From Deltaproteobacteria bacterium (lineage in GTDB: Bacteria > Desulfobacterota > Binatia > HRBIN30 > JACQVA1), in NCBI GenBank assembly GCA_016178705.1, contig JACOST010000027.1:1-64000 (forward strand): a DNA stretch of 64,000 nucleotides, read 5' to 3'. Shown here piece by piece: positions 1-64,000 of the stretch. Every line of letters begins with the position of its first letter. Position 1 is the first letter of the stretch. The notes below the pieces were generated by a model, which worked only from the letters and a program-made list of their open reading frames with translations, searched no databases and was not told the DNA's origin. The translations under genes and the position numbers were made by a program.

Positions 1-2
1 AC

Positions 3-158
3 CTGAGCAACGGCGGCCCAGAACAATTCTCGCAACCGGGCATCGTGAACACCAAGCAACGACCTGTCACACTGCGCCCGCAGACGTCGCTGCTCATTGT
101 GCCCGCGCGTTCATTGGCCCACCAGAGCAGCGCCGCGCTGCGCGGCTTCTCGCAATGA
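3..158 (+). CDS. C-terminal fragment of an unidentified protein (5' end outside window)
   Basis: An open frame enters from the left edge and encodes 51 residues before a TGA. It begins LSNGGPEQFSQPG and ends AALRGFSQ. Third codon positions are mostly G or C, as in the neighbouring real genes, which is why I report it. No domain is recognisable in so short a piece. The roughly 155 bases between it and the next gene hold a small GC-rich hairpin (around 200-215) that could end transcription. It could also be chance reading. Confidence 0.35.
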   Translation: MSNGGPEQFSQPGIVNTKQRPVTLRPQTSLLIVPARSLAHQSSAALRGFSQ

Positions 159-313
159 CAACTTCCGTTGCGCTCAAACTGAGACACTACCCCGCCGCAG
201 GGCGGCTTGAACGCGGCGCCGAGCTGTGAGAAGTGAGAGCGCCTTGGCGACACGCTCGCCGCGATGCGTGCCCATTGAACGCGTTTGCGGGTGGCTGACG
301 ACGAGGAGTATCT

Positions 314-2263
314 ATGGCGAATGCTGACATCGAATCCGTCTTGACCGAGCGCCGCGTGTTCCCGCCGGCCGCGGAGTTCAGCGCCAAGGCGCACGTGAGC
401 GGGCTGGCTGAGTACGAACGGCTCGCGCGCGAGGCCGAGGCCGATCCGCAGGCGTTCTGGGCCGGCATCGCCGGCGAACTCGATTGGTTCTCGCCGTGGC
501 GAACCATATTGGAATGGAAGCCGCCGTTCGCCAAGTGGTTCGTCGGCGGCACCACCAATCTCGCGCACAACTGCATCGACCGTCATCTCACCACCTGGCG
601 CCGCAACAAGGCGGCCATCATCTGGGAAGGCGAGCCCGGCGACAGCCGCACGCTGACGTACCAAGATCTCCATCGTGAGGTGTGCACGTTCGCCAACGTG
701 CTCAAGGGTCTTGGTGTGAAGAAGGGCGATCGCGTCGGTCTCTACCTGCCGCTCATTCCGGAGTTGGCGATCGCCATGCTCGCCTGCGCGCGCATCGGCG
801 CAACCCACAGTGTGGTGTTCGGCGGCTTCAGCGCCGAAGCGCTGCGCGATCGTATGAACGACGCGCAAGCGAAGGTCGTCGTCACCTCTGACGGTGGCTA
901 TCGCCGTGGACAGGTGGTGCCGTTGAAGGCCAACGTCGACGACGCGCTCCGCGATGCCCCGTGCGTTGAGCACGTGGTGGTCGTTCGCCGCACCGGCGAG
1001 ACCGTGCCGATGAAAGGCGGACGCGATCATTGGTGGCACGAGTTGATGGCGAAGGCGTCGGATGTATGTCCGGCCGAGCCGCTCGATGCCGAGCATCCGC
1101 TGTTCATCCTTTACACGAGCGGTACCACGGGCAAGCCGAAGGGGATCGTCCACACCACCGGCGGCTACATGGTGCAGACGTACATCTCTAGCAAGTGGGT
1201 CTTCGATCTCAAGGACGAAGACACGTACTGGTGCACCGCCGACATCGGCTGGGTGACCGGCCACAGCTACGTGGTCTACGGCATCCTCGCGAACGGCGCG
1301 ACATCGGTGATGTTCGAGGGCGCGCCGAACTATCCCGAGCCCGACCGCCTCTGGCAGATCATCGACAAGTACGGCGTGACGATCTTCTACACCGCGCCCA
1401 CTGCCATCCGCACCTTTGCCAAGTGGGGTCGCGAATGGCCGCGCAAGCATCGGCTCGACACGCTGCGACTACTCGGCACTGTTGGTGAGCCAATCAATCC
1501 GGAAGCCTGGATCTGGTACCACGAAGAGATCGGCAAGCAGCGTTGCCCGATCGTTGACACGTGGTGGCAGACTGAAACCGGCGCGATCATGATCACGCCG
1601 CTGGCGGGCGCGATTGCGACGAAACCCGGTTCGGCGACACGCCCGTTCCCAGGTATCCAGGTTGCGGTGGTGACGCGCGAGGGTGATCCGGTCGGTCCCA
1701 ATCAAGGCGGCTACCTGGTCATCAAGCATCCGTGGCCGAGCATGCTCCGCACGATCTACGGCGATCCGGATCGCTACGTGCAAACGTATTGGAGCCAAGT
1801 CGCGGGCTGCTACTTCACCGGCGACGGCGCACGTTACGACGAGGACGGCTACTTCTGGATCATGGGGCGCGTTGACGACGTGGTAAACGTTGCCGGTCAT
1901 CGTCTCGGTACGATGGAAGTGGAAAGCGCGTTGGTGAGTCACGAGGCGGTCGCCGAGGCCGCCGTCGTCGGGCGTCCCGATGCGATGAAGGGGCAAGCAA
2001 TCGCGGCGTTCGTCACGTTGGCCGCTGGCCACAAGGCGACCGACCAGATGAAGCTGGCGTTGCGCGACCATGTCGCCAAAGAGATCGGCGCTTTCGCCAA
2101 GCCCGACGACATTCGCTTCACCGATTCCCTGCCAAAAACTCGCAGCGGCAAGATCATGCGCCGCCTGCTGCGCGACATCGCCGCCGGCAAAGATACCATC
2201 GGCGACACCAGTACGATCGAAGATCTCTCCGTGCTGGCCAAACTGCGCGAGGATGAGGAGTGA
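314..2263 (+). CDS. acsA: acetyl-CoA synthetase (AMP-forming)
   Basis: Activates acetate with ATP and CoA to acetyl-CoA in the cytoplasm. The 649-residue length is normal for the AcsA family. The N-terminal ACAS domain ([17 protein letters not shown]) is followed by the AMP-binding P-loop [12 protein letters not shown], the core motif [11 protein letters not shown], and the hinge region with YFTGDGA and [11 protein letters not shown]. The C-terminal [11 protein letters not shown] carries the catalytic and acetylatable lysine. The ATG is preceded by GAGGAG at suitable spacing. Conserved acetyl-specific residues rather than longer-chain variants make acetate the likely substrate. The gene stands alone, with cysS downstream after a short repeat-bearing spacer. 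Confidence 0.95.
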
Positions 2264-2324
2264 GCTGCGCGAATCGCCGATGGTGTATTGTGTATTGCCA
2301 GAGGGGCGAGTTTGTCCCATCCGG

Positions 2325-2358
2325 CGATCAGCCATAAGCGATCGGCCATCAGCCATAT
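2325..2358. repeat. degenerate short-unit repeat (ATCAGCCATAAGC type)
   Basis: Three imperfect copies of a GATCAGCCAT-like word lie directly against the cysS start codon; the last copy supplies the ATG. The sequence is neither coding nor a recognisable regulatory site. It resembles the other word-like intergenic repeats of this window. Confidence 0.5.
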
Positions 2359-3772
2359 GCCATTCAGAATTCACAACACTCTCGCCGGCCGTTTGGAAGA
2401 ATTCGTTCCGCTGGTGCCGGGCAAGGTCGGCATGTACGTCTGCGGCGTCACGGTCTACGACCGCTCGCACATCGGCCATGCGCGCGCGATGGTCGTCTTC
2501 GACGTTCTCTACCGCTACCTGCGCTTTGCCGGCTACGACGTGACCTTCATTCGCAACTTCACCGACGTCGACGACAAGATCATTGCCCGCGCCAATCACG
2601 CCGGCATCTCGACCGACAGTTTGGTCGACACCAACATCCGGGCGTTTGCCGAGGACATCGCCGTGCTCGGCTGCTTGCCGCCGACGCTCGAGCCCCGGGC
2701 GACTCAGCACATCCCCGAGATGATCGCGCTGATCGAGAAGCTGATCGCCAAAGGACTGGCGTATCCCGCCGACGGTGACGTCTACTTCGCGGTCGACAAG
2801 TTGCCCGGCTACGGCAAGCTATCCAAGCGCAACCTCGACGACATGCAAGCGGGGGCACGCATCGAAGTCGACGAGCGCAAGCATCACCCGATGGACTTCG
2901 CGCTGTGGAAGGCGAGTAAGCCGGGTGAGCCGTGGTGGGACAGTCCGTGGGGCAGGGGGCGGCCCGGCTGGCACATCGAGTGTTCGGTGATGGCGAGCAA
3001 GTACCTCGATCAGCCGTTCGACATTCACGGCGGCGGCAACGATCTGATTTTTCCGCACCACGAGAACGAGATCGCTCAGTCCGAGGGTGCGCATGAGCGC
3101 ACCTTTGCGCGTTACTGGGTACACAACGGCATGGTGACCATCGACCGCGAGAAGATGTCGAAGTCGCTCGGCAACTTCATGACCGTGCAAGCGGCGTCGC
3201 AGCGCGTTGGCGGCGAAGCTGTGCGGCTGTTCGTGATCGGCACGCACTACCGCAGCCCGCTCGATTTCGCCGTCGAGCGGCTCGACGACGCTGCGGGCAA
3301 CGTGACTCGGATCTACGAGACTCTCGCGCGCGCCGATGCCGCGCTCGGGAGCGAGGTGGTGCCGGCCGACGCGGCCGTCGTGGCCGAGTTTCGTGCGGCG
3401 ATGGACAACGACCTCAACACCGCCGGTGCGCTCGGCGTCATCTTCGACACCCTGCGCGCTTTGAATCGCGCACTCGACCAGGACGATCTGCCGAAGGCGG
3501 CGCCGTTGCGCGTCGCGCTGCGCGAGATGTGTGGTGTCCTCGGTTTCGCGCAAGCCGACGCGAGCGCATGGCTGGAGCGCGCGCGCCGCGCCCATCTCGA
3601 TGCGACCGACGTGAACAGCGCCGCCGTCGAGCGCCTCATCGCCGAGCGCAACGACGCCCGCAAAGCCCGCAACTTCAAACGCGCCGATGAAATTCGCGCG
3701 CAACTCAAAGAACAGGGCATCGTGCTCGAAGACACGCCGTCGGGAACGAAGTGGAAGGTTGAGAAGAGTTGA
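2357..3772 (+). CDS. cysS: cysteinyl-tRNA synthetase
   Basis: Charges tRNA-Cys with cysteine. Class I signatures are intact: HIGH in the stretch YDRSHIGHARAM and KMSKS in EKMSKSLGN. The zinc ligands are visible as C29 (MYVCG), the cysteine of GWHIECS, and the histidines of GGNDLIFPHHENE. The length, 471 residues, is usual for bacteria. The frame stays open 23 codons further upstream, but that stretch reads through repeat sequence. Homology begins at MPFRIHNTL, so that ATG is taken as the start. The C-terminus has the DALR-type helical domain and ends just before a block of purine-rich repeats. Confidence 0.95.
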   Translation: MPFRIHNTLAGRLEEFVPLVPGKVGMYVCGVTVYDRSHIGHARAMVVFDVLYRYLRFAGYDVTFIRNFTDVDDKIIARANHAGISTDSLVDTNIRAFAEDIAVLGCLPPTLEPRATQHIPEMIALIEKLIAKGLAYPADGDVYFAVDKLPGYGKLSKRNLDDMQAGARIEVDERKHHPMDFALWKASKPGEPWWDSPWGRGRPGWHIECSVMASKYLDQPFDIHGGGNDLIFPHHENEIAQSEGAHERTFARYWVHNGMVTIDREKMSKSLGNFMTVQAASQRVGGEAVRLFVIGTHYRSPLDFAVERLDDAAGNVTRIYETLARADAALGSEVVPADAAVVAEFRAAMDNDLNTAGALGVIFDTLRALNRALDQDDLPKAAPLRVALREMCGVLGFAQADASAWLERARRAHLDATDVNSAAVERLIAERNDARKARNFKRADEIRAQLKEQGIVLEDTPSGTKWKVEKS

Positions 3773-3965
3773 AAGCGAAAAGGTGAAAGTGGAAAGCCAG
3801 AGAGGCTGAGAAGAGTTGAAAGTGGAAAGCTGAAAGTGAAGAGCCAGACATCCATGCTGAGGTCGAGTCGCCAACGTGTCCTCTGGCTTTCCACTTTTCA
3901 CTTTCAGCTTTCAGCTTCCCTTCCGCGTCCCCTCTGGCTTTCCACTTTTCGCTTTCAACTTTCCA
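3768..3965. repeat. left hairpin repeat block flanking the four-helix-bundle gene
   Basis: A purine-rich stretch made of words such as GTTGAAAGTGGAAAGC (about 3768-3852) is followed by a pyrimidine-rich stretch of complementary words (about 3889-3965). The segment starting GTTGAAAGCGAAAAG is matched by CTTTTCGCTTTCAAC near 3945, so the block can fold into a long imperfect hairpin. The repeats begin inside the last codons of cysS and stop just before the next gene. Confidence 0.75.
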
Positions 3966-4000
3966 CCGCTTGTTCCGTAGCAGTTGAACGGAGGCGCGAT

Positions 4001-4375
4001 ATGTCGAAGCGTTTCGAGGAGTTGATTGTCTGGCAGAAGGCGCGGGAGCTGACCGGTGTGATTTACGAGCTGACCCGGGGTCGGGAGTTTGAGCGCGATT
4101 TCGGTCTGAGGGATCAGATTCGGCGGGCAGCGGTGTCCGTGATGTCCAACATCGCCGAGGGCTTTGAGCGCGGCAGCAACGCTGAGTTCGGTCGTTTTCT
4201 GGTGATCGCGAAAGGTTCGTGCGGAGAAGTGCGCTGCCAACTGTACGTGGCCGTCGATCAAGGCTATATCGATGCTGCGACGTTCAAGCGCACGTGCGAG
4301 CGCGCCGAGGAAGTATCGCGAATGTTGCAGGGGCTGAATCGGAAAGTGAGGATGAAGGCGAAGGTTGCAGGATGA
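4001..4375 (+). CDS. four-helix-bundle protein (23S rRNA intervening-sequence / Avd-like family)
   Basis: A 124-residue helical protein with the family hallmarks: [14 protein letters not shown] at the N-terminus, then [24 protein letters not shown], then [17 protein letters not shown]. Family members form basic pentameric helical barrels; one branch (Avd) partners the reverse transcriptase of diversity-generating retroelements, and others lie in 23S rRNA intervening sequences. No reverse transcriptase or rRNA gene is nearby. The ATG is preceded by GGAGG. The frame extends 55 codons upstream but only through repeat-derived sequence. Hairpin repeats enclose the gene on both sides, so gene plus repeats looks like one inserted unit. 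Confidence 0.85.
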
Positions 4376-4597
4376 GGGTTGAAAGCTGAAAGTTGAAAGC
4401 CAAAAGCTAGAAGGTGAAAGCCGCCCGGCCAAGACTGAAGGAAGAAAGCTGAAAGCCAAGAGCAGCCCGTCCCGGCTTTTCGCTTTCGGCTTTGAACTTT
4501 GAACTTCAGCCCGGTCCGGCTTTCCACTTTCGGCTTTGGACTTCGAACTTGGGCTCAGCCCGTTTTGCTTTCCACTTTCAGCTTTAGACTTTGAACT
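4376..4597. repeat. right hairpin repeat block flanking the four-helix-bundle gene
   Basis: This mirrors the left block. Purine-rich words (GTTGAAAGCTGAAAG and variants) run from the stop codon to about 4465. They are followed by pyrimidine-rich complementary words (GGCTTTCCACTTTC, GGCTTTGAACTTTGAAC) up to the tRNA leader. The unit is about 14-16 bases and degenerate. Purine arm then pyrimidine arm again implies a hairpin rather than a plain tandem array. Confidence 0.75.
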
Positions 4598-4622
4598 GCC
4601 GGACGGCTATCGTCCGGCATCC

Positions 4623-4697
4623 GCGCCCGTAGCTCAGGTGGACTAGAGCGGCTGGCTTCGAACCAGTAGGTCGGGAGTTCGAATCTCTCCGGGCGCG
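4623..4697 (+). tRNA. tRNA-Arg (anticodon UCG)
   Basis: A full cloverleaf can be drawn. The acceptor stem is GCGCCCG/CGGGCGC and the D arm is GCTC/GAGC. The anticodon stem is GCTGG/CCAGT with loop CTTCGAA (anticodon UCG, codon CGA). The T arm is GGGAG/CTCTC with loop TTCGAAT, and the discriminator is G. CCA is not encoded. A run of T residues follows immediately and probably terminates the transcript. Its 3' half is repeated exactly about 5.3 kb downstream, marking it as an integration target. Confidence 0.95.
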
Positions 4698-4701
4698 CTT
4701 T
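4665..4701 (+). repeat. attachment-site copy 1 (3' part of tRNA-Arg)
   Basis: These 37 bases, from the anticodon-stem end through the T arm and acceptor to the first T residues, are identical to a second copy at 10008. Direct repeats of a tRNA 3' end are the classical product of site-specific integration by tyrosine recombinases. Confidence 0.75.
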
Positions 4702-4867
4702 TTTTCTTCGGAATGTCTTGGGCGCGACCCCTGCGAGGGGTGTCGCTCCTTGCCACTCGCAATCAAGCGCGCCGCGGGCGGATTGGAGCTGCGCCCAACG
4801 TCGAAATTCTGTGACGAGTGTGGCGCGGCGATAGCAGGCAGACGGCAATAGGCAGTTCCCCTCCGCC

Positions 4868-4899
4868 CCTAACAACCAACAACCTAACAACGAACAACC
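4868..4899. repeat. degenerate CAACCTAACAA-type repeat
   Basis: Overlapping copies of AACAACCAACAACCTAACAA-like words lie in the 280-base spacer between the tRNA and the first surface-protein gene. Otherwise the spacer holds nothing I can interpret. Confidence 0.5.
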
Positions 4900-4981
4900 T
4901 TCCCTCTCGCCATCCATTCTGTCGCTTTACTCTGGTCGGCTTGGTAGAAGCGCGGGCGACGACCGCGAGGGAGGGAATGCG

Positions 4982-6490
4982 ATGGTACGCTATCTATGGC
5001 TGGGGCTTCTGCTGCTGATCGTGAGGGTCGGCGCCGTGAACGGGCAGACGACGGCGTTCACCTATCAAGGGCAACTGACGGACGGTGCTGCGCCCGCGAA
5101 CGCGACCTACGACTTGCAGTTCAAGTTGTTCGACGCCGCGAGCAACGGAACACAAAAGGGCGGCACCAACACCAAGGACAACGTCAGCGTCGCCAACGGC
5201 TTGTTCACTGTGCAGCTCGACTTCGGCGCCGTGTTCGACGGCAACGCACGCTATCTCGAGCTCGGCGTACGCCCTGGGGCCAGCACGGGCGGGTATCAGA
5301 TGTTGCTGCCGCGCCAGGCGCTCGCCCCGGCGCCGTATGCGCTGTTTTCTGCCGCGCCGTGGGTGACCAACGGCGGCAACGTCTCCTTCACCAACGGCAA
5401 CGTCGGCATTGGGACAGCGAGCCCGCTAACGAGATTGCATGTTGCTTCGGGCGCCAGCGACATCCTCCCGCCGCGCATCGAGTCTTCGGGTACAACTGGC
5501 TTCGCAGCCGGCTGGGATTTCTATCAGGGGGCCGTGGGCAAAGGCTATGTGGGGGTGCCAGATTCCGCGGCGGATATAGGTGCTGGGGAGCTGGTGGTAT
5601 TTGGAGGGGCGGGGACCAAGACGTCGCTTTGGGCCGGAAGAACTCGAAGCGTCACACTCGACATCGGCGGCAGGGTCGGCATTGGGACAGCATCCCCCAC
5701 CGGAACGTTGACCGTCCGGGCACCCTCCCTAGCTGACAATATTTTTGAAGTCTACGACGCGACTGGTTTCTTTAAGTTTGTTGTAACTAGCGAGGGTTAC
5801 GTGGCTCTCGCGACGCTTCGTCCTGAGGCTTCCACCAAACACATTTGCTTCAACAGCGGCTTCTTGTCTCAGTGCTCTTCCGCCGCCGAATACGTCCCCA
5901 CCGTGGCAAGCGATTTGGGTGATCCAGAACCGGGAGACTTGGTCAGCATCGTCGGCGTCAATCCCTACGGCGATGAGCATGCCCCCTTTGCCGTGGGCAA
6001 ATCCACCCAGGCATGTGACCAGAATCTCGTCGGCTTCCTGCTCAAACCCGAGCTCAGTGCCGACGGCAACAAACTCAACGACCATTATCTGCCACTCGCC
6101 ATCTACGGCTACTTTCCTGCGAAGGTCACACTCGAGAACGGGCTGATCAAGCGCGGTGACCCGATCACGTCGAGCTCGAAGCCGGGCTATGGGATGAAAG
6201 CCATCAGCGCGTGCAAGATCATCGGCTATGCGTTGGAAGATGCGGACCGCGAAGGAACAATTCAGGTTTTCGCACAGCAGTCCGAAAGCGCCGCCCCAGA
6301 GGTCGCCGCGTTGCGGAGCCAGGTGCGCGCGCTGCGCCAGGAGAACGCGGTGCTCGCCGCGCGCCTCGAAGCGATGGCGGAGCCGAATCGCGCGCTCGAG
6401 GCGCGTCTCAGCGCGCTGGAGCAGGCGCTGGAGCGACACACTGAGGTTCGCCAAGCAGGCTTGTCCTCGTCGCTCGGTAACGGATTTTGA
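4982..6490 (+). CDS. secreted fibre-like surface protein with GNVGIGTASP repeats and C-terminal coiled coil
   Basis: 502 residues. An N-terminal hydrophobic signal (WLGLLLLIVRVGAVNGQ) precedes FTYQGQLTDGAAP, a start typical of secreted collar or adhesin-like proteins in environmental bacteria. Two VGIGTASP motifs mark repeats otherwise seen in phage tail fibres and bacterial surface fibres. After residue 300 comes a region beginning YVPTVASDLGDPEPGDLVSI, which resembles the autoproteolytic chaperone part of some fibre proteins. The last 80 residues are a heptad-rich coiled coil (VAALRSQVRALRQENAVLAARLEA is split here only by description). AGGGAGG lies just upstream of the ATG. First gene of the putative island; its exact role is unknown. 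Confidence 0.7.
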   Translation: MVRYLWLGLLLLIVRVGAVNGQTTAFTYQGQLTDGAAPANATYDLQFKLFDAASNGTQKGGTNTKDNVSVANGLFTVQLDFGAVFDGNARYLELGVRPGASTGGYQMLLPRQALAPAPYALFSAAPWVTNGGNVSFTNGNVGIGTASPLTRLHVASGASDILPPRIESSGTTGFAAGWDFYQGAVGKGYVGVPDSAADIGAGELVVFGGAGTKTSLWAGRTRSVTLDIGGRVGIGTASPTGTLTVRAPSLADNIFEVYDATGFFKFVVTSEGYVALATLRPEASTKHICFNSGFLSQCSSAAEYVPTVASDLGDPEPGDLVSIVGVNPYGDEHAPFAVGKSTQACDQNLVGFLLKPELSADGNKLNDHYLPLAIYGYFPAKVTLENGLIKRGDPITSSSKPGYGMKAISACKIIGYALEDADREGTIQVFAQQSESAAPEVAALRSQVRALRQENAVLAARLEAMAEPNRALEARLSALEQALERHTEVRQAGLSSSLGNGF

Positions 6491-6536
6491 ACGGATGAAC
6501 GCAACCGCTACGAGCTCGATGCCGGGGTGATCGAGC

Positions 6537-7532
6537 GTGAACCGGACCGCGCGCGCCGCGCTAGCCTCTGGTGCCCTTCTCGCGTGTGCCGCCATGGTGG
6601 TTGCGCAAAGCGGCGGCGCGTACACGTTGTCATGGTTCACCGTGGACGCGGGGGGTGGCACGAGCAACGGAGGCAGTTATGCGGTCGGCGGCACCGTCGG
6701 GCAACATGATGCGGGACTACTGAGCGGCGGCACGTATGCCGTTGGCGGCGGCTTCTGGTTTGGCATCCCGACGGGTGCTGTCCCGACGCCAACCAATACC
6801 TTCACACACACCGCAACGGTTACGCGGACGCGCACGCGCACCGGTACGCCGACGGCGACATCGACGTACACACCGATATTCACGCCGACGCGCACTCACA
6901 GCGCGACGCGGACAGCGACGCGGACCAGGACGGCCACGGCAACCCTCGTTTCAACCAACACACCGACGAGCGCCGCGACCGCGACGTCAACTCGCACGCC
7001 GACCCATACGCAGACCCGAACCGTGAGGGAGACACAAACGGCTACGCTCACGCCAACCCGAACCAATGTGCCCACAGCACCACCAACCGTCGCGCCCAAC
7101 ACCCCGACACCGACGGCCACCGCGACCGCAACGGCGACCACGGTCCCCACCCATACGCCGACTGACACCGCACCCATCACGCCAACCGCAACGGCATCGG
7201 GTACCGCCACGCTGGTCGCCAGCGCTTCGCCCACCGCGGCGACACCGACCACACCCGCCACTCACACACCGATGCGAACCGCGACGGCGTCTCCCTCCGC
7301 GACCACCGAACCAACGCCATCGCCTACGCCGAGCGCCACGGCCACCATCGCGACTGTCCGCGGCGATGCCAACTGCGATGGTCGCGTCGGCGCGGCGGAT
7401 CACACCGCGCTCCGCCTCCAGATCGTGAGCGGACAACGGGCCGTGTGCGGAGGCGATGACGTCAACGCTGACGGCGTCGTCGACAGCGCGGACATTGCGC
7501 CGCTCACCCAAGCGATATTCGCGGAGCGCTAG
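6537..7532 (+). CDS. secreted protein with Thr/Pro-rich linker and dockerin-like calcium repeats
   Basis: 331 residues from a GTG start. A signal peptide ([18 protein letters not shown]) is followed by a short glycine-rich module with two SGGxYAVGG-type units. A linker of roughly 180 residues made of Thr, Pro, Ala, Arg comes next. The C-terminal pair of loops, [12 protein letters not shown] and [12 protein letters not shown], matches type I dockerin calcium-binding repeats. Such a layout suggests an exported protein whose C-terminus docks or anchors. No cohesin is visible in the window. It lies 46 bases after the fibre-like gene and 206 bases before the NHL protein, so the three may be co-expressed. 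Confidence 0.7.
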
Positions 7533-7738
7533 GAGTGCTACAGGGACTTCGCGAAGGAATGGCGGAAGCGGTCAGCTTGGGGCGCGCGCACGAGCGGCCC
7601 GTTTTCCGCCTCGGAGTCGCGGTTGCAAGGAAGTGGGCTGATGGCGTGCGCAGCCGGCTCGATATCTCGGCGGGGTGTCCCGCATCTCCGCGCGTGCGTT
7701 TGACAGGCGGGCAAAGGTCAAGATACTTCGCCGCGACG

Positions 7739-9850
7739 ATGAATGAGTTCCTCCGATCCACGTTCCGTGACGTGCCCATCGCGGTTGCGCTTCTGGTCGT
7801 CATCGTCGCACCGCCAGCCGTGAACGCCGACGGCGCGCCAGAGTGCCCGCAGACGATCGACTGTGTTGCCGGAAACCCCTTCACCGAGTTGGGTGATTCC
7901 GATTGCAACTGGGTGCTGGACCTGCGGGACCTCACCCTGCTGTTGCGAGCGCCATTCTGCGACACGTGCAAGACCTGTATGTCGAAGGACGCCAATGCCG
8001 ACGGGCGCGTATCGGTCGCCGACGTTACGGCGTTGATTCAGATCTTGGCGCGTCCGCGGACGTCCACGCCTACGCGGACCTTCATTCCTACGCCGACAAC
8101 GACATCGACGCCAACCAGCGCGCCGGCCACGGCTACCCGCACGCCGACGGCGAATACTGCAAGGGATTACTCTTTCGCTTATGCCTTCGGCGGGCCCGGG
8201 TTCGTGATTACCCCATTGAGCCGACCGATTGGAACGGCGATCGATGCGAACGGTCATGTGTGGATCGCGGACGGCCACAATTACATACTCGAGTTCGATT
8301 CGACCGGCAGGTACGTGGACTACATCGGTGCGGGCGGCAGCAACCCAGGATATTTCGACACGCCGCGGGGGATTGCCTTTGATACCAACGGCAGTATCTA
8401 CGTTGCCGACGCGGGGAACAACCGCATCCAGAAATTTACGTCGAGCGGACAGTTCCTCTTGCAGTGGGGGGCGACTGGGACCGCGCCGGAGAATCTCAGC
8501 CTGCCGTTCTGTGTCACCGTGCGAACCGGCGTCGTCTTCGTTTGCGATACCAATCGCAACAAAATGAAGCGATTCAGCACGAGCGGAGTATTCCAAGGGG
8601 AGTGGGGCGCCAGCGGCGATGGACCCGGAAAGTTCGATCAGCCGGTCGACATCGCCTTCGATTCTGACGGCTATGCCTACGTTGCCGACCTCGGCAACAA
8701 CCGCGTGCAAAAGTTCGATGCGTCGTTCGAACACGTCCTCGATATCGGCACGACGGGCGCACCCAGCACGCAGCTCGATGGCCCAACGGGTGTCGCGTTT
8801 GGGCCCGACGGTCGCCTGTACGTCAGCGACTTCGGCGACACGATCAAGGTCTACGATACGGATGGCAGCTTCGTCGGTGCGGCCGGTGAACAAGGGAGTG
8901 GCCCGGGGCAGTTCAACGACCCGCGTGACGTGGCCCTCGATTCCGACGGCAACGTCTACGTCGCCGACACCAATAATAATCGCGTGCAGAAGCTCGATGC
9001 GGATCTGCGGCCGGTGTGGCAGCTCATCGATGCGTTGGTGGCGCGTTTCGCTTCTCCGGTCGCCATCGCGTATTCGGCGACGCAGGGGATACTCATCAGC
9101 GATACCGTCGGCGATCAGGCTCGCGTCGCATTCTTCCGCCCCAACGGCGAGTTCGATGGAGACATACGCATCGCAACGGGCGGTAGTGCCGGCTTGGCGC
9201 ATGCCGGCGCGGGCATCGCCATCGCACCCAATGGCGACTTCTACCTTGCGGATTCGGCCAATCACAGCGTCGCGAAATTCAGTGCCGGACGGACGCTGCT
9301 CAAGTTTTTCGGCACGCCCGGTACCGGGCCTGGGCAATTCATGACCCCACGCGGCGTCGCGGTCGACGACATCGGCAATGTCTTCGTCGTCGATAGCGGC
9401 AACAATCGTGTGCAGAAATTCGATTCCAACGGAGTATTCCTGGACATCTGGGGAGGCTTCGGAACGGCCCCTGGTCAGTTCAATGCGCCACAATTCATCA
9501 CCGTGTTCGGCGATCGAGTGTACGTCACCGACTCGGGCAACAATCGCGTCGAAGCGTTCAACCGCTCGGGCGACTTCCTGACGCAGTGGGGAGAAACGGG
9601 TGACGCGCCGCTGCAGTTCATGTCGCCGCGAGGTATCGCAGTCGATCGCGATGGCTATGTCTACGTGGTCGACTCGGGCAATGATCGAGCGCAGAAGTTC
9701 ACGCCCAACGGCGGGTTCATCGTCAGCTTCGGCCATACCGCGCCCGGCCGTTATATCAATACGACCGGCGTCGCGGTTGCCGGCAACGGCGATGTGTTCG
9801 TGGTCAACAGCACAGAGAAGCGCGTTGTCGTGTGGCACGCGCCGCAGTGA
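7739..9850 (+). CDS. secreted NHL-repeat beta-propeller protein with N-terminal dockerin-like module
   Basis: 703 residues. The frame is open 68 codons further upstream, but the ATG at MNEFLRST is followed at once by a hydrophobic signal (VAVALLVVIVAPPAVNA-like), so it is preferred. After cleavage there is a dockerin-like pair (SDCNWVLDLRDL and DANADGRVSVADV), a short Thr/Pro linker, then about ten NHL repeats. Their signature is GxxPGQFxxPRGVAVDxxGNVYVADxxNNRVQKF, seen here in variants such as VYVADTNNNRVQKL. NHL propellers bind proteins, RNA or carbohydrate; the ligand here is unknown. Placing the dockerin at the N-terminus is the reverse of the preceding gene. Confidence 0.8.
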   Translation: MNEFLRSTFRDVPIAVALLVVIVAPPAVNADGAPECPQTIDCVAGNPFTELGDSDCNWVLDLRDLTLLLRAPFCDTCKTCMSKDANADGRVSVADVTALIQILARPRTSTPTRTFIPTPTTTSTPTSAPATATRTPTANTARDYSFAYAFGGPGFVITPLSRPIGTAIDANGHVWIADGHNYILEFDSTGRYVDYIGAGGSNPGYFDTPRGIAFDTNGSIYVADAGNNRIQKFTSSGQFLLQWGATGTAPENLSLPFCVTVRTGVVFVCDTNRNKMKRFSTSGVFQGEWGASGDGPGKFDQPVDIAFDSDGYAYVADLGNNRVQKFDASFEHVLDIGTTGAPSTQLDGPTGVAFGPDGRLYVSDFGDTIKVYDTDGSFVGAAGEQGSGPGQFNDPRDVALDSDGNVYVADTNNNRVQKLDADLRPVWQLIDALVARFASPVAIAYSATQGILISDTVGDQARVAFFRPNGEFDGDIRIATGGSAGLAHAGAGIAIAPNGDFYLADSANHSVAKFSAGRTLLKFFGTPGTGPGQFMTPRGVAVDDIGNVFVVDSGNNRVQKFDSNGVFLDIWGGFGTAPGQFNAPQFITVFGDRVYVTDSGNNRVEAFNRSGDFLTQWGETGDAPLQFMSPRGIAVDRDGYVYVVDSGNDRAQKFTPNGGFIVSFGHTAPGRYINTTGVAVAGNGDVFVVNSTEKRVVVWHAPQ

Positions 9851-10007
9851 CGTGACGCGAGTGGATAGACTCTGGCCGCGACGCAGGTGACCGACCAGGC
9901 GAAGGCTAATCGCCTATGCACGGCTGGCGCCGCGCGTCAGAGGCCGAGAGCGCACCCCGCGGGCACGCAAGATCTGCTGCAGCGCTGACTTGTCGACCTT
10001 GCCCGTT

Positions 10008-10044
10008 AGTAGGTCGGGAGTTCGAATCTCTCCGGGCGCGCTTT
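10008..10044 (+). repeat. attachment-site copy 2 (3' tRNA-Arg fragment without the 5' half)
   Basis: Identical over 37 bases to the 3' end of the tRNA-Arg gene but preceded by unrelated sequence, so it cannot fold as a tRNA. It lies in a 329-base gap after the NHL gene that otherwise shows only a small GC-rich hairpin near 10090-10135. It marks the far end of the putative island, or the scar of one. Confidence 0.75.
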
Positions 10045-10179
10045 CTTCTCTGGAAGGTCGATCACTTTGGCGGTAGTGCCAGCCGCAGCGTTTTTCGCGG
10101 CTAGCAAGCCCGGCGCCCGCCCGCGCTACACGAACCGGCGGCTTGCGCAGTAGGGCAGGGCGCGCGTAGAATCTCGACC

Positions 10180-10530
10180 GTGACAAACAGCCAACAAATC
10201 GGTGTCGAGTTTCGGTTGCCCGCCACGGTTCGGAAAAAGGGCAAGTGGTACGTGTCGTCATGCCAACCGCTCGACGTTCACTCGCAGGGACGCACGCGTG
10301 AAGAAGCTAGGAAGAACCTGGTCGACGCGCTGGTGTTCTTCCTAGAGAGCTGCTTCGAGCGTGGCACTCTCGCCGACGTGCTGCGCGACGCTGGCTTTGT
10401 GCGCGATGCTCGCAAGCCAGCACCGAGGGCGCGAGAGCCCAAGGCGACCGATGCGGTGACGGTTCCGTTGCGGCTCCGGATTCGTGGCCGGATATCATCT
10501 GCGTCTGCGAGTACCGGGGCAGCCGCGTGA
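10180..10530 (+). CDS. HicB-like antitoxin
   Basis: 116 residues from a GTG start. The N-terminal half has the partial RNase-H-like HicB fold: VEFRLPATVRKKGKWYVSSCQPLDVHSQGRTREEARKN is read here as strand-strand-strand followed by an EEARKNLVDALVFFLE helix. The C-terminal 40 residues are basic and low in structure and may act in operator binding, although no clear helix-turn-helix or ribbon-helix-helix can be seen. The stop codon overlaps the start of the next gene by four bases, a usual arrangement for hicBA-type pairs. It lies just outside the tRNA-derived repeat. Confidence 0.7.
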   Translation: MTNSQQIGVEFRLPATVRKKGKWYVSSCQPLDVHSQGRTREEARKNLVDALVFFLESCFERGTLADVLRDAGFVRDARKPAPRAREPKATDAVTVPLRLRIRGRISSASASTGAAA

Positions 10531-10766
10531 GTCGGCTTCGGCCGGTCACGTGGAAGCAACTCCGCTGTGTCTTCGAAGGTGACGGTTTCAAGTTCAGCAA
10601 GCGCAGCCGCGGCGGCACAAGCCACTGGATTGGTGAGAAGCCAGGTGTGGCGCGTCCCATCGTCATCCCTGAGTATGACGAAGTAGGGCTCGACATCATC
10701 AAAGCAAACATGCGTACCGCCAGCATCTCGCGCGAGCGATTCTTGGACCTGCTCCGCCATTGTTGA
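10527..10766 (+). CDS. HicA-like mRNA interferase toxin
   Basis: 79 residues in the double-stranded-RNA-binding fold of HicA. The order is LRCVFEGDGFKFSKRSRGGTSHWI, then PIVIPEYDEVGLDIIKANMRTASISRERFLDLL, described here as two blocks. The SHWI histidine occupies the position of the HicA catalytic histidine. The usual LRxILRxAGIS ending appears as ANMRTASIS. It is a toxin that cleaves mRNA when free, held by the preceding HicB-like protein. The start codon lies within the stop of that gene. Confidence 0.7.
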   Translation: MSRLRPVTWKQLRCVFEGDGFKFSKRSRGGTSHWIGEKPGVARPIVIPEYDEVGLDIIKANMRTASISRERFLDLLRHC

Positions 10767-10891
10767 ATCATTGTTGTGATCCAGAGACCGCAGGGCCGGC
10801 CGCTCCGAGTCCGCAAGGAGCTTTTCAATCGTGATGAGCCGAAAGCGTAGCGCCCGGCTGAACAGCTGGATGGCCCCCAAGAAGCCAAGCC

Positions 10892-11800
10892 ATGATATGG
10901 CGAAGAACCGTTCTCGTTTTGGGGGCCGGAGCGAGTGCAGAGTTTGGTTTCCCGTCCGGCTTCGAACTCCTTAGGCAACTCACATATCCATCACCCGACA
11001 CCCGCAGCAATCCGGTCCTAACCCGATTGGCGGACTGCGGGTATGATCCTTCCACAATCACGCAATTTTCGATGGCGCTGGCGCATTCGGGCAAGACATC
11101 CGTTGATGCGTTTCTTGAGCATCGTCCCGACTTTCTCGAAGTTGGAAAGGCTGCAATCGCGTGTGCGCTCATCCCATGCGAGAGCGATGACCGTCTCTTC
11201 GATCGTTCGAAAGCTGCGCCGAGTTGGTATGACTACCTATACGACAAACTGAACGCCCCCCCGCAGAAGTTCGAAGGTAACCAACTCTCAGTGATCACCT
11301 TCAACTATTACAGGTCGCTCGAACACTACCTCACGACTGCCCTCGTGAATTCATATCGGATCTCTCGCGATGAGGCAGCAGATTTGGTGAGACGCTTTAC
11401 ACCAATTCTTCACGTTCACGGTGAACTTGCTCCTTACGCCCGACTGGACTCACCTGGCCGACCATACGACCCTTCCGCGAACGGTGCCACCGTCCGGTTG
11501 GCGGCCGAATCGATTCGCATCATTCACGAGACAGAGGCTGGGGACGCCTTTCGCGTAGCCATTGAGCGCCTCGGCGCTGCGGAACGAATCCTCTTTCTGG
11601 GCTTTGGGTACCACCCTACGAACCTGGCGCGGTTGAGAGTACGTGACCTTCCCCGGGTACCAGTCTGGGGCACGAGCCGTGGGCTGAGGAAGGCGGAATG
11701 GACTAGCGTCAAGGAGATGTTTGAGAACCACATCGAACTGGATCCCGGCGGTTGCGAGATTCTACCCTATCTCCCCGATACCGTGATGCTCGACAAATGA
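10892..11800 (+). CDS. SIR2-like domain protein (candidate NAD-consuming defence effector)
   Basis: 302 residues. The Rossmann start VLVLGAGASAEFGFPSG carries the GAGAS motif of the SIR2_2-type family. ITFNYYRSLEHYL supplies the conserved Asn (N138) and ILHVHGEL the likely catalytic His (H176). No zinc-binding cysteine quartet is present, which argues against a classical deacetylase. In bacteria such stand-alone SIR2-like proteins often deplete NAD during phage infection; that role is inferred. The C-terminal 80 residues (LFLGFGYHPTNLARL) complete the nucleotide-binding fold. It follows the HicB/HicA-like pair on the same strand. Confidence 0.7.
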   Translation: MIWRRTVLVLGAGASAEFGFPSGFELLRQLTYPSPDTRSNPVLTRLADCGYDPSTITQFSMALAHSGKTSVDAFLEHRPDFLEVGKAAIACALIPCESDDRLFDRSKAAPSWYDYLYDKLNAPPQKFEGNQLSVITFNYYRSLEHYLTTALVNSYRISRDEAADLVRRFTPILHVHGELAPYARLDSPGRPYDPSANGATVRLAAESIRIIHETEAGDAFRVAIERLGAAERILFLGFGYHPTNLARLRVRDLPRVPVWGTSRGLRKAEWTSVKEMFENHIELDPGGCEILPYLPDTVMLDK

Positions 11801-11946
11801 CTCTCTACGCGGCCGATGCGCGGCCGAGCTTGACTCCGCGATTGGTGTCAGTACTGGTGTCAGCCGGTAACTGAGGACCGTGCGCAACGGTTAAAACGCC
11901 ACGGATCGCCGTGTGCCATCAGTTCCAGGAGAGAACAAGAGTAGCG

Positions 11947-13518
11947 ATGGCAGATCGTGACTTCACAGAGCAAGATCTCGTTCAGCTGGCGCGGCGTGGC
12001 GTGAAGATTGACGAAGCGCGACGGCAGCTCGAACTGTTGCGGCACCCTCCACCGTTCATACGTCTCGATCGGCCGTGTACCGCTGGCGACGGGATTCATG
12101 TGCTATCCGCTGCTGATGAGCAGGCTGCCGTGCGGCAGTACGCCGATGCCTGCGGCAGCGGGCGGGTCCTGAAATTCGTACCCGCATCGGGTGCGGCCAG
12201 CCGCATGTTCAGAACGCTGCTGTCGGCGCGCGATCGCGGCGGCGAGGTTCGCCGCGCTGAGACCGCGGCGCGGGCTGCGACGGGTGACGCTGCCGCGCAG
12301 GAGATGCTGGCCTTCATGGACGGCCTGACGCGTTTCGCATTTTGCGAGGACCTGCGCCGAGCGATGACGCGCGATGGGTTGGACCTCGACGCGCTCGATC
12401 GGGCCGGGTGGTTCGACGGGATTCTCGAGTATCTGCTGACACCAAAGGGCCTCGACTACGCGGCGCGACCGAAGGGCCTGCTGCAGTTCCACCGTTACGG
12501 GTCTGATAGTCGCACGCCGTTCGAAGAGCATCTGGTCGAGGCCGCGGCCTATGCTCGCGACCGTGACGGCCGTTGCCGGCTGCACTTTACCGTGTCACCT
12601 CAGCACCGCTCGGGATTCGTGCAACTGCTTGAACGCATCGCGCCGGTCTACGAGCGCGTCCATAACGCCCACTTCGAGGTCGACTTCTCAGCGCAGAAGG
12701 ATTCCACCGATACGATCGCGGCGGAGATCGACGGCCGCCCATTTCGCACGATCGATGGTCAGCTCCTGTTTCGCCCGGGCGGTCATGGTGCACTGATCCA
12801 GAATCTCAACGACCTGCACGGCGATGTGATCTTCATCAAGAACATCGACAATGTCGTGCCCGATCACCTCAAGGCTGACACGATTCACTGGAAGCAAGTG
12901 CTCGGTGGCTACCTGGTGATGATGCAGCAGCGCATCTTCGCGCAGCGTGCCGCCTTGGCGGCCGACGCGAGGAAACCCGATGCGTTCGACGCCGCGATGC
13001 GTTTACTGAAGGAGCTGCACGTCTCGGTGCCGCCGACGCTCGCGGCTAGCGGTGGTGCGGCGTTGCGCGCCTTCCTGATTGAGCAACTCGACCGCCCGCT
13101 GCGGGTGTGCGGCATGGTGCGCAACACCGGCGAACCTGGCGGCGGCCCTTTTTGGGTGCGCGACCGGCGCGGGCAAGTCAGCGTGCAGATCGTCGAGAGC
13201 GCGCAGGTTGATCCCGACTCACTCGAACAACAGGCGATCTTCAGCGAGTCGACCTACTTCAACCCCGTCGACCTGGTGTGCGGCGTGCGCGACTGGCAGG
13301 GCCGGCCGTTCGACCTCACGCGTTGCGTCGACGCTGACGCGGTGTTCATCGCGCGCAAGTCGCAAGATGGCCGCGAGCTCAAGGCGTTGGAGCTGCCAGG
13401 ATTGTGGAACGGGGCGATGGCCCAGTGGACGGCGATCTTCGTCGAGGTTCCGATCACTACCTTCAACCCGGTCAAAACAGTGAATGACCTTTTGCGCTCC
13501 GAGCATCAGCCGGTCTAA
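11947..13518 (+). CDS. DUF4301 family protein, nucleotidyltransferase-like
   Basis: 523 residues, normal for DUF4301, a family without assigned function. The start MADRDFTEQDL matches where homologues begin; an AGGAGAG lies upstream and 12 further codons are open before it. The segment LKFVPASGAASRMFRTLL resembles the GGxGTRM nucleotide-binding loop of sugar nucleotidyltransferases. HGALIQNLNDLHGDVIFIKN followed by IDNVVPDH resembles the HG...NVDN motif of UDP-sugar pyrophosphorylases. The next two genes make dTDP-sugars, which fits a sugar-nucleotide role. Family assignment is firm; the enzymatic role is my inference. Confidence 0.75.
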   Translation: MADRDFTEQDLVQLARRGVKIDEARRQLELLRHPPPFIRLDRPCTAGDGIHVLSAADEQAAVRQYADACGSGRVLKFVPASGAASRMFRTLLSARDRGGEVRRAETAARAATGDAAAQEMLAFMDGLTRFAFCEDLRRAMTRDGLDLDALDRAGWFDGILEYLLTPKGLDYAARPKGLLQFHRYGSDSRTPFEEHLVEAAAYARDRDGRCRLHFTVSPQHRSGFVQLLERIAPVYERVHNAHFEVDFSAQKDSTDTIAAEIDGRPFRTIDGQLLFRPGGHGALIQNLNDLHGDVIFIKNIDNVVPDHLKADTIHWKQVLGGYLVMMQQRIFAQRAALAADARKPDAFDAAMRLLKELHVSVPPTLAASGGAALRAFLIEQLDRPLRVCGMVRNTGEPGGGPFWVRDRRGQVSVQIVESAQVDPDSLEQQAIFSESTYFNPVDLVCGVRDWQGRPFDLTRCVDADAVFIARKSQDGRELKALELPGLWNGAMAQWTAIFVEVPITTFNPVKTVNDLLRSEHQPV

Positions 13519-13561
13519 GCAGCCCGTTGGAAACAACACACTCGGCATCTCACGCACGGAA

Positions 13562-13733
13562 CCCCTCTCCCGCATTGCCAGCGGGAGAGAGCCTGCCCTG
13601 AGCTTGTCGAAGGGGCGAGGGTGAGGGTTTCCTACGCCGGGTCAACAGGCCCGCTCGGCCTTGTGCCACAAGGCCGTCCGATGATGCGGTTCCCTCACCT
13701 CTCTCCTCTCGCGCTAGTATTGCGGGAGAGGAG
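13562..13733. repeat. compound intergenic inverted repeat
   Basis: Fills most of the 307-base gap. A hairpin CTCTCCCGC/GCGGGAGAG opens it, followed by CCTGAGCTTGTCGAAGG and GAGGGTGAGGGTTTCC. The last is mirrored near 13690 by GGTTCCCTCACC and then a second CTCTC...GCGGGAGAG hairpin. The whole can form a large cruciform. No open frame of substance lies here. Confidence 0.7.
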
Positions 13734-13825
13734 GCCTTGGTGGTTCGGTGTTTCTCATGATGGTTTCGCGAGTTTCAAGGGGCTGCTAAGAAAGAACGCC
13801 ACGCCTGGTTGACGAGGAGTTCAGT

Positions 13826-14698
13826 ATGAAGGGCATTGTTCTCGCCGGAGGATCCGGCACTCGGCTGTACCCGCTGACCAAGGCGGTGAGCAAGCAACTC
13901 ATTCCGATCTACGACAAGCCGATGGTGTACTACCCGCTCTCGACGCTGATGCTGGCGGGGATTCGCGAAATCTTGGTGATCACGACGCCGCACGAGCAAG
14001 AGGGATTCCGCCGACTGCTCGGCAACGGCGCTGAGTGGGGACTACGGATCGAATATGCCGCACAGGCGCGACCCGACGGCATCGCGCAGGCGTTTGTGAT
14101 CGGCCGCGAGTTTATCGGGAGTTCGTCCGTAGCCCTCGCACTCGGCGACAACATTTTCTATGGCCACGGCTTTCCGGAGTTCCTGCGGCGCGCGGCCGAG
14201 CGCACCGACGGTGCGACCGTCTTCGGCTACTGGGTGCGCGACCCGGAACGCTACGGCGTGGTCGAGTTCGACGCTCAAGGCCGCGCCGTCGGCTTGGAAG
14301 AGAAGCCGAAGGCGCCACGTTCCGCGTATGCGGTGACGGGGCTGTACTTTTACGACAACCACGTCGTCGAGATCGCCAGCTCGTTGGCGCCATCAGCGCG
14401 CGGCGAGCTGGAGATCACCGACGTGAACATTGCTTACCTCAAGGCCGGCACACTGCACGTCGAAAAGCTCGGCCGCGGCATCGCCTGGCTCGACACGGGC
14501 ACGCATGAAGCGTTGCTGCAGGCGTCGAACTTCATTCAAGCAATCGAGGAACGCCAAGGGCTGAAGGTCGCGTGCGTCGAGGAGATCGCGTACCGCATGG
14601 GCTACATCAGCGCCGCCGACGTCGCGCGCATCGCTAAGACCATGGAGCGCACGGCCTATGGTCAATACTTGCAGCTCATTCTCGAGCAGGAGAGCTGA
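13826..14698 (+). CDS. rfbA: glucose-1-phosphate thymidylyltransferase
   Basis: Makes dTDP-glucose from dTTP and glucose-1-phosphate, the first step towards dTDP-rhamnose and related sugars. The start [18 protein letters not shown] contains the complete nucleotidyltransferase loop. Further signatures are [42 protein letters not shown] and [15 protein letters not shown]. The length of 290 residues is standard. GAGGAG precedes the ATG. rfbC follows after two bases. rfbB and rfbD are not in the window, so the later steps must be encoded elsewhere. Confidence 0.95.
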
Positions 14699-14700
14699 CG

Positions 14701-15261
14701 ATGCGATTCGTGCGCAGCGAGCTGCCAGAGGTCGTCATCGTCGAGCCGGATGTCTTTCGCGACGATCGCGGATTCTTTCTCGAAACCTATCACGAGGGGA
14801 AGTATCGCGAGGGCGGCATCCCCGGTCCGTTCGTGCAAGACAATCACTCGCGCTCGACCCGCGGCATCTTGCGCGGGATGCATGCGCAGGAGCGGCATCC
14901 GCAAGGCAAGCTGGTGCGAGTGCTACAAGGCGAGATCTTCGATGTCGCGGTGGACATCCGTCGCGGGTCGCCGCGCTTCCGCCGCTGGGTCGGCATCGCT
15001 CTCTCGGCTGACAACTTCCGCCAGGTCTACGTCCCGCCAGGATTCGCTCACGGCTTCTGTGTGCTCAGCGAGATCGCCGAGGTCGAGTACAAATGCACCG
15101 ACCTCTACGATCCATCCGATGAACTCCGCCTGCTGTGGAACGATCCAGACATTGCGATCGAGTGGCCCATCGCCGAACCGCTCGTATCACCGAAGGACGC
15201 GGCGGGTCAGCGGCTGGCTGATCTGATGGATCGGTTGCCGGTTTACTCGGAACGCGGGTAA
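14701..15261 (+). CDS. rfbC: dTDP-4-dehydrorhamnose 3,5-epimerase
   Basis: Epimerises dTDP-4-keto-6-deoxyglucose at C3 and C5. Cupin-fold signatures are intact: [36 protein letters not shown] with the catalytic His, [15 protein letters not shown], and [15 protein letters not shown]. The length of 186 residues is normal. It is separated by two bases from rfbA with a GGAG ribosome-binding site inside the rfbA end, so the two are translated as an operon. Confidence 0.95.
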
Positions 15262-15286
15262 CGGGTCGGCGAGTGGCTAGCTATTG

Positions 15287-16498
15287 ATGCGTGATCGGCG
15301 ATTGCTGTTCGCGGCGACCTTCTTGCGCGCGTTGGTGACCGGCATGCTGGGCGTGCTGCTGGGCATCTATCTGGCGCAACGCGGTTTCAATCCTGCTGAA
15401 GTTGGCCTCGTGGTCGGTGTCGGGCTCAGTGGCGCGGCGGCCGCGACGTTTGTGGCGACCTGGTGGGGCGATCGGGTTGGGCGGCGGCGGATGCTGATCG
15501 GCGTCGCGACGCTTGGCGCGTGTGGCGCCGTCGGGGTGACGCTCGCATCGGAGATCGCCGTGGTGCTGGCGGCGGCGTTTCTCGGCATGCTGAACGGGAT
15601 GGGACGCGACCGTGGTGCGGCGGTCATGATCGAGCAGGCGATACTGCCGGCAACCACGACCGACGCGCAGCGCACGCGCGCGTTTGCCTGGTACAACGTG
15701 CTGCAAGACATCGGACATGCGCTGGGCGGCATCCTCGCCGGGCTGCCGACGTGGCTGCAGAGCGGTTGGTTGGTGGCGCCGCTGCCCTCGATGCAAACGG
15801 TGTTGGCGATCTATGCCGCGGTCATGGTGGCGGTCGCGTTGCTGTATGTGGGGCTGTCGCCGGCAGTCGAAGCGGCGCAGGGGCAAGGCGCGACGCGCAT
15901 CGCGCCTGCCACGCGTCGCGTGCTGTGGCGGCTCTCTCTGCTGTTCGCGCTCGATGCCGTAGCCGGTGGGTTTCTGACCTCGGCGCTGTTGGCGTTTTTC
16001 TTCTACGAACGATTCGGCGTGAGTGCAGGCGCACTCGGGCTGTTGTTCTTCGGGGCGCGAGTCGCCAACGCGTTCTCGCACTTCGGTGCGGCGTGGTTGG
16101 CGCGCCGCATCGGGTTGGTGAACACGATGGTCTTCACGCACGTGCCGTCGAGTCTGTTGCTGGTCACCGTGCCGTTCGCGCCGACTTTCACCGTGGCGGC
16201 GCTGCTGTTTCTGCTGCGCGAGGGTTTGGTCGAAATGGACGTACCGACGCGACAGTCGTACGTGATGGCGGTGGTGCGCGCGAACGAGCGCACGCTGGCG
16301 TCCGGGGTGACGAACCTGGTGCGTGTCGCGGGCTGGGCCGTGGCGCCGGCCTTCGCGGGGGTGTTGATGCACGGCGGATCACTGGCGGTGCCGCTGTACA
16401 TCGCTGCGGGGATGAAGATCGCATACGACGCGCTGCTCTATGGCGCCTTCCGCTACGTGAAGCCGCCGGAAGAGGTCGAGGCAGGGATGAGTGCATGA
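15287..16498 (+). CDS. MFS transporter (first of a tandem pair)
   Basis: 403 residues and about 12 hydrophobic segments. The loop after TM2, WWGDRVGRRRMLIG, is the major-facilitator motif A, and TM-rich blocks alternate with short polar loops. An in-frame TTG sits one codon before the ATG. The gene follows rfbC within 26 bases. The substrate cannot be read from sequence. The C-terminal half has RQSYVMAVVRANERTLASG, a pattern common in drug or metabolite efflux MFS proteins. Confidence 0.85.
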   Translation: MRDRRLLFAATFLRALVTGMLGVLLGIYLAQRGFNPAEVGLVVGVGLSGAAAATFVATWWGDRVGRRRMLIGVATLGACGAVGVTLASEIAVVLAAAFLGMLNGMGRDRGAAVMIEQAILPATTTDAQRTRAFAWYNVLQDIGHALGGILAGLPTWLQSGWLVAPLPSMQTVLAIYAAVMVAVALLYVGLSPAVEAAQGQGATRIAPATRRVLWRLSLLFALDAVAGGFLTSALLAFFFYERFGVSAGALGLLFFGARVANAFSHFGAAWLARRIGLVNTMVFTHVPSSLLLVTVPFAPTFTVAALLFLLREGLVEMDVPTRQSYVMAVVRANERTLASGVTNLVRVAGWAVAPAFAGVLMHGGSLAVPLYIAAGMKIAYDALLYGAFRYVKPPEEVEAGMSA

Positions 16499-16522
16499 GC
16501 GCGATCGTGTATTGATTGGCGC

Positions 16523-17722
16523 GTGCACAACGCCGCGAGTCCGAGCCCAACGCCCACCGCTGCAGTGACGATCCGCGCAGCGCCGCGGCTGTTTACACTG
16601 CCGCTGCTACTGTGCGCGCTCGGCAACTTCCTGCAAGGCCTGGCGTTCAACCTCTACCTGCACCTGCCGGGTTTCTTGAAGCAACTCGGCGCCGGTGAAG
16701 TGCGGATCGGCGTGATCTTCGGTGTGACGGCGGCGATGGCGATCGTGGTTCGACCGTGGCTCGGGCGCGCGATGGATGAACGCGGGCGGCGCACGATGAT
16801 CCTGGCGGGCGGCGTGCTCAATGTCGCGGTCTGTTTGCTCTACCTCACGGTGCACAGCTTGGGTGTGTGGGTCTACGTGGTTCGGCTTGGCCACGGGATT
16901 GCCGAAGCCACGTTGTTCGCGGCGTTCTTCACGCTGGCGGCGGATCTTGTGCCGGCGGCGCGGCGCACTGAAGGCATCGCTCTGTTCGGCGTATCGGGGA
17001 TGCTGCCGATTTCGCTGGGCGGTCTGCTCGGTGACGTGATCCTGGCGCATGCGGACTACTCGGCGTTGTTCGCGGCGGCCGCGGTACTCGCGGCCGCATC
17101 GTTGCTGGTCTCGCTGCCGTTGCGCGATCAGACTCTGCCGCCGGATGAATTGCCCAGTCGCGGCTTCTTCGCCGCGGTGGTGCAGGGCAACCTGTTGCCG
17201 GTGTGGTTTCTCGGTACGGTCTTCGCGACGGCAATCTCGTCGTACTTCACCTTCGTGAAGACCTTCGTGATGACGGCGGGCATCGGCACGGTCGGGGGGT
17301 TCTTTACCGCGTACGCGTTGAGCGCCACCGTGCTGCGGCTATTCTTCGCGTGGCTGCCGGAGCGCATCGGTGCGAAGCGCGCGTTGCTCGCAGCCCTGGG
17401 CGCGCTCACGCTTGGGTTGGTATTGCTCGCGCACGCGCAGCACGCCGGCGAGATTCTCGTTGCTGGCAGCCTGTGCGGGCTTGGACATGGCTTCGTGTTC
17501 CCGATCTTGTCGTCGTTGGCGGTGGCGCGCGCGCGCCCGGCCGAGCGCGGCGCGGCGCTGTCGGTGTTTACCGCGTTGTTTGATGCGGGCGCGCTGATCG
17601 GTGCCCCGGCAATGGGCGCGATCATCAACCTGAGCAGCTACGCGACGATGTTCGCATCCGCCGCCGCGCTGGTGGTGCTCGGAACGCTGGCGTTCGTTGT
17701 GTGGGATCGCGGAAGCGGGTGA
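16523..17722 (+). CDS. MFS transporter (second of a tandem pair)
   Basis: 399 residues and about 12 membrane segments. Motif A is visible as RPWLGRAMDERGRRTMIL. The N-terminus (GTG start, then Ser/Pro/Thr-rich) is cytoplasmic. Both MFS genes of the pair show a C-terminal helix block with GERGAALSVFTALFD or its counterpart, but they are only distant paralogues. It starts 24 bases after the previous gene, so they are likely co-transcribed. The substrate is unknown. Confidence 0.85.
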   Translation: MHNAASPSPTPTAAVTIRAAPRLFTLPLLLCALGNFLQGLAFNLYLHLPGFLKQLGAGEVRIGVIFGVTAAMAIVVRPWLGRAMDERGRRTMILAGGVLNVAVCLLYLTVHSLGVWVYVVRLGHGIAEATLFAAFFTLAADLVPAARRTEGIALFGVSGMLPISLGGLLGDVILAHADYSALFAAAAVLAAASLLVSLPLRDQTLPPDELPSRGFFAAVVQGNLLPVWFLGTVFATAISSYFTFVKTFVMTAGIGTVGGFFTAYALSATVLRLFFAWLPERIGAKRALLAALGALTLGLVLLAHAQHAGEILVAGSLCGLGHGFVFPILSSLAVARARPAERGAALSVFTALFDAGALIGAPAMGAIINLSSYATMFASAAALVVLGTLAFVVWDRGSG

Positions 17723-17810
17723 GTCGGCGTCCGTTGACTGGGCAATTCTGCTGCGCGTCGGCAAGAGCCTGCTTCGACGCCATCGTCTAGCGACCACGCA
17801 GATCGCTGTG

Positions 17811-17839
17811 TTCAGTTAACACAAAGCGTGTGGTATCAT
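17811..17839 (+). promoter_or_regulatory. possible sigma-70-like promoter
   Basis: TTCAGT and TATCAT are separated by 17 bases ahead of the SnoaL-like gene. The -35 box is weak. If used, transcription would begin within a few bases of the GTG start, giving a near-leaderless message. Confidence 0.3.
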
Positions 17840-17846
17840 CCGCGCC

Positions 17847-18374
17847 GTGGATGCGGGCGAGCAAACCGGCCTAGGCGTCGGCCCTGGTGCCGGCGATGTG
17901 ATGGTGGCGGGCACAACACGCCAAGCGGCGCTGCGTGAACTCATTGATCGTGCGGCTATTCACGATATCCTCCTGCGCTATGCGCGTGGTGTCGATGCGC
18001 GGGAGTTGGAGAGCGTCGCTGCGTTGTTCGTTGCCGGCGCTGCATACAGCGGTCGGCTAGGCATCGGCACAATCGAGACCGCGCTAGCTCGTTTGCGGAT
18101 TAGCCTCGGTCGTTTTCAGCGTACGATGCACGTTGTCGATCATCAACTCATCGAGATCAATGGTGACCGAGCCGACAGCGAGACCTACGCGACTGCCTAC
18201 CATCGCCCTATTGGCAGTGCCCCGACCGATTTCACGGTTGGCGTGCGCTACCTCGACGCGTTGGCCCGGCGCGGCGGCGCGTGGTTGATCACGCGGCGCG
18301 TCGTAGAGATGGAGTGGCAGCGCCATGCGCCGGTCAACACGGTCAGCGAGCAACACAGTGAAACATTTTCTTGA
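17847..18374 (+). CDS. SnoaL-like (NTF2-fold) protein
   Basis: 175 residues. ELIDRAAIHDILLRYARGVD followed by ELESVAALFVAGAAY is the usual start of SnoaL-4 polyketide-cyclase-like proteins. RTMHVVDHQLIEINGDRADS and the closing YLDALARRGGAWLITRR complete the cone-shaped fold. Members act as small isomerases, hydratases or binding proteins; nothing here fixes the substrate. The GTG start could instead be the ATG 18 codons later. It ends one base before an open frame that leads into the lipoprotein gene. Confidence 0.8.
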   Translation: MDAGEQTGLGVGPGAGDVMVAGTTRQAALRELIDRAAIHDILLRYARGVDARELESVAALFVAGAAYSGRLGIGTIETALARLRISLGRFQRTMHVVDHQLIEINGDRADSETYATAYHRPIGSAPTDFTVGVRYLDALARRGGAWLITRRVVEMEWQRHAPVNTVSEQHSETFS

Positions 18375-18497
18375 ATGAGGTGCGCGGCTATGGGCGGATG
18401 GCAGGCGGGTGCGCGGGGACACGGATGGTGGTGCTTGAGTCGGTCGTTGTCTATAAGAGAGTCCGCAACACGACCGCAACAAGCGGGAGGGCATGAC

Positions 18498-19403
18498 GTG
18501 CTGAGCAAGGGCTGGCAGAACCGAGCGGTGGTTCGGACTATTGCGATCGTAGCAGCCCTGAGTGTGACGGCCGCGTGTTCGCCGTCGGGAAAGAATGCGG
18601 CGAGTGCGGAGAAGGAGCGCGCGGGTGTCGCCTACCTCACGCGGTTCGTACCGTTGACCCAGGCATTGCAGACGCATCGGAGTATGGCGATGGGTTTCGT
18701 CGCCGGCGATACTTTGGTGGAATTTGGCCCGATCGAGGAGCGCATCGCCTCGGGGCTCACGACCTTTAGCCGCTTCGATCAACAGCACAACGAGCTGGAA
18801 GGGGTGCGCGAGCGCTGGACGCCGCTGCACAAACAGATTCGTGATTTGATGGAATCGTGGCGTGAGCGGCCGCGCGAATGCTTTCAGGAACACACCGAAG
18901 TGATCGCTGCGGCGTTGGCGTTTGCGACCTACATCGGGGACACTTCGACGCTGCACCTAGACACGAACGCGGATGTGCATGCGCTTGCCGATGCGGCGAT
19001 CACCGTGATTCCGGACCTCAGCGAGGCCGTGGGGCAAGTCCGGGACATGGTCGCGGCAATGACTGGGGGGATGGGAGCCGTGGTGCGCGAGGAAGAGAAG
19101 ACGCTGTTGGAGCGTCAGCTCAAGAACATCCGCAAACAGCTCGATGCCATCAAAGCCGACTACGAACAGGTGTACTCCGTCGATGAGAAGATGCGCTCGC
19201 TACTCGAGCCGCAGCGGGAAGTCGTGGATCAGGTCATGGCTCCGGTGCTCGACCGGATTGAGCATCAGGTGATCGGCATGGAGTACGTGACGATGCCGAC
19301 GGACGACTGGACCCCCAAGGCCACTGTAGCCGTCGAAGCCATCCAAGCGCTCCACGATAAATCGCTGGCGGTGTTGCAAGCGCGACTGAGCGCGCACAAG
19401 TAG
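18498..19403 (+). CDS. lipoprotein with long alpha-helical body
   Basis: 301 residues from a GTG preceded by GGGAGG at seven bases. The signal TIAIVAALSVTAAC ends in a lipobox with the cysteine that would be acylated. The mature part is helical and charged, with heptad-rich stretches such as EEKTLLERQLKNIRKQLDAI near residues 200-230. No catalytic motif is evident. The frame is open 41 codons further upstream, but the signal peptide and ribosome-binding site support the start given. It converges on the first DUF1329 gene. Confidence 0.65.
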   Translation: MLSKGWQNRAVVRTIAIVAALSVTAACSPSGKNAASAEKERAGVAYLTRFVPLTQALQTHRSMAMGFVAGDTLVEFGPIEERIASGLTTFSRFDQQHNELEGVRERWTPLHKQIRDLMESWRERPRECFQEHTEVIAAALAFATYIGDTSTLHLDTNADVHALADAAITVIPDLSEAVGQVRDMVAAMTGGMGAVVREEEKTLLERQLKNIRKQLDAIKADYEQVYSVDEKMRSLLEPQREVVDQVMAPVLDRIEHQVIGMEYVTMPTDDWTPKATVAVEAIQALHDKSLAVLQARLSAHK

Positions 19404-19416
19404 CATTCGCGAAATT

Positions 19417-19458
19417 CGAGGCGGTGTGGGAGTCGCTGTGGACACCTCCACCGCCTCG
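19417..19458. terminator. bidirectional hairpin terminator
   Basis: A 10-bp perfect stem, CGAGGCGGTG/CACCGCCTCG, lies between the convergent lipoprotein and DUF1329 genes. A strong T-run is missing. A structurally equivalent but different stem lies after the second DUF1329 copy. Confidence 0.6.
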
Positions 19459-19472
19459 ATTGATCTGTTGGG

Positions 19473-21602
19473 TCACTTGCCCATGCGCGTTAGTTGTCCC
19501 GCGTCGAATAAGGCGGTGTCGACCGGGACGCGGCGATCGAACGGCGACTTCGGAGTCAACTTCGCTCCAGCGAGCGTGGCGCGGTGCATCTTGAAGTTCT
19601 CCGCCAACGCCCAGGCCTGTGTCGAAGCCGGAACGGTTTCGTCGTCCGGTCTGGGGCCGGTCGCCTGGTTGATGCGTGCGATGACGTGATACGTCAACAC
19701 GTGCTCGCCCGACCACGCGAACTTCTGGTGATATGACCCGTCCCAGGTTTCGGCGTCGATCCACAACACGACACGGCCATACAGATAGTACTTGTCGCGC
19801 GGCTTACCCTCGATGATCCAGATCGGTCGGCGTGCGAGCCCGGCTTCAGTTGGTGCCCAGGGCAAGCCCTGCCACCCGTCGGTCTGGTAGCCGTAGTACC
19901 CTTGGCGGTTAGTGAGAACCTCCCAGCCGCCACTCGCAACCTGGCGCGGCTTGACCTGATGCGCGGCTGAATCGGGGTCGACGATGCGCAGCCCTTCGCG
20001 CTGTTCGACCACGCGCCATTCGAAGTCCTCCGGCTTGCCATCAAAAAAATAGCCGTCGTCGGCGGAGATGTCCGACCCGAGATAACCATCCGAGCGGTTG
20101 GCCGGGCTGACCGCGCGCACGCGGCGCAACGCCGGAATAAACGCCCACTGCGAGTCGCGCTTGTTGGGGTCGCGGTAACGCCACCCCAACGCGGCGGTGC
20201 CCTGCAGGTCACTCGGACTCAATGCCAAGGCGAGAGTCTGGGACTGCAGATCCTGCGGGTTGTCAGTGCGGTACTTGGTGGGTTCGCCATCGTAGAACTT
20301 GAACCATCCTTCCGCGCCGAGTTCACGCTCAACACCCTTGCGATTAAACATGATCAGCTTCGTGTTTGTGTGAGCGCTGCCGCCGTACCAAACGGCGAGG
20401 AACTGGTTCCAGACAATCTTGACTCCCGCCTGCGGATCCTTGGGGTCGATGTCGGGAAACGGGATACCGTAAATGTAGGCCGGTTGCTGCCCGGTAGTGC
20501 GGTCGACGATCGTTCCGCGGTCGTTGACGGTCAGCGTCTGCGCGTTGTGCTTCGTAGCGTCAACAAAGCTCTGTTCCCAGATCTGGCCTCCGAGTGGATA
20601 CGATACGATTCGGTTAACGTATTCACCCTGCTCGTAGTGACGCAGGAGTTCCTCCGGTAGCATGCCCTTGGCGAGATCCGCGCTCGATTTGTCGAGGACG
20701 TCGCCGACCTGCAAGCCGCCGCTTGCGCCGCTTCGGGCGCGTGGGGCGGCGGCGGGCGCGACGGGAGCGGGAGCGCTGACTTCGGGCTCCGTCGTGGGAG
20801 TGGCTGGCGCTGGCTGCGCCGTTGCCGTCGCCACGGCGGGCGCGGCCGCCGGAGCGGCGGCCGGTGCTGGCTCGATTGGTTCGGCCGCAACTGGCGCTGT
20901 TGGTGCCGCGGTCGGCGGAGCGGGTCGTGCGGTCGGGGGTGCAGGCTTAGGCGGCTCCGGCGCACGTGGTGCCGGCGGCGGTTCACTCGCCGGCGCGGCG
21001 GCCGCTACTTGTGCCGCGGGTGCCGGCGCCGCCGGTGCGGGTGCAACAGGTGCGGGTGCTGCGAGTACAGGCGCGGCGGGTACAGGCGCCACAGGTGCGG
21101 CCGTTGCGGTACTCGGGCCGACGAGCACTGCGCTGCGAGCCCAGATCCAGCCCTGCTGACCGTTTGCGGTTTGCACGTGATAGTAGCCGCCCTGCGGCGC
21201 GGGTTCGAGCAGCTTGAGTGGCTCGGACGCTTGCACCAAGCGCACCGGCGCCTCTTGCGTCGACGGGCTCGATCGTAGGTTCGTGCTCGACAGTAGCTTG
21301 AGCGTCTTCCCCACACCGGCGGTGCCGCCGGTAGCGAGATTGAGGTTGCGAGCCCATGCCCAGCCTTCCTCGCCGCGCGCCGTGCGCACTTTGTAGTAGC
21401 CGCTCTCAAATTCGAGCCCGACGAGTTCGACATGCTCACCGCGCGCGAGCACACGCAACGGTGCGCGTGCCATCGATGGCTCCGGACGCAAGTTCGATCC
21501 GCGCTCTACCGTGGCGGATTGCGCCGTTGCCGATCCGGTTGAGAGGAGGAGACACAAGAGCGCTTGCATCAAGATCGCGGATATCGAGCCCAGTAACTTC
21601 AT
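19473..21602 (-). CDS. exported SH3b-DUF1329 protein, copy 1
   Basis: 709 residues. The signal MKLLGSISAILMQALLCLLL...ATAQ is preceded by AAAGGGGAAAA, so this ATG is chosen over one ten codons earlier. Two bacterial SH3 modules follow (SNLRPEPSMARAPLRVLARGE and TNLRSSPSTQEAPVRLVQAS, each ending in GWAWAR or GWIWAR). A linker of about 120 residues is almost only Ala and Pro. DUF1329 begins at LQVGDVLDKSSADLAKGMLP and runs to the end (TALFDAGQLTRMGK). DUF1329 proteins are envelope proteins of the LolA/LppX-like type, often with lipid- or steroid-degrading or RND-export genes; SH3b modules suggest peptidoglycan binding. The combination is unusual. Confidence 0.8.
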   Translation of the reverse strand: MKLLGSISAILMQALLCLLLSTGSATAQSATVERGSNLRPEPSMARAPLRVLARGEHVELVGLEFESGYYKVRTARGEEGWAWARNLNLATGGTAGVGKTLKLLSSTNLRSSPSTQEAPVRLVQASEPLKLLEPAPQGGYYHVQTANGQQGWIWARSAVLVGPSTATAAPVAPVPAAPVLAAPAPVAPAPAAPAPAAQVAAAAPASEPPPAPRAPEPPKPAPPTARPAPPTAAPTAPVAAEPIEPAPAAAPAAAPAVATATAQPAPATPTTEPEVSAPAPVAPAAAPRARSGASGGLQVGDVLDKSSADLAKGMLPEELLRHYEQGEYVNRIVSYPLGGQIWEQSFVDATKHNAQTLTVNDRGTIVDRTTGQQPAYIYGIPFPDIDPKDPQAGVKIVWNQFLAVWYGGSAHTNTKLIMFNRKGVERELGAEGWFKFYDGEPTKYRTDNPQDLQSQTLALALSPSDLQGTAALGWRYRDPNKRDSQWAFIPALRRVRAVSPANRSDGYLGSDISADDGYFFDGKPEDFEWRVVEQREGLRIVDPDSAAHQVKPRQVASGGWEVLTNRQGYYGYQTDGWQGLPWAPTEAGLARRPIWIIEGKPRDKYYLYGRVVLWIDAETWDGSYHQKFAWSGEHVLTYHVIARINQATGPRPDDETVPASTQAWALAENFKMHRATLAGAKLTPKSPFDRRVPVDTALFDAGQLTRMGK

Positions 21603-21735
21603 GGAATTTTCCCCTTTCGCTGGTCCGACCATTTTCGGCCGCCCCTACGCCGAGTCGGCCCCGACACGGCGCAGCACTAGTCAGACAGCAAGGCACGCGC
21701 CAAGGCTTCTTGCCCTGACGTATCTGCTCCGCACT

Positions 21736-21813
21736 GTGACGAAACGGTTGCCACCAGTGACAACCACGTGCCTGGAGGGAGAGTTCGTGACGATGACGCG
21801 GATAGATGACTGA
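21736..21813 (+). pseudogene. truncated remnant of the small exported protein gene
   Basis: GTG ACG AAA CGG (VTKR) and the following CAGTGACAA match the first codons of the intact gene at 24010, then homology ends and a stop follows after 25 codons. It lies in the same position and orientation relative to DUF1329 copy 1 as the intact gene does to copy 2. It is therefore the cut end of the duplication. Confidence 0.65.
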
Positions 21814-21840
21814 CTGGGTGCCCAAGTAGCATTTGCGAGG

Positions 21841-21875
21841 CTCGGGGCAGTGGGGAGGACCGCCACCACCCCGAG
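21841..21875. terminator. hairpin terminator of DUF1329 copy 2
   Basis: A CTCGGGG/CCCCGAG stem lies just downstream of the copy 2 stop codon on the minus strand. The position matches the stem after copy 1, although the paired bases differ, which suggests that the fold has been kept. Confidence 0.55.
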
Positions 21876-21887
21876 CGAACTATCGGT

Positions 21888-23867
21888 TCACTTGCCCATA
21901 CGCGTCAGCTGTCCCGCATCGAACAGGGCCGTGTCGACGGGGATGCGTCGATCGTACGGGGCCTTCGAATTCAATCGGGCTCCGGCCATCGAGGCGCGAT
22001 GCATCTTGAAGTTCTCTGCCACCACCCAGGCCTGGGTGGCGGTTGCGATGATCTCGTCGTTGGGCGCGGTGCCGGTCGTCTGGTTGACGTGCCCGAGGAC
22101 CTGGTAGGTCAGCACGTGCTCGCCGTTCCAGCTAAACTTCTGGTGGTACGAGCCGTCCCAGGTTTCGGCGTCGATCCACAGCACCACGCGACCGTAGAGG
22201 TAGTACTTGTCATGTGGCTTGCCTTCGATGACCCAAAGCGGCCGGCGCGCCAGGCCACCTTCGGGCAGCGCCCACGGTAGGCCGGTCCAACCATCGGTCT
22301 GGTAGCCGTAGTATCCGTCGCGATTTGTAAGCACCTCCCAACCGCCGCCGGCAATTGGCCGCGGCTTGATTTGATGTGCCGCAGCCGCCGGATCGACCAC
22401 GCGCAACCCTTCACGCCGGTCGACGACGCGCCATTCGAACTCTTCCGGTTTGCCGTCGAAGAAGTTGCCGTCGTCGGCGTCGATGTCCGACCCGAGGTAA
22501 CCGTCCGAACGATTCGCTGGGCTGACAGCTCGTACGCGCCGCAGCGCGGGAACGAACGCCCACTGCGAGTCCCGCTTGTTGGGGTCGCGATACCGCCATG
22601 ACAGCGCCGCGGTTCCCTGCATGTCGCTCGGACTCAACGCGAACGCAAGGAACTGTGACTGCAGATCTTGCGGGTTGTCCGTGCGATACTTCGCTGACTC
22701 GCCGTCGTAAAACTTGAACCACGCCTCTGCGGCAAGCTCTCGCTCGACGCGATTGGCGCTCAGCATGATCATCTTCGTTCTCTGGTGAACGCTGCCGTTG
22801 TACCAGACGCCGAAGAACTGATTCCACACGACCTTGACGCCAGCGTGCGGGTCATTGGCGTCGATGTCGGGGAAGGGGATCCCGTAGACGTATGGGGGTT
22901 GCTGACCGGTGGTGCGGTCGATGATCGTTCCGCGGTCGTTGACCGTCAGCGTCTGTGCGTTGTGCTTGGTGGCGTCGACGAAACTCTGTTCCCAGATCTG
23001 ACCCCCCAACGGATACGGAACAATTCGATTCTCGTACTCGCCCTGCTCGTAGTGACGCAGGAGTTCCTCCGGCAACATTCCTTTGGCGAGTTGTGCGGTC
23101 GACTTGTTCAAGACGTCGCCGACTTGCAGACTCCCTGTGGTCTCCTTTTGGGCGCGTGGGGCGGGGACGGGTGCCGCGGGGGCGCTGACGGCCGGTTGCG
23201 TTGTCGGCGTGGCGGGCGCCGTGGTTGGCGCAGCGAGGCGTGCAGTCGGTGGTGCAGGCATAGGCGGCTCCGCTACGCGTGGTGCCGGCGGCGGTTCACT
23301 TGCCGGTGCGGCGGCCGCGACTTGTGCGGCGGGTGCCGGCGCGACCGGCGCCGCAGGTAGCGCGGCCACGGCGGTACTTGCGCCGACGAGCACCGCGCTC
23401 CGGGCCCAGATCCAGCCCCGCTCACCGTCTGCAGTTTGAACATGGTAGTAGCCGCTCTGCGGCGCGGGTTCGAGCAGTTTCACCGGCTCGGACGCTTGCA
23501 CCAAACGCACCGGGGCCTCCTGGGTCGATGGACTCGACCGCAGGTTCGTGCTCGACAGCAGCTTGAGCGTCTTCCCCGCACTGGCCGTGCCGCCGGTGGC
23601 GATGGTGAGGTTGCGAGCCCACGCCCAGCCTTGCTCGCCGCGTGCCGTGCGCACTTTGTAGTAGCCGCTTTCAAATTCGAGTCCGACGAGTTCAACGCTC
23701 TCGCCGCGCGCGAGCACCCGCAGCGGTGCCCGCGTCATCGATGGCTCCGGGCGTAAATTCGATCCACGCTCGACCGTAGCGGATTGCGCAAAGGCTGACC
23801 CCGTTGATAGGATCACGCACAGAGACGCTTGTATGACTATCGTAGATATCGAGCTGGAGAACTTCAT
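21888..23867 (-). CDS. exported SH3b-DUF1329 protein, copy 2
   Basis: 659 residues, a close paralogue of copy 1 with the same order: signal peptide (MKFSSSISTIVIQASLCVIL), two SH3b modules, Ala/Pro linker, DUF1329. The linker is about 50 residues shorter, which explains the length difference. DUF1329 itself is nearly collinear, beginning LQVGDVLNKSTAQLAKGMLP and ending in the same TALFDAGQLTRMGK. The length change confined to the linker argues for slippage in a low-complexity stretch after duplication. Divergent from the small exported protein, with which it may share a control region. Confidence 0.8.
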   Translation of the reverse strand: MKFSSSISTIVIQASLCVILSTGSAFAQSATVERGSNLRPEPSMTRAPLRVLARGESVELVGLEFESGYYKVRTARGEQGWAWARNLTIATGGTASAGKTLKLLSSTNLRSSPSTQEAPVRLVQASEPVKLLEPAPQSGYYHVQTADGERGWIWARSAVLVGASTAVAALPAAPVAPAPAAQVAAAAPASEPPPAPRVAEPPMPAPPTARLAAPTTAPATPTTQPAVSAPAAPVPAPRAQKETTGSLQVGDVLNKSTAQLAKGMLPEELLRHYEQGEYENRIVPYPLGGQIWEQSFVDATKHNAQTLTVNDRGTIIDRTTGQQPPYVYGIPFPDIDANDPHAGVKVVWNQFFGVWYNGSVHQRTKMIMLSANRVERELAAEAWFKFYDGESAKYRTDNPQDLQSQFLAFALSPSDMQGTAALSWRYRDPNKRDSQWAFVPALRRVRAVSPANRSDGYLGSDIDADDGNFFDGKPEEFEWRVVDRREGLRVVDPAAAAHQIKPRPIAGGGWEVLTNRDGYYGYQTDGWTGLPWALPEGGLARRPLWVIEGKPHDKYYLYGRVVLWIDAETWDGSYHQKFSWNGEHVLTYQVLGHVNQTTGTAPNDEIIATATQAWVVAENFKMHRASMAGARLNSKAPYDRRIPVDTALFDAGQLTRMGK

Positions 23868-24009
23868 TGAGCTTACCCCTTTCCCTGGACTGCCCGTTCA
23901 AGCTCGTGCCTGCGCGGAGTCGGTCCCGACACGGCGCAACACTCGTCAAACAGCAAGGCACGCGCCAAGGCCGCGTGGGCTCACACCGCCGCTCTCGAGG
24001 TGGCGCACT

Positions 24010-24561
24010 GTGACGAAACGGTCGCTGGCAGTGACAAACTTGTGCATTGGGGCGATCGTCTGCGCGCTCCTCGGCTACGCGGAAGTGGCGGGTGCGGGCG
24101 ATCTGGCTGCCTTGGACAAGGAGTACGGCTTTCGCGGTGCTCACTTCGGCGATGGCCTGGAAGTCCTGAAGGGCGCCAAGAGTGTCGGCGAACGGGGTGC
24201 CTGCGAGAGAGCCTACGTGCGGCCGTCTGACAAATTGGAATTTGATGGCGTGCACCTTTCGGGCATCGAGTATTCGCTCCAGAACGGCCGCCTCACGGTG
24301 GTATCGCTGCTTGCCGCCCCGGAAGCGTGTCCGAAGCTCTATGCCGCTCTGACGCGCGCATACGGTGAGGACGGCTCGAAGCAAGCGGCAGCAGTGGCGG
24401 CACAAGCATTCTGGACGGCGACGTGGACGGGTGAGCGCGTGCGGATGGATGTCGTCGGTCCCACCGGCTGCACAGTGACGATCACCGCGCCGGAAGAGGC
24501 CATTCTGGAAGAACGTCAGTGCCGCGAAGATGACCGGCTCGATGCCGGCAAGGGACCGTAA
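24010..24561 (+). CDS. small exported protein of unknown function
   Basis: 183 residues from a GTG. The signal TNLCIGAIVCALLGYAEVAGAG is cleaved near the second AGAG. The mature protein starts LDKEYGFRGAHFGD, the kind of opening seen in periplasmic proteins that report GLxxG-like folds (FRGAHFGDGLEVLKG). Cysteines at CERAY, EACPKLY, GCTVT and QCRED could form two disulfides. The frame continues 59 codons upstream over the promoter region, so the signal-peptide start is preferred. It lies head-to-head with DUF1329 copy 2, suggesting linked expression. Confidence 0.6.
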   Translation: MTKRSLAVTNLCIGAIVCALLGYAEVAGAGDLAALDKEYGFRGAHFGDGLEVLKGAKSVGERGACERAYVRPSDKLEFDGVHLSGIEYSLQNGRLTVVSLLAAPEACPKLYAALTRAYGEDGSKQAAAVAAQAFWTATWTGERVRMDVVGPTGCTVTITAPEEAILEERQCREDDRLDAGKGP

Positions 24562-24601
24562 ATCATTGCCGTAACGCAGACCGTGCGCTGGAACGACTCC
24601 G

Positions 24602-25435
24602 GTGGCTGACAACAAGGTCGCCTTCATTACGGGCGCTAGCCGCGGCATCGGACGCGGCTGCGCACTCGAACTGGCGAAGCGTGGATTCGATCTGGTACTA
24701 ACGGCTCGCACTGTGAGTGGTCGCGAGCGCTACGATCACTCGTCGACAGTGAAGAAGACGGTTACCACACCGCTACCCGGCAGCTTGGAGCAAACGGCGA
24801 GCGAGGTGCGCGCGATCGGCGTTGCGGCCGCGGTCGTCAAGCTCGATCTTTCGCTGCGCACTGACTGGGCCGCCGCAGTACAGGCGGCGCTCGAGCGCTT
24901 CGGCCGCATCGATGTTCTGGTAAACAACGGCCGCTACGTTGGACCCGGACACATGGACGCGTTCGAAGACACGCCGGTCGAATTGATCGAGCAGATGTTC
25001 TTGTGCAACGTGTTTGCGCCGCTGCACTTGATCAAGCTGTGTCTGCCGGCGATGAAGCAGCAAGGTGGCGGCACCGTGATCAACATCACCTCGACGGCGG
25101 GCGAGCGTGAGACGCCGGCCGCGATCGGCGCGGGTGGTTGGGGCCTTGGCTATTCGGTCACCAAGGCCGCGTTCAATCGCATGGTGCCAGGACTGGCAAA
25201 AGAGCTGCGCAAGGAAAACATCGCGGTGATCGGCCTCATGCCGGGCTTCGTCGCCACCGAGCGGATGACGATCGACCTGGCGGAGCACGGCTTCGATGCT
25301 TCCAAGGCGTTGCCGGTCGACAACCCCGGCCGCGTCTGCGCGATGCTGGCGACGGCGAAGGACCCGATGTTCTTCTCGGGCCGCGACATCTACGGGCCGA
25401 CCTTCTTCGCCGAGCACGCGTTGACGACCTTCTGA
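24602..25435 (+). CDS. short-chain dehydrogenase/reductase
   Basis: 277 residues, Rossmann fold. The nucleotide loop is FITGASRGIGRG, NNG lies in IDVLVNNGRYVG, the Ser is in INITSTAGE and the catalytic pair is YSVTK. An insert after the second strand (SGRERYDHSSTVKKTVTTPLPGS, given here as a description of its extent) separates it from the shortest SDRs and is common in those acting on large hydrophobic substrates. The GTG start lies 40 bases after the previous gene. First gene of a catabolic-looking operon with two luciferase-like oxidoreductases. Confidence 0.85.
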   Translation: MADNKVAFITGASRGIGRGCALELAKRGFDLVLTARTVSGRERYDHSSTVKKTVTTPLPGSLEQTASEVRAIGVAAAVVKLDLSLRTDWAAAVQAALERFGRIDVLVNNGRYVGPGHMDAFEDTPVELIEQMFLCNVFAPLHLIKLCLPAMKQQGGGTVINITSTAGERETPAAIGAGGWGLGYSVTKAAFNRMVPGLAKELRKENIAVIGLMPGFVATERMTIDLAEHGFDASKALPVDNPGRVCAMLATAKDPMFFSGRDIYGPTFFAEHALTTF

Positions 25436-25528
25436 AGCCGGCCTCCTGGGAAGCGACAGCGACATTGACAGCCCCCGCCACGGCGGATACGAACAAGCGT
25501 TAGTTTCGTGAGGACGGGGGACAGGCCG

Positions 25529-26254
25529 ATGCCACAGAACGTTCCGGAGTTTCAATTCAGCGACGATGCGCTGAAGCTGCGCCAATGCGTGTACGAGCAT
25601 TGGTGCGCGCGTGGCCATGGGCCGAATCTGCGTAGCGCGCACGAGGCCACTGGATTGTCGCGCGCGCAAATCCTCGAAGCGTACAAGCAACTCGATCTCG
25701 GCATCATGTGCATCGTCGATCAGGAGACGCAGAATTTCAATCTACTCAAGGCGCCACCGTTTTCCAGCTATCCGAGCCAGGCGCAGATTTTCCTCGACGG
25801 CAAGTTTCACTGTTACGCCGGCTGCGCGATGGAGTCGCTGGCCATGTGCATGATGCCGCCGCTCGCCGGCAAGGAACTGCGTATCGAAGGCTATTGCGCC
25901 TGTTGCCTGCAAGCGATCACCGCGATCACCAAGGACGGTGAAACGCTTTCGCACTCGCCCGCCACACTGATGATCCATGTGAGCCTGAGCCCACGCGAGT
26001 GGAACAAGACCAACATCGTGCCGATGTGCGACGCGATGAACTTTGTGCTGAACCCGGAGCACGCGATTGCGTACGAGAAGCAGATGGGCCGTCGCGGTGT
26101 CCTGTTCAGCATGGAGCAGGCGCGCAAGTTCATCACCGGCACCGGCAAGGCGCGGATGTGGCAGTACGACCGCATCCCCGACTACATGCGTCCGCAACGC
26201 ATCATCGACGGCATCCGTGCCTTGGGTGTGGACGTGAGCGGTTGGGGCGAGTGA
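25529..26254 (+). CDS. alkylmercury lyase (MerB)-like protein
   Basis: 241 residues. The N-terminal 75 residues form a winged-helix-like part (ATGLSRAQILEAYKQLDLG). The C-terminal part has the MerB core. C99 in YAGCAMESL occupies the position of the first catalytic Cys, and C167 in PMCDAM that of the second. The third acid, Asp in characterised MerB (three residues after the first Cys), is Glu102 here. A CACC cluster (residues 123-126) sits near the structural Cys117. No merR, merA or merT is nearby; its neighbours are an SDR and luciferase-like oxidoreductases. It may cleave another carbon-heteroatom bond. Start ATG chosen over a GTG seven codons earlier because GGGGG lies eight bases before it. 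Confidence 0.7.
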   Translation: MPQNVPEFQFSDDALKLRQCVYEHWCARGHGPNLRSAHEATGLSRAQILEAYKQLDLGIMCIVDQETQNFNLLKAPPFSSYPSQAQIFLDGKFHCYAGCAMESLAMCMMPPLAGKELRIEGYCACCLQAITAITKDGETLSHSPATLMIHVSLSPREWNKTNIVPMCDAMNFVLNPEHAIAYEKQMGRRGVLFSMEQARKFITGTGKARMWQYDRIPDYMRPQRIIDGIRALGVDVSGWGE

Positions 26255-26273
26255 AGAGAGGGCGAGAGACGCA

Positions 26274-27401
26274 ATGGAATTTGGACTGTTCGTTCAAGCG
26301 CACGTACCCAAGCACGAAATGGAAGCCGATCCCGTCGGTGCGGAACACACGCGCCTGATGCGCGAACTGGAACTCGCCGAGCACTGCGACCGCCACGGTT
26401 TCAAGTACGTGTGGTCGGTCGAGCATCACTTCCTGGAAGAGTACTCGCACATCTCGGCGTCGGAGATTTTTCTGCCCTACGTCGCGGCGCGCACCAAGCG
26501 CATCCACGTCGGCTCGGCGATCTACAACATCACGCCGCCGGTGAATCATCCGGCGCGCATAGCAGAGCGCGTCGCCATGCTCGATCACCTCAGCGAAGGG
26601 CGCTTCGAGTTCGGCACCGGACGCGGTTCGTCGAGCACCGAGTTCAAGGGCTTCCGGATTCCCGATGGCGACACCACCCGAGCGATGTTCGACGAATCGT
26701 TGGGCGAAATTCTGCGTATGTGGCGCGAGACCAAGTACGCCTACGATGGCAAATACTTTTCGATGCCTGAACGCAACGTGCTTCCCAAACCGTACAGCAA
26801 GCCGCATCCGCCGATCTGGGTCGCCTGCGGCAGCCCGTCGACGTTCGAGAAGGCGGCGCGACTCGGCTTGGGCGCGCTCTGCTTCAGCCTGGGCTCACCC
26901 AAGGATTTCGAGCCGCTGATCAAGGTCTACAAAGACAACATCAAGCATGCCGAGCCGGTCGGCGAATATGTGAACGACAACGTGGCGTGTGTCACGCAGC
27001 TCGTCTGTTTGGAGGATCCCAAGCGGGCGCGCGAGGTCGCGTTGACGATGGGCAGCGGCTACCACACCAGCCTGGTGTTCCGTTACCTCGATACCTTTCC
27101 ACGTCCGGCCGGCGTACCGCAGTGGCCGCAGTTGATTCCCGATCCCACGCCCGCGCAGCTCGAAGAACGCATCGCGTCGGGTCAGCGCATTGTCGGCGAC
27201 CCCGACGACTGCGCCAAGGCGGTGCAGAAGTACGTCGATATCGGTTGCGATCAGATCATCTTCGGGATTCTCGCGTCCACCATCTCTCAAGAAGCGGCAC
27301 TGCAGTCGGTCGAACTGTTCGGCAAAGAAGTCTTGCCGCGTTTCGACAAGGACCCCGTGCACAGCACGACGCGTTACCGCGAGGCGGCGCGAAAGAAATA
27401 G
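26274..27401 (+). CDS. luciferase-like flavin-dependent monooxygenase
   Basis: 375 residues with a TIM-barrel luciferase-like fold. Signatures: start MEFGLFVQAH, YVWSVEHHFLEEY with the substrate-pocket His pair, RIHVGSAIYNITPPVNHPAR, RFEFGTGRGSSSTEF, and PIWVACGSP near residue 180. FMN use is more likely than F420 because of the HHF motif and length. Family members oxidise long-chain aldehydes, alkanes, sulfonates or nitrilotriacetate, so the exact substrate is open. Nineteen bases after the MerB-like gene, clearly the same operon. Confidence 0.85.
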   Translation: MEFGLFVQAHVPKHEMEADPVGAEHTRLMRELELAEHCDRHGFKYVWSVEHHFLEEYSHISASEIFLPYVAARTKRIHVGSAIYNITPPVNHPARIAERVAMLDHLSEGRFEFGTGRGSSSTEFKGFRIPDGDTTRAMFDESLGEILRMWRETKYAYDGKYFSMPERNVLPKPYSKPHPPIWVACGSPSTFEKAARLGLGALCFSLGSPKDFEPLIKVYKDNIKHAEPVGEYVNDNVACVTQLVCLEDPKRAREVALTMGSGYHTSLVFRYLDTFPRPAGVPQWPQLIPDPTPAQLEERIASGQRIVGDPDDCAKAVQKYVDIGCDQIIFGILASTISQEAALQSVELFGKEVLPRFDKDPVHSTTRYREAARKK

Positions 27402-27425
27402 TCCCGAGTCCGTGGTCCAACGTTC

Positions 27426-28382
27426 ATGGTTGCAGTGCAGATCATCCCACCCGGCCAACTGGTCTACGGCCTTCAGCTTCCGGTGACGGCGCAGAGCACC
27501 GTCTTCGCCGCGCCGTGGGAGGCCACTGCCGGCACGGCGGAAATCCTCCGCGTGGCGCAGGCGTGCGACCGCAGCGGTTTTTTCTACGTGGCGGTGTGCG
27601 ATCACATCGGTGTGCCACGCGATGCGGCGAAGGCGATGTCCACCGTGTGGTACGACACCATCGCCACGCTCGGCTTCCTCGCTGCATCGACGCAGCGCGT
27701 GCGACTGTTGTCGTACGTGTACATCGCCCCGTATCGCCATCCGCTAGCGACAGCGAAGGCGTTCGCGACGCTCGATGCTCTCTCGGGCGGGCGTGTGATC
27801 CTCGGCGTCGGAGCCGGTCACCTGCAAGGCGAGTTCGAAACCCTCGGCGTCGACTTCAGCCGTCGCGGCAAGTTGCTCGACGAAGCGATCGATCTCATCG
27901 CCGCCGCGTTTACCGACGAGTATCCGGACCACGACGGATCGATCTGGAAGGTACACGGCATCGGCCAACGCCCGCGACCGGTGCAGCCGCCGCGTCCGCC
28001 GATCTGGGTTGGTGGCTCGACGAAGGGCGCGCTCAAGCGCGCGGCCGAACGCGCCGATGGCTGGCTGCCGCAAGGTGTCCCCGAGATGGGCATGGAGCAA
28101 GCGATTGCGTACGTCCGTACGCAGCGCGCGAAGGTGCGTGGTGACGCGCCGATCGAGATCGGCATGAACAGCCCGTGGCTTTATATCGGCACGCCGTCGT
28201 TCGATGTCGGGGCCAACGCACTCACGGGTTCAGGAGAAGCGATCGGCGTCGAGCTGCGCAAACGCAAAGCGCTCGGCGTCAGTCACATGGGCGTGCGCTT
28301 CCGCAGCCGTTCGTGCGACGAGTTGGTGGAGCAAATCGAGAAATTTGGTGAGGAGGTCGCCCCGCATCTGAACGCCGGATGA
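27426..28382 (+). CDS. luciferase-like oxidoreductase, probably F420-dependent
   Basis: 318 residues. IAPYRHPLATAKAFATLDALSGGRVILGVGAG (described in part) and the loop PPIWVGGSTKGALKRAAERADGW (in part) are the signatures of LLM-class F420-dependent oxidoreductases. DHIGVPRDAAKAM precedes the active pocket. The barrel is shorter than in the preceding gene and lacks its HHF motif, so the two differ in cofactor or substrate rather than being recent duplicates. It lies 24 bases after that gene. The pairing suggests consecutive oxidation steps on one hydrophobic compound. Confidence 0.8.
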   Translation: MVAVQIIPPGQLVYGLQLPVTAQSTVFAAPWEATAGTAEILRVAQACDRSGFFYVAVCDHIGVPRDAAKAMSTVWYDTIATLGFLAASTQRVRLLSYVYIAPYRHPLATAKAFATLDALSGGRVILGVGAGHLQGEFETLGVDFSRRGKLLDEAIDLIAAAFTDEYPDHDGSIWKVHGIGQRPRPVQPPRPPIWVGGSTKGALKRAAERADGWLPQGVPEMGMEQAIAYVRTQRAKVRGDAPIEIGMNSPWLYIGTPSFDVGANALTGSGEAIGVELRKRKALGVSHMGVRFRSRSCDELVEQIEKFGEEVAPHLNAG

Positions 28383-28426
28383 GGTCGCCGGGGGCTGCCA
28401 ATCGCAGTCATTTCTTCTGAAGCGGT

Positions 28427-28450
28427 GGGGACAGGCCTCCGTGCCTGTCC
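28427..28450. repeat. GGGGACAGGC hairpin
   Basis: GGACAGGC and GCCTGTCC are separated by a few bases in the 217-base gap after the operon. The gap also holds a GCGCG-rich palindrome near 28550. Either may terminate the two converging transcripts. Confidence 0.5.
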
Positions 28451-28599
28451 GGCGGGCCGCATGGTTCGCCGCATCCTGTGAGCAGATCGCATCGGGAAGC
28501 GAAGCGTCGGCGATCTCCACACACGCGAGGTGAACGCCCGGCGATCAGCCGCGCGCGTCTTTCCGCGCGGCGGCCTGGATCGCTCTGTTCGGCCCCGGT

Positions 28600-29358
28600 C
28601 TACGAGGACCGAACGACACGATCTACCTCATACATGATCAGCAGCGTGTGAAAAACCGAAAGACGAGCGTGATCCCAGGTCAACGGCTCAGTCTCCTTCC
28701 CTCCGTGCTCCTGACGCTGCACAACTTCATTTGTCGCACGCCAATACCCGATCAGCGACTCAAGAAGAACTCGGTCTGTCTTGCTGCTTGCGGTCGCATC
28801 GAAGACCGCAAGAACGCGGTTGATCGTCTTCGTTCGTTCAGGGTGAGCGCTTTCGAGTCCCATCTGACGTACGAGAACACCCGCAAACTCCTGCATCGCC
28901 TCTCTGCAAAGATGTCCGATGGTTGTGAGGTTCCGCTCCGAATCGTCGCCCCACAGCTTCATCTCTGCGCACTGCCACTTCTCATAGGCGTCAGGGTAGG
29001 TCGATCGAAACTGCTCTGTGTTGAGGTAACTCCGCACCAGATTTTCCGTACGCTGGATGGGTTCGCCTTGTGCCAACTTGATCTCTTCGTAGAAACGCAG
29101 TCCCGCCGGGCAGAGAACAAACATCTCCCTCTCACAGAACCTAATCAACCCTTCCCCAGCGAGAACCTCAAGGTCGGCGGGTAGCGCAGCCATATCGTGT
29201 CCGCCCGTTTCATGTCCTTCATTCCATACCCAGAGGTTGAATGCGTTGACATCCGTACGCACTACAAAACGGCCCCGACGTGACGGCGCAAGCGATCGGT
29301 GCGCCTCCACAAGTTGAGCTAGCAGTTCGAATTGCGTTGGTTCCAGAGAAGAGTTCAT
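28600..29358 (-). CDS. hypothetical protein in a putative conflict cluster
   Basis: 252 residues, not recognised. The N-terminal third (FELLAQLVEAHRSLAP, LPADLEVLAGEGLIRFCE) looks like a winged-helix domain. The rest is helical (HLCREAMQEFAGVLVRQMGL, LIGYWRATNEVVQRQEHG). No signal peptide or membrane segment. Slightly lower GC than the flanking housekeeping genes. It is the last of three minus-strand genes and starts 138 bases after the CBS-HEPN-like gene, so co-transcription is possible but not certain. Confidence 0.55.
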   Translation of the reverse strand: MNSSLEPTQFELLAQLVEAHRSLAPSRRGRFVVRTDVNAFNLWVWNEGHETGGHDMAALPADLEVLAGEGLIRFCEREMFVLCPAGLRFYEEIKLAQGEPIQRTENLVRSYLNTEQFRSTYPDAYEKWQCAEMKLWGDDSERNLTTIGHLCREAMQEFAGVLVRQMGLESAHPERTKTINRVLAVFDATASSKTDRVLLESLIGYWRATNEVVQRQEHGGKETEPLTWDHARLSVFHTLLIMYEVDRVVRSS

Positions 29359-29496
29359 TTGAGCACTAGAGTCACGCGGCTTTCCCCGCCCAACCCGCCC
29401 GTTCTGCTGCGGCGCATTCCAAGTTGCCGCCAGCGAGCGCAGCGAGCGCGGCGGCTTCCGAATTGCGCCGTCTGCAGCAACGCGAGGTTGGAGACA

Positions 29497-30480
29497 TCAC
29501 AGCGCACCAAGCGCCCGAAGACGTCGCAGATACTTTGCAAACCCTCGCAAGAACTCCATGTCCGACGGCTCCAATCCATCGGGAGTGAAGTGCATGACGT
29601 CGTTCCGGAGCTCACGTACACGATCGAGGCTCGAACAAAACTCTGCTCGGTCGATCGCCAAGGATAGTTTCTTCCACCGGGTGTCGTCTTGAACGAGGCG
29701 GACGTACTCGCCCAAGGTCAGATCGGCTATGCCGTTGATCGCCCGTTCGTCGCCTGGCGCCCGTGCCTGCTCGAGTTCCTTCGCGGAAAACTTCCCGTGA
29801 AGAACGTGCCGGACGCCTCGCTCAATCTCCCCAACAAGTAGGAACGGTTCAGCGAGCAAGCGGAATTGATCGCCCAGATCCGCAGCCGTGACGATTCCAC
29901 AAATGCTCTTGTCCAGTGCTTGAACTAGAACACAGTCTTCGGCGGCGACAACTTCGATTGCCTCAAATAGTGAAGTGTTGAAGGGAAGTAGGCGTGCCAT
30001 GTCCATGCAGTCCTTAACGAGCACGCATTGACGTCCGAGAGCCAAGCGACTTCCAATGGACTTCCAACTGATCAGTCCCTTTACGTCCCGGGTGCCCGTC
30101 ATCACTGGAAGTTGCGAAAAATCATGCGCCAACATTTGCGATACCGCCTTCTGCAGCGTTACGTCGGGCGCAACGACCACTGGCGCTCGATTTGCGGCTT
30201 CCAGTTGAAAGAGACGAACGGTGGGATCTGCCACATCATCACCGGCATCGTTCGGCGCCTTGATGAAGTTGACTTGACCATAGTAGTACGCGTACTCAAA
30301 GTCCGGTTGTGTCGCAACCTTGTGCCGCGCTAGGACGGATCGAATCCAGCTGACATGTCTCCACCCGCGTCGCTCAACCCCAAACCAACGCAGGAAGGCG
30401 CGGACAGATTCGCCCTGAGGGTTGACTCCATTCTTGAGCTGATCCGAGATCGCGGACAGTCTCTCGTCATATTCGGCCAT
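29497..30480 (-). CDS. CBS-pair protein with C-terminal HEPN-like domain
   Basis: 327 residues. The N-terminal 75 residues are a helical module (SVRAFLRWFGVERRG). Residues 98-225 form a CBS pair (RAPVVVAPDVTLQKAVSQML; DFSQLPVM; KGLISWKSIG; CVLVQALDKSICGIVTAADLG), which would bind an adenine nucleotide. The C-terminus has LDRVRELRNDVMHFTPDGLE, where R292 and H297 form the R-x4-H of HEPN ribonucleases. A nucleotide-sensing RNase is a reasonable inference. AAGGAG lies close before this ATG; a GTG 14 codons upstream is the alternative start. Confidence 0.65.
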   Translation of the reverse strand: MAEYDERLSAISDQLKNGVNPQGESVRAFLRWFGVERRGWRHVSWIRSVLARHKVATQPDFEYAYYYGQVNFIKAPNDAGDDVADPTVRLFQLEAANRAPVVVAPDVTLQKAVSQMLAHDFSQLPVMTGTRDVKGLISWKSIGSRLALGRQCVLVKDCMDMARLLPFNTSLFEAIEVVAAEDCVLVQALDKSICGIVTAADLGDQFRLLAEPFLLVGEIERGVRHVLHGKFSAKELEQARAPGDERAINGIADLTLGEYVRLVQDDTRWKKLSLAIDRAEFCSSLDRVRELRNDVMHFTPDGLEPSDMEFLRGFAKYLRRLRALGAL

Positions 30481-30552
30481 AGTCTCCTTGGTGATGTTTA
30501 GCGTCGTGGCGATCAGCCGCACCTTCCTTCGGCGTCGGTCTCGATAGGCGTG

Positions 30553-31008
30553 TTAGGGAGCCTTGCTCACACGAATCCATTGGCCTGAGTCTTCCAGCCG
30601 CTGGCGCGATTCGACACCTGACCCGGCGGAGACTACTGTCTCGATGCTTTTCGAAACCTGTTCAATAAGGACATCCTGATCCGTTTGGCCATCGATCGTA
30701 ACTTGCGAAAAACGACCAGACGCGTCTTTGAACTGCACGACGAGTCGCTGGCAGCCTTCAGGCTCCTCGGGTGATCTTGCGAAGCGCTGATAAACCTTCC
30801 GGAGGGCCTCAGCGATCGTGACTGCCGATGCGACCGACGAAAGCACCAACAGCCAGGTGCCTGCGTCGGCGTAAATGCCGGGCGCCGCTCGCCTGACGTA
30901 CCCGAGCGAACCCGCAATCTCGGCTTCGAGGAGCTGGACAAGCTGTCGGCTGTCTTCGCCCGAAGTTTTTCGCGTGATGGCTCCGGTCAGTGTCAGTTCG
31001 GAGTTCAT
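30553..31008 (-). CDS. EACC1-like protein (effector-associated component)
   Basis: 151 residues, preceded by GGGAGG. Layout matches effector-associated constant component 1: a polar start with a short helix (RQLVQLLEAEIAGSLGYVRR), a glycine-alanine-rich hydrophobic helix (AGTWLLVLSSVASAVTIAEA), then two strands RLVVQFKDASGRFSQVTIDG and a final helix (DVLIEQVSKSIETV). EACC1 genes precede caspase-like, trypsin-like or other effectors in bacterial conflict systems. Here the following gene is a CBS-HEPN-like protein. The match is by pattern only. The frame is open 70 codons upstream, but without coding character. Confidence 0.5.
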   Translation of the reverse strand: MNSELTLTGAITRKTSGEDSRQLVQLLEAEIAGSLGYVRRAAPGIYADAGTWLLVLSSVASAVTIAEALRKVYQRFARSPEEPEGCQRLVVQFKDASGRFSQVTIDGQTDQDVLIEQVSKSIETVVSAGSGVESRQRLEDSGQWIRVSKAP

Positions 31009-31308
31009 TGGCCTCCCTAACAACAATTGGCCCGCGAGCCCGGGGGGTGACTGATCACGCGAGCTTCGCGGGTCATCCAATTCACCTTCCGGGCGTCTGT
31101 TACTCGATATCGTTTGCGCCGTCCAGTTCTCTCGGCCCAATGTGGGGGCGCGTCGGACCGTAACACCCCGCCAGGCTCGCGGCGGAACAGTGCGGGATGC
31201 CCAGAACGACACCCACAAGATTCAAACTGCCCGACTACCTGTCTGTGTGCCTCGTGGCTTGCAGTTCGCCGCGCGGAGTGGTGAAAGCCGTCGCTCAGGA
31301 GTGCTCGC
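31009..31308. other. divergent intergenic region, no gene seen
   Basis: About 300 bases between the minus-strand cluster and the plus-strand SDR. It should hold promoters for both, but no clear -35/-10 pair stands out. GCGAGC...CTTCGCGGG forms a weak hairpin near 31065. Confidence 0.4.
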
Positions 31309-32088
31309 ATGCTACTCGAAGATCGTGTTGCTATCGTCTCTGGTATCGGCCCTGGTATGGGGCGTGACATTTCGCTCGCCTTCGCGCGCGAAGGTGCGCA
31401 CGTTGTGCTCGCAGCGCGCTCGAAAGACGCGCTCGACTCTGTGGCAGCAGATGTGCGCGCGCTCGGCCGGCGTGCGCTCGGCGTCGCGACCGACATCGCG
31501 AAGGCTGACGACTGCAAGCGCTTGGTCGATGCCGCGCATGCTGAGTTCGGTCGCATCGACGTTCTCGTGAACAACGCGTTCAAGGGCGGCGTCGAGCCGG
31601 AAATCGAGAACGTCGGTATGGACCACTGGCGTCAGATCTTCGATGTGAACGTGTTCGGATCGATGCAGCTATCGCAGCTCGTGATCCCGCACATGAAGGC
31701 GCAAGGCGGCGGCTCGATCGTGTTCATCAACTCGATGTCGACGCGGATCATCGAGCCACGCATGGGCGGATACACGGCGTCAAAGGGCGCGCTCATGGCC
31801 GCGGCACAAACGCTCGCCAAGGAAATCGGCAAGTACAAGATTCGCGTGAACTCGGTCGTGCCGGGCTACATCTGGAGCGACAAGCTCGCGGGGTATTTTC
31901 GCATGCTGGCCGAGCAGCAGAACACCACGTACGAAGCCGTGCATGCCGACATCTCCAGTCGCTCGGCGTTGCATCACATCCCGACGTCCGAAGAAATCGC
32001 CGACGCCGTCGTCTTCTTCGCCTCCGATCTCTCGCGGGCGATCACCGGCCAGGCGCTCGATGTTAACGGCGGCCACTTTTTTCACTAG
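31309..32088 (+). CDS. short-chain dehydrogenase/reductase
   Basis: 259 residues. The cofactor loop is VSGIGPGMGRD, ATDIAKADDC follows strand 3, and NNA lies in IDVLVNNAFKGG. The serine is in VFINSMSTR and the catalytic pair is YTASK. The closing GQALDVNGGHFFH is typical of SDRs with FabG-like function. The altered glycine loop (GIGPGMG) is common in SDRs acting on steroids or terpenoids. CAGGAG precedes the ATG. Not closely related to the SDR at 24602. Confidence 0.9.
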   Translation: MLLEDRVAIVSGIGPGMGRDISLAFAREGAHVVLAARSKDALDSVAADVRALGRRALGVATDIAKADDCKRLVDAAHAEFGRIDVLVNNAFKGGVEPEIENVGMDHWRQIFDVNVFGSMQLSQLVIPHMKAQGGGSIVFINSMSTRIIEPRMGGYTASKGALMAAAQTLAKEIGKYKIRVNSVVPGYIWSDKLAGYFRMLAEQQNTTYEAVHADISSRSALHHIPTSEEIADAVVFFASDLSRAITGQALDVNGGHFFH

Positions 32089-32115
32089 CCGGCGACTGGA
32101 ACCCCCCACCCAGTG

Positions 32116-32192
32116 CTTCGAGAGCCTCAGCATGAGCGGTACCCCTTCCTTGAATCCATTGCATTGTTCCGCTCACCCTGAGGCTCTCGAAG
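32116..32192. repeat. inverted repeat of the CTTCGAGAGCCTCAG family
   Basis: Perfect 15-bp arms (CTTCGAGAGCCTCAG and its complement), extended by GAGCGG/CCGCTC, enclose a 29-base loop. It can act as a terminator after the SDR. The right arm resembles CCTGAGCTTGTCGAAGG in the repeat near 13600. Confidence 0.75.
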
Positions 32193-32232
32193 GGTGCCCT
32201 TCGAGTTTCGCAGCAACCCGCTAGGTCGTTCG

Positions 32233-32955
32233 ATGCGATCGCTGCCACCGGTCATTCTGCTCGACCTCGACGATACGATCCTGCGCTACTCGGCGGTAGC
32301 CGATGAGTGCTGGGAGCACGTGTGCGCGCGCTTCGCCGCGCGTCTCGGCGACGTGAGCAAGGACGACTTGATGGCGGCGATCGCGCGCTACGCGAGCTGG
32401 TACTGGTCCGATCGGGAGCGCCACCGAACCGGGCGCTTGGATATGCAGCGCGCGCGGCGCGACATCGTCCGTGCCGCGTTCGCACAGCTTCGCCTCGAAG
32501 GCCTGTCGGTCGCCGACGAGCTGGCAGACCGGTTCACGACGCTGCGCGAAGATTGGGTGCGGCCGTTCGACGGCGCGCGAGAAGCGCTGGCGGCGTTTCG
32601 CGATCGTGGGGCGCGCCTCGGCCTGCTCACCAACGGCAGCGCCCAGTTTCAGCGCCGCAAGATCGAGCGCTTCGATCTCGCCCGCTTCTTCGACGTGATC
32701 CTCATCGAGGGTGAGCTGGGATTCGGGAAGCCGGATCACCGCGTGTTTCATCGTGCCCTGACCGCGCTCCAGGCAACGCCAAGCGAGACATGGATGATCG
32801 GTGACAACCTCGAGTGGGACATCGCGCCGGCGCAGCACCTCGGGATTGTCGATGTCTGGGTCGATCACGCGGGCACGGGCCTGCCACCCGATAGTTCGAT
32901 CACGCCCACACACACTGTCGCCGCACTGGCGGCTCTCATCGACGCATTCCCGTGA
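32233..32955 (+). CDS. HAD-family hydrolase
   Basis: 240 residues. Motif I is ILLDLDDTILRY (nucleophile Asp), motif II LGLLTNGS, motif III a Lys in GFGKPDHRVF and motif IV MIGDNLEWDI. The helical cap between motifs I and II matches the YjjG/pyrimidine-nucleotidase and haloacid-dehalogenase subgroup. Usually a phosphatase of small phosphorylated metabolites. An ATG 13 codons upstream falls inside the repeat, so MRSLPPVILLDL is chosen. Confidence 0.85.
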   Translation: MRSLPPVILLDLDDTILRYSAVADECWEHVCARFAARLGDVSKDDLMAAIARYASWYWSDRERHRTGRLDMQRARRDIVRAAFAQLRLEGLSVADELADRFTTLREDWVRPFDGAREALAAFRDRGARLGLLTNGSAQFQRRKIERFDLARFFDVILIEGELGFGKPDHRVFHRALTALQATPSETWMIGDNLEWDIAPAQHLGIVDVWVDHAGTGLPPDSSITPTHTVAALAALIDAFP

Positions 32956-33017
32956 AGGTTGGTTGAATTGTCCGACGATGTCCCATAATTGAACCTGGTG
33001 GGCATCGATGGGGGCAA

Positions 33018-33731
33018 ATGCAACTGAATGTCCGTGACGTGTCGGATCTCTTCAAGGTTTCGGAGAAGACCGTCTATCGCTGGATCAATCAAGGGATCTT
33101 GCCCGCCTACCGCGTGAACGATCAGTACCGCTTCAACCGTGCCGAGTTGTTGGAGTGGGCGACGTCCCGCAAGATGAATGTCTCAGCCGAGCTGTTCGAT
33201 GAGCCGGAGAGCGATGCGACGCCCGTTCCTGGACTCGTCGAAGCACTGCAGGCAGGCGGGATTTTCTACCGCGTCGGCGGCATCGACAAGGAGTCGGCGC
33301 TGCGCGGCCTGGTCGAGCACATGCGGTTGCCCGACGAGGTGGATCGCGAGTTCGTCTGGCGCGTGTTGCTGGCGCGGGAGCGCCTGCAGTCGACCGGTCT
33401 CGGCGAGGGCATCGCCATTCCCCATGTGCGCAACCCGATCGTGTTGCACGTATCCCGCCCGACAATCACGCTGTGCTTCTTGGAGCGTCCGGTCGAGTTC
33501 GAGGCTTTGGACGGCAAGCCTGTTTTCGCGCTGTTCTCATTGGTCTGTCCAACCGTGCGCGCGCATCTGCGCCTACTGTCGCGCTTGGCCTTTGCGCTCA
33601 ACGACTCCGGATTCAAAACGGCCGTCCTTCGCCAGGGCTCGCGGGACGAGATCCTTAACGAGGCTCGTCGGGTCGAGGCGACGGTTTCATCCAGCGCAGC
33701 GAACGGCGGCAAGTCTACCAAGCGGGAATAG
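33018..33731 (+). CDS. helix-turn-helix/PTS-EIIA regulator heading the Ehr operon
   Basis: 237 residues. Residues 1-50 are an excisionase/MerR-type winged helix (VRDVSDLFKVSEKTVYRWIN...GILPAYRVNDQYRF). Residues 68-215 are a PTS fructose/nitrogen-type EIIA domain; GEGIAIPHVRNP carries the phosphorylatable His136. No other PTS protein lies in the window. The stop codon abuts the start of the HyfB-like gene without a gap, so it belongs to that operon. It could couple operon expression to the cell's phosphoenolpyruvate or nitrogen-PTS state. Confidence 0.8.
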   Translation: MQLNVRDVSDLFKVSEKTVYRWINQGILPAYRVNDQYRFNRAELLEWATSRKMNVSAELFDEPESDATPVPGLVEALQAGGIFYRVGGIDKESALRGLVEHMRLPDEVDREFVWRVLLARERLQSTGLGEGIAIPHVRNPIVLHVSRPTITLCFLERPVEFEALDGKPVFALFSLVCPTVRAHLRLLSRLAFALNDSGFKTAVLRQGSRDEILNEARRVEATVSSSAANGGKSTKRE

Positions 33732-35708
33732 ATGCTCCTCCTGCTTGGCGCGACAGTTGTCCTAGTCGCCAGTGGCGCTGTTGCGCTCCTGACCCAGCGG
33801 TCGCCGTGGCGATGCAACGTCATCGGCGCGAGTGGTGCTGTCGCCGGATGTCTGCTTGGTTTGCTACCGGCCTCGCGCGTATTGCTCGGCGCTTCTAGCT
33901 CTTCGCTGCGGCTATCCTGGGAAGTTCCCGGTGGGGCGTTCTTCGTCCAGTTGGACGCGCTGTCGGCGTTCTTTCTCATCCCGATCCTTGGGTTGTCGGC
34001 TCTCGCCGCCGTGTACGGCAGTGAGTATCTGTGGGCCTACCAGCAAAAGAAGTGGCTGGGGCCGCCGTGGTTTTTTTTCAATCTTCTGGTGGCCAGCATG
34101 GTGCTGGTTGTCATCGCTCACAACGGAGTGCTCTTTCTGGTGGCTTGGGAGGTGATGGCACTCGCCTCGTTCTTTCTGGTGACTTTCGACGACGAAGCCG
34201 AAGAAGTCCGCGCTGCGGGCTGGACCTATCTGGTCGCGACGCATCAGGGCACCGCCTTCTTGCTCGCCTTCTTCGTGTTGGCGGGGCGGGCAAGCGGCTC
34301 GCTTGATTTTGATCGCTTGAGCGCCACGCCCGCCGAGGCGAGTATTCTGTTTCTTCTAGCGGTAGTCGGCTTCGGTACCAAGGCGGGCTTCGTGCCGTTC
34401 CACGTCTGGCTACCGGAGGCGCATCCGGCTGCGCCGAGTCACGTGTCCGCGGTGATGTCCGGCGTGATGATCAAGACCGGCATCTACGGCTTGATGCGCA
34501 TGCTCACGATCCTCGGTCCGCCACCGGTGTGGTGGGGATGGGTGCTCTGCGGGATCGGATTGTCGTCGGGGATCTTCGGAGTGCTCTTCGCGCTGGCACA
34601 GAACGACCTCAAGCGTCTGCTCGCGTACTCGAGTGTGGAGAACGTCGGCGTCATCGCACTCGGTCTCGGTGTTGGTGTCTTGGGACTCAGCAGCGGCGAT
34701 CCGACGCTGACCGTGCTGGGATTCGCCGGCGCTCTTTTGCACGTCGCGAACCACGCCGCCTTCAAAGGGTTGCTGTTCCTCGGTGCGGGGGCCGTCGCGC
34801 ATGCGACCGGTACGCGCGAGATCAACCGCCTCGGTGGCCTGCTGAAGCGGATGCCGTGGAGCGGCGCCGCGTTCTTAACTGGCGCAGTGGCTATCTGCGG
34901 TTTGCCACCGCTCAACGGTTTCGTGAGCGAGTGGTTGATCTACCTGGGAGCCTTTCACGGGGCGATCTCACCGGGTCGGACGCCCGCCCTTCCCGTTCTC
35001 GCTGTCATTGGCGGACTGGCGCTGATTGGGGGACTGGCTGCCGCGTGCTTCACCAAGGCGTTTGGGATCGTCTTCTTGGGCACGGCACGAACTGATCTGC
35101 CAGCGCGTGCGCACGAGCCGGGGCTTGCGATGCGAGTGCCGATGATGACGTTGGCGGCAGGCTGCGCGCTGGGCGGGTGCTTGGCGCCGTGGGTCGTTGG
35201 TGCGCTGGCGCCCGTGATCCAGAGCGCGACGGGTTTGTCCGCCGCGAGTGTGCGGGGTCCGCTGGTGGCGGCTACGACCCCGCTTCAATCCGTCGTAGTG
35301 GTCAGCCTCGGGCTGGTCGCCCTAGTCGCGCTGCTCACCGGCGTGCGGCGCTGGCTACTCTCGGATCGCCGCGTGGATGAAGGTCCGACGTGGGATTGCG
35401 GATACGCGCAGCCGTCAGCGCGCATGCAGTACACCGCTTCGTCCTTCGCCCAACCGTTGACGGATCTGTTTGATCTGTTGCTGCAGACACAGCGACGCGT
35501 TGAGACCCCCGCAGGCCTCTTCCCACGCGACGCGTCGCTGATCACAGAGACGCCCGACGTCTGCACCGAGCGTCTGTACCAACCTGTCTTCGCGGGCATT
35601 GGTCGCGGTCTTTCGTCGCTGCGCTGGCTGCAACACGGGCGAGTGCATCTGTACGTGCTCTATATCGCGCTGACCTTATTGGTTCTGCTGATCTGGAAGC
35701 TTGGATAG
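33732..35708 (+). CDS. HyfB-like antiporter subunit (NuoL/MrpA family) of Ehr complex
   Basis: 658 residues, about 15-16 membrane segments. The conserved channel acids and lysines of antiporter-like subunits are present: Glu in VAWEVMALASF, Lys in GFGTKAGFVPFHVWLPEAHPA (in part) and NDLKRLLAYSS. The C-terminal EGPTWDCGYAQPSARMQYTA is the hallmark of hydrogenase-4 subunit B proteins and absent from NuoL. It pumps protons or sodium in the membrane arm. The operon continues with HyfC-like after three bases. Confidence 0.85.
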   Translation: MLLLLGATVVLVASGAVALLTQRSPWRCNVIGASGAVAGCLLGLLPASRVLLGASSSSLRLSWEVPGGAFFVQLDALSAFFLIPILGLSALAAVYGSEYLWAYQQKKWLGPPWFFFNLLVASMVLVVIAHNGVLFLVAWEVMALASFFLVTFDDEAEEVRAAGWTYLVATHQGTAFLLAFFVLAGRASGSLDFDRLSATPAEASILFLLAVVGFGTKAGFVPFHVWLPEAHPAAPSHVSAVMSGVMIKTGIYGLMRMLTILGPPPVWWGWVLCGIGLSSGIFGVLFALAQNDLKRLLAYSSVENVGVIALGLGVGVLGLSSGDPTLTVLGFAGALLHVANHAAFKGLLFLGAGAVAHATGTREINRLGGLLKRMPWSGAAFLTGAVAICGLPPLNGFVSEWLIYLGAFHGAISPGRTPALPVLAVIGGLALIGGLAAACFTKAFGIVFLGTARTDLPARAHEPGLAMRVPMMTLAAGCALGGCLAPWVVGALAPVIQSATGLSAASVRGPLVAATTPLQSVVVVSLGLVALVALLTGVRRWLLSDRRVDEGPTWDCGYAQPSARMQYTASSFAQPLTDLFDLLLQTQRRVETPAGLFPRDASLITETPDVCTERLYQPVFAGIGRGLSSLRWLQHGRVHLYVLYIALTLLVLLIWKLG

Positions 35709-35711
35709 TCG

Positions 35712-36635
35712 ATGATGATCACGGCGCTGAGCCACTCGTTCCTGCACATGCTCCTGCCGTTGGCCTTGGCGCCGCTGTTGCTCAGCGTCATCAACCGCAC
35801 GAAGGCGATCGTCGCCGGGCGCAACGGACAAGTCTTGCTGCAACCGTACTACGACTTGGCGAAGTTGTTGCGGAAGGGCGCGGTGTACAGCCACACAACG
35901 ACGTGGGTGTTTCGAGCTGGGCCGGTGGTCGGTCTCGCGGCAGTGATTGTCGCCACTACTCTTGTCCCGTTCGGTGGAGCATCTGCGGCCGTCTCCTTCG
36001 CGGGTGATCTGATCTTGTTCGCCTATCTGTTGGGCTTGCTGCGATTCGTTACTGTCATCGCCGCGCTCGACACCGGTTCGAGCTTCGAGGGCATGGGCGC
36101 GAGCCGTGAGGTGACTTTCTCTGCCCTAGCTGAGCCGGCGCTGCTCCTTGCGCTTGCCGCAGTGGCCCGACAGACGGGGAGTCTCTCTCTCACGACGATG
36201 TACGCGGGAGTCACCGGTGCGACTTGGACGCATGCTGCTCCGGTGTTCGCTTTGGTGGCGGGCGCGTTGATGGTGGTGTTTCTGACCGAGAATGCGCGCA
36301 TGCCGGTAGACGATCCCACCACTCACTTAGAGTTGACGATGATCCACGAGGTGATGGTGCTCGATCATAGCGGGCCCGACCTGGCGTTCATTGTGTACGG
36401 TAGTGCGTTGAAGCTGTGGGTACTCGGAGTGCTGCTGGTCGGCTTGGTGGTGCCTATTCACAGCGGCAACGCATGGGCTGACAGCATCGTCGGGTTTGCC
36501 GGCTTGCTCGGTCTTGCGGTCGTGACCGGAATCATCGAATCCTCGATGGCTCGTTGGCGACTGACGCGCGTGCCGCAATTGCTGGTGGGAGCGTGTGTGC
36601 TGTCCACGCTTGCGCTGGTCCTCATGCTGAGATGA
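35712..36635 (+). CDS. HyfC-like subunit (NuoH family)
   Basis: 307 residues, eight membrane segments. NGQVLLQPYYDLAKLLRKG and TENARMPVDDPTTHLELTMIHE (in part) are the classic NuoH/HyfC signatures, with the acidic residues that form the link between the quinone/NiFe module and the pumps. This subunit anchors the peripheral arm. Standard length for HyfC. Tightly spaced on both sides. Confidence 0.9.
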   Translation: MMITALSHSFLHMLLPLALAPLLLSVINRTKAIVAGRNGQVLLQPYYDLAKLLRKGAVYSHTTTWVFRAGPVVGLAAVIVATTLVPFGGASAAVSFAGDLILFAYLLGLLRFVTVIAALDTGSSFEGMGASREVTFSALAEPALLLALAAVARQTGSLSLTTMYAGVTGATWTHAAPVFALVAGALMVVFLTENARMPVDDPTTHLELTMIHEVMVLDHSGPDLAFIVYGSALKLWVLGVLLVGLVVPIHSGNAWADSIVGFAGLLGLAVVTGIIESSMARWRLTRVPQLLVGACVLSTLALVLMLR

Positions 36636-36639
36636 TCGC

Positions 36640-37293
36640 ATGACCGGTTGGGTTGACACGGCGCTGGTGCTCCTGACGCTGACGAGTCTGTTGCTGCTCG
36701 GTTCGAGCCGACTGACGCGGTGCATTCGCATCGTTGCGTTCCAAGGGGTGGTCCTCGGTGTGCTGACAGTGACGGCGCGTCCAACCGAGCTCTCGCTACG
36801 CATCCTGATGCTGGCGGCGGCGATCGTCGGCTTGAAGGGTGTGACGTTCCCGTGGCTGTTGTCGCGCGTGCTGCGTGACGCCGCGGTGCGTCGGGAGGTT
36901 GACCCCGTGGTCGGCTACATCGGCTCGCTGCTGCTCGGTACGTTGATGCTGGCGGTTTCCTTCTGGTTGAGCGCGCGGCTGCCGCTCCCCATGCCCGCGA
37001 TCTCCGGCTTGCTCGTTCCGGTGGCACTGTTTACGACGCTAGCGGGGCTCTTCCTGATCGTGACGCGGCGCACGGCGCTCACGCAGGTACTGGCGTATCT
37101 GGTGCTTGAGAACGGCATCTATGTATTCGGTGTCGGCGTGGTGCAGGGGACGCCGATGCTCGTCGAGCTCGGTGTTCTCCTCGATGTCTTCGTTGTGGTG
37201 TTCGTCATGGGCATCGCCATCTTTCACATCAACCGGGAATTCGATCACATCGATACGGACCAACTCACAGCGCTCAAGGACTGGACGGCATGA
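36640..37293 (+). CDS. HyfE-like subunit (NuoK-type)
   Basis: 217 residues, six membrane segments. The second half (LVPVALFTTLAGLFLIVTRR and LVLENGIYVFGVG) is the NuoK/MnhC-like part with a membrane-embedded Glu. The first half corresponds to the N-terminal extension of HyfE. The stop overlaps the next start by four bases (ATGA), implying translational coupling. Confidence 0.85.
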   Translation: MTGWVDTALVLLTLTSLLLLGSSRLTRCIRIVAFQGVVLGVLTVTARPTELSLRILMLAAAIVGLKGVTFPWLLSRVLRDAAVRREVDPVVGYIGSLLLGTLMLAVSFWLSARLPLPMPAISGLLVPVALFTTLAGLFLIVTRRTALTQVLAYLVLENGIYVFGVGVVQGTPMLVELGVLLDVFVVVFVMGIAIFHINREFDHIDTDQLTALKDWTA

Positions 37294-38765
37294 TGCTCTT
37301 GGCGCTGCTGCTGATTCCAACGCTGGGCGCGGTCGCGGCGTATTTCATCACCCATCACACGGTGCGTCGGACGTTGTTGGTGGCAACGGCGGTGGCCCAC
37401 GCGGCAACCGTCACGGCGACCTGGGTGGCGCCGCCGGCGGCAATCTGGGGCGGTTGGTTGCAGTTGGATGCGCTCGGAGGCTTGTTCTTGAGCATCACCA
37501 GCGGGTTGTTCCTAGCGGCGGCGCTGTACAGCGTTGGTTACCTGGGTCGCGAGAATTCGGAGGCCCGACGAGACTTCGAGGAAGGCCTCTTGTTCGCCAA
37601 TGCGCCTGAAGCCACGTTTACGAGTTGTCTGTTGCTCTTTCTCGCTGCGATGACACTGGTGGCCGTCAGCCACCGGTTTGGTTTGCTGTGGGTGGCGATC
37701 GAGATGACCACGCTGGCGAGCGCGCCGCTGATCTATTTTCATCGTCATCACCGCTCCCTCGAAGCGACGTGGAAGTACTTGCTCATCTGCTCCGTCGGCA
37801 TCGCGCTGGCTTTGCTTGGTAATTTTTTTCTCGCCGTGGCGGCGTCCGATCACGGGGGTCAACCGATCCCGTTGGTGCTAAGCGAGTTGATCGGACGCGC
37901 GAGTGAACTGCACGTTGCGTGGCTCAAGGCAGCGTTCCTGCTCCTGCTCGTGGGTTACGGCACGAAGATGGGATTGGCGCCAATGCACACGTGGCTTCCC
38001 GATGCCCACAGCGAAGCGCCATCGGTGGTCTCGGCGTTACTGTCCGGAGCGCTGCTGAACTGTGCGTTCCTCGGTATCTTGCGAGTGCAACAAGTGTGCG
38101 TTGCGGCGGGGCAGGGCGCCTTCGGTCAGGACCTGCTCGTCGGCTTCGGCCTGCTCTCCATGGCGGTCGCCGCAGCCTTCATTGTCGGCCAGTCGGACTA
38201 CAAGCGCATGCTCGCGTACTCGAGTGTCGAACACATGGGGCTGCTGGCGTTGGGCGTTGGGCTTGGTGGAGTCGCGACGTTCGGGGCGCTGTTGCACGCC
38301 GTCAATCACTCGCTGACCAAAGCCATGCTGTTTCTAGTTGCGGGCAACATCTTGGCCGCCTATCAATCGAAGTCGACGGCTGATGTTCGCGGTGTGCTGC
38401 GCGTGTTGCCGGCATCCGGAGTGTTGTGGGTGATCGGTTTTCTGGCGATCACTGGCACGCCGCCCTTCGGTCTCTTCGTCAGTGAGTTCACGATCCTGAG
38501 GGGTGCCTTCGATCAAGGCCGGAACGCAGTCGCTGTTGCGTACCTGGCGCTCTTAGCGGTTGTCTTTGTGGGCATGGCGAGCACGGTACTGCGGATGGCG
38601 CAGGGTGCGCCGGGCGGCCGCGAGCAAAACCCGCTGCCGGCCCGCGAGCCGGCGTTGGCTATCGTGTCGCCGGCGATTCTCGCGCTGCTGGTCCTTGTCC
38701 TGGGGCTCTACATTCCCCCGCTTGTGCGTCACGCGATCTTGGAAGCCGCTCGCGCACTGGGATGA
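37290..38765 (+). CDS. HyfF-like antiporter subunit (NuoM/NuoN family)
   Basis: 491 residues, about 14 membrane segments. Key features: Glu in WVAIEMTTLASAPL, Lys in GYGTKMGLAPMHTWLPDAHSE (in part), and DYKRMLAYSSVEHMGLLALG. A second antiporter-like pump in the same operon gives two pumping modules, as in hydrogenase-4 and unlike simple Ech hydrogenases. It overlaps both the preceding and following genes by four bases. Confidence 0.9.
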   Translation: MMLLALLLIPTLGAVAAYFITHHTVRRTLLVATAVAHAATVTATWVAPPAAIWGGWLQLDALGGLFLSITSGLFLAAALYSVGYLGRENSEARRDFEEGLLFANAPEATFTSCLLLFLAAMTLVAVSHRFGLLWVAIEMTTLASAPLIYFHRHHRSLEATWKYLLICSVGIALALLGNFFLAVAASDHGGQPIPLVLSELIGRASELHVAWLKAAFLLLLVGYGTKMGLAPMHTWLPDAHSEAPSVVSALLSGALLNCAFLGILRVQQVCVAAGQGAFGQDLLVGFGLLSMAVAAAFIVGQSDYKRMLAYSSVEHMGLLALGVGLGGVATFGALLHAVNHSLTKAMLFLVAGNILAAYQSKSTADVRGVLRVLPASGVLWVIGFLAITGTPPFGLFVSEFTILRGAFDQGRNAVAVAYLALLAVVFVGMASTVLRMAQGAPGGREQNPLPAREPALAIVSPAILALLVLVLGLYIPPLVRHAILEAARALG

Positions 38766-40294
38766 TCCCCATGTCTAGCCGTGAACTGAGCCTCTCGATT
38801 CGCAACGGTGTGGCCATCGGCGTGTCGGACATCCCCAAACTAACTATCGGAGAATTTAGAGACTCGGTGATTGATGGGGTTGCAGATGGTGGTCGCATCG
38901 CAGCGTTGTTCGGCCGTCCCGTTGGTGAACGGGTCGGACTTGTCGCCGTCCTGGCTCACCACGGTAGCGGAACTCTGTCGCTGTGCAGCGCCGAAGTCGG
39001 CGATCCCTATCCATCCCTGACACCGGATTGCCCCCAGGCGCACTGGTTTGAGCGCGAACTCGCCGAGCAGTGGAACGTGCAGCCGCAGGGTCACCCGTGG
39101 CTGAAGCCGATTCGCTTTCACCGGTCCTACCGGAACGATCAAGCGGCCCGAGTGGGCTCGAACGCGAACGGGATCCTACCGAGCGTCACCGATTTCTTCC
39201 AGGTACGGGGCGAGGAGGTGCATGAAGTGGCCGTCGGGCCGGTGCATGCGGGTATCATCGAGCCGGGACATTTCCGATTCCAGTGCCACGGCGAGCAGGT
39301 GCTCCATCTTAAAGTTTCGTTGGGCTATCAACACCGCGGTGTCGAGCATGCGCTGATAAACGGGCCGACCAAACGGACGATTCATTATATGGAGACCCTC
39401 GCCGGCGACACCTCCGTCGGCCATGCAACGGCCTACTGCGAGGCGGTGGAGGCACTGGCCGGCAGTCGCGTTCCTGCGCGGGCACAGGTGCTGCGCGGAG
39501 TGGCGCTCGAACTCGAACGCCTCGCCAATCACACCGGCGACCTGGGCGCGCTCGCCGGGGACATCGGCTATCTACCGACGGCCGCCTATTGCGGGCGCAT
39601 TCGGGGCGACTTTCTGAACCTGACTGCGCTGATCTGTGGCAATCGTTTTGGTCGTGGACTCATCCGCCCTGGCGGCGTGGCGTTCGATGTCGACGACGAT
39701 CGCGTCGCTCAGCTGTTGCAACGTTTGGAGGCGGCATTGACGGACGTAACGACTGCGGTCCGTCTGCTTTGGGAGACGCCATCGGTTCCGGCGCGCTTCG
39801 AAGCGACCGGCCTCGTCTCGCGCGCGGATTGCGAGGCGCTGGGTTTGGTCGGTCCGGTGGCGCGTGCGTGCGGCGTCGAGCGCGACGTGCGCCAGGAATT
39901 CCCCTCCGGCATCTTCCGCTTTGCGCAGATTCCCGTTTCGACGTGGCAGAGCGGCGACGTGTTCGCGCGCGCCTACGTGCGGTGGCTCGAGATTCAGCGG
40001 TCAGTGGCGTTCATCCGTGAGCAACTTGCCATGCTGCACGGCGCGCCGACGCGTGTAGAGGTGGGGCCACTCGCTGCGAACCGACTCGTGGTTTCGCTCG
40101 TCGAAGGTTGGCGCGGTGAGATCTGTCACGTCGCGGTGACCAATGTGAGTGGCCGCTTCGCACACTACAAGGTGGTCGATCCGTCGTTCCACAACTGGAT
40201 GGGCTTGGCGATCGCGTTGCGCGGCCAGCAGATCTCGGACTTTCCGCTGTGCAACAAGAGTTTCAATCTCTCGTACTGTGGGCATGATCTGTAA
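38762..40294 (+). CDS. HyfG-like subunit (fused NuoC-NuoD) without [NiFe] ligands
   Basis: 510 residues. Residues 1-150 are the NuoC-like 30-kDa part, the rest the NuoD/hydrogenase large-subunit part (GPVHAGIIEPGHFRFQ, YQHRGVEHALI). In true hydrogenases CxxC motifs near both ends bind nickel and iron. Here the first site reads ETLAGDTSVGH (residues 211-221) and the last reads DPSFHNW (residues 473-479), so none of the four cysteines remains. As in complex I NuoD, the protein cannot carry a NiFe site. The substrate, possibly a quinone or another carrier, is unknown. An ATG three codons downstream is an alternative start. Confidence 0.85.
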   Translation: MIPMSSRELSLSIRNGVAIGVSDIPKLTIGEFRDSVIDGVADGGRIAALFGRPVGERVGLVAVLAHHGSGTLSLCSAEVGDPYPSLTPDCPQAHWFERELAEQWNVQPQGHPWLKPIRFHRSYRNDQAARVGSNANGILPSVTDFFQVRGEEVHEVAVGPVHAGIIEPGHFRFQCHGEQVLHLKVSLGYQHRGVEHALINGPTKRTIHYMETLAGDTSVGHATAYCEAVEALAGSRVPARAQVLRGVALELERLANHTGDLGALAGDIGYLPTAAYCGRIRGDFLNLTALICGNRFGRGLIRPGGVAFDVDDDRVAQLLQRLEAALTDVTTAVRLLWETPSVPARFEATGLVSRADCEALGLVGPVARACGVERDVRQEFPSGIFRFAQIPVSTWQSGDVFARAYVRWLEIQRSVAFIREQLAMLHGAPTRVEVGPLAANRLVVSLVEGWRGEICHVAVTNVSGRFAHYKVVDPSFHNWMGLAIALRGQQISDFPLCNKSFNLSYCGHDL

Positions 40295-40303
40295 GGAACA
40301 ACC

Positions 40304-41062
40304 GTGTTGAGAGCTCTGCTCGCGCGCCTGCAACAAGGCCATCGCACCATTTCGTTCCCGCATGGTGAACCTTCACTGCCAGACCGGTTTCGCGGCCTGC
40401 CCGTGGTCGATCAGGCGAAGTGCCGCGATGGCTGCCGTGCCTGTGCCGAAGTGTGCCCGACGGATGCAATCGCGGCAGACGAGCACGGCGTGCGAATCGA
40501 TCTCGGCCGTTGCCTGTTCTGCACGGAGTGCCGTGACGCGTGCCCCGACGGTGCGATGCAGTACACGGCAGAGTATCGACTCGCGCAACGGACGCGCGAC
40601 GATCTGGTGCTCACGGGTGAGACGCTGAAGCGCGCGCAAGCGCTCGGCGCCGAGAGCCGGCGGCTGTTCGGTCGCTCGCTCAAGCTGCGCCAGGTCAGCG
40701 CCGGCGGCTGCAACGGCTGCGAGTCTGATGTCAACGTGCTCAACACCGTGGTCTTCGATCTCGGCCGCTTCGGCATCCAGTTCGTTGCCTCGCCGCGCCA
40801 CGCGGATGGGTTGCTGATCACGGGGCCGGTCACGGAGAACATGCAACTGGCGCTGCACAAGACCTACGATGCCGTCCCGTCACCGAAGCTCGTGATTGCG
40901 GTCGGCGCCTGCGCCATCTCCGGAGGCCCCTATCGCGATCACGTTGAGGTGCACAATGGCGCCGACAGCGTGGTGCCGGTTGATCTCTACGTGCCGGGCT
41001 GTCCGCCGCACCCGCTCACGATTCTGGACGGACTGCTGCGGCTGCTCGGGCGGATCACGTAG
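40304..41062 (+). CDS. ferredoxin-NuoB/HyfI fusion subunit of Ehr complex
   Basis: 252 residues. Residues 36-90 hold two [4Fe-4S] sites: C40-C44-C47-C51 and C70-C73-C76-C80 (HyfH/NuoI-like). Residues 125-250 are the small subunit, with the proximal-cluster ligands C136, C139 (GGCNGCES), C203 (GACAISGG) and C233 (PGCPPHP). In most relatives these are two genes. All iron-sulfur ligands are intact even though the NiFe ligands of its partner are lost, so electron transfer is probably retained. Last gene of the operon; its end overlaps by eight bases the convergent MFS gene. Confidence 0.9.
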   Translation: MLRALLARLQQGHRTISFPHGEPSLPDRFRGLPVVDQAKCRDGCRACAEVCPTDAIAADEHGVRIDLGRCLFCTECRDACPDGAMQYTAEYRLAQRTRDDLVLTGETLKRAQALGAESRRLFGRSLKLRQVSAGGCNGCESDVNVLNTVVFDLGRFGIQFVASPRHADGLLITGPVTENMQLALHKTYDAVPSPKLVIAVGACAISGGPYRDHVEVHNGADSVVPVDLYVPGCPPHPLTILDGLLRLLGRIT

Positions 41063-42302
41063 GTGCGTGCGATGCGTGCACGCGGCGTAACGGCACTAAC
41101 GAGAGCAGCGTCATGAGCGCCGCGATGAAGAACAGCGTGCGATAGGCGAGCAGGGATGGGACGCCGGCGGTGACGGCGGCATCGAGTCCGAGCCCCGCGA
41201 CGAACGGCGCGATGCCATAGACGAGGCTGGTCGCGACGTCGGCGACCACCAGGTAGCGTGTGGGCGCGTGTATCGGCGTGAGTCCGAAGAGCACATGCGT
41301 GTCCGCGACCCCGAAACCCGCCACGAGTATGTTGAGCGAGAAGAAGAACACCGCCATCAGCGCGACCGCGTGAGTGGCGAACGTGAGGGCGAGCAACGAC
41401 AGATATAGCGAGGCGAGTCCAACGGCGTTCAGCGTGAATATTGGCAGCGGACCGAACCGGTCAACCGCGCGACCCCATAGGTAGAGCGAGATGAAGCCAC
41501 CGGCGAAGAACGCGAGTGTGGTGATCAAGACATCCGCGTCGCTGAAGCCGAGGGTGCGACGCATGAGCACGATAACGAACGGGAGCACGGCTCGTCGCGC
41601 GCCGCCACACAGTCCGACGCCGAGCAGGTAACGGCGCAGGGGCGCCTCGTGCCGCAGCAAGGCGAGCGCCTCGCGGATGCGAGTGTACTCGCGCTGTTCC
41701 GTCGGCGGCTCCGGCAGTGGGGCAATGAGCACGATGCGCAGCACGCCGCAGGCGGTCGCGACCGCGAACAGTGCCCCGAACGAGCCGGGATGCAGCGTCA
41801 GCCAGTGTTGCGCGCCGATGAAGTAAGCAATGAGCGTGAAGTGCCAGACCGAGCGTAGAATGCCGAAGAAGTGCCCCGTGCGTTCCGGCTCGATGTAGGC
41901 GCGCAGCAACGGAAACCACGCGGTGTCGGAAACGGTGATGCCGGCAGCGGTGACCAGCAGGCTCGCCAGCGTGAGCGTCAGGCCCCACGGCGCCGGCAGG
42001 GTCGTGAGCAGTCCGAACGCGAGCAATGGCAAGCCGGCGAGCACGGCGATGATCTGTCCGGCGATGAGGATCGACCGCTTCGAGAAGCGTCCCACCAATC
42101 GCAGCGTCGGCAACTGCAACAATTGCAAGAACGGCTCGAACGCGTTTTGCAAGCCGACGATCGCTTCGCTGGCGCCGAGCGCAACGAGCGTGAGCGTGGG
42201 AAGCTGATCGGTGTAGACGAGTCGGTGCGTCATCCCCGCCGGATGACTCGCGATCGCCAGCCGGCGCCCGCGCGCCCGCGCGTCTGGCGGCAGTTCAATC
42301 AC
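41055..42302 (-). CDS. MFS transporter
   Basis: 415 residues, about 12 membrane segments. The GTG start is preceded by AAGGAG; an internal ATG (MTHRLVYTDQ) is the alternative. Segments such as LVGRFSKRSILIAGQIIAVL and YLWGRAVDRFGPLPIF show the two motif-A-like loops. The substrate is unknown. It converges with the Ehr operon and overlaps it by eight bases. Confidence 0.8.
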   Translation of the reverse strand: MIELPPDARARGRRLAIASHPAGMTHRLVYTDQLPTLTLVALGASEAIVGLQNAFEPFLQLLQLPTLRLVGRFSKRSILIAGQIIAVLAGLPLLAFGLLTTLPAPWGLTLTLASLLVTAAGITVSDTAWFPLLRAYIEPERTGHFFGILRSVWHFTLIAYFIGAQHWLTLHPGSFGALFAVATACGVLRIVLIAPLPEPPTEQREYTRIREALALLRHEAPLRRYLLGVGLCGGARRAVLPFVIVLMRRTLGFSDADVLITTLAFFAGGFISLYLWGRAVDRFGPLPIFTLNAVGLASLYLSLLALTFATHAVALMAVFFFSLNILVAGFGVADTHVLFGLTPIHAPTRYLVVADVATSLVYGIAPFVAGLGLDAAVTAGVPSLLAYRTLFFIAALMTLLSLVPLRRVHASHAPT

Positions 42303-42327
42303 AGACGCTCCTTCGGCAGTGGTCGGA

Positions 42328-42347
42328 GGGCGACGCGTGCGTCGCCC
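42328..42347. repeat. 20-bp palindrome, copy 1
   Basis: GGGCGACGCGTGCGTCGCCC, nearly perfectly self-complementary, followed by CTAC. One of four such elements in the window, here between the MFS and acyl-CoA synthetase genes. Confidence 0.7.
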
Positions 42348-42414
42348 CTACGCAGAAGGTGACGGCCGTAGCGCACGCGTTTGTTATCAAGGCATCTCGC
42401 GATGAAGGCGGTGC

Positions 42415-43965
42415 TCAGATGGCTCGCTCGCGCCCTTGCCAGTACGGATCGCGCAGCTTGCGCTTGTAGAGTTTGCCGTTGGGATCGCGCGGCATGGTGG
42501 CGATGAAGTCGATGGTCTTGGGGCACTTGTACTTCGCGGTTTTCTGCAAGCAGTAGTCGAGAACCTCCTGCGCGAGGGCCGGTGACGCGTCCACGCCCGG
42601 CGCCGGCTCTATCACGGCCTTGACCTCTTCGCCCCAGTCTTCGTTGGGAATGCCGAACACCGCCGCGTCGGCGATCTTCGGATGCGTGAGCAACACCGAC
42701 TCGACTTCGCTCGGGTAGATGTTCACGCCGCCAGAGATGATCATGTCGATCTTGCGATCGCAGAGGAAGAGGTAGCCGTCTGCGTTGAGGTAGCCGATGT
42801 CGCCGACGGTGAAGAAGCCGTCGCGGCGATTCTTGTCGGTCTTCTCCTTGTCCTTGTGATACTCGAAGTCGGCCGCGGCGAGCGACATGTACACGGTGCC
42901 GGGCGTGCCGGTGGGACATGGATTGCCGTCGTCATCGAGAATGCGAATCTCCGAGCTGGGCCACGCGCGGCCGACCGTGCCGGGATAGCGGAGCCATTCT
43001 TCCGGCGTGACCAACGTACCGCCGCCTTCGCTGGCGGCGTAGTACTCGAAAATCGTATTGCCCCACCACTGCAGCATGCGGCGCTTCACGTCGACCGGAC
43101 ACGGAGCGGCGGCGTGGATCATGTGGCGCAGCGACGACACGTCGTAGCGCGCTTTCACGCTGTCAGGCAGCGCGAGTAGGCGATGAAACTGCGTCGGCAC
43201 CATGTGGCTGGTGGTGACGCGAGATTGCTGGATCGCGTCGAGGCAGCTCTCCGGCGTCCACCGATCCATCAGCACCACCGTGTGGCCGAAGTGCAGCGAC
43301 GAGCCGGCGAACATGAGCACCGCCGTGTGGTAGAGCGGCGAGCCGACGAGATGAACGTTGGCCTCACCACCTTGGATGCCGAACATCCCCAGAAACATGC
43401 CGAACATCGAGGCGACGATGTCAGGATCGTACGGGGCCAGAGCGCGACGCACGCCCTTCGGCCGCCCGGTCGTGCCCGACGTGTAGTTCATTACCTGGCC
43501 GGCGCAGCGATCGGTCGGTAGCGTCGTGGGTTGGCCCGCTTTGAGTTCTTCGTACGAGCGGAACCCGTCGACCTTCCCGAGAGCGAAGCGATGCGTCGCC
43601 GGAAAGTCGATCTCGTCAACCGCGCCGCGACACGCCGCGCCGAATCGCTCGGCGCCGATGAACGCCTTGGCTTCGGAATTCTCCAAGATGTAGGCGATCT
43701 CGGCTGCGGTGAGGTGATGATTGATCGGGACGAGGTACCACCCGGCTTGCCCCGCGGCGAGATACAGCTCGATCATCGGCGCGCCGTTGGGCAGCGCCGT
43801 CGCAACGACATCGCCGCGTTGTAGACCGAGCGCGCGCAGCGCGTGCACGAGCTGATTCGCGGTAGCGAGCAGCTCGCCGGCGTTCACCCGCCGCCCGTCG
43901 GGTTCGACCAGCGCGAGATGCGCCGGGTCCTGCTGCGCCAAATTCCAGAAACCAAATTCCGCCAT
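42415..43965 (-). CDS. acyl-CoA synthetase (FadD-like, AMP-forming)
   Basis: 516 residues. Adenylate-forming motifs: MNYTSGTTGRPKGVRRA, YYAASEGGGTLVT, FFTVGDIGYLNADGYLFLCDRK (in part), SGGVNIYPSEVES and PRDPNGKLYKRKLRDPYW with the catalytic lysine. GGGAGGG lies eight bases before the ATG. The family activates fatty or aromatic carboxylic acids for beta-oxidation; the substrate is not evident. The longer frame upstream lacks coding character. It stands near an MFS carrier that may import the acid. Confidence 0.9.
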   Translation of the reverse strand: MAEFGFWNLAQQDPAHLALVEPDGRRVNAGELLATANQLVHALRALGLQRGDVVATALPNGAPMIELYLAAGQAGWYLVPINHHLTAAEIAYILENSEAKAFIGAERFGAACRGAVDEIDFPATHRFALGKVDGFRSYEELKAGQPTTLPTDRCAGQVMNYTSGTTGRPKGVRRALAPYDPDIVASMFGMFLGMFGIQGGEANVHLVGSPLYHTAVLMFAGSSLHFGHTVVLMDRWTPESCLDAIQQSRVTTSHMVPTQFHRLLALPDSVKARYDVSSLRHMIHAAAPCPVDVKRRMLQWWGNTIFEYYAASEGGGTLVTPEEWLRYPGTVGRAWPSSEIRILDDDGNPCPTGTPGTVYMSLAAADFEYHKDKEKTDKNRRDGFFTVGDIGYLNADGYLFLCDRKIDMIISGGVNIYPSEVESVLLTHPKIADAAVFGIPNEDWGEEVKAVIEPAPGVDASPALAQEVLDYCLQKTAKYKCPKTIDFIATMPRDPNGKLYKRKLRDPYWQGRERAI

Positions 43966-44489
43966 TGATGAGACCCTCCCGTTGAATGCGTCGGGCACGG
44001 TTAACAAATGTTCACCGGCGGGTCTAGCCAGACCGAGCCGGTCGCTGGCGCGAGGGCCCCCTCCTTTGGGACATGATCTGGGCGGAGGAGAGCCAAGAAG
44101 GAGGCGCGTCTGCAATCACGCAACGGTAATTGGGATGACGCCGAAGGCCACGATCATGGGGTCCCTCCTCTGCGGCATCACCCGCCGCGGAGGAGGGTTA
44201 GGGTGGAGGCTCCGAGTCAGGAGCCGCTAATTTCGAGCCACGAAGACGCGTGATCCGGCAAGACGAGGTGCTCTTGTCAGCTCCGCGACACGTGCGCAAA
44301 TGCGATGCGGTGCGGGCCTGGGCAGTAGATTCTCGTGCGGTCGGCGAGGCGGCAGCCGCTTGGCGCCAGTACGTCGGGGCGAGCCTATTGTCAGGGACGT
44401 GCAACTCGAACTCGATTGACTCGTCCTGACGCTGCCACGCGACGTAGGTCTTTGGAGTTGCATGTGCAGACCGAAAGAGCGTAGGAGCC
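43966..44489. other. 524-base intergenic region without recognised genes
   Basis: Contains GGAGG-rich stretches and their complements (CCCTCCT at about 44050, GGAGGAG at about 44090, CCCTCCTCTGCGG/CCGCGGAGGAGGG at about 44164-44197) that can form hairpins. A minus-strand open frame crosses it and the next gene but looks non-coding. It should hold two divergent promoters; none is clear. Confidence 0.5.
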
Positions 44490-45134
44490 ATGTTGACGAC
44501 GATGCGACACGCCGCAAGTGCTTTGAAGGTAGGCTCCAACGCGCGAGCGCTATCTTTCATGGGGGCGATCCTGGTCGTTGCGTCGCTACCCGGTTGCGGA
44601 GGCAGTGATGAAGCTGGTGTCGCGCGTACTCCAACGCGCATGCTCTCGTCCATCACCGCGACGGCGACGCCGTCGCCCATCCCGCAGCCGATCGACGTCG
44701 CACTTTTTGCACAGGAGGTGCTTGAGGAGATCGGGCCAGGCATATGCGCCCGCTGCGGTTGTCAGATGAGGATCGAGCCCCTCTCAAAGGGAGCGGCACT
44801 CTACTGCGACAATTTCATCGGCCACTACGGGAGCGTCACGCTTGAGGGGTTTGTGACAGCCGAGCAAGCCGCCACTGCCTTTGGTTCGATCAAGCCAGCC
44901 GACGTGGAGGTTGGTGGTGGGTTGCTACGGGTGGGCAGCTCGGTTCCGGCCTGCTGCGCCAATCTGGGAGGCTTGCAGCAGTACTGGGACTGGCTGAGAG
45001 GCTGTTGGCTCGCTGGTGGATCTGCCTTTGACGACACGAGTTACCGACTCGCACCGCAGCCGCGCGATGTCGTGGATCAGCTTCTCCGTTCATCGCACGC
45101 CGCGGATCTGTTCGCCCGCTGTGCGCCCGGCTGA
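44490..45134 (+). CDS. cysteine-rich lipoprotein
   Basis: 214 residues. The hydrophobic stretch GAILVVASLPGC ends in a lipobox, followed by a Thr/Pro-rich spacer. The mature part has ten cysteines, including CARCGCQM and PACCANL, and ends in RCAPG. The pattern suggests disulfides or metal binding. No family recognised. The AGGAG site is very near the ATG; an ATG four codons later is possible. Confidence 0.6.
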   Translation: MLTTMRHAASALKVGSNARALSFMGAILVVASLPGCGGSDEAGVARTPTRMLSSITATATPSPIPQPIDVALFAQEVLEEIGPGICARCGCQMRIEPLSKGAALYCDNFIGHYGSVTLEGFVTAEQAATAFGSIKPADVEVGGGLLRVGSSVPACCANLGGLQQYWDWLRGCWLAGGSAFDDTSYRLAPQPRDVVDQLLRSSHAADLFARCAPG

Positions 45135-45186
45135 TCGGAGCCCGCGATACGTCAATCGATGGCGATCATGGCGAAGTGATCTTGGC

Positions 45187-46737
45187 TTAGTCGGGTTGCT
45201 CTGCCAGGCTGTCGTTCACCGAGGCTGGCCAGAGGCATTGCGGATCGCGGTCGGGATGGACGAAGGTGCGGCACAGAACCGCCTGGCGCGTCCGGCATTG
45301 GAATTCCATCAGGAAGATGTGGCGGCGCTGCTTCAGTGCAACATCAGTGGGCTCGATGCGCTGGGTGACCGCGCCGACCACGATGCTGTCATCGGCGGGC
45401 CGTGCGCGGCAATAGCGCCCGGCCGCGTGAGCCAAGATGCTCTGCTTCAACAATGGACGATGCTCCTCGGGTACTTTCATCCACCGCACGTCGTGCAAAT
45501 AGGCTTGCAGCAATACGCCGCGCAGCGAGCGCGGAAAGAGTGAATCGGCGGGGAGACGCGATCCGCTCGGGGTGGTCGTCACGGACCAGGCGCGAGTCTC
45601 CCCGCGCCAGTTCTTCTTGTCGATCCAGTTGAACAATTGGTAGTCCTGCGCAATGCCGATCGACCACAGCACTGCATAGGCGGGATGAGAGAGAAGACTG
45701 ACCACGGGCAGTCGCCGTGTCATCGCGACCGCCAGCAGCGCCAGAAACGCTAGCGCGAGTTTGCCCGAGCGGTCGAGTGCGCGCGTTCCGCCACGCTCGA
45801 CCGCAACGCCGGCGCGTCGCGTGAGCGCGTGCATGATCTCCTCGCGGAAGAACAGCACGGCGGCAGCGAGACAAGCGAGGTTGGCGAACGGGATGCGCAG
45901 TGTCGCGATGATGCCCCCGTGAAACGCAACCAGACACACCAGTCCGACCCACTTGAGCGGGTGTCCCGCGCGCAAGAGCAACAGCAACGGCAGCAGGGGT
46001 TCGATCGCCAGTGCGGCGTAAGTGGCAACCTGCAGCAGCGGCAGATGCTGCGGTCCCCAGAAATCCGGCGCGTACGCGATTGGCAGCCGAACCGTCGCGT
46101 AGAGGGCGAAACCCTGCTGCCACATCGGACTCTCCAGCTTCCACAAACCGGAGACGAGGTAGAGCAGACAGAGATTGCCGAGCAGGCACCACAGCGCCGT
46201 ACCGGGAACTGTGATCCGTAGCCACGCGCGCCAAGACGCCCGGCCGTCGCGCCACCACTGCGCCAACACCAGCGTTCGTCCGATCGGCAGCAGCAACAAC
46301 CAGAACAACATCAGGTGCATGATGGCGTCGTCGACGTACATGACGATGAAGTTCCAGCGGTAGGTCGAGACGGCGATGAGATAGAGAACCGCCGCGCATC
46401 GCTTCGGGTGATGGCCGACGATGATGCCGATACTGAAGCCGCACGCGAGGGTGAAGACTGCGTAGAAGAACGCGTCCCCAAGTTCGGAGTGAAACAAGCT
46501 GAGGCGTGTGAACCAGAAAATGTGCTGAAGCACGCCGTGATCGAGCAAACCATCGGGGCTGCTAAAGTCGGGTACTTCGATCAGCAGACTGGAGAAGTAC
46601 GCCAGTGCGACAACGCCGACAAGCACGCGAAAGATGTCGATGGGTAGGGCGTACGTGTCGTGCAGCAGCCAGGCAGGCCAGCGGCGAGGTAACGGTTCAC
46701 GCGATGACTCGGGGCCTTCCATCACACCGGCCTGCAC
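45187..46737 (-). CDS. HTTM-domain (vitamin-K-dependent carboxylase-like) membrane protein
   Basis: 516 residues. At least ten hydrophobic segments start at LPIDIFRVLVGVVALAYFSS. The family pattern appears in the second segment pair (FWFTRLSLFHSELGD), YRWNFIVMYVDDAIMHLMLF and the loop LLYLVSGLWKLESPMW with a KLxxPxW motif. The C-terminal 130 residues are soluble (DYQLFNWIDKKNWRGE). HTTM proteins occur widely in bacteria with unproven functions. It lies 11 bases before the stop of the rhamnosidase gene on the same strand; they may share a transcript. Confidence 0.75.
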   Translation of the reverse strand: MQAGVMEGPESSREPLPRRWPAWLLHDTYALPIDIFRVLVGVVALAYFSSLLIEVPDFSSPDGLLDHGVLQHIFWFTRLSLFHSELGDAFFYAVFTLACGFSIGIIVGHHPKRCAAVLYLIAVSTYRWNFIVMYVDDAIMHLMLFWLLLLPIGRTLVLAQWWRDGRASWRAWLRITVPGTALWCLLGNLCLLYLVSGLWKLESPMWQQGFALYATVRLPIAYAPDFWGPQHLPLLQVATYAALAIEPLLPLLLLLRAGHPLKWVGLVCLVAFHGGIIATLRIPFANLACLAAAVLFFREEIMHALTRRAGVAVERGGTRALDRSGKLALAFLALLAVAMTRRLPVVSLLSHPAYAVLWSIGIAQDYQLFNWIDKKNWRGETRAWSVTTTPSGSRLPADSLFPRSLRGVLLQAYLHDVRWMKVPEEHRPLLKQSILAHAAGRYCRARPADDSIVVGAVTQRIEPTDVALKQRRHIFLMEFQCRTRQAVLCRTFVHPDRDPQCLWPASVNDSLAEQPD

Positions 46738-46748
46738 GTGGTCGTCGG

Positions 46749-49298
46749 CTAGTCTGTCTCGAATCGCACGCGATGCGTTCCCGGTTGGAGTACGAACGCC
46801 TCACCTGCCGCGCGATAGCCGCTCGGGGCGACGACCTCAGCACACGAACCGGCGGGAACGGCAACGTCGAGGTCGATGCCGGCACCGTAACGCTGCCAGC
46901 CGACGCGGATGTCGCCGCGGATGGTCGGAAAGACCCCGCGCGCCTGCGCGAGGTCGGCGAACTGGGGCGCGACGCGAAAGCGGGCGAAGCCCGGCTCGAT
47001 CGGCGACACGCCGAGCACTTCAGTTGAGAGTTGATAGACGGGTGTGGCGGAGAAACCGTGGCACAGGCTCGCGGTGGGATCGAAGCTCTCCCACAAGGTG
47101 GTCGCGCCGCGCGCGAGCATGTCGCCGTAACGCGTGCGCATCAGTACGAGGGCGCGATCGAAGCGGCCGGCGCGGCAGAGCGCGCGGTAGACGAAGTGGC
47201 TGTAGAACGTGTTGGCGAGCACCACGTCGGTCTCGGGATCGAACGGTTCGCCCGTCGGCGCGATCGGCGGCGCGGCGGTGAACTTCAGCCGCGCGGGATC
47301 GGTGATGTAGTCGACCATCGACGGCCACCGCTCAGGGGGTGCGACGCCCCACAGAATCGCCGCGCCGTTGGCGTGCTGCGACACGCGGCGGTCCTGAGCT
47401 CCGGTGGCGGGATCGACGCTGTCGACGTAGACACCGCGCGCGGTGTCCCAGTGACGGGCGTTGAGTGCCGCGCCGACGCGCGCGGCCAGCGCATCGTAGT
47501 TGCGCGCCGCGCGCGGCGATTCGAGTGCGCGCGCGAGTTGCGCCGCGGCGCGTAGCGCGCCGGTCAATTGCGCGTTGAGCGCGGCCGCTTCGCCATGCCG
47601 GCCGAGCGCCGCCCAATCCATGAAGTGCCAGTACGGCGACTCGGCAACGAGATCGTGCGGGCCGATCTGGCGCGTGAACCACGCGAGTGCACGCTGAATC
47701 GCCGGGAAGATCTGCTCGATGGTGTCGAGATCGCCGGTGAAGAGCCAGTGATGCTCGGCGTTGAGAATCCATTGCAGCGTCCAATCGGGAATCAGCACCG
47801 CGTTGGTGTGATGATCGCCGGGCGCGAACATCTGCGTCAGGCCGTCGGGACGCTGACTCTCGGCGGCGTGCAGGAGGAACTGACGATTGAGCGCGTTGGC
47901 GCTCGGGCCGAACGCCGCTTGGCTGACGAGAAACTCGACCGTCGCGTCGCCGAGCCACTGCCGTTGCTCGCGGCTCGGGCAGTCTTCCCAACCGTCGTGC
48001 ATACAGAGTTGCAGTGTGTAGCGGCCGATGTCCCACAGGCGCGTCAGCATCGCGTCGGAACATTCGAACGAGCCGCGGTGCTCCGCGGGATAGCGAGTGA
48101 AGGTTGAACCAACGTGGGCGATGCGCAGCCCGGCGGGTGCGTTGCGCACAGTGATTTGCATGTAGCGTACCGCAGTCCACTCGAAGCGCTCGAAGTGCTG
48201 CCGGCCCGGTCGCGCGATGTAGCGGAACAGGTGCATCCCGTGGCCGCGGTCGACATCGAGGCGCGGACGCTTGGGCGGCGTCGCACTCCATTCTTCCGGA
48301 ATGCCCTCGGCGACCGCGAGGTCGATGATCTCGCCGCCGTGTGCATCGATCTCGATGAACGGATGACCCGAATGAATGCGGCCGAAATCGAGCATCAATG
48401 ACACGTCCAGTTCCGGCGTCGTGCGGACTGTCGTGGCCTCATCGTTCGCGGTGAGCAACGCGTCGGGTTGCTCGACGAGATGCGGCGGCAGATCGATGAG
48501 ATCGTCATCGTAGAGCTGGCGCTCGACAGGTCGGTCGAGAGCGGGGCGCGCGCCGTACCAGCGCAGAATACGTTGCGGCGCGAGCGGCGAGTCGATGAGA
48601 AAGGGAATCTCGCGCGGCAGCAGGGTAGGGAAGGGCTCGATCTTCATGCCGCCCATCATTGAATCGGGCGACCCGCCACCGGCAGTGAGGATGTGAACGC
48701 GGTCCCACTGCGAGTCGTCGAAGTCGGCGTCGGCCCATCCGGTCGGCATCTGATTCGCGTCGTGAACCTCGATAAAGCCGAGTCCCCATGCGGAGCGTGG
48801 AGTGTCACGCTGCCAGGCGGTGCACTCACAACACCACCAGTGTTCGTCGGACAACAGATCGATGATGGATTCGCCGCAGCGCACCTGCGCGTCGCAGTAG
48901 AGCCCGCCGTCGCCGAACACCGGTTGCCAATGTCCTTCGACGCGTTGGTACCACGAAGTGTCGACGCCGTAGACCCGCACCAGCACCGCGATGACATTGG
49001 TGCCCGTGTGCAGATGCGCCGCGATGTCGTAGGTGTCGGTGCGCTGATGCATCGGATCGCATCGAACGGGACCGCGACCGACCCGCGTGCCGTTGATGAA
49101 GATCTGATAGCGTCCATCGACCGTGATCGTCAGCCGCGCATCGTCTGCTCGTGCGGGCAACTCGAACACGCGCCGAAACAGAAACCAGCGATTGGTTCCG
49201 TCGTCGCGGCGCATCGGTCCACCGAAGAACACGCGCCACAGCGCGAGCGGGTCGATAACCTGTTTGCTGGTCCAGATGAACGGAGTACGACGGTACAT
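46749..49298 (-). CDS. alpha-L-rhamnosidase-like glycoside hydrolase (GH78 type)
   Basis: 849 residues. The N-terminal beta-sandwich modules (LTITVDGRYQIFINGTRVGRGP, ADADFDDSQWDRV) carry the GH78 accessory domains. The (alpha/alpha)6 barrel starts near residue 440 with the signature DGWEDCPSREQRQWLGDATVE (in part), the usual GH78 active-site run. FMDWAALG and the C-terminal small domain follow. GAGGA precedes the ATG; the frame continues 97 codons upstream into repeats but that part is not coding-like. No signal peptide, so it acts inside the cell or on imported glycosides. Rhamnose fits with the dTDP-sugar genes elsewhere in the window. Confidence 0.85.
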   Translation of the reverse strand: MYRRTPFIWTSKQVIDPLALWRVFFGGPMRRDDGTNRWFLFRRVFELPARADDARLTITVDGRYQIFINGTRVGRGPVRCDPMHQRTDTYDIAAHLHTGTNVIAVLVRVYGVDTSWYQRVEGHWQPVFGDGGLYCDAQVRCGESIIDLLSDEHWWCCECTAWQRDTPRSAWGLGFIEVHDANQMPTGWADADFDDSQWDRVHILTAGGGSPDSMMGGMKIEPFPTLLPREIPFLIDSPLAPQRILRWYGARPALDRPVERQLYDDDLIDLPPHLVEQPDALLTANDEATTVRTTPELDVSLMLDFGRIHSGHPFIEIDAHGGEIIDLAVAEGIPEEWSATPPKRPRLDVDRGHGMHLFRYIARPGRQHFERFEWTAVRYMQITVRNAPAGLRIAHVGSTFTRYPAEHRGSFECSDAMLTRLWDIGRYTLQLCMHDGWEDCPSREQRQWLGDATVEFLVSQAAFGPSANALNRQFLLHAAESQRPDGLTQMFAPGDHHTNAVLIPDWTLQWILNAEHHWLFTGDLDTIEQIFPAIQRALAWFTRQIGPHDLVAESPYWHFMDWAALGRHGEAAALNAQLTGALRAAAQLARALESPRAARNYDALAARVGAALNARHWDTARGVYVDSVDPATGAQDRRVSQHANGAAILWGVAPPERWPSMVDYITDPARLKFTAAPPIAPTGEPFDPETDVVLANTFYSHFVYRALCRAGRFDRALVLMRTRYGDMLARGATTLWESFDPTASLCHGFSATPVYQLSTEVLGVSPIEPGFARFRVAPQFADLAQARGVFPTIRGDIRVGWQRYGAGIDLDVAVPAGSCAEVVAPSGYRAAGEAFVLQPGTHRVRFETD

Positions 49299-49420
49299 GG
49301 TCGGTCCTCTATGTCGACGGCGAGTCCTACTCGGTCTGCGCGCCGAGTGAAAGCGCGTGGCGTGTCTCGACTTCCACGATGCACGCGCCGTCCGGGAATA
49401 GGCGCTCCTCTCCGGCGTAG

Positions 49421-49440
49421 GGGCGATGCATGCATCGCCC
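49421..49440. repeat. 20-bp palindrome, copy 2
   Basis: GGGCGATGCATGCATCGCCC is perfectly self-complementary and preceded by GTAG. It stands in the 320-base gap upstream of the rhamnosidase gene, a gap that otherwise holds no gene. Confidence 0.8.
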
Positions 49441-49618
49441 TCAGTGCTCTGCGCACAGCGCACGACTTGCGAGATTTCGGACCTCCCAGGCCGTCGTTGG
49501 TTCGCGCGGCCGCTCCGTCTTTCTTCACGGTCCATCTCTCTTCTTGACGGGTAAACACGGAGTAGCGTAGGACAGCCAAGTCTGCGCATCGGCGCCCGAG
49601 GTGCAAAGGGGGACCGAA

Positions 49619-52600
49619 GTGGAATCCAAAACTCGCTCGTTGCTGTGGGGGATTGTCTGCTCGATCTCGCTCTTGGCCGGCTTGTCAGCGCGCGTCAGCG
49701 CGGTGAGCGTTCCGTGCTCGGCGACCGACCTGGTCAATGCGGTGCAAGCTGCAGTGAACACCACTGGCGTTCCGACAGTTGAAGGCGTAGCAGCACAAAC
49801 GCTCGATCTGGCTGCCGGCTGCACCTACACGCTCACCACCGTCAATACCGGCGCCGGTAGTTTCGAAGGCCCGAGCGGCCTGCCCGTCATCAAAGGTTTG
49901 CCGAACGCAGTGTCGTTGACGATCAACGGCAACGGCGCCACCATCACACGCCTTGCCGGAGCGCCACAGTTCCGCTTCTTTACCGTCATAAGCAACAACA
50001 CACTCAACCTGAACAACCTCAGCCTCACCAACGGCAGGGCTGCGGACGACGCCGGCACTGGCGGGAACGGCGGCCTAGGTGGTGCCATCAGCAACTTCGG
50101 CACTCTCTCCCTGGTTTCCACAACGCTCGCGAACAATCGCGCCGGTGATGCACTGCCGGGTGGGGCGGGATTTTTCGGAGGCCACGGCGGTGCAATCTAC
50201 ACGCAGGGCGTAACATCGGTGGTCAGCAGCTCGTTTACATCGAACGCCGCTGGCAATGGCGTGCGAGGAGGTAGCGGCGGCGCCATCACTGGCACGTCTC
50301 CTTCCTTCGGCCTCTTCGGCGAGGGCATGGCGATTGTCCTCAGTTCCTTCACCGACAACCGCGCCGGAAACGGCGCCAGCGGGGTCGGCACAGAGATAGG
50401 TGGAGGGGGTGGCGCCATCTCCTACACCGGCGTGCTGAGCGTCGATCGCAGTGTGTTCAACGGCAACGGCGCCGGTATTGGCAGTTTTGGTGGAGCGCTC
50501 CTGGCAACCCAACTGCAGATGATCAACACGACGATCAGCGGTAATATCCGCGGCGGCGGACTCGACGTGGAAGGATTCCTCTCAACGGCGACGCTGACCA
50601 ATGTCACCTTCACCGCGAACACCGGCGGCAACATCCTCAACCCACTCTCATCGGCCCCCATTTCTCTGCGCAACACGATCGTCGCCGACAGCGTCGACGG
50701 GCTCAACTGCGATGGCACAGTCACTAACCTTGGCAACAACCTCGATACTGGAACGAGCTGCGGCTTTGGATCGGCCAACGGCTCGGTCAGCACCGCAAAC
50801 GCGAACCTCGGCCCATTGCAGGACAATGGCGGGTTTACCTTGACGCACGCACTGCTGGCGGGGAGCAACGCGATCGATGCGGGCGACGACGCCACGTGTG
50901 CGGCCGCGCCGGTGAATGGCATCGATCAGCGCGGAGTCAGCCGTCCGCAAGGCATGCACTGCGACATCGGTGCGTTCGAGTCAGGAGCGAGTCCACCGAC
51001 GGTCACGGCGACGACCACGGCGACGCTCACAGGCACGCCGGGCGTCACACCGACCCCCACGCCCACGGCGACGCTCACGCCGACGCCCACTGTGCCTTCC
51101 ACAAAGGAGATCTACGTCAACAATCGGGACAACAGTTCGGTGACGGTCTACAGCGGCACGGCCGACGGCAACGTTGCCCCGCTCCGCACGCTCATTGGCG
51201 GTGCGACTGGATTGAACCAGCCTCACGGCATCGCGCTCGACACGACGCACGCTGAGATGTTCGTTGCGAACTTCAACGCCAACACCCTCACGGTGTATGA
51301 CCGCATGGCCAGCGGTAACACCGCTCCACTGCGCACCATCGGCGGGGGTTCAACGTTGTTCGATTCCCCGCAGGGGGTTGCCGTCGATCTTGTCAACAAC
51401 GAGCTGGTGGTGGTCGATCGGTCTTCTCCAGGCACGTCGACGAACGCGAAGGTCACGGTTTTCAGCCGCACCGCCAACGGCAACGTCGCTCCGATGCGGA
51501 CCATCGCCGGTGCGACCACGGGGTTGAACTACACCCACGGCGTCGCCGTGGACACCGTGCACAACGAGATTGTGGTCGCCAACCCGACCCTTGGCTCGAC
51601 GCCTTCCGTTCTAGTTTTCAGCCGTACGGCGGATGGCAACGTTGCCCCGCTGCGCACCATCAGCGGCGCTGCAACGATGTTGAACGCGCCCATCGGCGTC
51701 GCGCTGGACGACGTACACAACGAAATCCTGGTGGGCGACAGCGGCGGTGGCGGGGCCATCCTCGTCTTCGACCGCACCGCCACCGGCAACATCGCCCCGC
51801 TTCGCAAGATTGCGGGCGTCACGACGCACATTGCCAATGCCGGGGGTGTGGCGGTGGACCCGGTGACCAATGAAATCGTACTGTCGGGTTTCACCGGGCA
51901 GTCTGTCCTCACCTTCGATCGTACGGCCGACGGCAATGTCGCCCCGCTGCGCAACATCGTCGGCGGTGCGACCGGGTTGAGCGCCCCCACATATCTGGCG
52001 ATTGCGAGTACCTCGCCGCCCGCATCGGGCCCATGCGGCGGGCCAGCAAGCGGACTGGTGAGCTGTTGGAAGGCGGACGGCAACGCCAGCGACTCGGCCG
52101 ACGGCAACAACGGCACGCTGCAAAACGGGGCGACCTTTGCTGGCGGCAGAGTCAATCAGGCGTTTCACTTCAATGGCGCAAGTCAGTTTGTCCAAACCAC
52201 CAACGCGTCCAACTTGAGTTTCGAGCGCACGGCTCCGTTTAGTATCGATGCTTGGATTCGCACGTCCGAGACCGCGCACAACATCTTCATCGCGAGCAAA
52301 CAATTCAACGGCGGATCGTACAAAGGGTACGGTATCGTCATTACCAATGGAGAAGCGCCAGCCTGCGACGCGATGAACCCGACGGCTGCCGGAGCGGGCC
52401 AGATCTCTGCCTTCCTCGACGGCGCGGTGTCCGGTGTGTGCCCGCCCGACCACTACATTGCCGTTCGTGGCACTACGCACCTCAATGACGGCCAGTGGCA
52501 TCACGTGGCGATGACCTACGATGGCAGCTCATCCGCCGCAGGCGTGAAACTGTATGTCGACGGCGCCGCAGAGAGTGCCGTTGTGCAATCCGACACGCTT

Positions 52601-53653
52601 GGCAGTAATTCAATTCTGAACACTGTCCCCTTTACGATCGGATCGCGCGAGAACGGCGCGGGGCCGTTCAACGGCGACATCGACGAGGTCGAGATATTCA
52701 ACCGGGCGCTAGCCGCCGCTGAGGTCCAGGCGATCTACAATGCTGCGCCGCCGCTGCCGACCGCGATCCCAACGATCACCCCCACGGGATTACCGACGCC
52801 GTCTTCTACCGTGACGCTGACGGCGACGGTGCCACCGCCCACGCCATCGCCGACGGTGCCGACGACAGCAACCGCGACACCCACGCAATCAACAACCGCG
52901 ACCAGCTCACTGACGGCAACGAACACCGCCACCGTGACCAATTCTGCGACGCCGAGCCGGACGACCACCGCGACGAGCACCGCCACCACAACCGTGACGC
53001 CCTCGCGCACCGTCTCACCAACAGTGAGCGCAACCACTACGCTGCCGCCAACTCCGACGGTGACCGCGTCGCCGACTCGCAGCGGCACCGCATCACTGAC
53101 GCCGAGTCGCACGCCGACCGGAACCGTCACGCCGACTCCGAGCCGCACCGGAACTCAGCCTCACACGCCGACGCCGACTCGCACGCCGACTCCCACGCGT
53201 ACACCGCGCACCACCTTGCTCACGCAGATCATCACGGCGCTGGAGAACATCCTTCACGTTACCAACATCCGCATCTTCCCCGATCGCGGCACGATCCGGA
53301 TCGACGGCGAGCTGTTGACCTACAACGGCAAGCAAGCATCGCAAGCGGCGGGCGCGGCCGACATCGAAGAACCGGGCGAACTCCTCAATCTGCAACGCGG
53401 CGTCAACAATACCACCGCCGCCGAGCATCAAGCCGGCGCGGTGGTGACGCTGATCGAGCCGATGTGCACGGGCGATTGTGATGGCAGCAATGCCGTCACC
53501 GTCGAGGAGCTGATCATCGGCGTCAACATCGCGCTCGACGTCGACACGTTGGACCAATGCCCGTCGTTCGACACCGACATGAGCAGCAGCGTGACGGTCG
53601 AGGAGCTCATCATCGCAGTGAACATTGCGCTCGGCGAGTGCCCCGCGGGCTAG
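49619..53653 (+). CDS. giant multidomain surface protein (beta-helix, propeller, LamG, dockerin-like)
   Basis: 1344 residues from a GTG with GGGGGA six bases before it. A signal (SLLWGIVCSISLLAGLSA) precedes a choice-of-anchor/right-handed beta-helix region (TLTTVNTGAGSF, GGNGGLGGAISNFGTLSLVSTT in part, IDAGDDATC, DQRGVSRPQG). After a short TPT linker come about seven propeller blades with the unit FSRTADGNVAPLRTI, then a LamG-type lectin domain (LVSCWKADGNASDSADG, QWHHVAMTYDGS, DIDEVEIFNRAL). A Thr/Pro linker of about 150 residues leads to an all-strand segment and a tandem dockerin-like pair (DCDGSNAVTVEELIIGVNIAL; SSVTVEELIIAVNIAL). The role is probably adhesion or polymer binding. Confidence 0.8.
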   Translation: MESKTRSLLWGIVCSISLLAGLSARVSAVSVPCSATDLVNAVQAAVNTTGVPTVEGVAAQTLDLAAGCTYTLTTVNTGAGSFEGPSGLPVIKGLPNAVSLTINGNGATITRLAGAPQFRFFTVISNNTLNLNNLSLTNGRAADDAGTGGNGGLGGAISNFGTLSLVSTTLANNRAGDALPGGAGFFGGHGGAIYTQGVTSVVSSSFTSNAAGNGVRGGSGGAITGTSPSFGLFGEGMAIVLSSFTDNRAGNGASGVGTEIGGGGGAISYTGVLSVDRSVFNGNGAGIGSFGGALLATQLQMINTTISGNIRGGGLDVEGFLSTATLTNVTFTANTGGNILNPLSSAPISLRNTIVADSVDGLNCDGTVTNLGNNLDTGTSCGFGSANGSVSTANANLGPLQDNGGFTLTHALLAGSNAIDAGDDATCAAAPVNGIDQRGVSRPQGMHCDIGAFESGASPPTVTATTTATLTGTPGVTPTPTPTATLTPTPTVPSTKEIYVNNRDNSSVTVYSGTADGNVAPLRTLIGGATGLNQPHGIALDTTHAEMFVANFNANTLTVYDRMASGNTAPLRTIGGGSTLFDSPQGVAVDLVNNELVVVDRSSPGTSTNAKVTVFSRTANGNVAPMRTIAGATTGLNYTHGVAVDTVHNEIVVANPTLGSTPSVLVFSRTADGNVAPLRTISGAATMLNAPIGVALDDVHNEILVGDSGGGGAILVFDRTATGNIAPLRKIAGVTTHIANAGGVAVDPVTNEIVLSGFTGQSVLTFDRTADGNVAPLRNIVGGATGLSAPTYLAIASTSPPASGPCGGPASGLVSCWKADGNASDSADGNNGTLQNGATFAGGRVNQAFHFNGASQFVQTTNASNLSFERTAPFSIDAWIRTSETAHNIFIASKQFNGGSYKGYGIVITNGEAPACDAMNPTAAGAGQISAFLDGAVSGVCPPDHYIAVRGTTHLNDGQWHHVAMTYDGSSSAAGVKLYVDGAAESAVVQSDTLGSNSILNTVPFTIGSRENGAGPFNGDIDEVEIFNRALAAAEVQAIYNAAPPLPTAIPTITPTGLPTPSSTVTLTATVPPPTPSPTVPTTATATPTQSTTATSSLTATNTATVTNSATPSRTTTATSTATTTVTPSRTVSPTVSATTTLPPTPTVTASPTRSGTASLTPSRTPTGTVTPTPSRTGTQPHTPTPTRTPTPTRTPRTTLLTQIITALENILHVTNIRIFPDRGTIRIDGELLTYNGKQASQAAGAADIEEPGELLNLQRGVNNTTAAEHQAGAVVTLIEPMCTGDCDGSNAVTVEELIIGVNIALDVDTLDQCPSFDTDMSSSVTVEELIIAVNIALGECPAG

Positions 53654-53710
53654 CTTGTCTGTTCGAAGGTCGGAAGCGCACCCTGCACGTCAACGCGTCT
53701 TCATCGTCCT

Positions 53711-53783
53711 GGTAGGGCGGGCGGCTCGCCCGCCTTCCTGCGTTCCGTCGCTACGCGAACGCGGGCGGGCCGCCCGCGCTACC
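53711..53783. repeat. GTAGGGCGGGCGG hairpin pair
   Basis: GGTAGGGCGGGCGGCTCGCC at the left is mirrored by GGCGGGCCGCCCGCGCTACC at the right. Each half is also a hairpin by itself. Likely the terminator for the surface protein. Confidence 0.65.
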
Positions 53784-53879
53784 TCTTCCGTGTTCTCTGC
53801 GCGGGGAGTTGTCACACTCACGGCCTCTCTTCGTCTCCGACTTTCGTGGTCTTCATGTCTTCGTGGTAGTACATCTTCG

Positions 53880-54467
53880 GTGCTCTTGGCTCATGCCATC
53901 TACCACATCGTGCCCGCCGCCGAGCTGCGTGCCGGAGTCGCAGGCGATACATACACGCCGGCACGCTTCGGGGCGGACGGCTTCGTGCATTGCGCGGCAA
54001 CCTCGGCAAGTGTGCTCGCGGTCGCGCGGGACTACTTCGCAAACATCGAGGGGCAGTTGCTGGTTCTTCGCATCGATCCCGTTTGCCTCACCGCGAAGCT
54101 CATCTTCGAAGCACCCGCGCCCATCGAAGGCGGCGGCACCAGTCACCTGCAGGCCGGAGATCTCTTCCCGCATGTCTACGGGCCGATCGCCCTCGCCGCC
54201 ATCACCGGTATCGCTCAGTTGGTGCGCCATGGCGGCGAGTTTGGTTGGCCAGAGAGGTTTGTGCCGTTCGGCGCGTTCGATCGGCTGGGGGAAGGATCAA
54301 CCCTGACGCGACAGAAAATTCTCACCGCAGAGACGCAGAGCCGCAGAGAGGTCCAAGAGACAGCTCTTTGGGCGCTCAGAAGCAGAGTTCATCGGCAATC
54401 ATCTTTGGATTTGGTTCATCATCTTCGCTTGAGCGGCCGTCTCTGCGACTCCCCGTCTCTGCGGTGA
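53880..54467 (+). CDS. DUF952 family protein with repeat-derived C-terminus
   Basis: 195 residues. DUF952 begins at AIYHIVPAAELR, with TYTPARFGADGFVHCA, LLVLRIDP, FPHVYGPI and FGWPERFVPF as signatures; the family is about 110 residues long and may bind nucleotides or act as ADP-ribosyl-type fold. The likely start is a GTG or TTG just before the domain; the frame upstream reads through a hairpin repeat. After residue 140 the sequence is encoded by CGCAGAG-type repeats, so the last 50-odd residues are probably not native. Confidence 0.65.
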   Translation: MLLAHAIYHIVPAAELRAGVAGDTYTPARFGADGFVHCAATSASVLAVARDYFANIEGQLLVLRIDPVCLTAKLIFEAPAPIEGGGTSHLQAGDLFPHVYGPIALAAITGIAQLVRHGGEFGWPERFVPFGAFDRLGEGSTLTRQKILTAETQSRREVQETALWALRSRVHRQSSLDLVHHLRLSGRLCDSPSLR

Positions 54468-54468
54468 A
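54323..54468. repeat. ACCGCAGAGACGCAGAG inverted repeat
   Basis: CACCGCAGAGACGCAGAG at about 54323-54340 is mirrored by CTCTGCG...GTCTCTGCGGTG at about 54439-54465. The element lies over the end of the DUF952 reading frame and provides its stop codon. Confidence 0.7.
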
Positions 54469-54539
54469 CTCCCTTCTGTCTCATTGGGGTTGAAGTCGCG
54501 GGCTCTTTACGTTTCACGCGTCCCGTTTTACGAGTACGC

Positions 54540-56162
54540 ATGGTCGTCCGCTCCGAATCGCGCGCATCCGCATCCAACACCGCCGCCAGCACCGTCGACA
54601 GCCGCTACGGCCGCTACGTGCTCGCGGTGTTGGTTGTGGTCTACGTTTTCAACTTCATCGATCGACAGATCTTGTCCATCCTCGCCGAGCGCATCAAGAA
54701 GGACCTCGACCTCACCGACGCGCAGATCGGATTTCTCTACGGTACTGCCTTCGCCGTTTTCTACTCGATCTTCGGCATTCCGCTCGGACGCCTGGCCGAC
54801 GTATGGGATCGCCGGCGGTTAATCGCGATTGGGCTCGGGTTCTGGAGTGTGATGACGGCACTGTCGGGGCTGGCGCGCACCTTCACGCAGCTCGGACTCG
54901 CGCGTATCGGCGTCGGCGTCGGCGAGGCCAGCATGTCGCCGGCAGCGTCCTCGTTGCTGGCGGATTATTTTACGGTGAAACGACGCGCGACGGTGATGGC
55001 GGTGCATCAGAGTGCCATCTTCATCGGCTCGGGACTCGGTCTCGGCATTGGCGGCTTGATCGTCGAGCGCTGGGACGCGGCGTGGGCCGGCGCGATGCCG
55101 CCGTTTGGTTTGCGTGGCTGGCAAGTCGCGTTCTTCGTTGTCGGCATTCCGGGCGTCCTGCTGTCGCTGTGGGCGCGGACGCTGCGCGAACCCCCACGTG
55201 GGCAAGCCGACGGAATCTTCTCCCCGCTTGAAGCGAATCCATTGCAGCAGTTCGGCCGTGAGCTGCGGGCCGTCGTGCCGCCGTTTACGGTGCTGCATCT
55301 GCTGCTGGTTCGTGCCGGCACTCGCGCGCTTGCGCTCAACCTGGCTGCGGCACTCGGTGTCGCGGGGTTGGCCACGCTGCTGACGAACTGGCTCGGCAAC
55401 CCGGTGCAATGGGTCGCCCTCGGCATCGGTCTGTATGCGGCGATCTCGTGGGCGCAAGCGTTGGTGCGACGCGACCCCGTCTGCTTCGAGTTGATGTTCG
55501 GCACGCCGTCTCTGCGCTACGCCGCGGCGTGCTTTTCGTTCCTCGCCGCCGCCGGCTACGGCCTCAACTTCTGGACCGCACCGTTCTTCATCCGGGTCCA
55601 CGGCATGACCGAGTCGCAAGCCGGGTTGATGATCGGCGGCACCCACGCGCTGGCGGGATTGATCGGCGTGAATCTCGGCGGCGTGCTGGCCGACCGCTGG
55701 CGCCAACGCACGCTGAACGGACGCTTGTACGTGACGATCATGACGGCGTTGCTGCCGGTTCCGTTTGCGATAGTGGTGCTCACGACGCAGAGCACAATGC
55801 TGGCGACCGTCTTCTACTTCCCGCAGTCGCTGTTTGGTGCGTTGTGGTCGGGCGCAGCGGTCTCGACGATTCAGGATCTGGTGTTGCCGCGCATGCGGGC
55901 GACCGCGGCCGCGGCGTATCTCCTGATGGTAACTTTCGTCGGACTAGCACTCGGCCCTTACATGGTTGGCCGCCTCAGCGTCGGGCTCGGCAGTTTGCGC
56001 GGCGCGATGTTGTGTGGCTTGGGCGCGAACGCGCTGGCGCTACTGTTCGGCTGGCTCGCGACGAGACACTTGCCGCACGATGAGTCGAGCAAGCTCGACC
56101 GCGCCCGCGCGGCTGGGGAAGAAGGACTGGACGGTGTGACGGCGGTACGCGCCGCGAGCTGA
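54540..56162 (+). CDS. MFS transporter, spinster-like
   Basis: 540 residues. The N-terminal YVFNFIDRQILSILAERIKKDLDL (in part) and GIPLGRLADVWDRRRLI (motif A) are typical of the spinster-like/hexuronate branch of MFS carriers. GVGVGEASMSPAASSLLADYF lies in TM4-5. A central insertion of about 80 residues (FSPLEANPLQQFGRELRAVV onward) gives an extra length and hydrophobic segments beyond the usual 12. The substrate is unknown. Degenerate TTTCACG-type repeat words stand in front of it. Confidence 0.85.
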   Translation: MVVRSESRASASNTAASTVDSRYGRYVLAVLVVVYVFNFIDRQILSILAERIKKDLDLTDAQIGFLYGTAFAVFYSIFGIPLGRLADVWDRRRLIAIGLGFWSVMTALSGLARTFTQLGLARIGVGVGEASMSPAASSLLADYFTVKRRATVMAVHQSAIFIGSGLGLGIGGLIVERWDAAWAGAMPPFGLRGWQVAFFVVGIPGVLLSLWARTLREPPRGQADGIFSPLEANPLQQFGRELRAVVPPFTVLHLLLVRAGTRALALNLAAALGVAGLATLLTNWLGNPVQWVALGIGLYAAISWAQALVRRDPVCFELMFGTPSLRYAAACFSFLAAAGYGLNFWTAPFFIRVHGMTESQAGLMIGGTHALAGLIGVNLGGVLADRWRQRTLNGRLYVTIMTALLPVPFAIVVLTTQSTMLATVFYFPQSLFGALWSGAAVSTIQDLVLPRMRATAAAAYLLMVTFVGLALGPYMVGRLSVGLGSLRGAMLCGLGANALALLFGWLATRHLPHDESSKLDRARAAGEEGLDGVTAVRAAS

Positions 56163-56186
56163 GTGTCCGCGCGTTACCAGAACAGC

Positions 56187-56238
56187 GAGCCCGGTTTACC
56201 GGGCTTGATTATCTCAGCCGGGAGATTCATCTCCCGGC
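56187..56238. repeat. left REP pair of the RAYT element
   Basis: Two hairpins in a row: GAGCCCGGTTTACCGGGCTT and AGCCGGGAGATTCATCTCCC. The same pair in the same orientation stands upstream of the transposase gene at 56769. Confidence 0.85.
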
Positions 56239-56285
56239 GTCTTGCCGGTGACGTTCCCGGGCACGGAAGCATCCTGAGTCCAGAT

Positions 56286-56336
56286 CCGGGGAATGAATTC
56301 CCCGGCTGACGCGCCTGGAAGTCGGCTCAAGCCGAC
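56286..56336. repeat. additional hairpins at the 3' end of the RAYT gene
   Basis: CCGGGGAATGAATTCCCCGG and GTCGGCTCAAGCCGAC are two more perfect palindromes. The second overlaps the last codons of the transposase gene. Confidence 0.75.
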
Positions 56337-56767
56337 TCGGTGCTGAGGGGACCGATATCGGTTGAGCGTTCATACAATGGAATCACCGTTCCGGCTCGAT
56401 GGTGCTCCGCTTGGTTGGTCGCATACGCGATGACCTTCGGCAGCGAGCGCTCGCCAATCGTCAATGCGCCGTACCCCTCTTGCCACTTGAACGCGGGATC
56501 TGGCGGCCTGCGGTTGGCGGCACGAGAACTCGCGCCTTTGAGGTGTCGTATGCATTCGGCGATGGGCATCGTCGGCGGAATCGATATCACGACGTGAACG
56601 TGGTCCTCGACGTGTCCGAGCGCGTGAAGGACGAGCCGTAGCTCCCGAGCCTTGGCGCGGATGACGTTGTCGATAACCTGCGCGCGATCGCCGTCGATCA
56701 ACGGTAGCCGCCGGTATGTTGCCCAGATCAGATGATAGTGAAGCCGCCAATACGCCATGCTAAACAT
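56327..56767 (-). CDS. REP-associated tyrosine transposase (RAYT, IS200/Y1 type)
   Basis: 146 residues. The Y1-transposase fold is clear: WRLHYHLIWATYRRLPLI at the start, the HUH metal motif in VEDHVHVVISIPP, and the catalytic Tyr in KVIAYATNQAEHH. RHLKGASSR precedes a conserved WQEGYGALTIG region. The frame is open 15 codons further upstream, but those are encoded by the REP hairpin itself; MFSMAYW is therefore the start. RAYTs are domesticated single-copy transposases that mobilise REP hairpins in cis or in trans. Here the gene lies between direct copies of a REP pair. Confidence 0.85.
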   Translation of the reverse strand: MFSMAYWRLHYHLIWATYRRLPLIDGDRAQVIDNVIRAKARELRLVLHALGHVEDHVHVVISIPPTMPIAECIRHLKGASSRAANRRPPDPAFKWQEGYGALTIGERSLPKVIAYATNQAEHHRAGTVIPLYERSTDIGPLSTESA

Positions 56768-56768
56768 C

Positions 56769-56819
56769 GAGCCCGGTTTACCGGGCTTACTCTCCTTAGC
56801 CGGGAGATTCATCTCCCGG
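56769..56819. repeat. right REP pair of the RAYT element
   Basis: GAGCCCGGTTTACCGGGCTT and AGCCGGGAGATTCATCTCCC again, one base before the gene's start codon. The spacing between hairpins differs by one base from the left pair. The hairpin adjoins the promoter/leader and may control translation. Confidence 0.85.
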
Positions 56820-56851
56820 ACGACGGAGCCTCGTCGCTCTCGACCGCATCC

Positions 56852-58879
56852 TCAACCTTCGCTGACCGCTCCTATCAACGGCGAAGCCTCTGGTCCCCGC
56901 AACATCTGGTACCACGCGCGCGACGCTTCGATCATGATCAAGCCGACCAAGGTCATGAACAACGCCGTCACCGCTGCGTCGAGCCGTAGGTTGAAAATCT
57001 GCGTGCGGGTTTCACCGATCTTTGCCACCACGACGCTGCCGGCGTCGAGTGCCGCGGAGAGCTTGTCGGCCTGCGCAAGAAAACCGATCGTGGGATCGGG
57101 TGACAGGATCTTCTGGTAGCCGGCGGTCATCGTCACCGCGAGGAGCCACGCGAGCGGCACGAGGGTTGTCCAAGCATAGCGAACCTTGCCGCCGCGAATC
57201 AGAAACGTCGTGGCGACCGCAAGCGCGATCGCGGCGAGCAACTGATTCGAGATGCCGAACAGCGGCCACAGGATGTTGATGCCGCCGAGCGGATCAATCA
57301 CGCCTTGATAGAGGAAGTAACCCCACGAGCCGACGACGATGGTGCTGGTGAGCAGCACGCTCGGATACGAGCTGGTGCGGCCGAGCGGTTCCCACAGGTG
57401 CCCGAGCAAGTCTTGCAGCATGAAGCGGCCGACCCGCGTGCCGGCGTCGAGCGTGGTGAGAATGAACAGCGCCTCGAACATGATCGCGAAGTGGTACCAC
57501 AACGCCAACGCGCCGCCGCCGAGTGTGCGCGCGAAGATGTGCGCCATCCCGACCGCGAGACTCGGCGCGCCGCCGGTGCGCGCGAACAACGAGTGCTCGC
57601 CGATCTCTGTCGCCAACGTCTCCATCTCGGGCGCCGTGACCGGAAATCCCCACGCGGAAATGGTCGCTGTGGCGGCCACCGGATCGGCACCGACGATGCC
57701 GGCGGGGCTGTTGATCGCGAAGTATATCCCCGGCTGCAACGCCGCGGCGGCGATCATCGCCATGATCGCGACGAATGATTCGAGCAGCATGCAGCCGTAG
57801 CCGATCATGGGCGCGTCGGTTTCCTCGCTGAGGAGTTTGGGAGTCGTCCCCGATGCGATGAGTGAGTGGAATCCGGAGATCGCGCCGCAGGCGATGGTAA
57901 TGAAGCAGAACGGAAACACTTTGCCGGCAAAGATAGGTCCGGTGCCATCGATGAAGCGGGTGAGCGCCGGCAACTGAATCTCCGGGCGCATCACGATGAT
58001 GCCGATCGCCAGCGCGCCGATGGTCCCGAGCTTGACGAAGGTGGAGAGATAATCGCGCGGCGCCAGCAGCAGCCACACCGGCACGACCGACGCCGCGAAG
58101 CCGTACAGGATGATCGCCCACGCCAGTTGCGTGGCGTTGAGCGTGAACATCTCGGCGAAGTATGGATGCTGATCCACCCAGCGACCGCCGACGAGCGCGC
58201 CGACGAGCAGGATCAATCCAATCGCCGTGGCGCCCTTCACGTCGTGCGGCCGGATCACCTTCATATACCAGCCCATGATCATCGCGATGGGGATCGTCGC
58301 GCTGACCGTAAACGTTCCCCAGGGGCTGTGGCGCAACGCGTTGACGACCACCAGCGCGAGCACGGCGATCAGGATGATCATGATCGAGAACACGCCGACC
58401 AGCGCGGCGAAGCCGCCCAAAGGCCCGATTTCATCTTTCGCCATCTGGCCGAGCGAGCGACCGTCGCGTCGCAGGCTGCCACACAAGATGCAGAAGTCTT
58501 GCACCGCCCCGCCGAGCACGACGCCGGCGAGGATCCACAACGTGCCGGGCAAATAGCCAAACTGCGCGGCGAGCGTCGGCCCGATCAACGGACCGGGCCC
58601 GGCGATGGCGGCGAAGTGATGGCCGAAGACCACCCAGCGGTTAGTCGGTACGAAGTCGCGCCCGTCGTTGATGCGCTCGGCGGGCGTCCGATTCTCCGGG
58701 CTGAGTGCGAACAACTTCGCCGCGAGAAACGCACCATAGAAACGGTAGGCGATCGAATAAACCGCCACCGCGGCGATCACGAACCACACCGCGTTCACCG
58801 TTTCGCCGCGCCAGATCGCGAGGGTGCCGATCGCATACGCCCCCGCCGCCGCCACCGCGGCCCACATCAATGCCCGCAT
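56852..58879 (-). CDS. cstA: carbon starvation protein A (pyruvate/peptide transporter)
   Basis: 675 residues, about 16 membrane segments. [31 protein letters not shown] (in part) is the hallmark of CstA, with [17 protein letters not shown] and [12 protein letters not shown] further on. The C-terminal CstA_5TM part ends at [19 protein letters not shown] lies just before the ATG. CstA proteins import pyruvate or peptides on carbon limitation. Single gene; its upstream region is 210 bases and shows no clear CRP site. Confidence 0.95.
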
Positions 58880-59089
58880 CTCATCCTGCCTCCGTCACGC
58901 CGGCTGACATACACGATCGAGCCGGTCCGAGGGAAGGTCGCGGGGAGCGGGTAGCGAGGTGTGTTTGAACTTGTCATTCTGAGCATCCGCCCTTGCCAGC
59001 GTCTGACGACAGTGCCTCGGGCAACACGACCTCGTCCGCAACGTTCCAGGGCAGTCGTAGTGCGCCGCGGCGTGTGCTAATCGCGGATC

Positions 59090-60481
59090 ATGCAGTTAGC
59101 CAAGACCATCCAGCCCCTGTTGGACGACGCGTTTCACGAACTCAACGTGAAGTTTGAAGAGAGCTTGCGGCGGAAAAGCGCGGACTTGACCCGCAGGGGC
59201 CTGGCGTCGAGTGGGGTCGCCATTCGCCCGATCGAGCAGGAATTCGAGCGCGACACGCGCGAACGACAACACGCATTCTTAGCAGTGGTGAAGAAGTGCC
59301 TAGCGTTGCCGGCAACTCAGCGATTTTCCCGAACCGAGCTGCTGGAATACCTGCGAGAGTTCGCAGTGAGATCTTTGGGGGCCCAGATCGATGCGCAGGA
59401 GGGCAGGTTGCGCAAACATGCCCAAAGCATCCTGTCTTCGTACCCTCTCAACGGCACGAAGCTTGGCCGTGAGCGCGTGCTGCGCGCGGTCACGGCCGAA
59501 CTGGAGACCATGGTTGCCGCGGCAGACACGTCCATTCAAGGTGACAGGACCTTGGGTCAAACCGACAAAGCTGCGGACCCTGTCAGCAAGAGCATTCACG
59601 TCCGGGACTTGGCTCGCGAGTTGATCAAGGACATCGAAGACAGTCGGCTCCCTCCGGAATCAATCGTGCTCAAGGCCTCGCGCCTCGCCCAGATGTCCAA
59701 TGCTCCCGAGAACACGAAACACTGGCTGACGTGTGAACAACGCGGCTACAACCTCCAAGAGGCGGTTTCGCGCGAGTACCTCACGCACACACGGCGTTGG
59801 ATCGATCCCATCAACAACAAGGCCCGCTGGGGCCCGCTCGGTGCCTGCGATGCTGAGATCAGTGCTCACGAACGGAGGCTTGCGGGCGTCGCGCCACACA
59901 ACGTTGCAGAAGCGCGCGAGCACATAGGTGCGATCTCGCATCTCCGCACTATACGGACCACGGTCTTGGCGCTGATCCACAGTTTCGCAGCAGGCCTCTA
60001 CTACGAGAGTGTCTTCAGCGGCATGGCAGAGAGCATATTCGAACAGCGGAAGGAGGAGGTTGATGCGCTTCTCGCAGCTCGTTGTGCGGATGCCCTAGAG
60101 AAAGTCGCTTCCATCTGTGACCGGTTGGCAGAGGGTAATCGAGAGGCCGTCAGTCAGGCGCTGATTACGTGTCGGCGAATGATCGACGATTTCGCAGACT
60201 CCGTGTATCCCGCGTCCGACAAGACCGTTGAAGTCGAGGGTAACGAGGTGAAATTGGACGCGAAGCATGCTCTGAATCGTCTCAATCAGTACGTGCGCGA
60301 GAAGACCTCGAGCCACTCGAGGCGAACTCGCATCCGCCAAACACTGACCAACCTGTATGACCGCGTTTGCGCAGGGGTGCACGATGAGGTCACCGCGGAG
60401 GAAGCGCGGTGCCTCTTTCTCGACACGTACTTGACCTTGGGCGAGATCCTGACACTCCGAGACCGCGACGAGACACACTGA
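59090..60481 (+). CDS. AbiTii-domain protein (candidate abortive-infection protein)
   Basis: 463 residues. Residues 1-165 are helical and charged, without known match. Residues 176-222 match the AbiTii pattern: ELIKDIEDSRLPPESIVLKA, then RLAQMSNAPENTKHWLTCEQ and RGYN. A C-terminal helical domain ends CAGVHDEVTAEEARCLFLDT and YLTLGEIL, the typical finish of AbiTii proteins with a conserved His/Glu that may be a nuclease site. AbiTii occurs in phage-resistance loci. Lower GC than the neighbouring cstA, suggesting recent acquisition. Confidence 0.7.
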   Translation: MQLAKTIQPLLDDAFHELNVKFEESLRRKSADLTRRGLASSGVAIRPIEQEFERDTRERQHAFLAVVKKCLALPATQRFSRTELLEYLREFAVRSLGAQIDAQEGRLRKHAQSILSSYPLNGTKLGRERVLRAVTAELETMVAAADTSIQGDRTLGQTDKAADPVSKSIHVRDLARELIKDIEDSRLPPESIVLKASRLAQMSNAPENTKHWLTCEQRGYNLQEAVSREYLTHTRRWIDPINNKARWGPLGACDAEISAHERRLAGVAPHNVAEAREHIGAISHLRTIRTTVLALIHSFAAGLYYESVFSGMAESIFEQRKEEVDALLAARCADALEKVASICDRLAEGNREAVSQALITCRRMIDDFADSVYPASDKTVEVEGNEVKLDAKHALNRLNQYVREKTSSHSRRTRIRQTLTNLYDRVCAGVHDEVTAEEARCLFLDTYLTLGEILTLRDRDETH

Positions 60482-60505
60482 CCGCACGGCGGTGGGAGGT
60501 CCCGG

Positions 60506-60682
60506 ATGCAGACTGACCTCGCCCCTCGATACGCAGCCCTTGGGTACGAAGTCTTCGGCTTCTACTCTCAGGACTGCTACTCGGGGAACCGGTTGTTGTT
60601 AGGGAATCCAATACCCATTTGCCCGAGCGGATCGCGAAGCGATCGTATCGAGGGCGTTCGTGCGCAAAGCCTGTCCCGGTAG
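60506..60682 (+). CDS. possible small protein or gene remnant after the AbiTii gene
   Basis: 58 codons with GGGAGG six bases before the ATG. The first 33 (MQTDLAPRYAALGYEVFGF and on) have coding-like composition; the rest reads through repeat sequence and stops in the palindrome at 60683. It could be a truncated partner of the AbiTii gene or chance. Confidence 0.25.
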   Translation: MQTDLAPRYAALGYEVFGFYSQDCYSGNRLLLGNPIPICPSGSRSDRIEGVRAQSLSR

Positions 60683-60750
60683 GGGCGACGCATGCGTCGC
60701 CCGCGAATTAGCAGACCGGCAGAGAACGGAGGGCGATGCATGCATCGCCC
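60683..60750. repeat. 20-bp palindromes, copies 3 and 4, head to head
   Basis: GGGCGACGCATGCGTCGCCC, preceded by GTAG, and GGGCGATGCATGCATCGCCC, followed by CTAC, stand 28 bases apart facing one another. They sit in a 400-base gap that contains no other feature I can support. Confidence 0.8.
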
Positions 60751-60882
60751 CTACGGTGCCGAGACGTTCGTGCGCTGCGTTCAGGATGATCCACCGGCCG
60801 CACAACAACTATCTTGACACAACGTTAGGGTTCGCTGAGAACGATCGTCAGGCCGCCGCTACTCGCGGCGAGCCGAATCGAC

Positions 60883-63456
60883 GTGACAGCCTACAGTCTC
60901 CGGATGCCGGTGCGCTTTTTGCGCGGGAACTACGCGCGGCTGGCGCTAACCGTCGTCGCACTTGCATGCGGCGTCGGGTTGGTGTGCGCGATCGATTTGG
61001 TCAACCGAGCTGTCCTGCGCGCCTTCGTCGAGGTCATCGACACCATGGCCGGTCGCGCCGCGTTGCAAGTGACGGCGGGGGAGGGCGGTGTGTTCGGCGA
61101 GTCGATCGCGGCCACGGTGTCCACCGTGCCGGGGGTTGAGCTGGCCGTGCCGGTGGTGAGTGCGGCCGCGTTTACCGCCGACGATAGTGCGGAGTTCGTC
61201 ACCATCCAAGGCGTCGACATCGCCAACGAACAAGCGGTCCGCACTTACGACGCTCGCGACGAGGGCGGCGTAGAGATGGATGACCCGCTGGTGTTTCTCA
61301 ATCAGACCGACTCGATCATTGTGACGCGACCGTTCGCTGAGCGGCGGGGCCTGGCGGTCAACGACCAGATCCCGTTGGTGACGCCGACTGGTCGCCGCAA
61401 CTTTACGATTCGCGCCTTGCTGGAGCCGGTCGGGGTGGCGCGCGTGTACGGCGGCAACTTGGCGGTGATGGATCTCTACGCCGCCGAGCGCATGTTCACG
61501 CAGCCGGAGATGATCAATCGTATTGATGTCGTGGTCGGCCGCGACCAGATAGTGAGCAAGATCGCCGACGCGATCGCCGCGGTGTTGCCCGCGGGCTTGC
61601 GTGTCGAAGCGCCGGCGCAGCGCAAGATCGATTTGCACAAGGTGATGCAGTCGCTGCAGGTCGTGCTGCAGGGCGTCGGATCGCTTGGCTTGGTGGCCGG
61701 GTTCTTGATCGCGTTCAATCGACTGGCCACGGTCTTCGAACGCCGCGCCTGGCAGCTCGGCGTGATGCGCGCGCTCGGCGTACGGCAATGGACGCTGTGG
61801 TGGGAACTGGTGAAGGAGAGCCTGCTCCTCGGCGCCGCCGGTGTCGGGCTCGGCATCGTGCTCGGGCGCGCGCTGGCACGACTGCTCTTGCCAGTGATCG
61901 CGACGACGACAGCGGTCGCGTACAAGCTGGTCGCGCCGGACGCCGAGGTGTCGCTGACACTGCCGTCGCTCGTCCTGGCCACGGTGCTCGGACTCGGGGC
62001 GGCGCTGTTGGCCGCGGCGCTGCCGGCGTGGCGCGCCGCGCAGCTCGGCGTGGTGACGACGATCGGTGGCCGCGGCGTCGAACAGGAGAGCCCGGCATCG
62101 CGGGCGATGTGGTTGATGCGCGCGCTCATCGTGGTCGCCATCATCGCATGCGCGCTACTGCAATCGATCACGCAGTCGGCCGTCTGGGGACTGTTCGCCA
62201 CCGCGCTGATCGCGGTGGCCACGGCGCTGGCCGCGCGACCGCTGCTTGGACTGGCGGCGGCTGTCGTGTCGCCGCTGTTTCGTTCGCTGGGTGGACCGAG
62301 CGCGCGCTTTGCGGCTGCCGCGTTGCTCCACAACCCGCGCCGCATGGCGCTCACCGCGGGGACGCTCGGCGTTGGGCTCGGCAGCGTCTTGTGGCTGTGG
62401 ATGGTGGCGCGCAGCTTCGAGCAGTCGGTGATCGACTCGCTCAGCGGCGCGATGCGCGCCGATCTGGCCGTGACCTCGTCGAACATTGCCGCCGGTTTTC
62501 TCGAAGCGCCGGTCGATCAGCAGTTGCTCGCCGACTTGAAGGGCATTGCCGGCGTGAAAGCGGTGGCGGGTGAACGGGTGATCGATTGGCATCACGCAGA
62601 CGGTCCGATTGCGATCGACGCATTCGATCCCAGCTATTTCAGCGATCCCGCGTTCGGGCAGTTGCCGTTGCTCGGACGACACGCCACCGACGTGTGGGAG
62701 GCGGTCGCGCGCGGCGAGGCGGTGATTGTGTCGAGCAACTTCGCCTTGCACTTGCAGGTCGACGTTGGCGACACGATCACGCTCGACACGCCGAGCGGTG
62801 CGCTGGCGTTGCAAGTCGCCGGCATCACCATGGTGTTCATCTCGCCGCGCGGGACGATCGAGATGAGTCGCGCGCTGTTCGAGCGCACGTGGCACGACAC
62901 GCAGATCAACCATGCCTTCGTGCAAGTTGTGCCCGGCACCGCGGTGGCGGCGGTGCGCGACACGATCGCGCACGAGTTGGGCGGGCGCTACGGATTGCGC
63001 ATCCTGTCGTGCAGCGAACTGATCGACTTCTTTGCCAGCCAGGTGCGCCGCGCCTTCGCCGCCGCGCACGTGCTGGCGGCGATGGTGCTGCTGGTCGTGA
63101 TGCTGGGTATGGCCGATACGCTGGCCGCGAATGTCGCCGAGCGCACGCGCGAGTTGGGATCGATTCGCGCCATCGGCGTCCGCCGTCGCCAGGTGCAGCG
63201 GATGGTCTTGCTTGAAGGTGTCCTGCTGGGTGGTCTCGGCTTGGCGCTCGCGGTCCTGGCCGGCGGTGCGTTGGGTGCGTTGTGGGTCGACGCGACGTTT
63301 CCGTATCTGCTGGGCTGGACCTTGGAGCGGCACGTTCCCTATTTGCAAGCGGCGGCGGTAGCGGTGGCGGCCATCGCGGTCTGTCTCCTCGCGGCGCTCA
63401 TACCGGCGCGCCGGGCGTCACGCCTCGAACCGGCGGCGGCGCTGCGATACGAATGA
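60883..63456 (+). CDS. large FtsX-type ABC transporter permease
   Basis: 857 residues. An N-terminal membrane segment and a MacB-type periplasmic domain (AGRAALQVTAGEGGVFGE, TIQGVDIANEQAVRTYD) lead to a three-helix FtsX domain at about residues 260-400, with a typical cytoplasmic loop VMRALGVRQWTLWWELVKES (in part). A second periplasmic domain precedes another FtsX domain at about 720-850 (GSIRAIGVRRRQVQRMVLLEG in part). Two FtsX domains in one chain match lipoprotein- or lipid-export permeases. No ATP-binding subunit is adjacent; upstream is a repeat gap and downstream a convergent MFS gene. The GTG could be replaced by an ATG seven codons later. Confidence 0.85.
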   Translation: MTAYSLRMPVRFLRGNYARLALTVVALACGVGLVCAIDLVNRAVLRAFVEVIDTMAGRAALQVTAGEGGVFGESIAATVSTVPGVELAVPVVSAAAFTADDSAEFVTIQGVDIANEQAVRTYDARDEGGVEMDDPLVFLNQTDSIIVTRPFAERRGLAVNDQIPLVTPTGRRNFTIRALLEPVGVARVYGGNLAVMDLYAAERMFTQPEMINRIDVVVGRDQIVSKIADAIAAVLPAGLRVEAPAQRKIDLHKVMQSLQVVLQGVGSLGLVAGFLIAFNRLATVFERRAWQLGVMRALGVRQWTLWWELVKESLLLGAAGVGLGIVLGRALARLLLPVIATTTAVAYKLVAPDAEVSLTLPSLVLATVLGLGAALLAAALPAWRAAQLGVVTTIGGRGVEQESPASRAMWLMRALIVVAIIACALLQSITQSAVWGLFATALIAVATALAARPLLGLAAAVVSPLFRSLGGPSARFAAAALLHNPRRMALTAGTLGVGLGSVLWLWMVARSFEQSVIDSLSGAMRADLAVTSSNIAAGFLEAPVDQQLLADLKGIAGVKAVAGERVIDWHHADGPIAIDAFDPSYFSDPAFGQLPLLGRHATDVWEAVARGEAVIVSSNFALHLQVDVGDTITLDTPSGALALQVAGITMVFISPRGTIEMSRALFERTWHDTQINHAFVQVVPGTAVAAVRDTIAHELGGRYGLRILSCSELIDFFASQVRRAFAAAHVLAAMVLLVVMLGMADTLAANVAERTRELGSIRAIGVRRRQVQRMVLLEGVLLGGLGLALAVLAGGALGALWVDATFPYLLGWTLERHVPYLQAAAVAVAAIAVCLLAALIPARRASRLEPAAALRYE

Positions 63457-63858
63457 GCACGGCGCGACCACGTTAGCCTCGATTCAGGAAGGAAAGGAAA
63501 CCGCCGATGCACGCGGATGAACGCAGATGCGGAGTGCATCGCGATTCATCGCTTGATCACTCATTGCGTTTCGATGGAGCTAACCCTGATGTGACAGAAC
63601 ACGGGCGGCGGGGTTGCGGTTTGCCGGCACCAGTTACGCGGTTGGGCAAGGTTTGCCGTGCCATTCTTCACGTCATTGAGGATGATGTCTTGGGGAGGGC
63701 GAGGCTTCCGCCGAGCCGCCGCATCATTGCCGCATCATCGCCGCGCCGGCGGCTCGCCGGAAGGCTCGCCCTCCCAGATTCGCCCACCGATCTATTGTCA
63801 CATCGGGGCCAACGGATCTCTCCGGGCCCAATCGGCGGCTATCTGCGTACATCGGCGG
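63457..63858. other. 402-base repeat-bearing intergenic region
   Basis: Near 63508 lie words of the type GATGCACGCGGATGAACGCAGAT (degenerate 10-12-base repeat). Between 63693 and 63775 an imperfect inverted repeat pairs GGGAGGGCGAGGCTTCCGCC with its mirror GGAAGGCTCGCCCTCCC, with a CGCATCATTGC direct repeat in the loop. No convincing gene. Confidence 0.6.
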
Positions 63859-64000
63859 TTACACTCTTTCCTCGCCTTCGAGTTTGAGGTCGGTCACTTC
63901 GATTCGTTGCGTGGGATCGACGGCGAGCCAACAGACCGCGGCGACGAGATAGAAGCCGGCGACGCTCAAGAGTGACGCATTCCATGAACCCCAGCGATCA
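63859..64000 (-). CDS. C-terminus of an MFS-type transporter (continues beyond window)
   Basis: The minus strand is open from the right edge to a TAA and encodes 46 residues. It opens DRWGSWNASLLSVAGFYL, then VAAVCWLAVDP and a charged tail EVTDLKLEGEERV. One hydrophobic helix after a D-R-W-G-S-W loop is the usual last helix of MFS carriers of the hexuronate/nitrate-like type. The N-terminal part is outside the window. Confidence 0.6.
   Translation of the reverse strand, partial: DRWGSWNASLLSVAGFYLVAAVCWLAVDPTQRIEVTDLKLEGEERV

Follow-up and report, generated by a model that had tools for sequence, protein, structure and literature searches.

In the window, the whole 64,000-nucleotide stretch of DNA analysed here, genes resembling those of hydrogenase 4 encode a large subunit without the ligands of a NiFe site. 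What is this complex, and what reaction could it carry out? Energy-converting-hydrogenase-related (Ehr) complexes, an already known but uncharacterised family to which the window complex adds a further member, are widespread, have no established reaction, and represent one of the routes along which the complex I superfamily abandoned hydrogen chemistry. In the literature searched, we found no biochemistry of this Ehr clade, redox-driven ion translocation included.

Seven genes form the operon (33018–41062, Table 1), and their order is kept in homologous loci: an HTH-PTS EIIA regulator, HyfB, HyfC, HyfE, HyfF, EhrL (HyfG-like) and, as the last gene, EhrS, a 2x[4Fe-4S]-HyfI fusion. Hyf-like membrane subunits and an Fe-S small subunit thus stand in one operon, and the NiFe-coordinating CxxC motifs are absent from EhrL, as expected of an Ehr complex. 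The genes listed by the first-pass annotation are present at the coordinates it gave; the start that it marked (38762) was too late, as the regulator opens the operon at 33018. Its remark that no input module lies nearby agrees with our scan of the main window ORFs, which revealed no NuoE/F/G, FrhB, formate dehydrogenase or other input gene. All-against-all clustering of 817 flanking ORFs from about 100 loci revealed no consistently recurrent redox partner, donor or acceptor gene.

Table 1. Genes and sequence motifs of the Ehr operon, in window coordinates.
Feature	Position	Strand	Evidence
HTH-EIIA regulator (HTH_17, excisionase/MerR-like, fused to PTS_EIIA_2)	33018–33731	+	Pfam
HyfB-like antiporter subunit	33732–35708	+	NCBIfam hydrogenase 4 subunit B, E = 5e-189; conservation
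HyfC/NuoH-like membrane anchor, acidic E-channel residues	35712–36635	+	PF00146; conservation
HyfE-like membrane subunit	36640–37293	+	NCBIfam hydrogenase 4 membrane subunit, E = 4e-24, under curated cut-off; synteny
HyfF-like antiporter subunit	37290–38765	+	NCBIfam hydrogenase 4 subunit F, E = 1e-107; conservation
EhrL, HyfG-like: NuoC-like N-domain and NuoD/hydrogenase-large-like domain, no NiFe cysteines	38762–40294	+	
AGDT, EhrL 214–217, in place of hydrogenase CGIC	39401–39412	+	alignment
DPSF, EhrL 473–476, conserved, not a NiFe motif	40178–40189	+	alignment to HycE and Nqo4
NLSYCG, EhrL 502–507, real counterpart of hydrogenase DPCYSC	40265–40282	+	alignment
EhrS: N-terminal 2x[4Fe-4S] ferredoxin domain and HyfI/NuoB-like domain	40304–41062	+	Pfam, PDB matches
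Ferredoxin clusters I and II: C40, C44, C47, C51, C70, C73, C76, C80	40421–40543	+	
CNGC, first two proximal (N2-type) ligands, hydrogenase-type CxxC spacing	40709–40720	+	
Remaining proximal N2-type ligands: C203; C233	40910–40912; 41000–41002	+	

EhrL matches E. coli HycE far beyond chance (E = 1.7e-44), and its AlphaFold2 model (91 sequences, pLDDT 92.1) finds the same protein as its best PDB match (7z0s_E, Z 46.4, 26% identity). A model of the G-I fusion built from 10 sequences reached a pLDDT of 50 and was set aside. The first-pass annotation had placed the lost NiFe ligands at AGDT and DPSF. The former does align with CGIC of HycE; the latter was misassigned, as it aligns with non-ligand residues, 'AATY' in HycE and 'APSF' in Thermus Nqo4, and lies about 30 residues upstream of the real second site, where HycE C531 and C534 correspond to EhrL S504 and G507. 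Despite the misplaced motif, the alignments bear out the loss of all four ligand cysteines. Among 101 homologues, these positions are mostly A/S, T/S, S and G, with Cys kept at the first in 4/101, and the new residues of this region are practically invariant (G215, D216 in 100/101, N498, K499, S500, S504 in 100/101, Y505, G507, D509).

Phylogeny separates the clade that holds EhrL from both group 4 hydrogenases and complex I (support 100/100), whereas the NuoD sequences of the host itself group within the NuoD clade. Within its clade, EhrL belongs to a Geobacter-type Ehr subclade (100/100) with Geobacter and Geomonas homologues, to which it is 57–58% identical. The Geobacter sulfurreducens Ehr (GSU0739-0745) was compared through Geobacter argillaceus L081 and Geomonas limicola L087; it shares the gene set with a linked HTH-EIIA and the absence of NiFe cysteines, whereas the Geobacteraceae loci have two HyfB-like genes and L081 has lost the ferredoxin cluster I ligands, all of which the window EhrS keeps. 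The M. tuberculosis HycE-like operon would be a likely relative as well.

With E. coli FHL-1/Hyd-3 (HycE, HycG, HycC, HycD) and Hyd-4 (Hyf), the window complex shares the CxxC-spaced proximal cluster, the loop Glu and the canopy Arg. In contrast to these enzymes, EhrL lacks the C-terminal extension for protease maturation and has Asn for the canopy Asp, the operon contains neither formate dehydrogenase nor HyfA, and the host lacks maturation genes. Neither HypD nor a NiFe large subunit (PF00374) had a match in the 98%-complete host genome, in which the controls were detected; a NiFe site is therefore excluded. Neither the four Cys ligands nor the HypD maturation of group 4 [NiFe] hydrogenases is found here. 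On the same genomic grounds, a true hydrogenase with cysteines supplied by another gene was rejected. The earlier identification of an Ehr-type complex without a NiFe site is upheld by the phylogeny, the conserved operon order, the missing ligands and the lack of NiFe maturation in the host. The operon encodes an Ehr complex descended from hydrogen-making enzymes, and this complex cannot make or use H2.

EhrS, which is related to HycG far beyond chance (E = 1.3e-32), has all twelve iron-sulfur cysteines that the first-pass annotation ascribed to it, and 73 of the 99 aligned EhrS sequences keep the full set. Channel residues are intact in HyfB (E140, K217, K248, K345, E400), in HyfF (E138, K226, K344, E399) and in the acidic loop of HyfC; the claim that all channel acids and lysines are present holds except for the second HyfF lysine, where the window protein and E. 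coli HyfF alike have Asn.

We regard a ferredoxin-driven ion pump with its acceptor in the remodelled EhrL pocket, under PTS control, as the probable, though far from assured, function. Reduced ferredoxin would bind EhrS at its 2x[4Fe-4S] domain. Electrons would pass from cluster I through cluster II and the proximal N2-type cluster to a putative acceptor bound in the former NiFe pocket, and the reaction would power the movement of H+ or Na+ via HyfC, HyfB and HyfF. Electron entry via ferredoxin, as suggested previously, we infer from the intact 2x[4Fe-4S] domain and from the greater number of ferredoxin-oxidoreductase genes in Ehr-bearing relatives: POR-type domains average 3.7 in these and 1.8 in others (Mann–Whitney p = 5.6e-5, relatedness ignored). 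By family, the excess is clear in f4 and f7, with little or none in f9, f11 and f12. The Geobacter Ehr is expressed, at its highest on formate (PMC7894505). Anaerobic ribonucleotide reductase, a marker of anaerobic life, is absent in 58/58 relatives and hence uninformative. Ion pumping is predicted on the basis of the conserved channel residues; as a family-wide description, a pump driven by electrons reaching the former NiFe pocket is contradicted by relatives without the N2 cluster, discussed below.

The retention of canopy Arg451 and the proton-path residues H257, E410 and R368, together with the fold shared with complex I 49-kDa subunits (Z ~42–44), would suit a complex I-like ferredoxin:quinone oxidoreductase that reduces quinone at the equivalent pocket. 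The complexes do share a homologous core (NuoB/C/D/H/I/L/M) without NiFe, but the quinone residues H38 and Y87 of Nqo4 correspond to EhrL I166 and G215 (invariant in 101 homologues), CxxC replaces the tandem NuoB cysteines, no NADH module is present, and EhrL lies outside the NuoD clade. Moreover, canopy Asp529, which hydrogenases and complex I keep without exception and which quinone reduction requires (PMC9474812), is Asn502 in EhrL and Asn in 98/101 homologues, and we consider quinone reduction decidedly unlikely. Sulfane-sulfur (polysulfide) reduction as in Pyrococcus MBS/Mbx, a characterised, NiFe-less, ferredoxin-fed group 4 relative, is extremely unlikely: MBS depends on a three-Cys proximal cluster with a non-Cys iron from a motif shortened by three residues, retains two of the NiFe cysteines and has no loop glutamate (PMC7684303), whereas the window complex has CNGC, C203 and C233 intact, no residual NiFe Cys, and E167 in EhrL. 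An assembly of formate dehydrogenase with Ehr, in which formate is oxidised to a putative acceptor, has been proposed for Riflemargulisbacteria and Geobacter (PMC6349859; PMC7894505); since neither FDH nor a HycB-like linker is encoded by the window ORFs scanned or recurs near homologues, it is very unlikely here.

The N2-less relatives bear on a different reading. The proximal ligands are missing in close relatives (L057, L093, L095, L203, partly L085), with EhrL pocket motifs and channel residues still intact, and therefore delivering electrons to the pocket cannot be a family-wide trait of Ehr. The loss was stepwise and, within the core family, took place two or more times, since a single clade is disfavoured (AU p = 0.018); starred branches of the EhrL tree give three losses if Allomeiothermus is counted. 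Lost ligands show near-convergent (N/S),E,E,W replacements, and ferredoxin clusters were lost separately in other lineages. Such repeated losses would fit an ion antiporter or some other machine that does no redox work, either as the complex itself or as the activity shared by the family, with the Fe-S domain vestigial or sensory and the pocket used for coupling or for binding a substrate. DabB is a precedent for a NuoL-like subunit that functions with no redox chemistry. The clusters are, however, strongly conserved in the window complex as in the greater part of the family, which speaks for a role of redox here, and we judge this reading unlikely. Slightly less so is the proposal that the activity common to the family lies elsewhere than in passing electrons to the former NiFe pocket; the N2-less lineages would be relatives of complex I that have no redox wire to the pocket, and the reaction served by the window pocket, under PTS (EIIA) control, may be non-redox or wired in another way.

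N2 loss in close relatives is one of two less expected findings; a limited literature search found no account of it, which does not prove novelty. These natural variants raise the question of what the Ehr machine does. Wild-type and naturally N2-less complexes form a matched pair, and the named pocket replacements, the PTS-type regulator and the N2-less variants make a redox pump versus another function directly testable.

The HTH-EIIA protein probably regulates expression of the operon and would itself be phosphorylated by the PTS. Its putative phospho-acceptor His136 lies in an IPH motif (33423–33425) and has a counterpart in 54 of 57 HTH-EIIA regulators, and the host encodes EI and HPr. HPr occurs in 57/58 relatives, which makes PTS co-occurrence with Ehr uninformative. 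A limited literature search found no EIIA-Ehr link, which again does not prove novelty. The other less expected finding is this linkage itself: the regulator comes first in the operon in 11/11 core homologues of the class and, across phyla, accompanies the Ehr operon at 53 of the 69 loci that could be assessed.

The large subunit EhrL has E. coli HycE as its best solved relative (E = 1.7e-44), and its partner EhrS has E. coli HycG (E = 1.3e-32). Alignment bears out the first-pass claim that EhrL lacks the NiFe ligands: HycE C241GIC244 corresponds to A214GDT217, and D529PCYSC534 to N502LSYCG507. DPSF, which had been taken for the second motif, was wrongly assigned; residues 473–476 match non-ligand positions of HycE and Nqo4. 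The last EhrL residue, L510, aligns with HycE R537, so that the C-terminal tail of E. coli HycE past this residue is missing. Energy-converting-hydrogenase-related (Ehr) complexes without CxxC motifs, of unknown function, have been described previously (PMC6349859; PMC10284858; PMC7894505), and the window complex therefore belongs securely to this known kind. A tree of 65 sequences places all EhrL in one 100/100 clade apart from group 4 NiFe hydrogenases and NuoD, and the window EhrL in a 100/100 subclade with Geobacter and Geomonas homologues. Neither HypD nor a PF00374 NiFe large subunit was found in the host genome (6.1 Mb, 98% complete), whereas the same searches were positive in control genomes; a NiFe(CN)2CO site thus cannot be expected in this organism. 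Ordinary complex I copies are present, with NuoD at C32 and C6.

Coordinates of features, and residues at the four EhrS positions that ligate the proximal cluster N2 in the window
Sequence	Positions (strand)	Feature	N2 residues
Window	19473-21632 and 21888-23867 (-)	Adjacent paralogues with SH3 and DUF1329/LolA-like domains	
Window	25508-26254	MerB-like (alkylmercury lyase family) protein adjoining two luciferase-like monooxygenases	
Window	33018-41062 (+)	Single operon, genes tightly packed: HTH_17/PTS_EIIA_2 fusion, HyfB-, HyfC-, HyfE-, HyfF-like, EhrL, EhrS	
Window	38762-40294 (+)	EhrL, HyfG-like protein	
Window	40304-41062 (+)	EhrS, ferredoxin domain with two [4Fe-4S] fused to HyfI/NuoB-like domain	C,C,C,C
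Window	59090-60481	463-aa protein, short AbiTii match (E = 1.2e-9), possible phage-defence-type domain	
L033	7089-7619	Last ~146 EhrL residues only (73% identical)	
L057 (Planctomycetales)		EhrS	N,E,E,W
L093 (Verrucomicrobiia), L203		EhrS	S,E,E,W
L095 (Opitutae)		EhrS	D,V,C,W
L085 (Opitutaceae)		EhrS	C,A,C,W

Across 101 EhrL, the former ligand positions 1 and 2 are occupied by A (85), S (11), C (4) or V (1) and by T (83), S (14) or other residues (4), and positions 3 and 4 by S (100) or N (1) and by G (101). Nearby, G215, D216 (100/101), N498, K499, S500, S504 (100/101), Y505, G507 and D509 are practically invariant. The HycE loop glutamate E193 and canopy arginine R478 are kept as E167 and R451; the canopy aspartate D529, reported to be strictly conserved in both hydrogenases and complex I and to matter for quinone reduction (PMC9474812), is Asn502, and the complex I quinone residues Nqo4 H38 and Y87 are I166 and G215. 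EhrS binds its proximal cluster with a CxxC motif, as in hydrogenases; complex I has an adjacent cysteine pair instead, and MBS a shortened motif with three ligands (PMC7684303). Judged by sequence, the pocket differs from all three characterised classes yet is strongly conserved, which implies that it serves a particular ligand or function. The EhrL structure model (pLDDT 92.1) has the expected fold, with Z 46.4 against E. coli HycE and about 42–44 against complex I 49-kDa subunits; loop 162–166 is among its least certain parts.

The N2 ligands C136/C139/C203/C233 are lost in several members of the window's core family (table), while neighbouring residues and the eight ferredoxin cysteines remain. 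The same loci also retain the pump residues and an EhrL pocket of AGDT/NKSFNLSYCG, with AGDV in L093; the L095 HyfB sequence is truncated at a contig end. The genomes of L057, L093, L095 and L085 were searched for a second close core EhrS that retains N2, and none was found. The opitutal sequences can be arranged as a graded series, and L057 is placed apart from it, its EhrS being closest (66%) to homologues of the window's own class. A single clade of all five changed EhrS, a group named after the pattern had been seen, was rejected (AU p = 0.018); together with the placement of L057, this supports at least two losses with near-identical replacements. N2 is also lost in L038, a distant Allomeiothermus plasmid version, and in other lineages (L049, L086, L092, L094) only ferredoxin cluster I is lost, its ligands having gone together.

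With N2 missing, the inferred electron wire to the EhrL pocket would be cut, and either such complexes use another acceptor site or Ehr function is independent of electrons at the pocket. In the window EhrS all 12 cysteines are kept, and HyfB, HyfF and HyfC have channel residues that are conserved in about 100 homologues. POR-type ferredoxin oxidoreductase domains average 3.7 in Ehr-bearing genomes vs 1.8 in others of the same class (p = 5.6e-5, a statistic that ignores relatedness, with three split matches merged by hand), which mildly supports ferredoxin as the electron donor. No recurrent partner gene was found in the flanks of Ehr loci. For the window complex, with its wire intact, a ferredoxin-driven ion pump with some acceptor is the best explanation and a fairly probable one. 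The main rivals are a non-redox function, which we consider unlikely, and quinone reduction, against which the changes at HycE D529 and Nqo4 H38 and Y87 speak and which seems slightly less probable still.

New to a specialist, besides the N2-less relatives, would be the linked EIIA regulator. Of the 69 loci whose sequence was long enough to judge, 53, spread over different phyla, have an HTH-EIIA fusion in or beside the Ehr operon. Members of a Verrucomicrobia-rich group carry a divergent form (24–31% identity), which in several loci is placed between hyf genes. PTS control of Ehr is plausible, since EIIA is linked to the operons, its phospho-acceptor histidine is kept (54/57), and the host encodes EI and HPr; the literature searched contained no report of such control.

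A 74%-identical EhrL occurs in a groundwater 'Deltaproteobacteria bacterium' MAG (L045). The identical operon order, regulator first, is found in eleven same-class genomes; a twelfth (G043, locus L032) has a distant version, and in the genome G012 only a C-terminal piece of EhrL is seen. No other operon genes were recognised in the 13 kb of L033, whose EhrL fragment is either a remnant or an assembly gap. A scan of GTDB genomes confirmed at least 575 relatives, the best 80 of which span at least 14 named phyla.

Distant versions occur on plasmids of aerobes, e.g., Rhizobium, Cupriavidus, Burkholderia and Rhodococcus, and several of these lack the ferredoxin domain. In the Ehr of some aerobic proteobacteria (L039, L042, L043, L044) the HyfI-like subunit is without this domain and keeps the N2 cysteines. 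Plasmid operons of Variovorax (L037), Burkholderia (L039) and Rhodococcus (L040) lie near spermidine synthase, CopG-type and YjdM genes, with an HPr gene also near that of Burkholderia, and Variovorax PBL-E5 has two adjacent operons of the Ehr type. At three loci (L129, L133, L134), genes for group 4 NiFe hydrogenases contain internal TGA codons, possibly encoding selenocysteine at a NiFe ligand.
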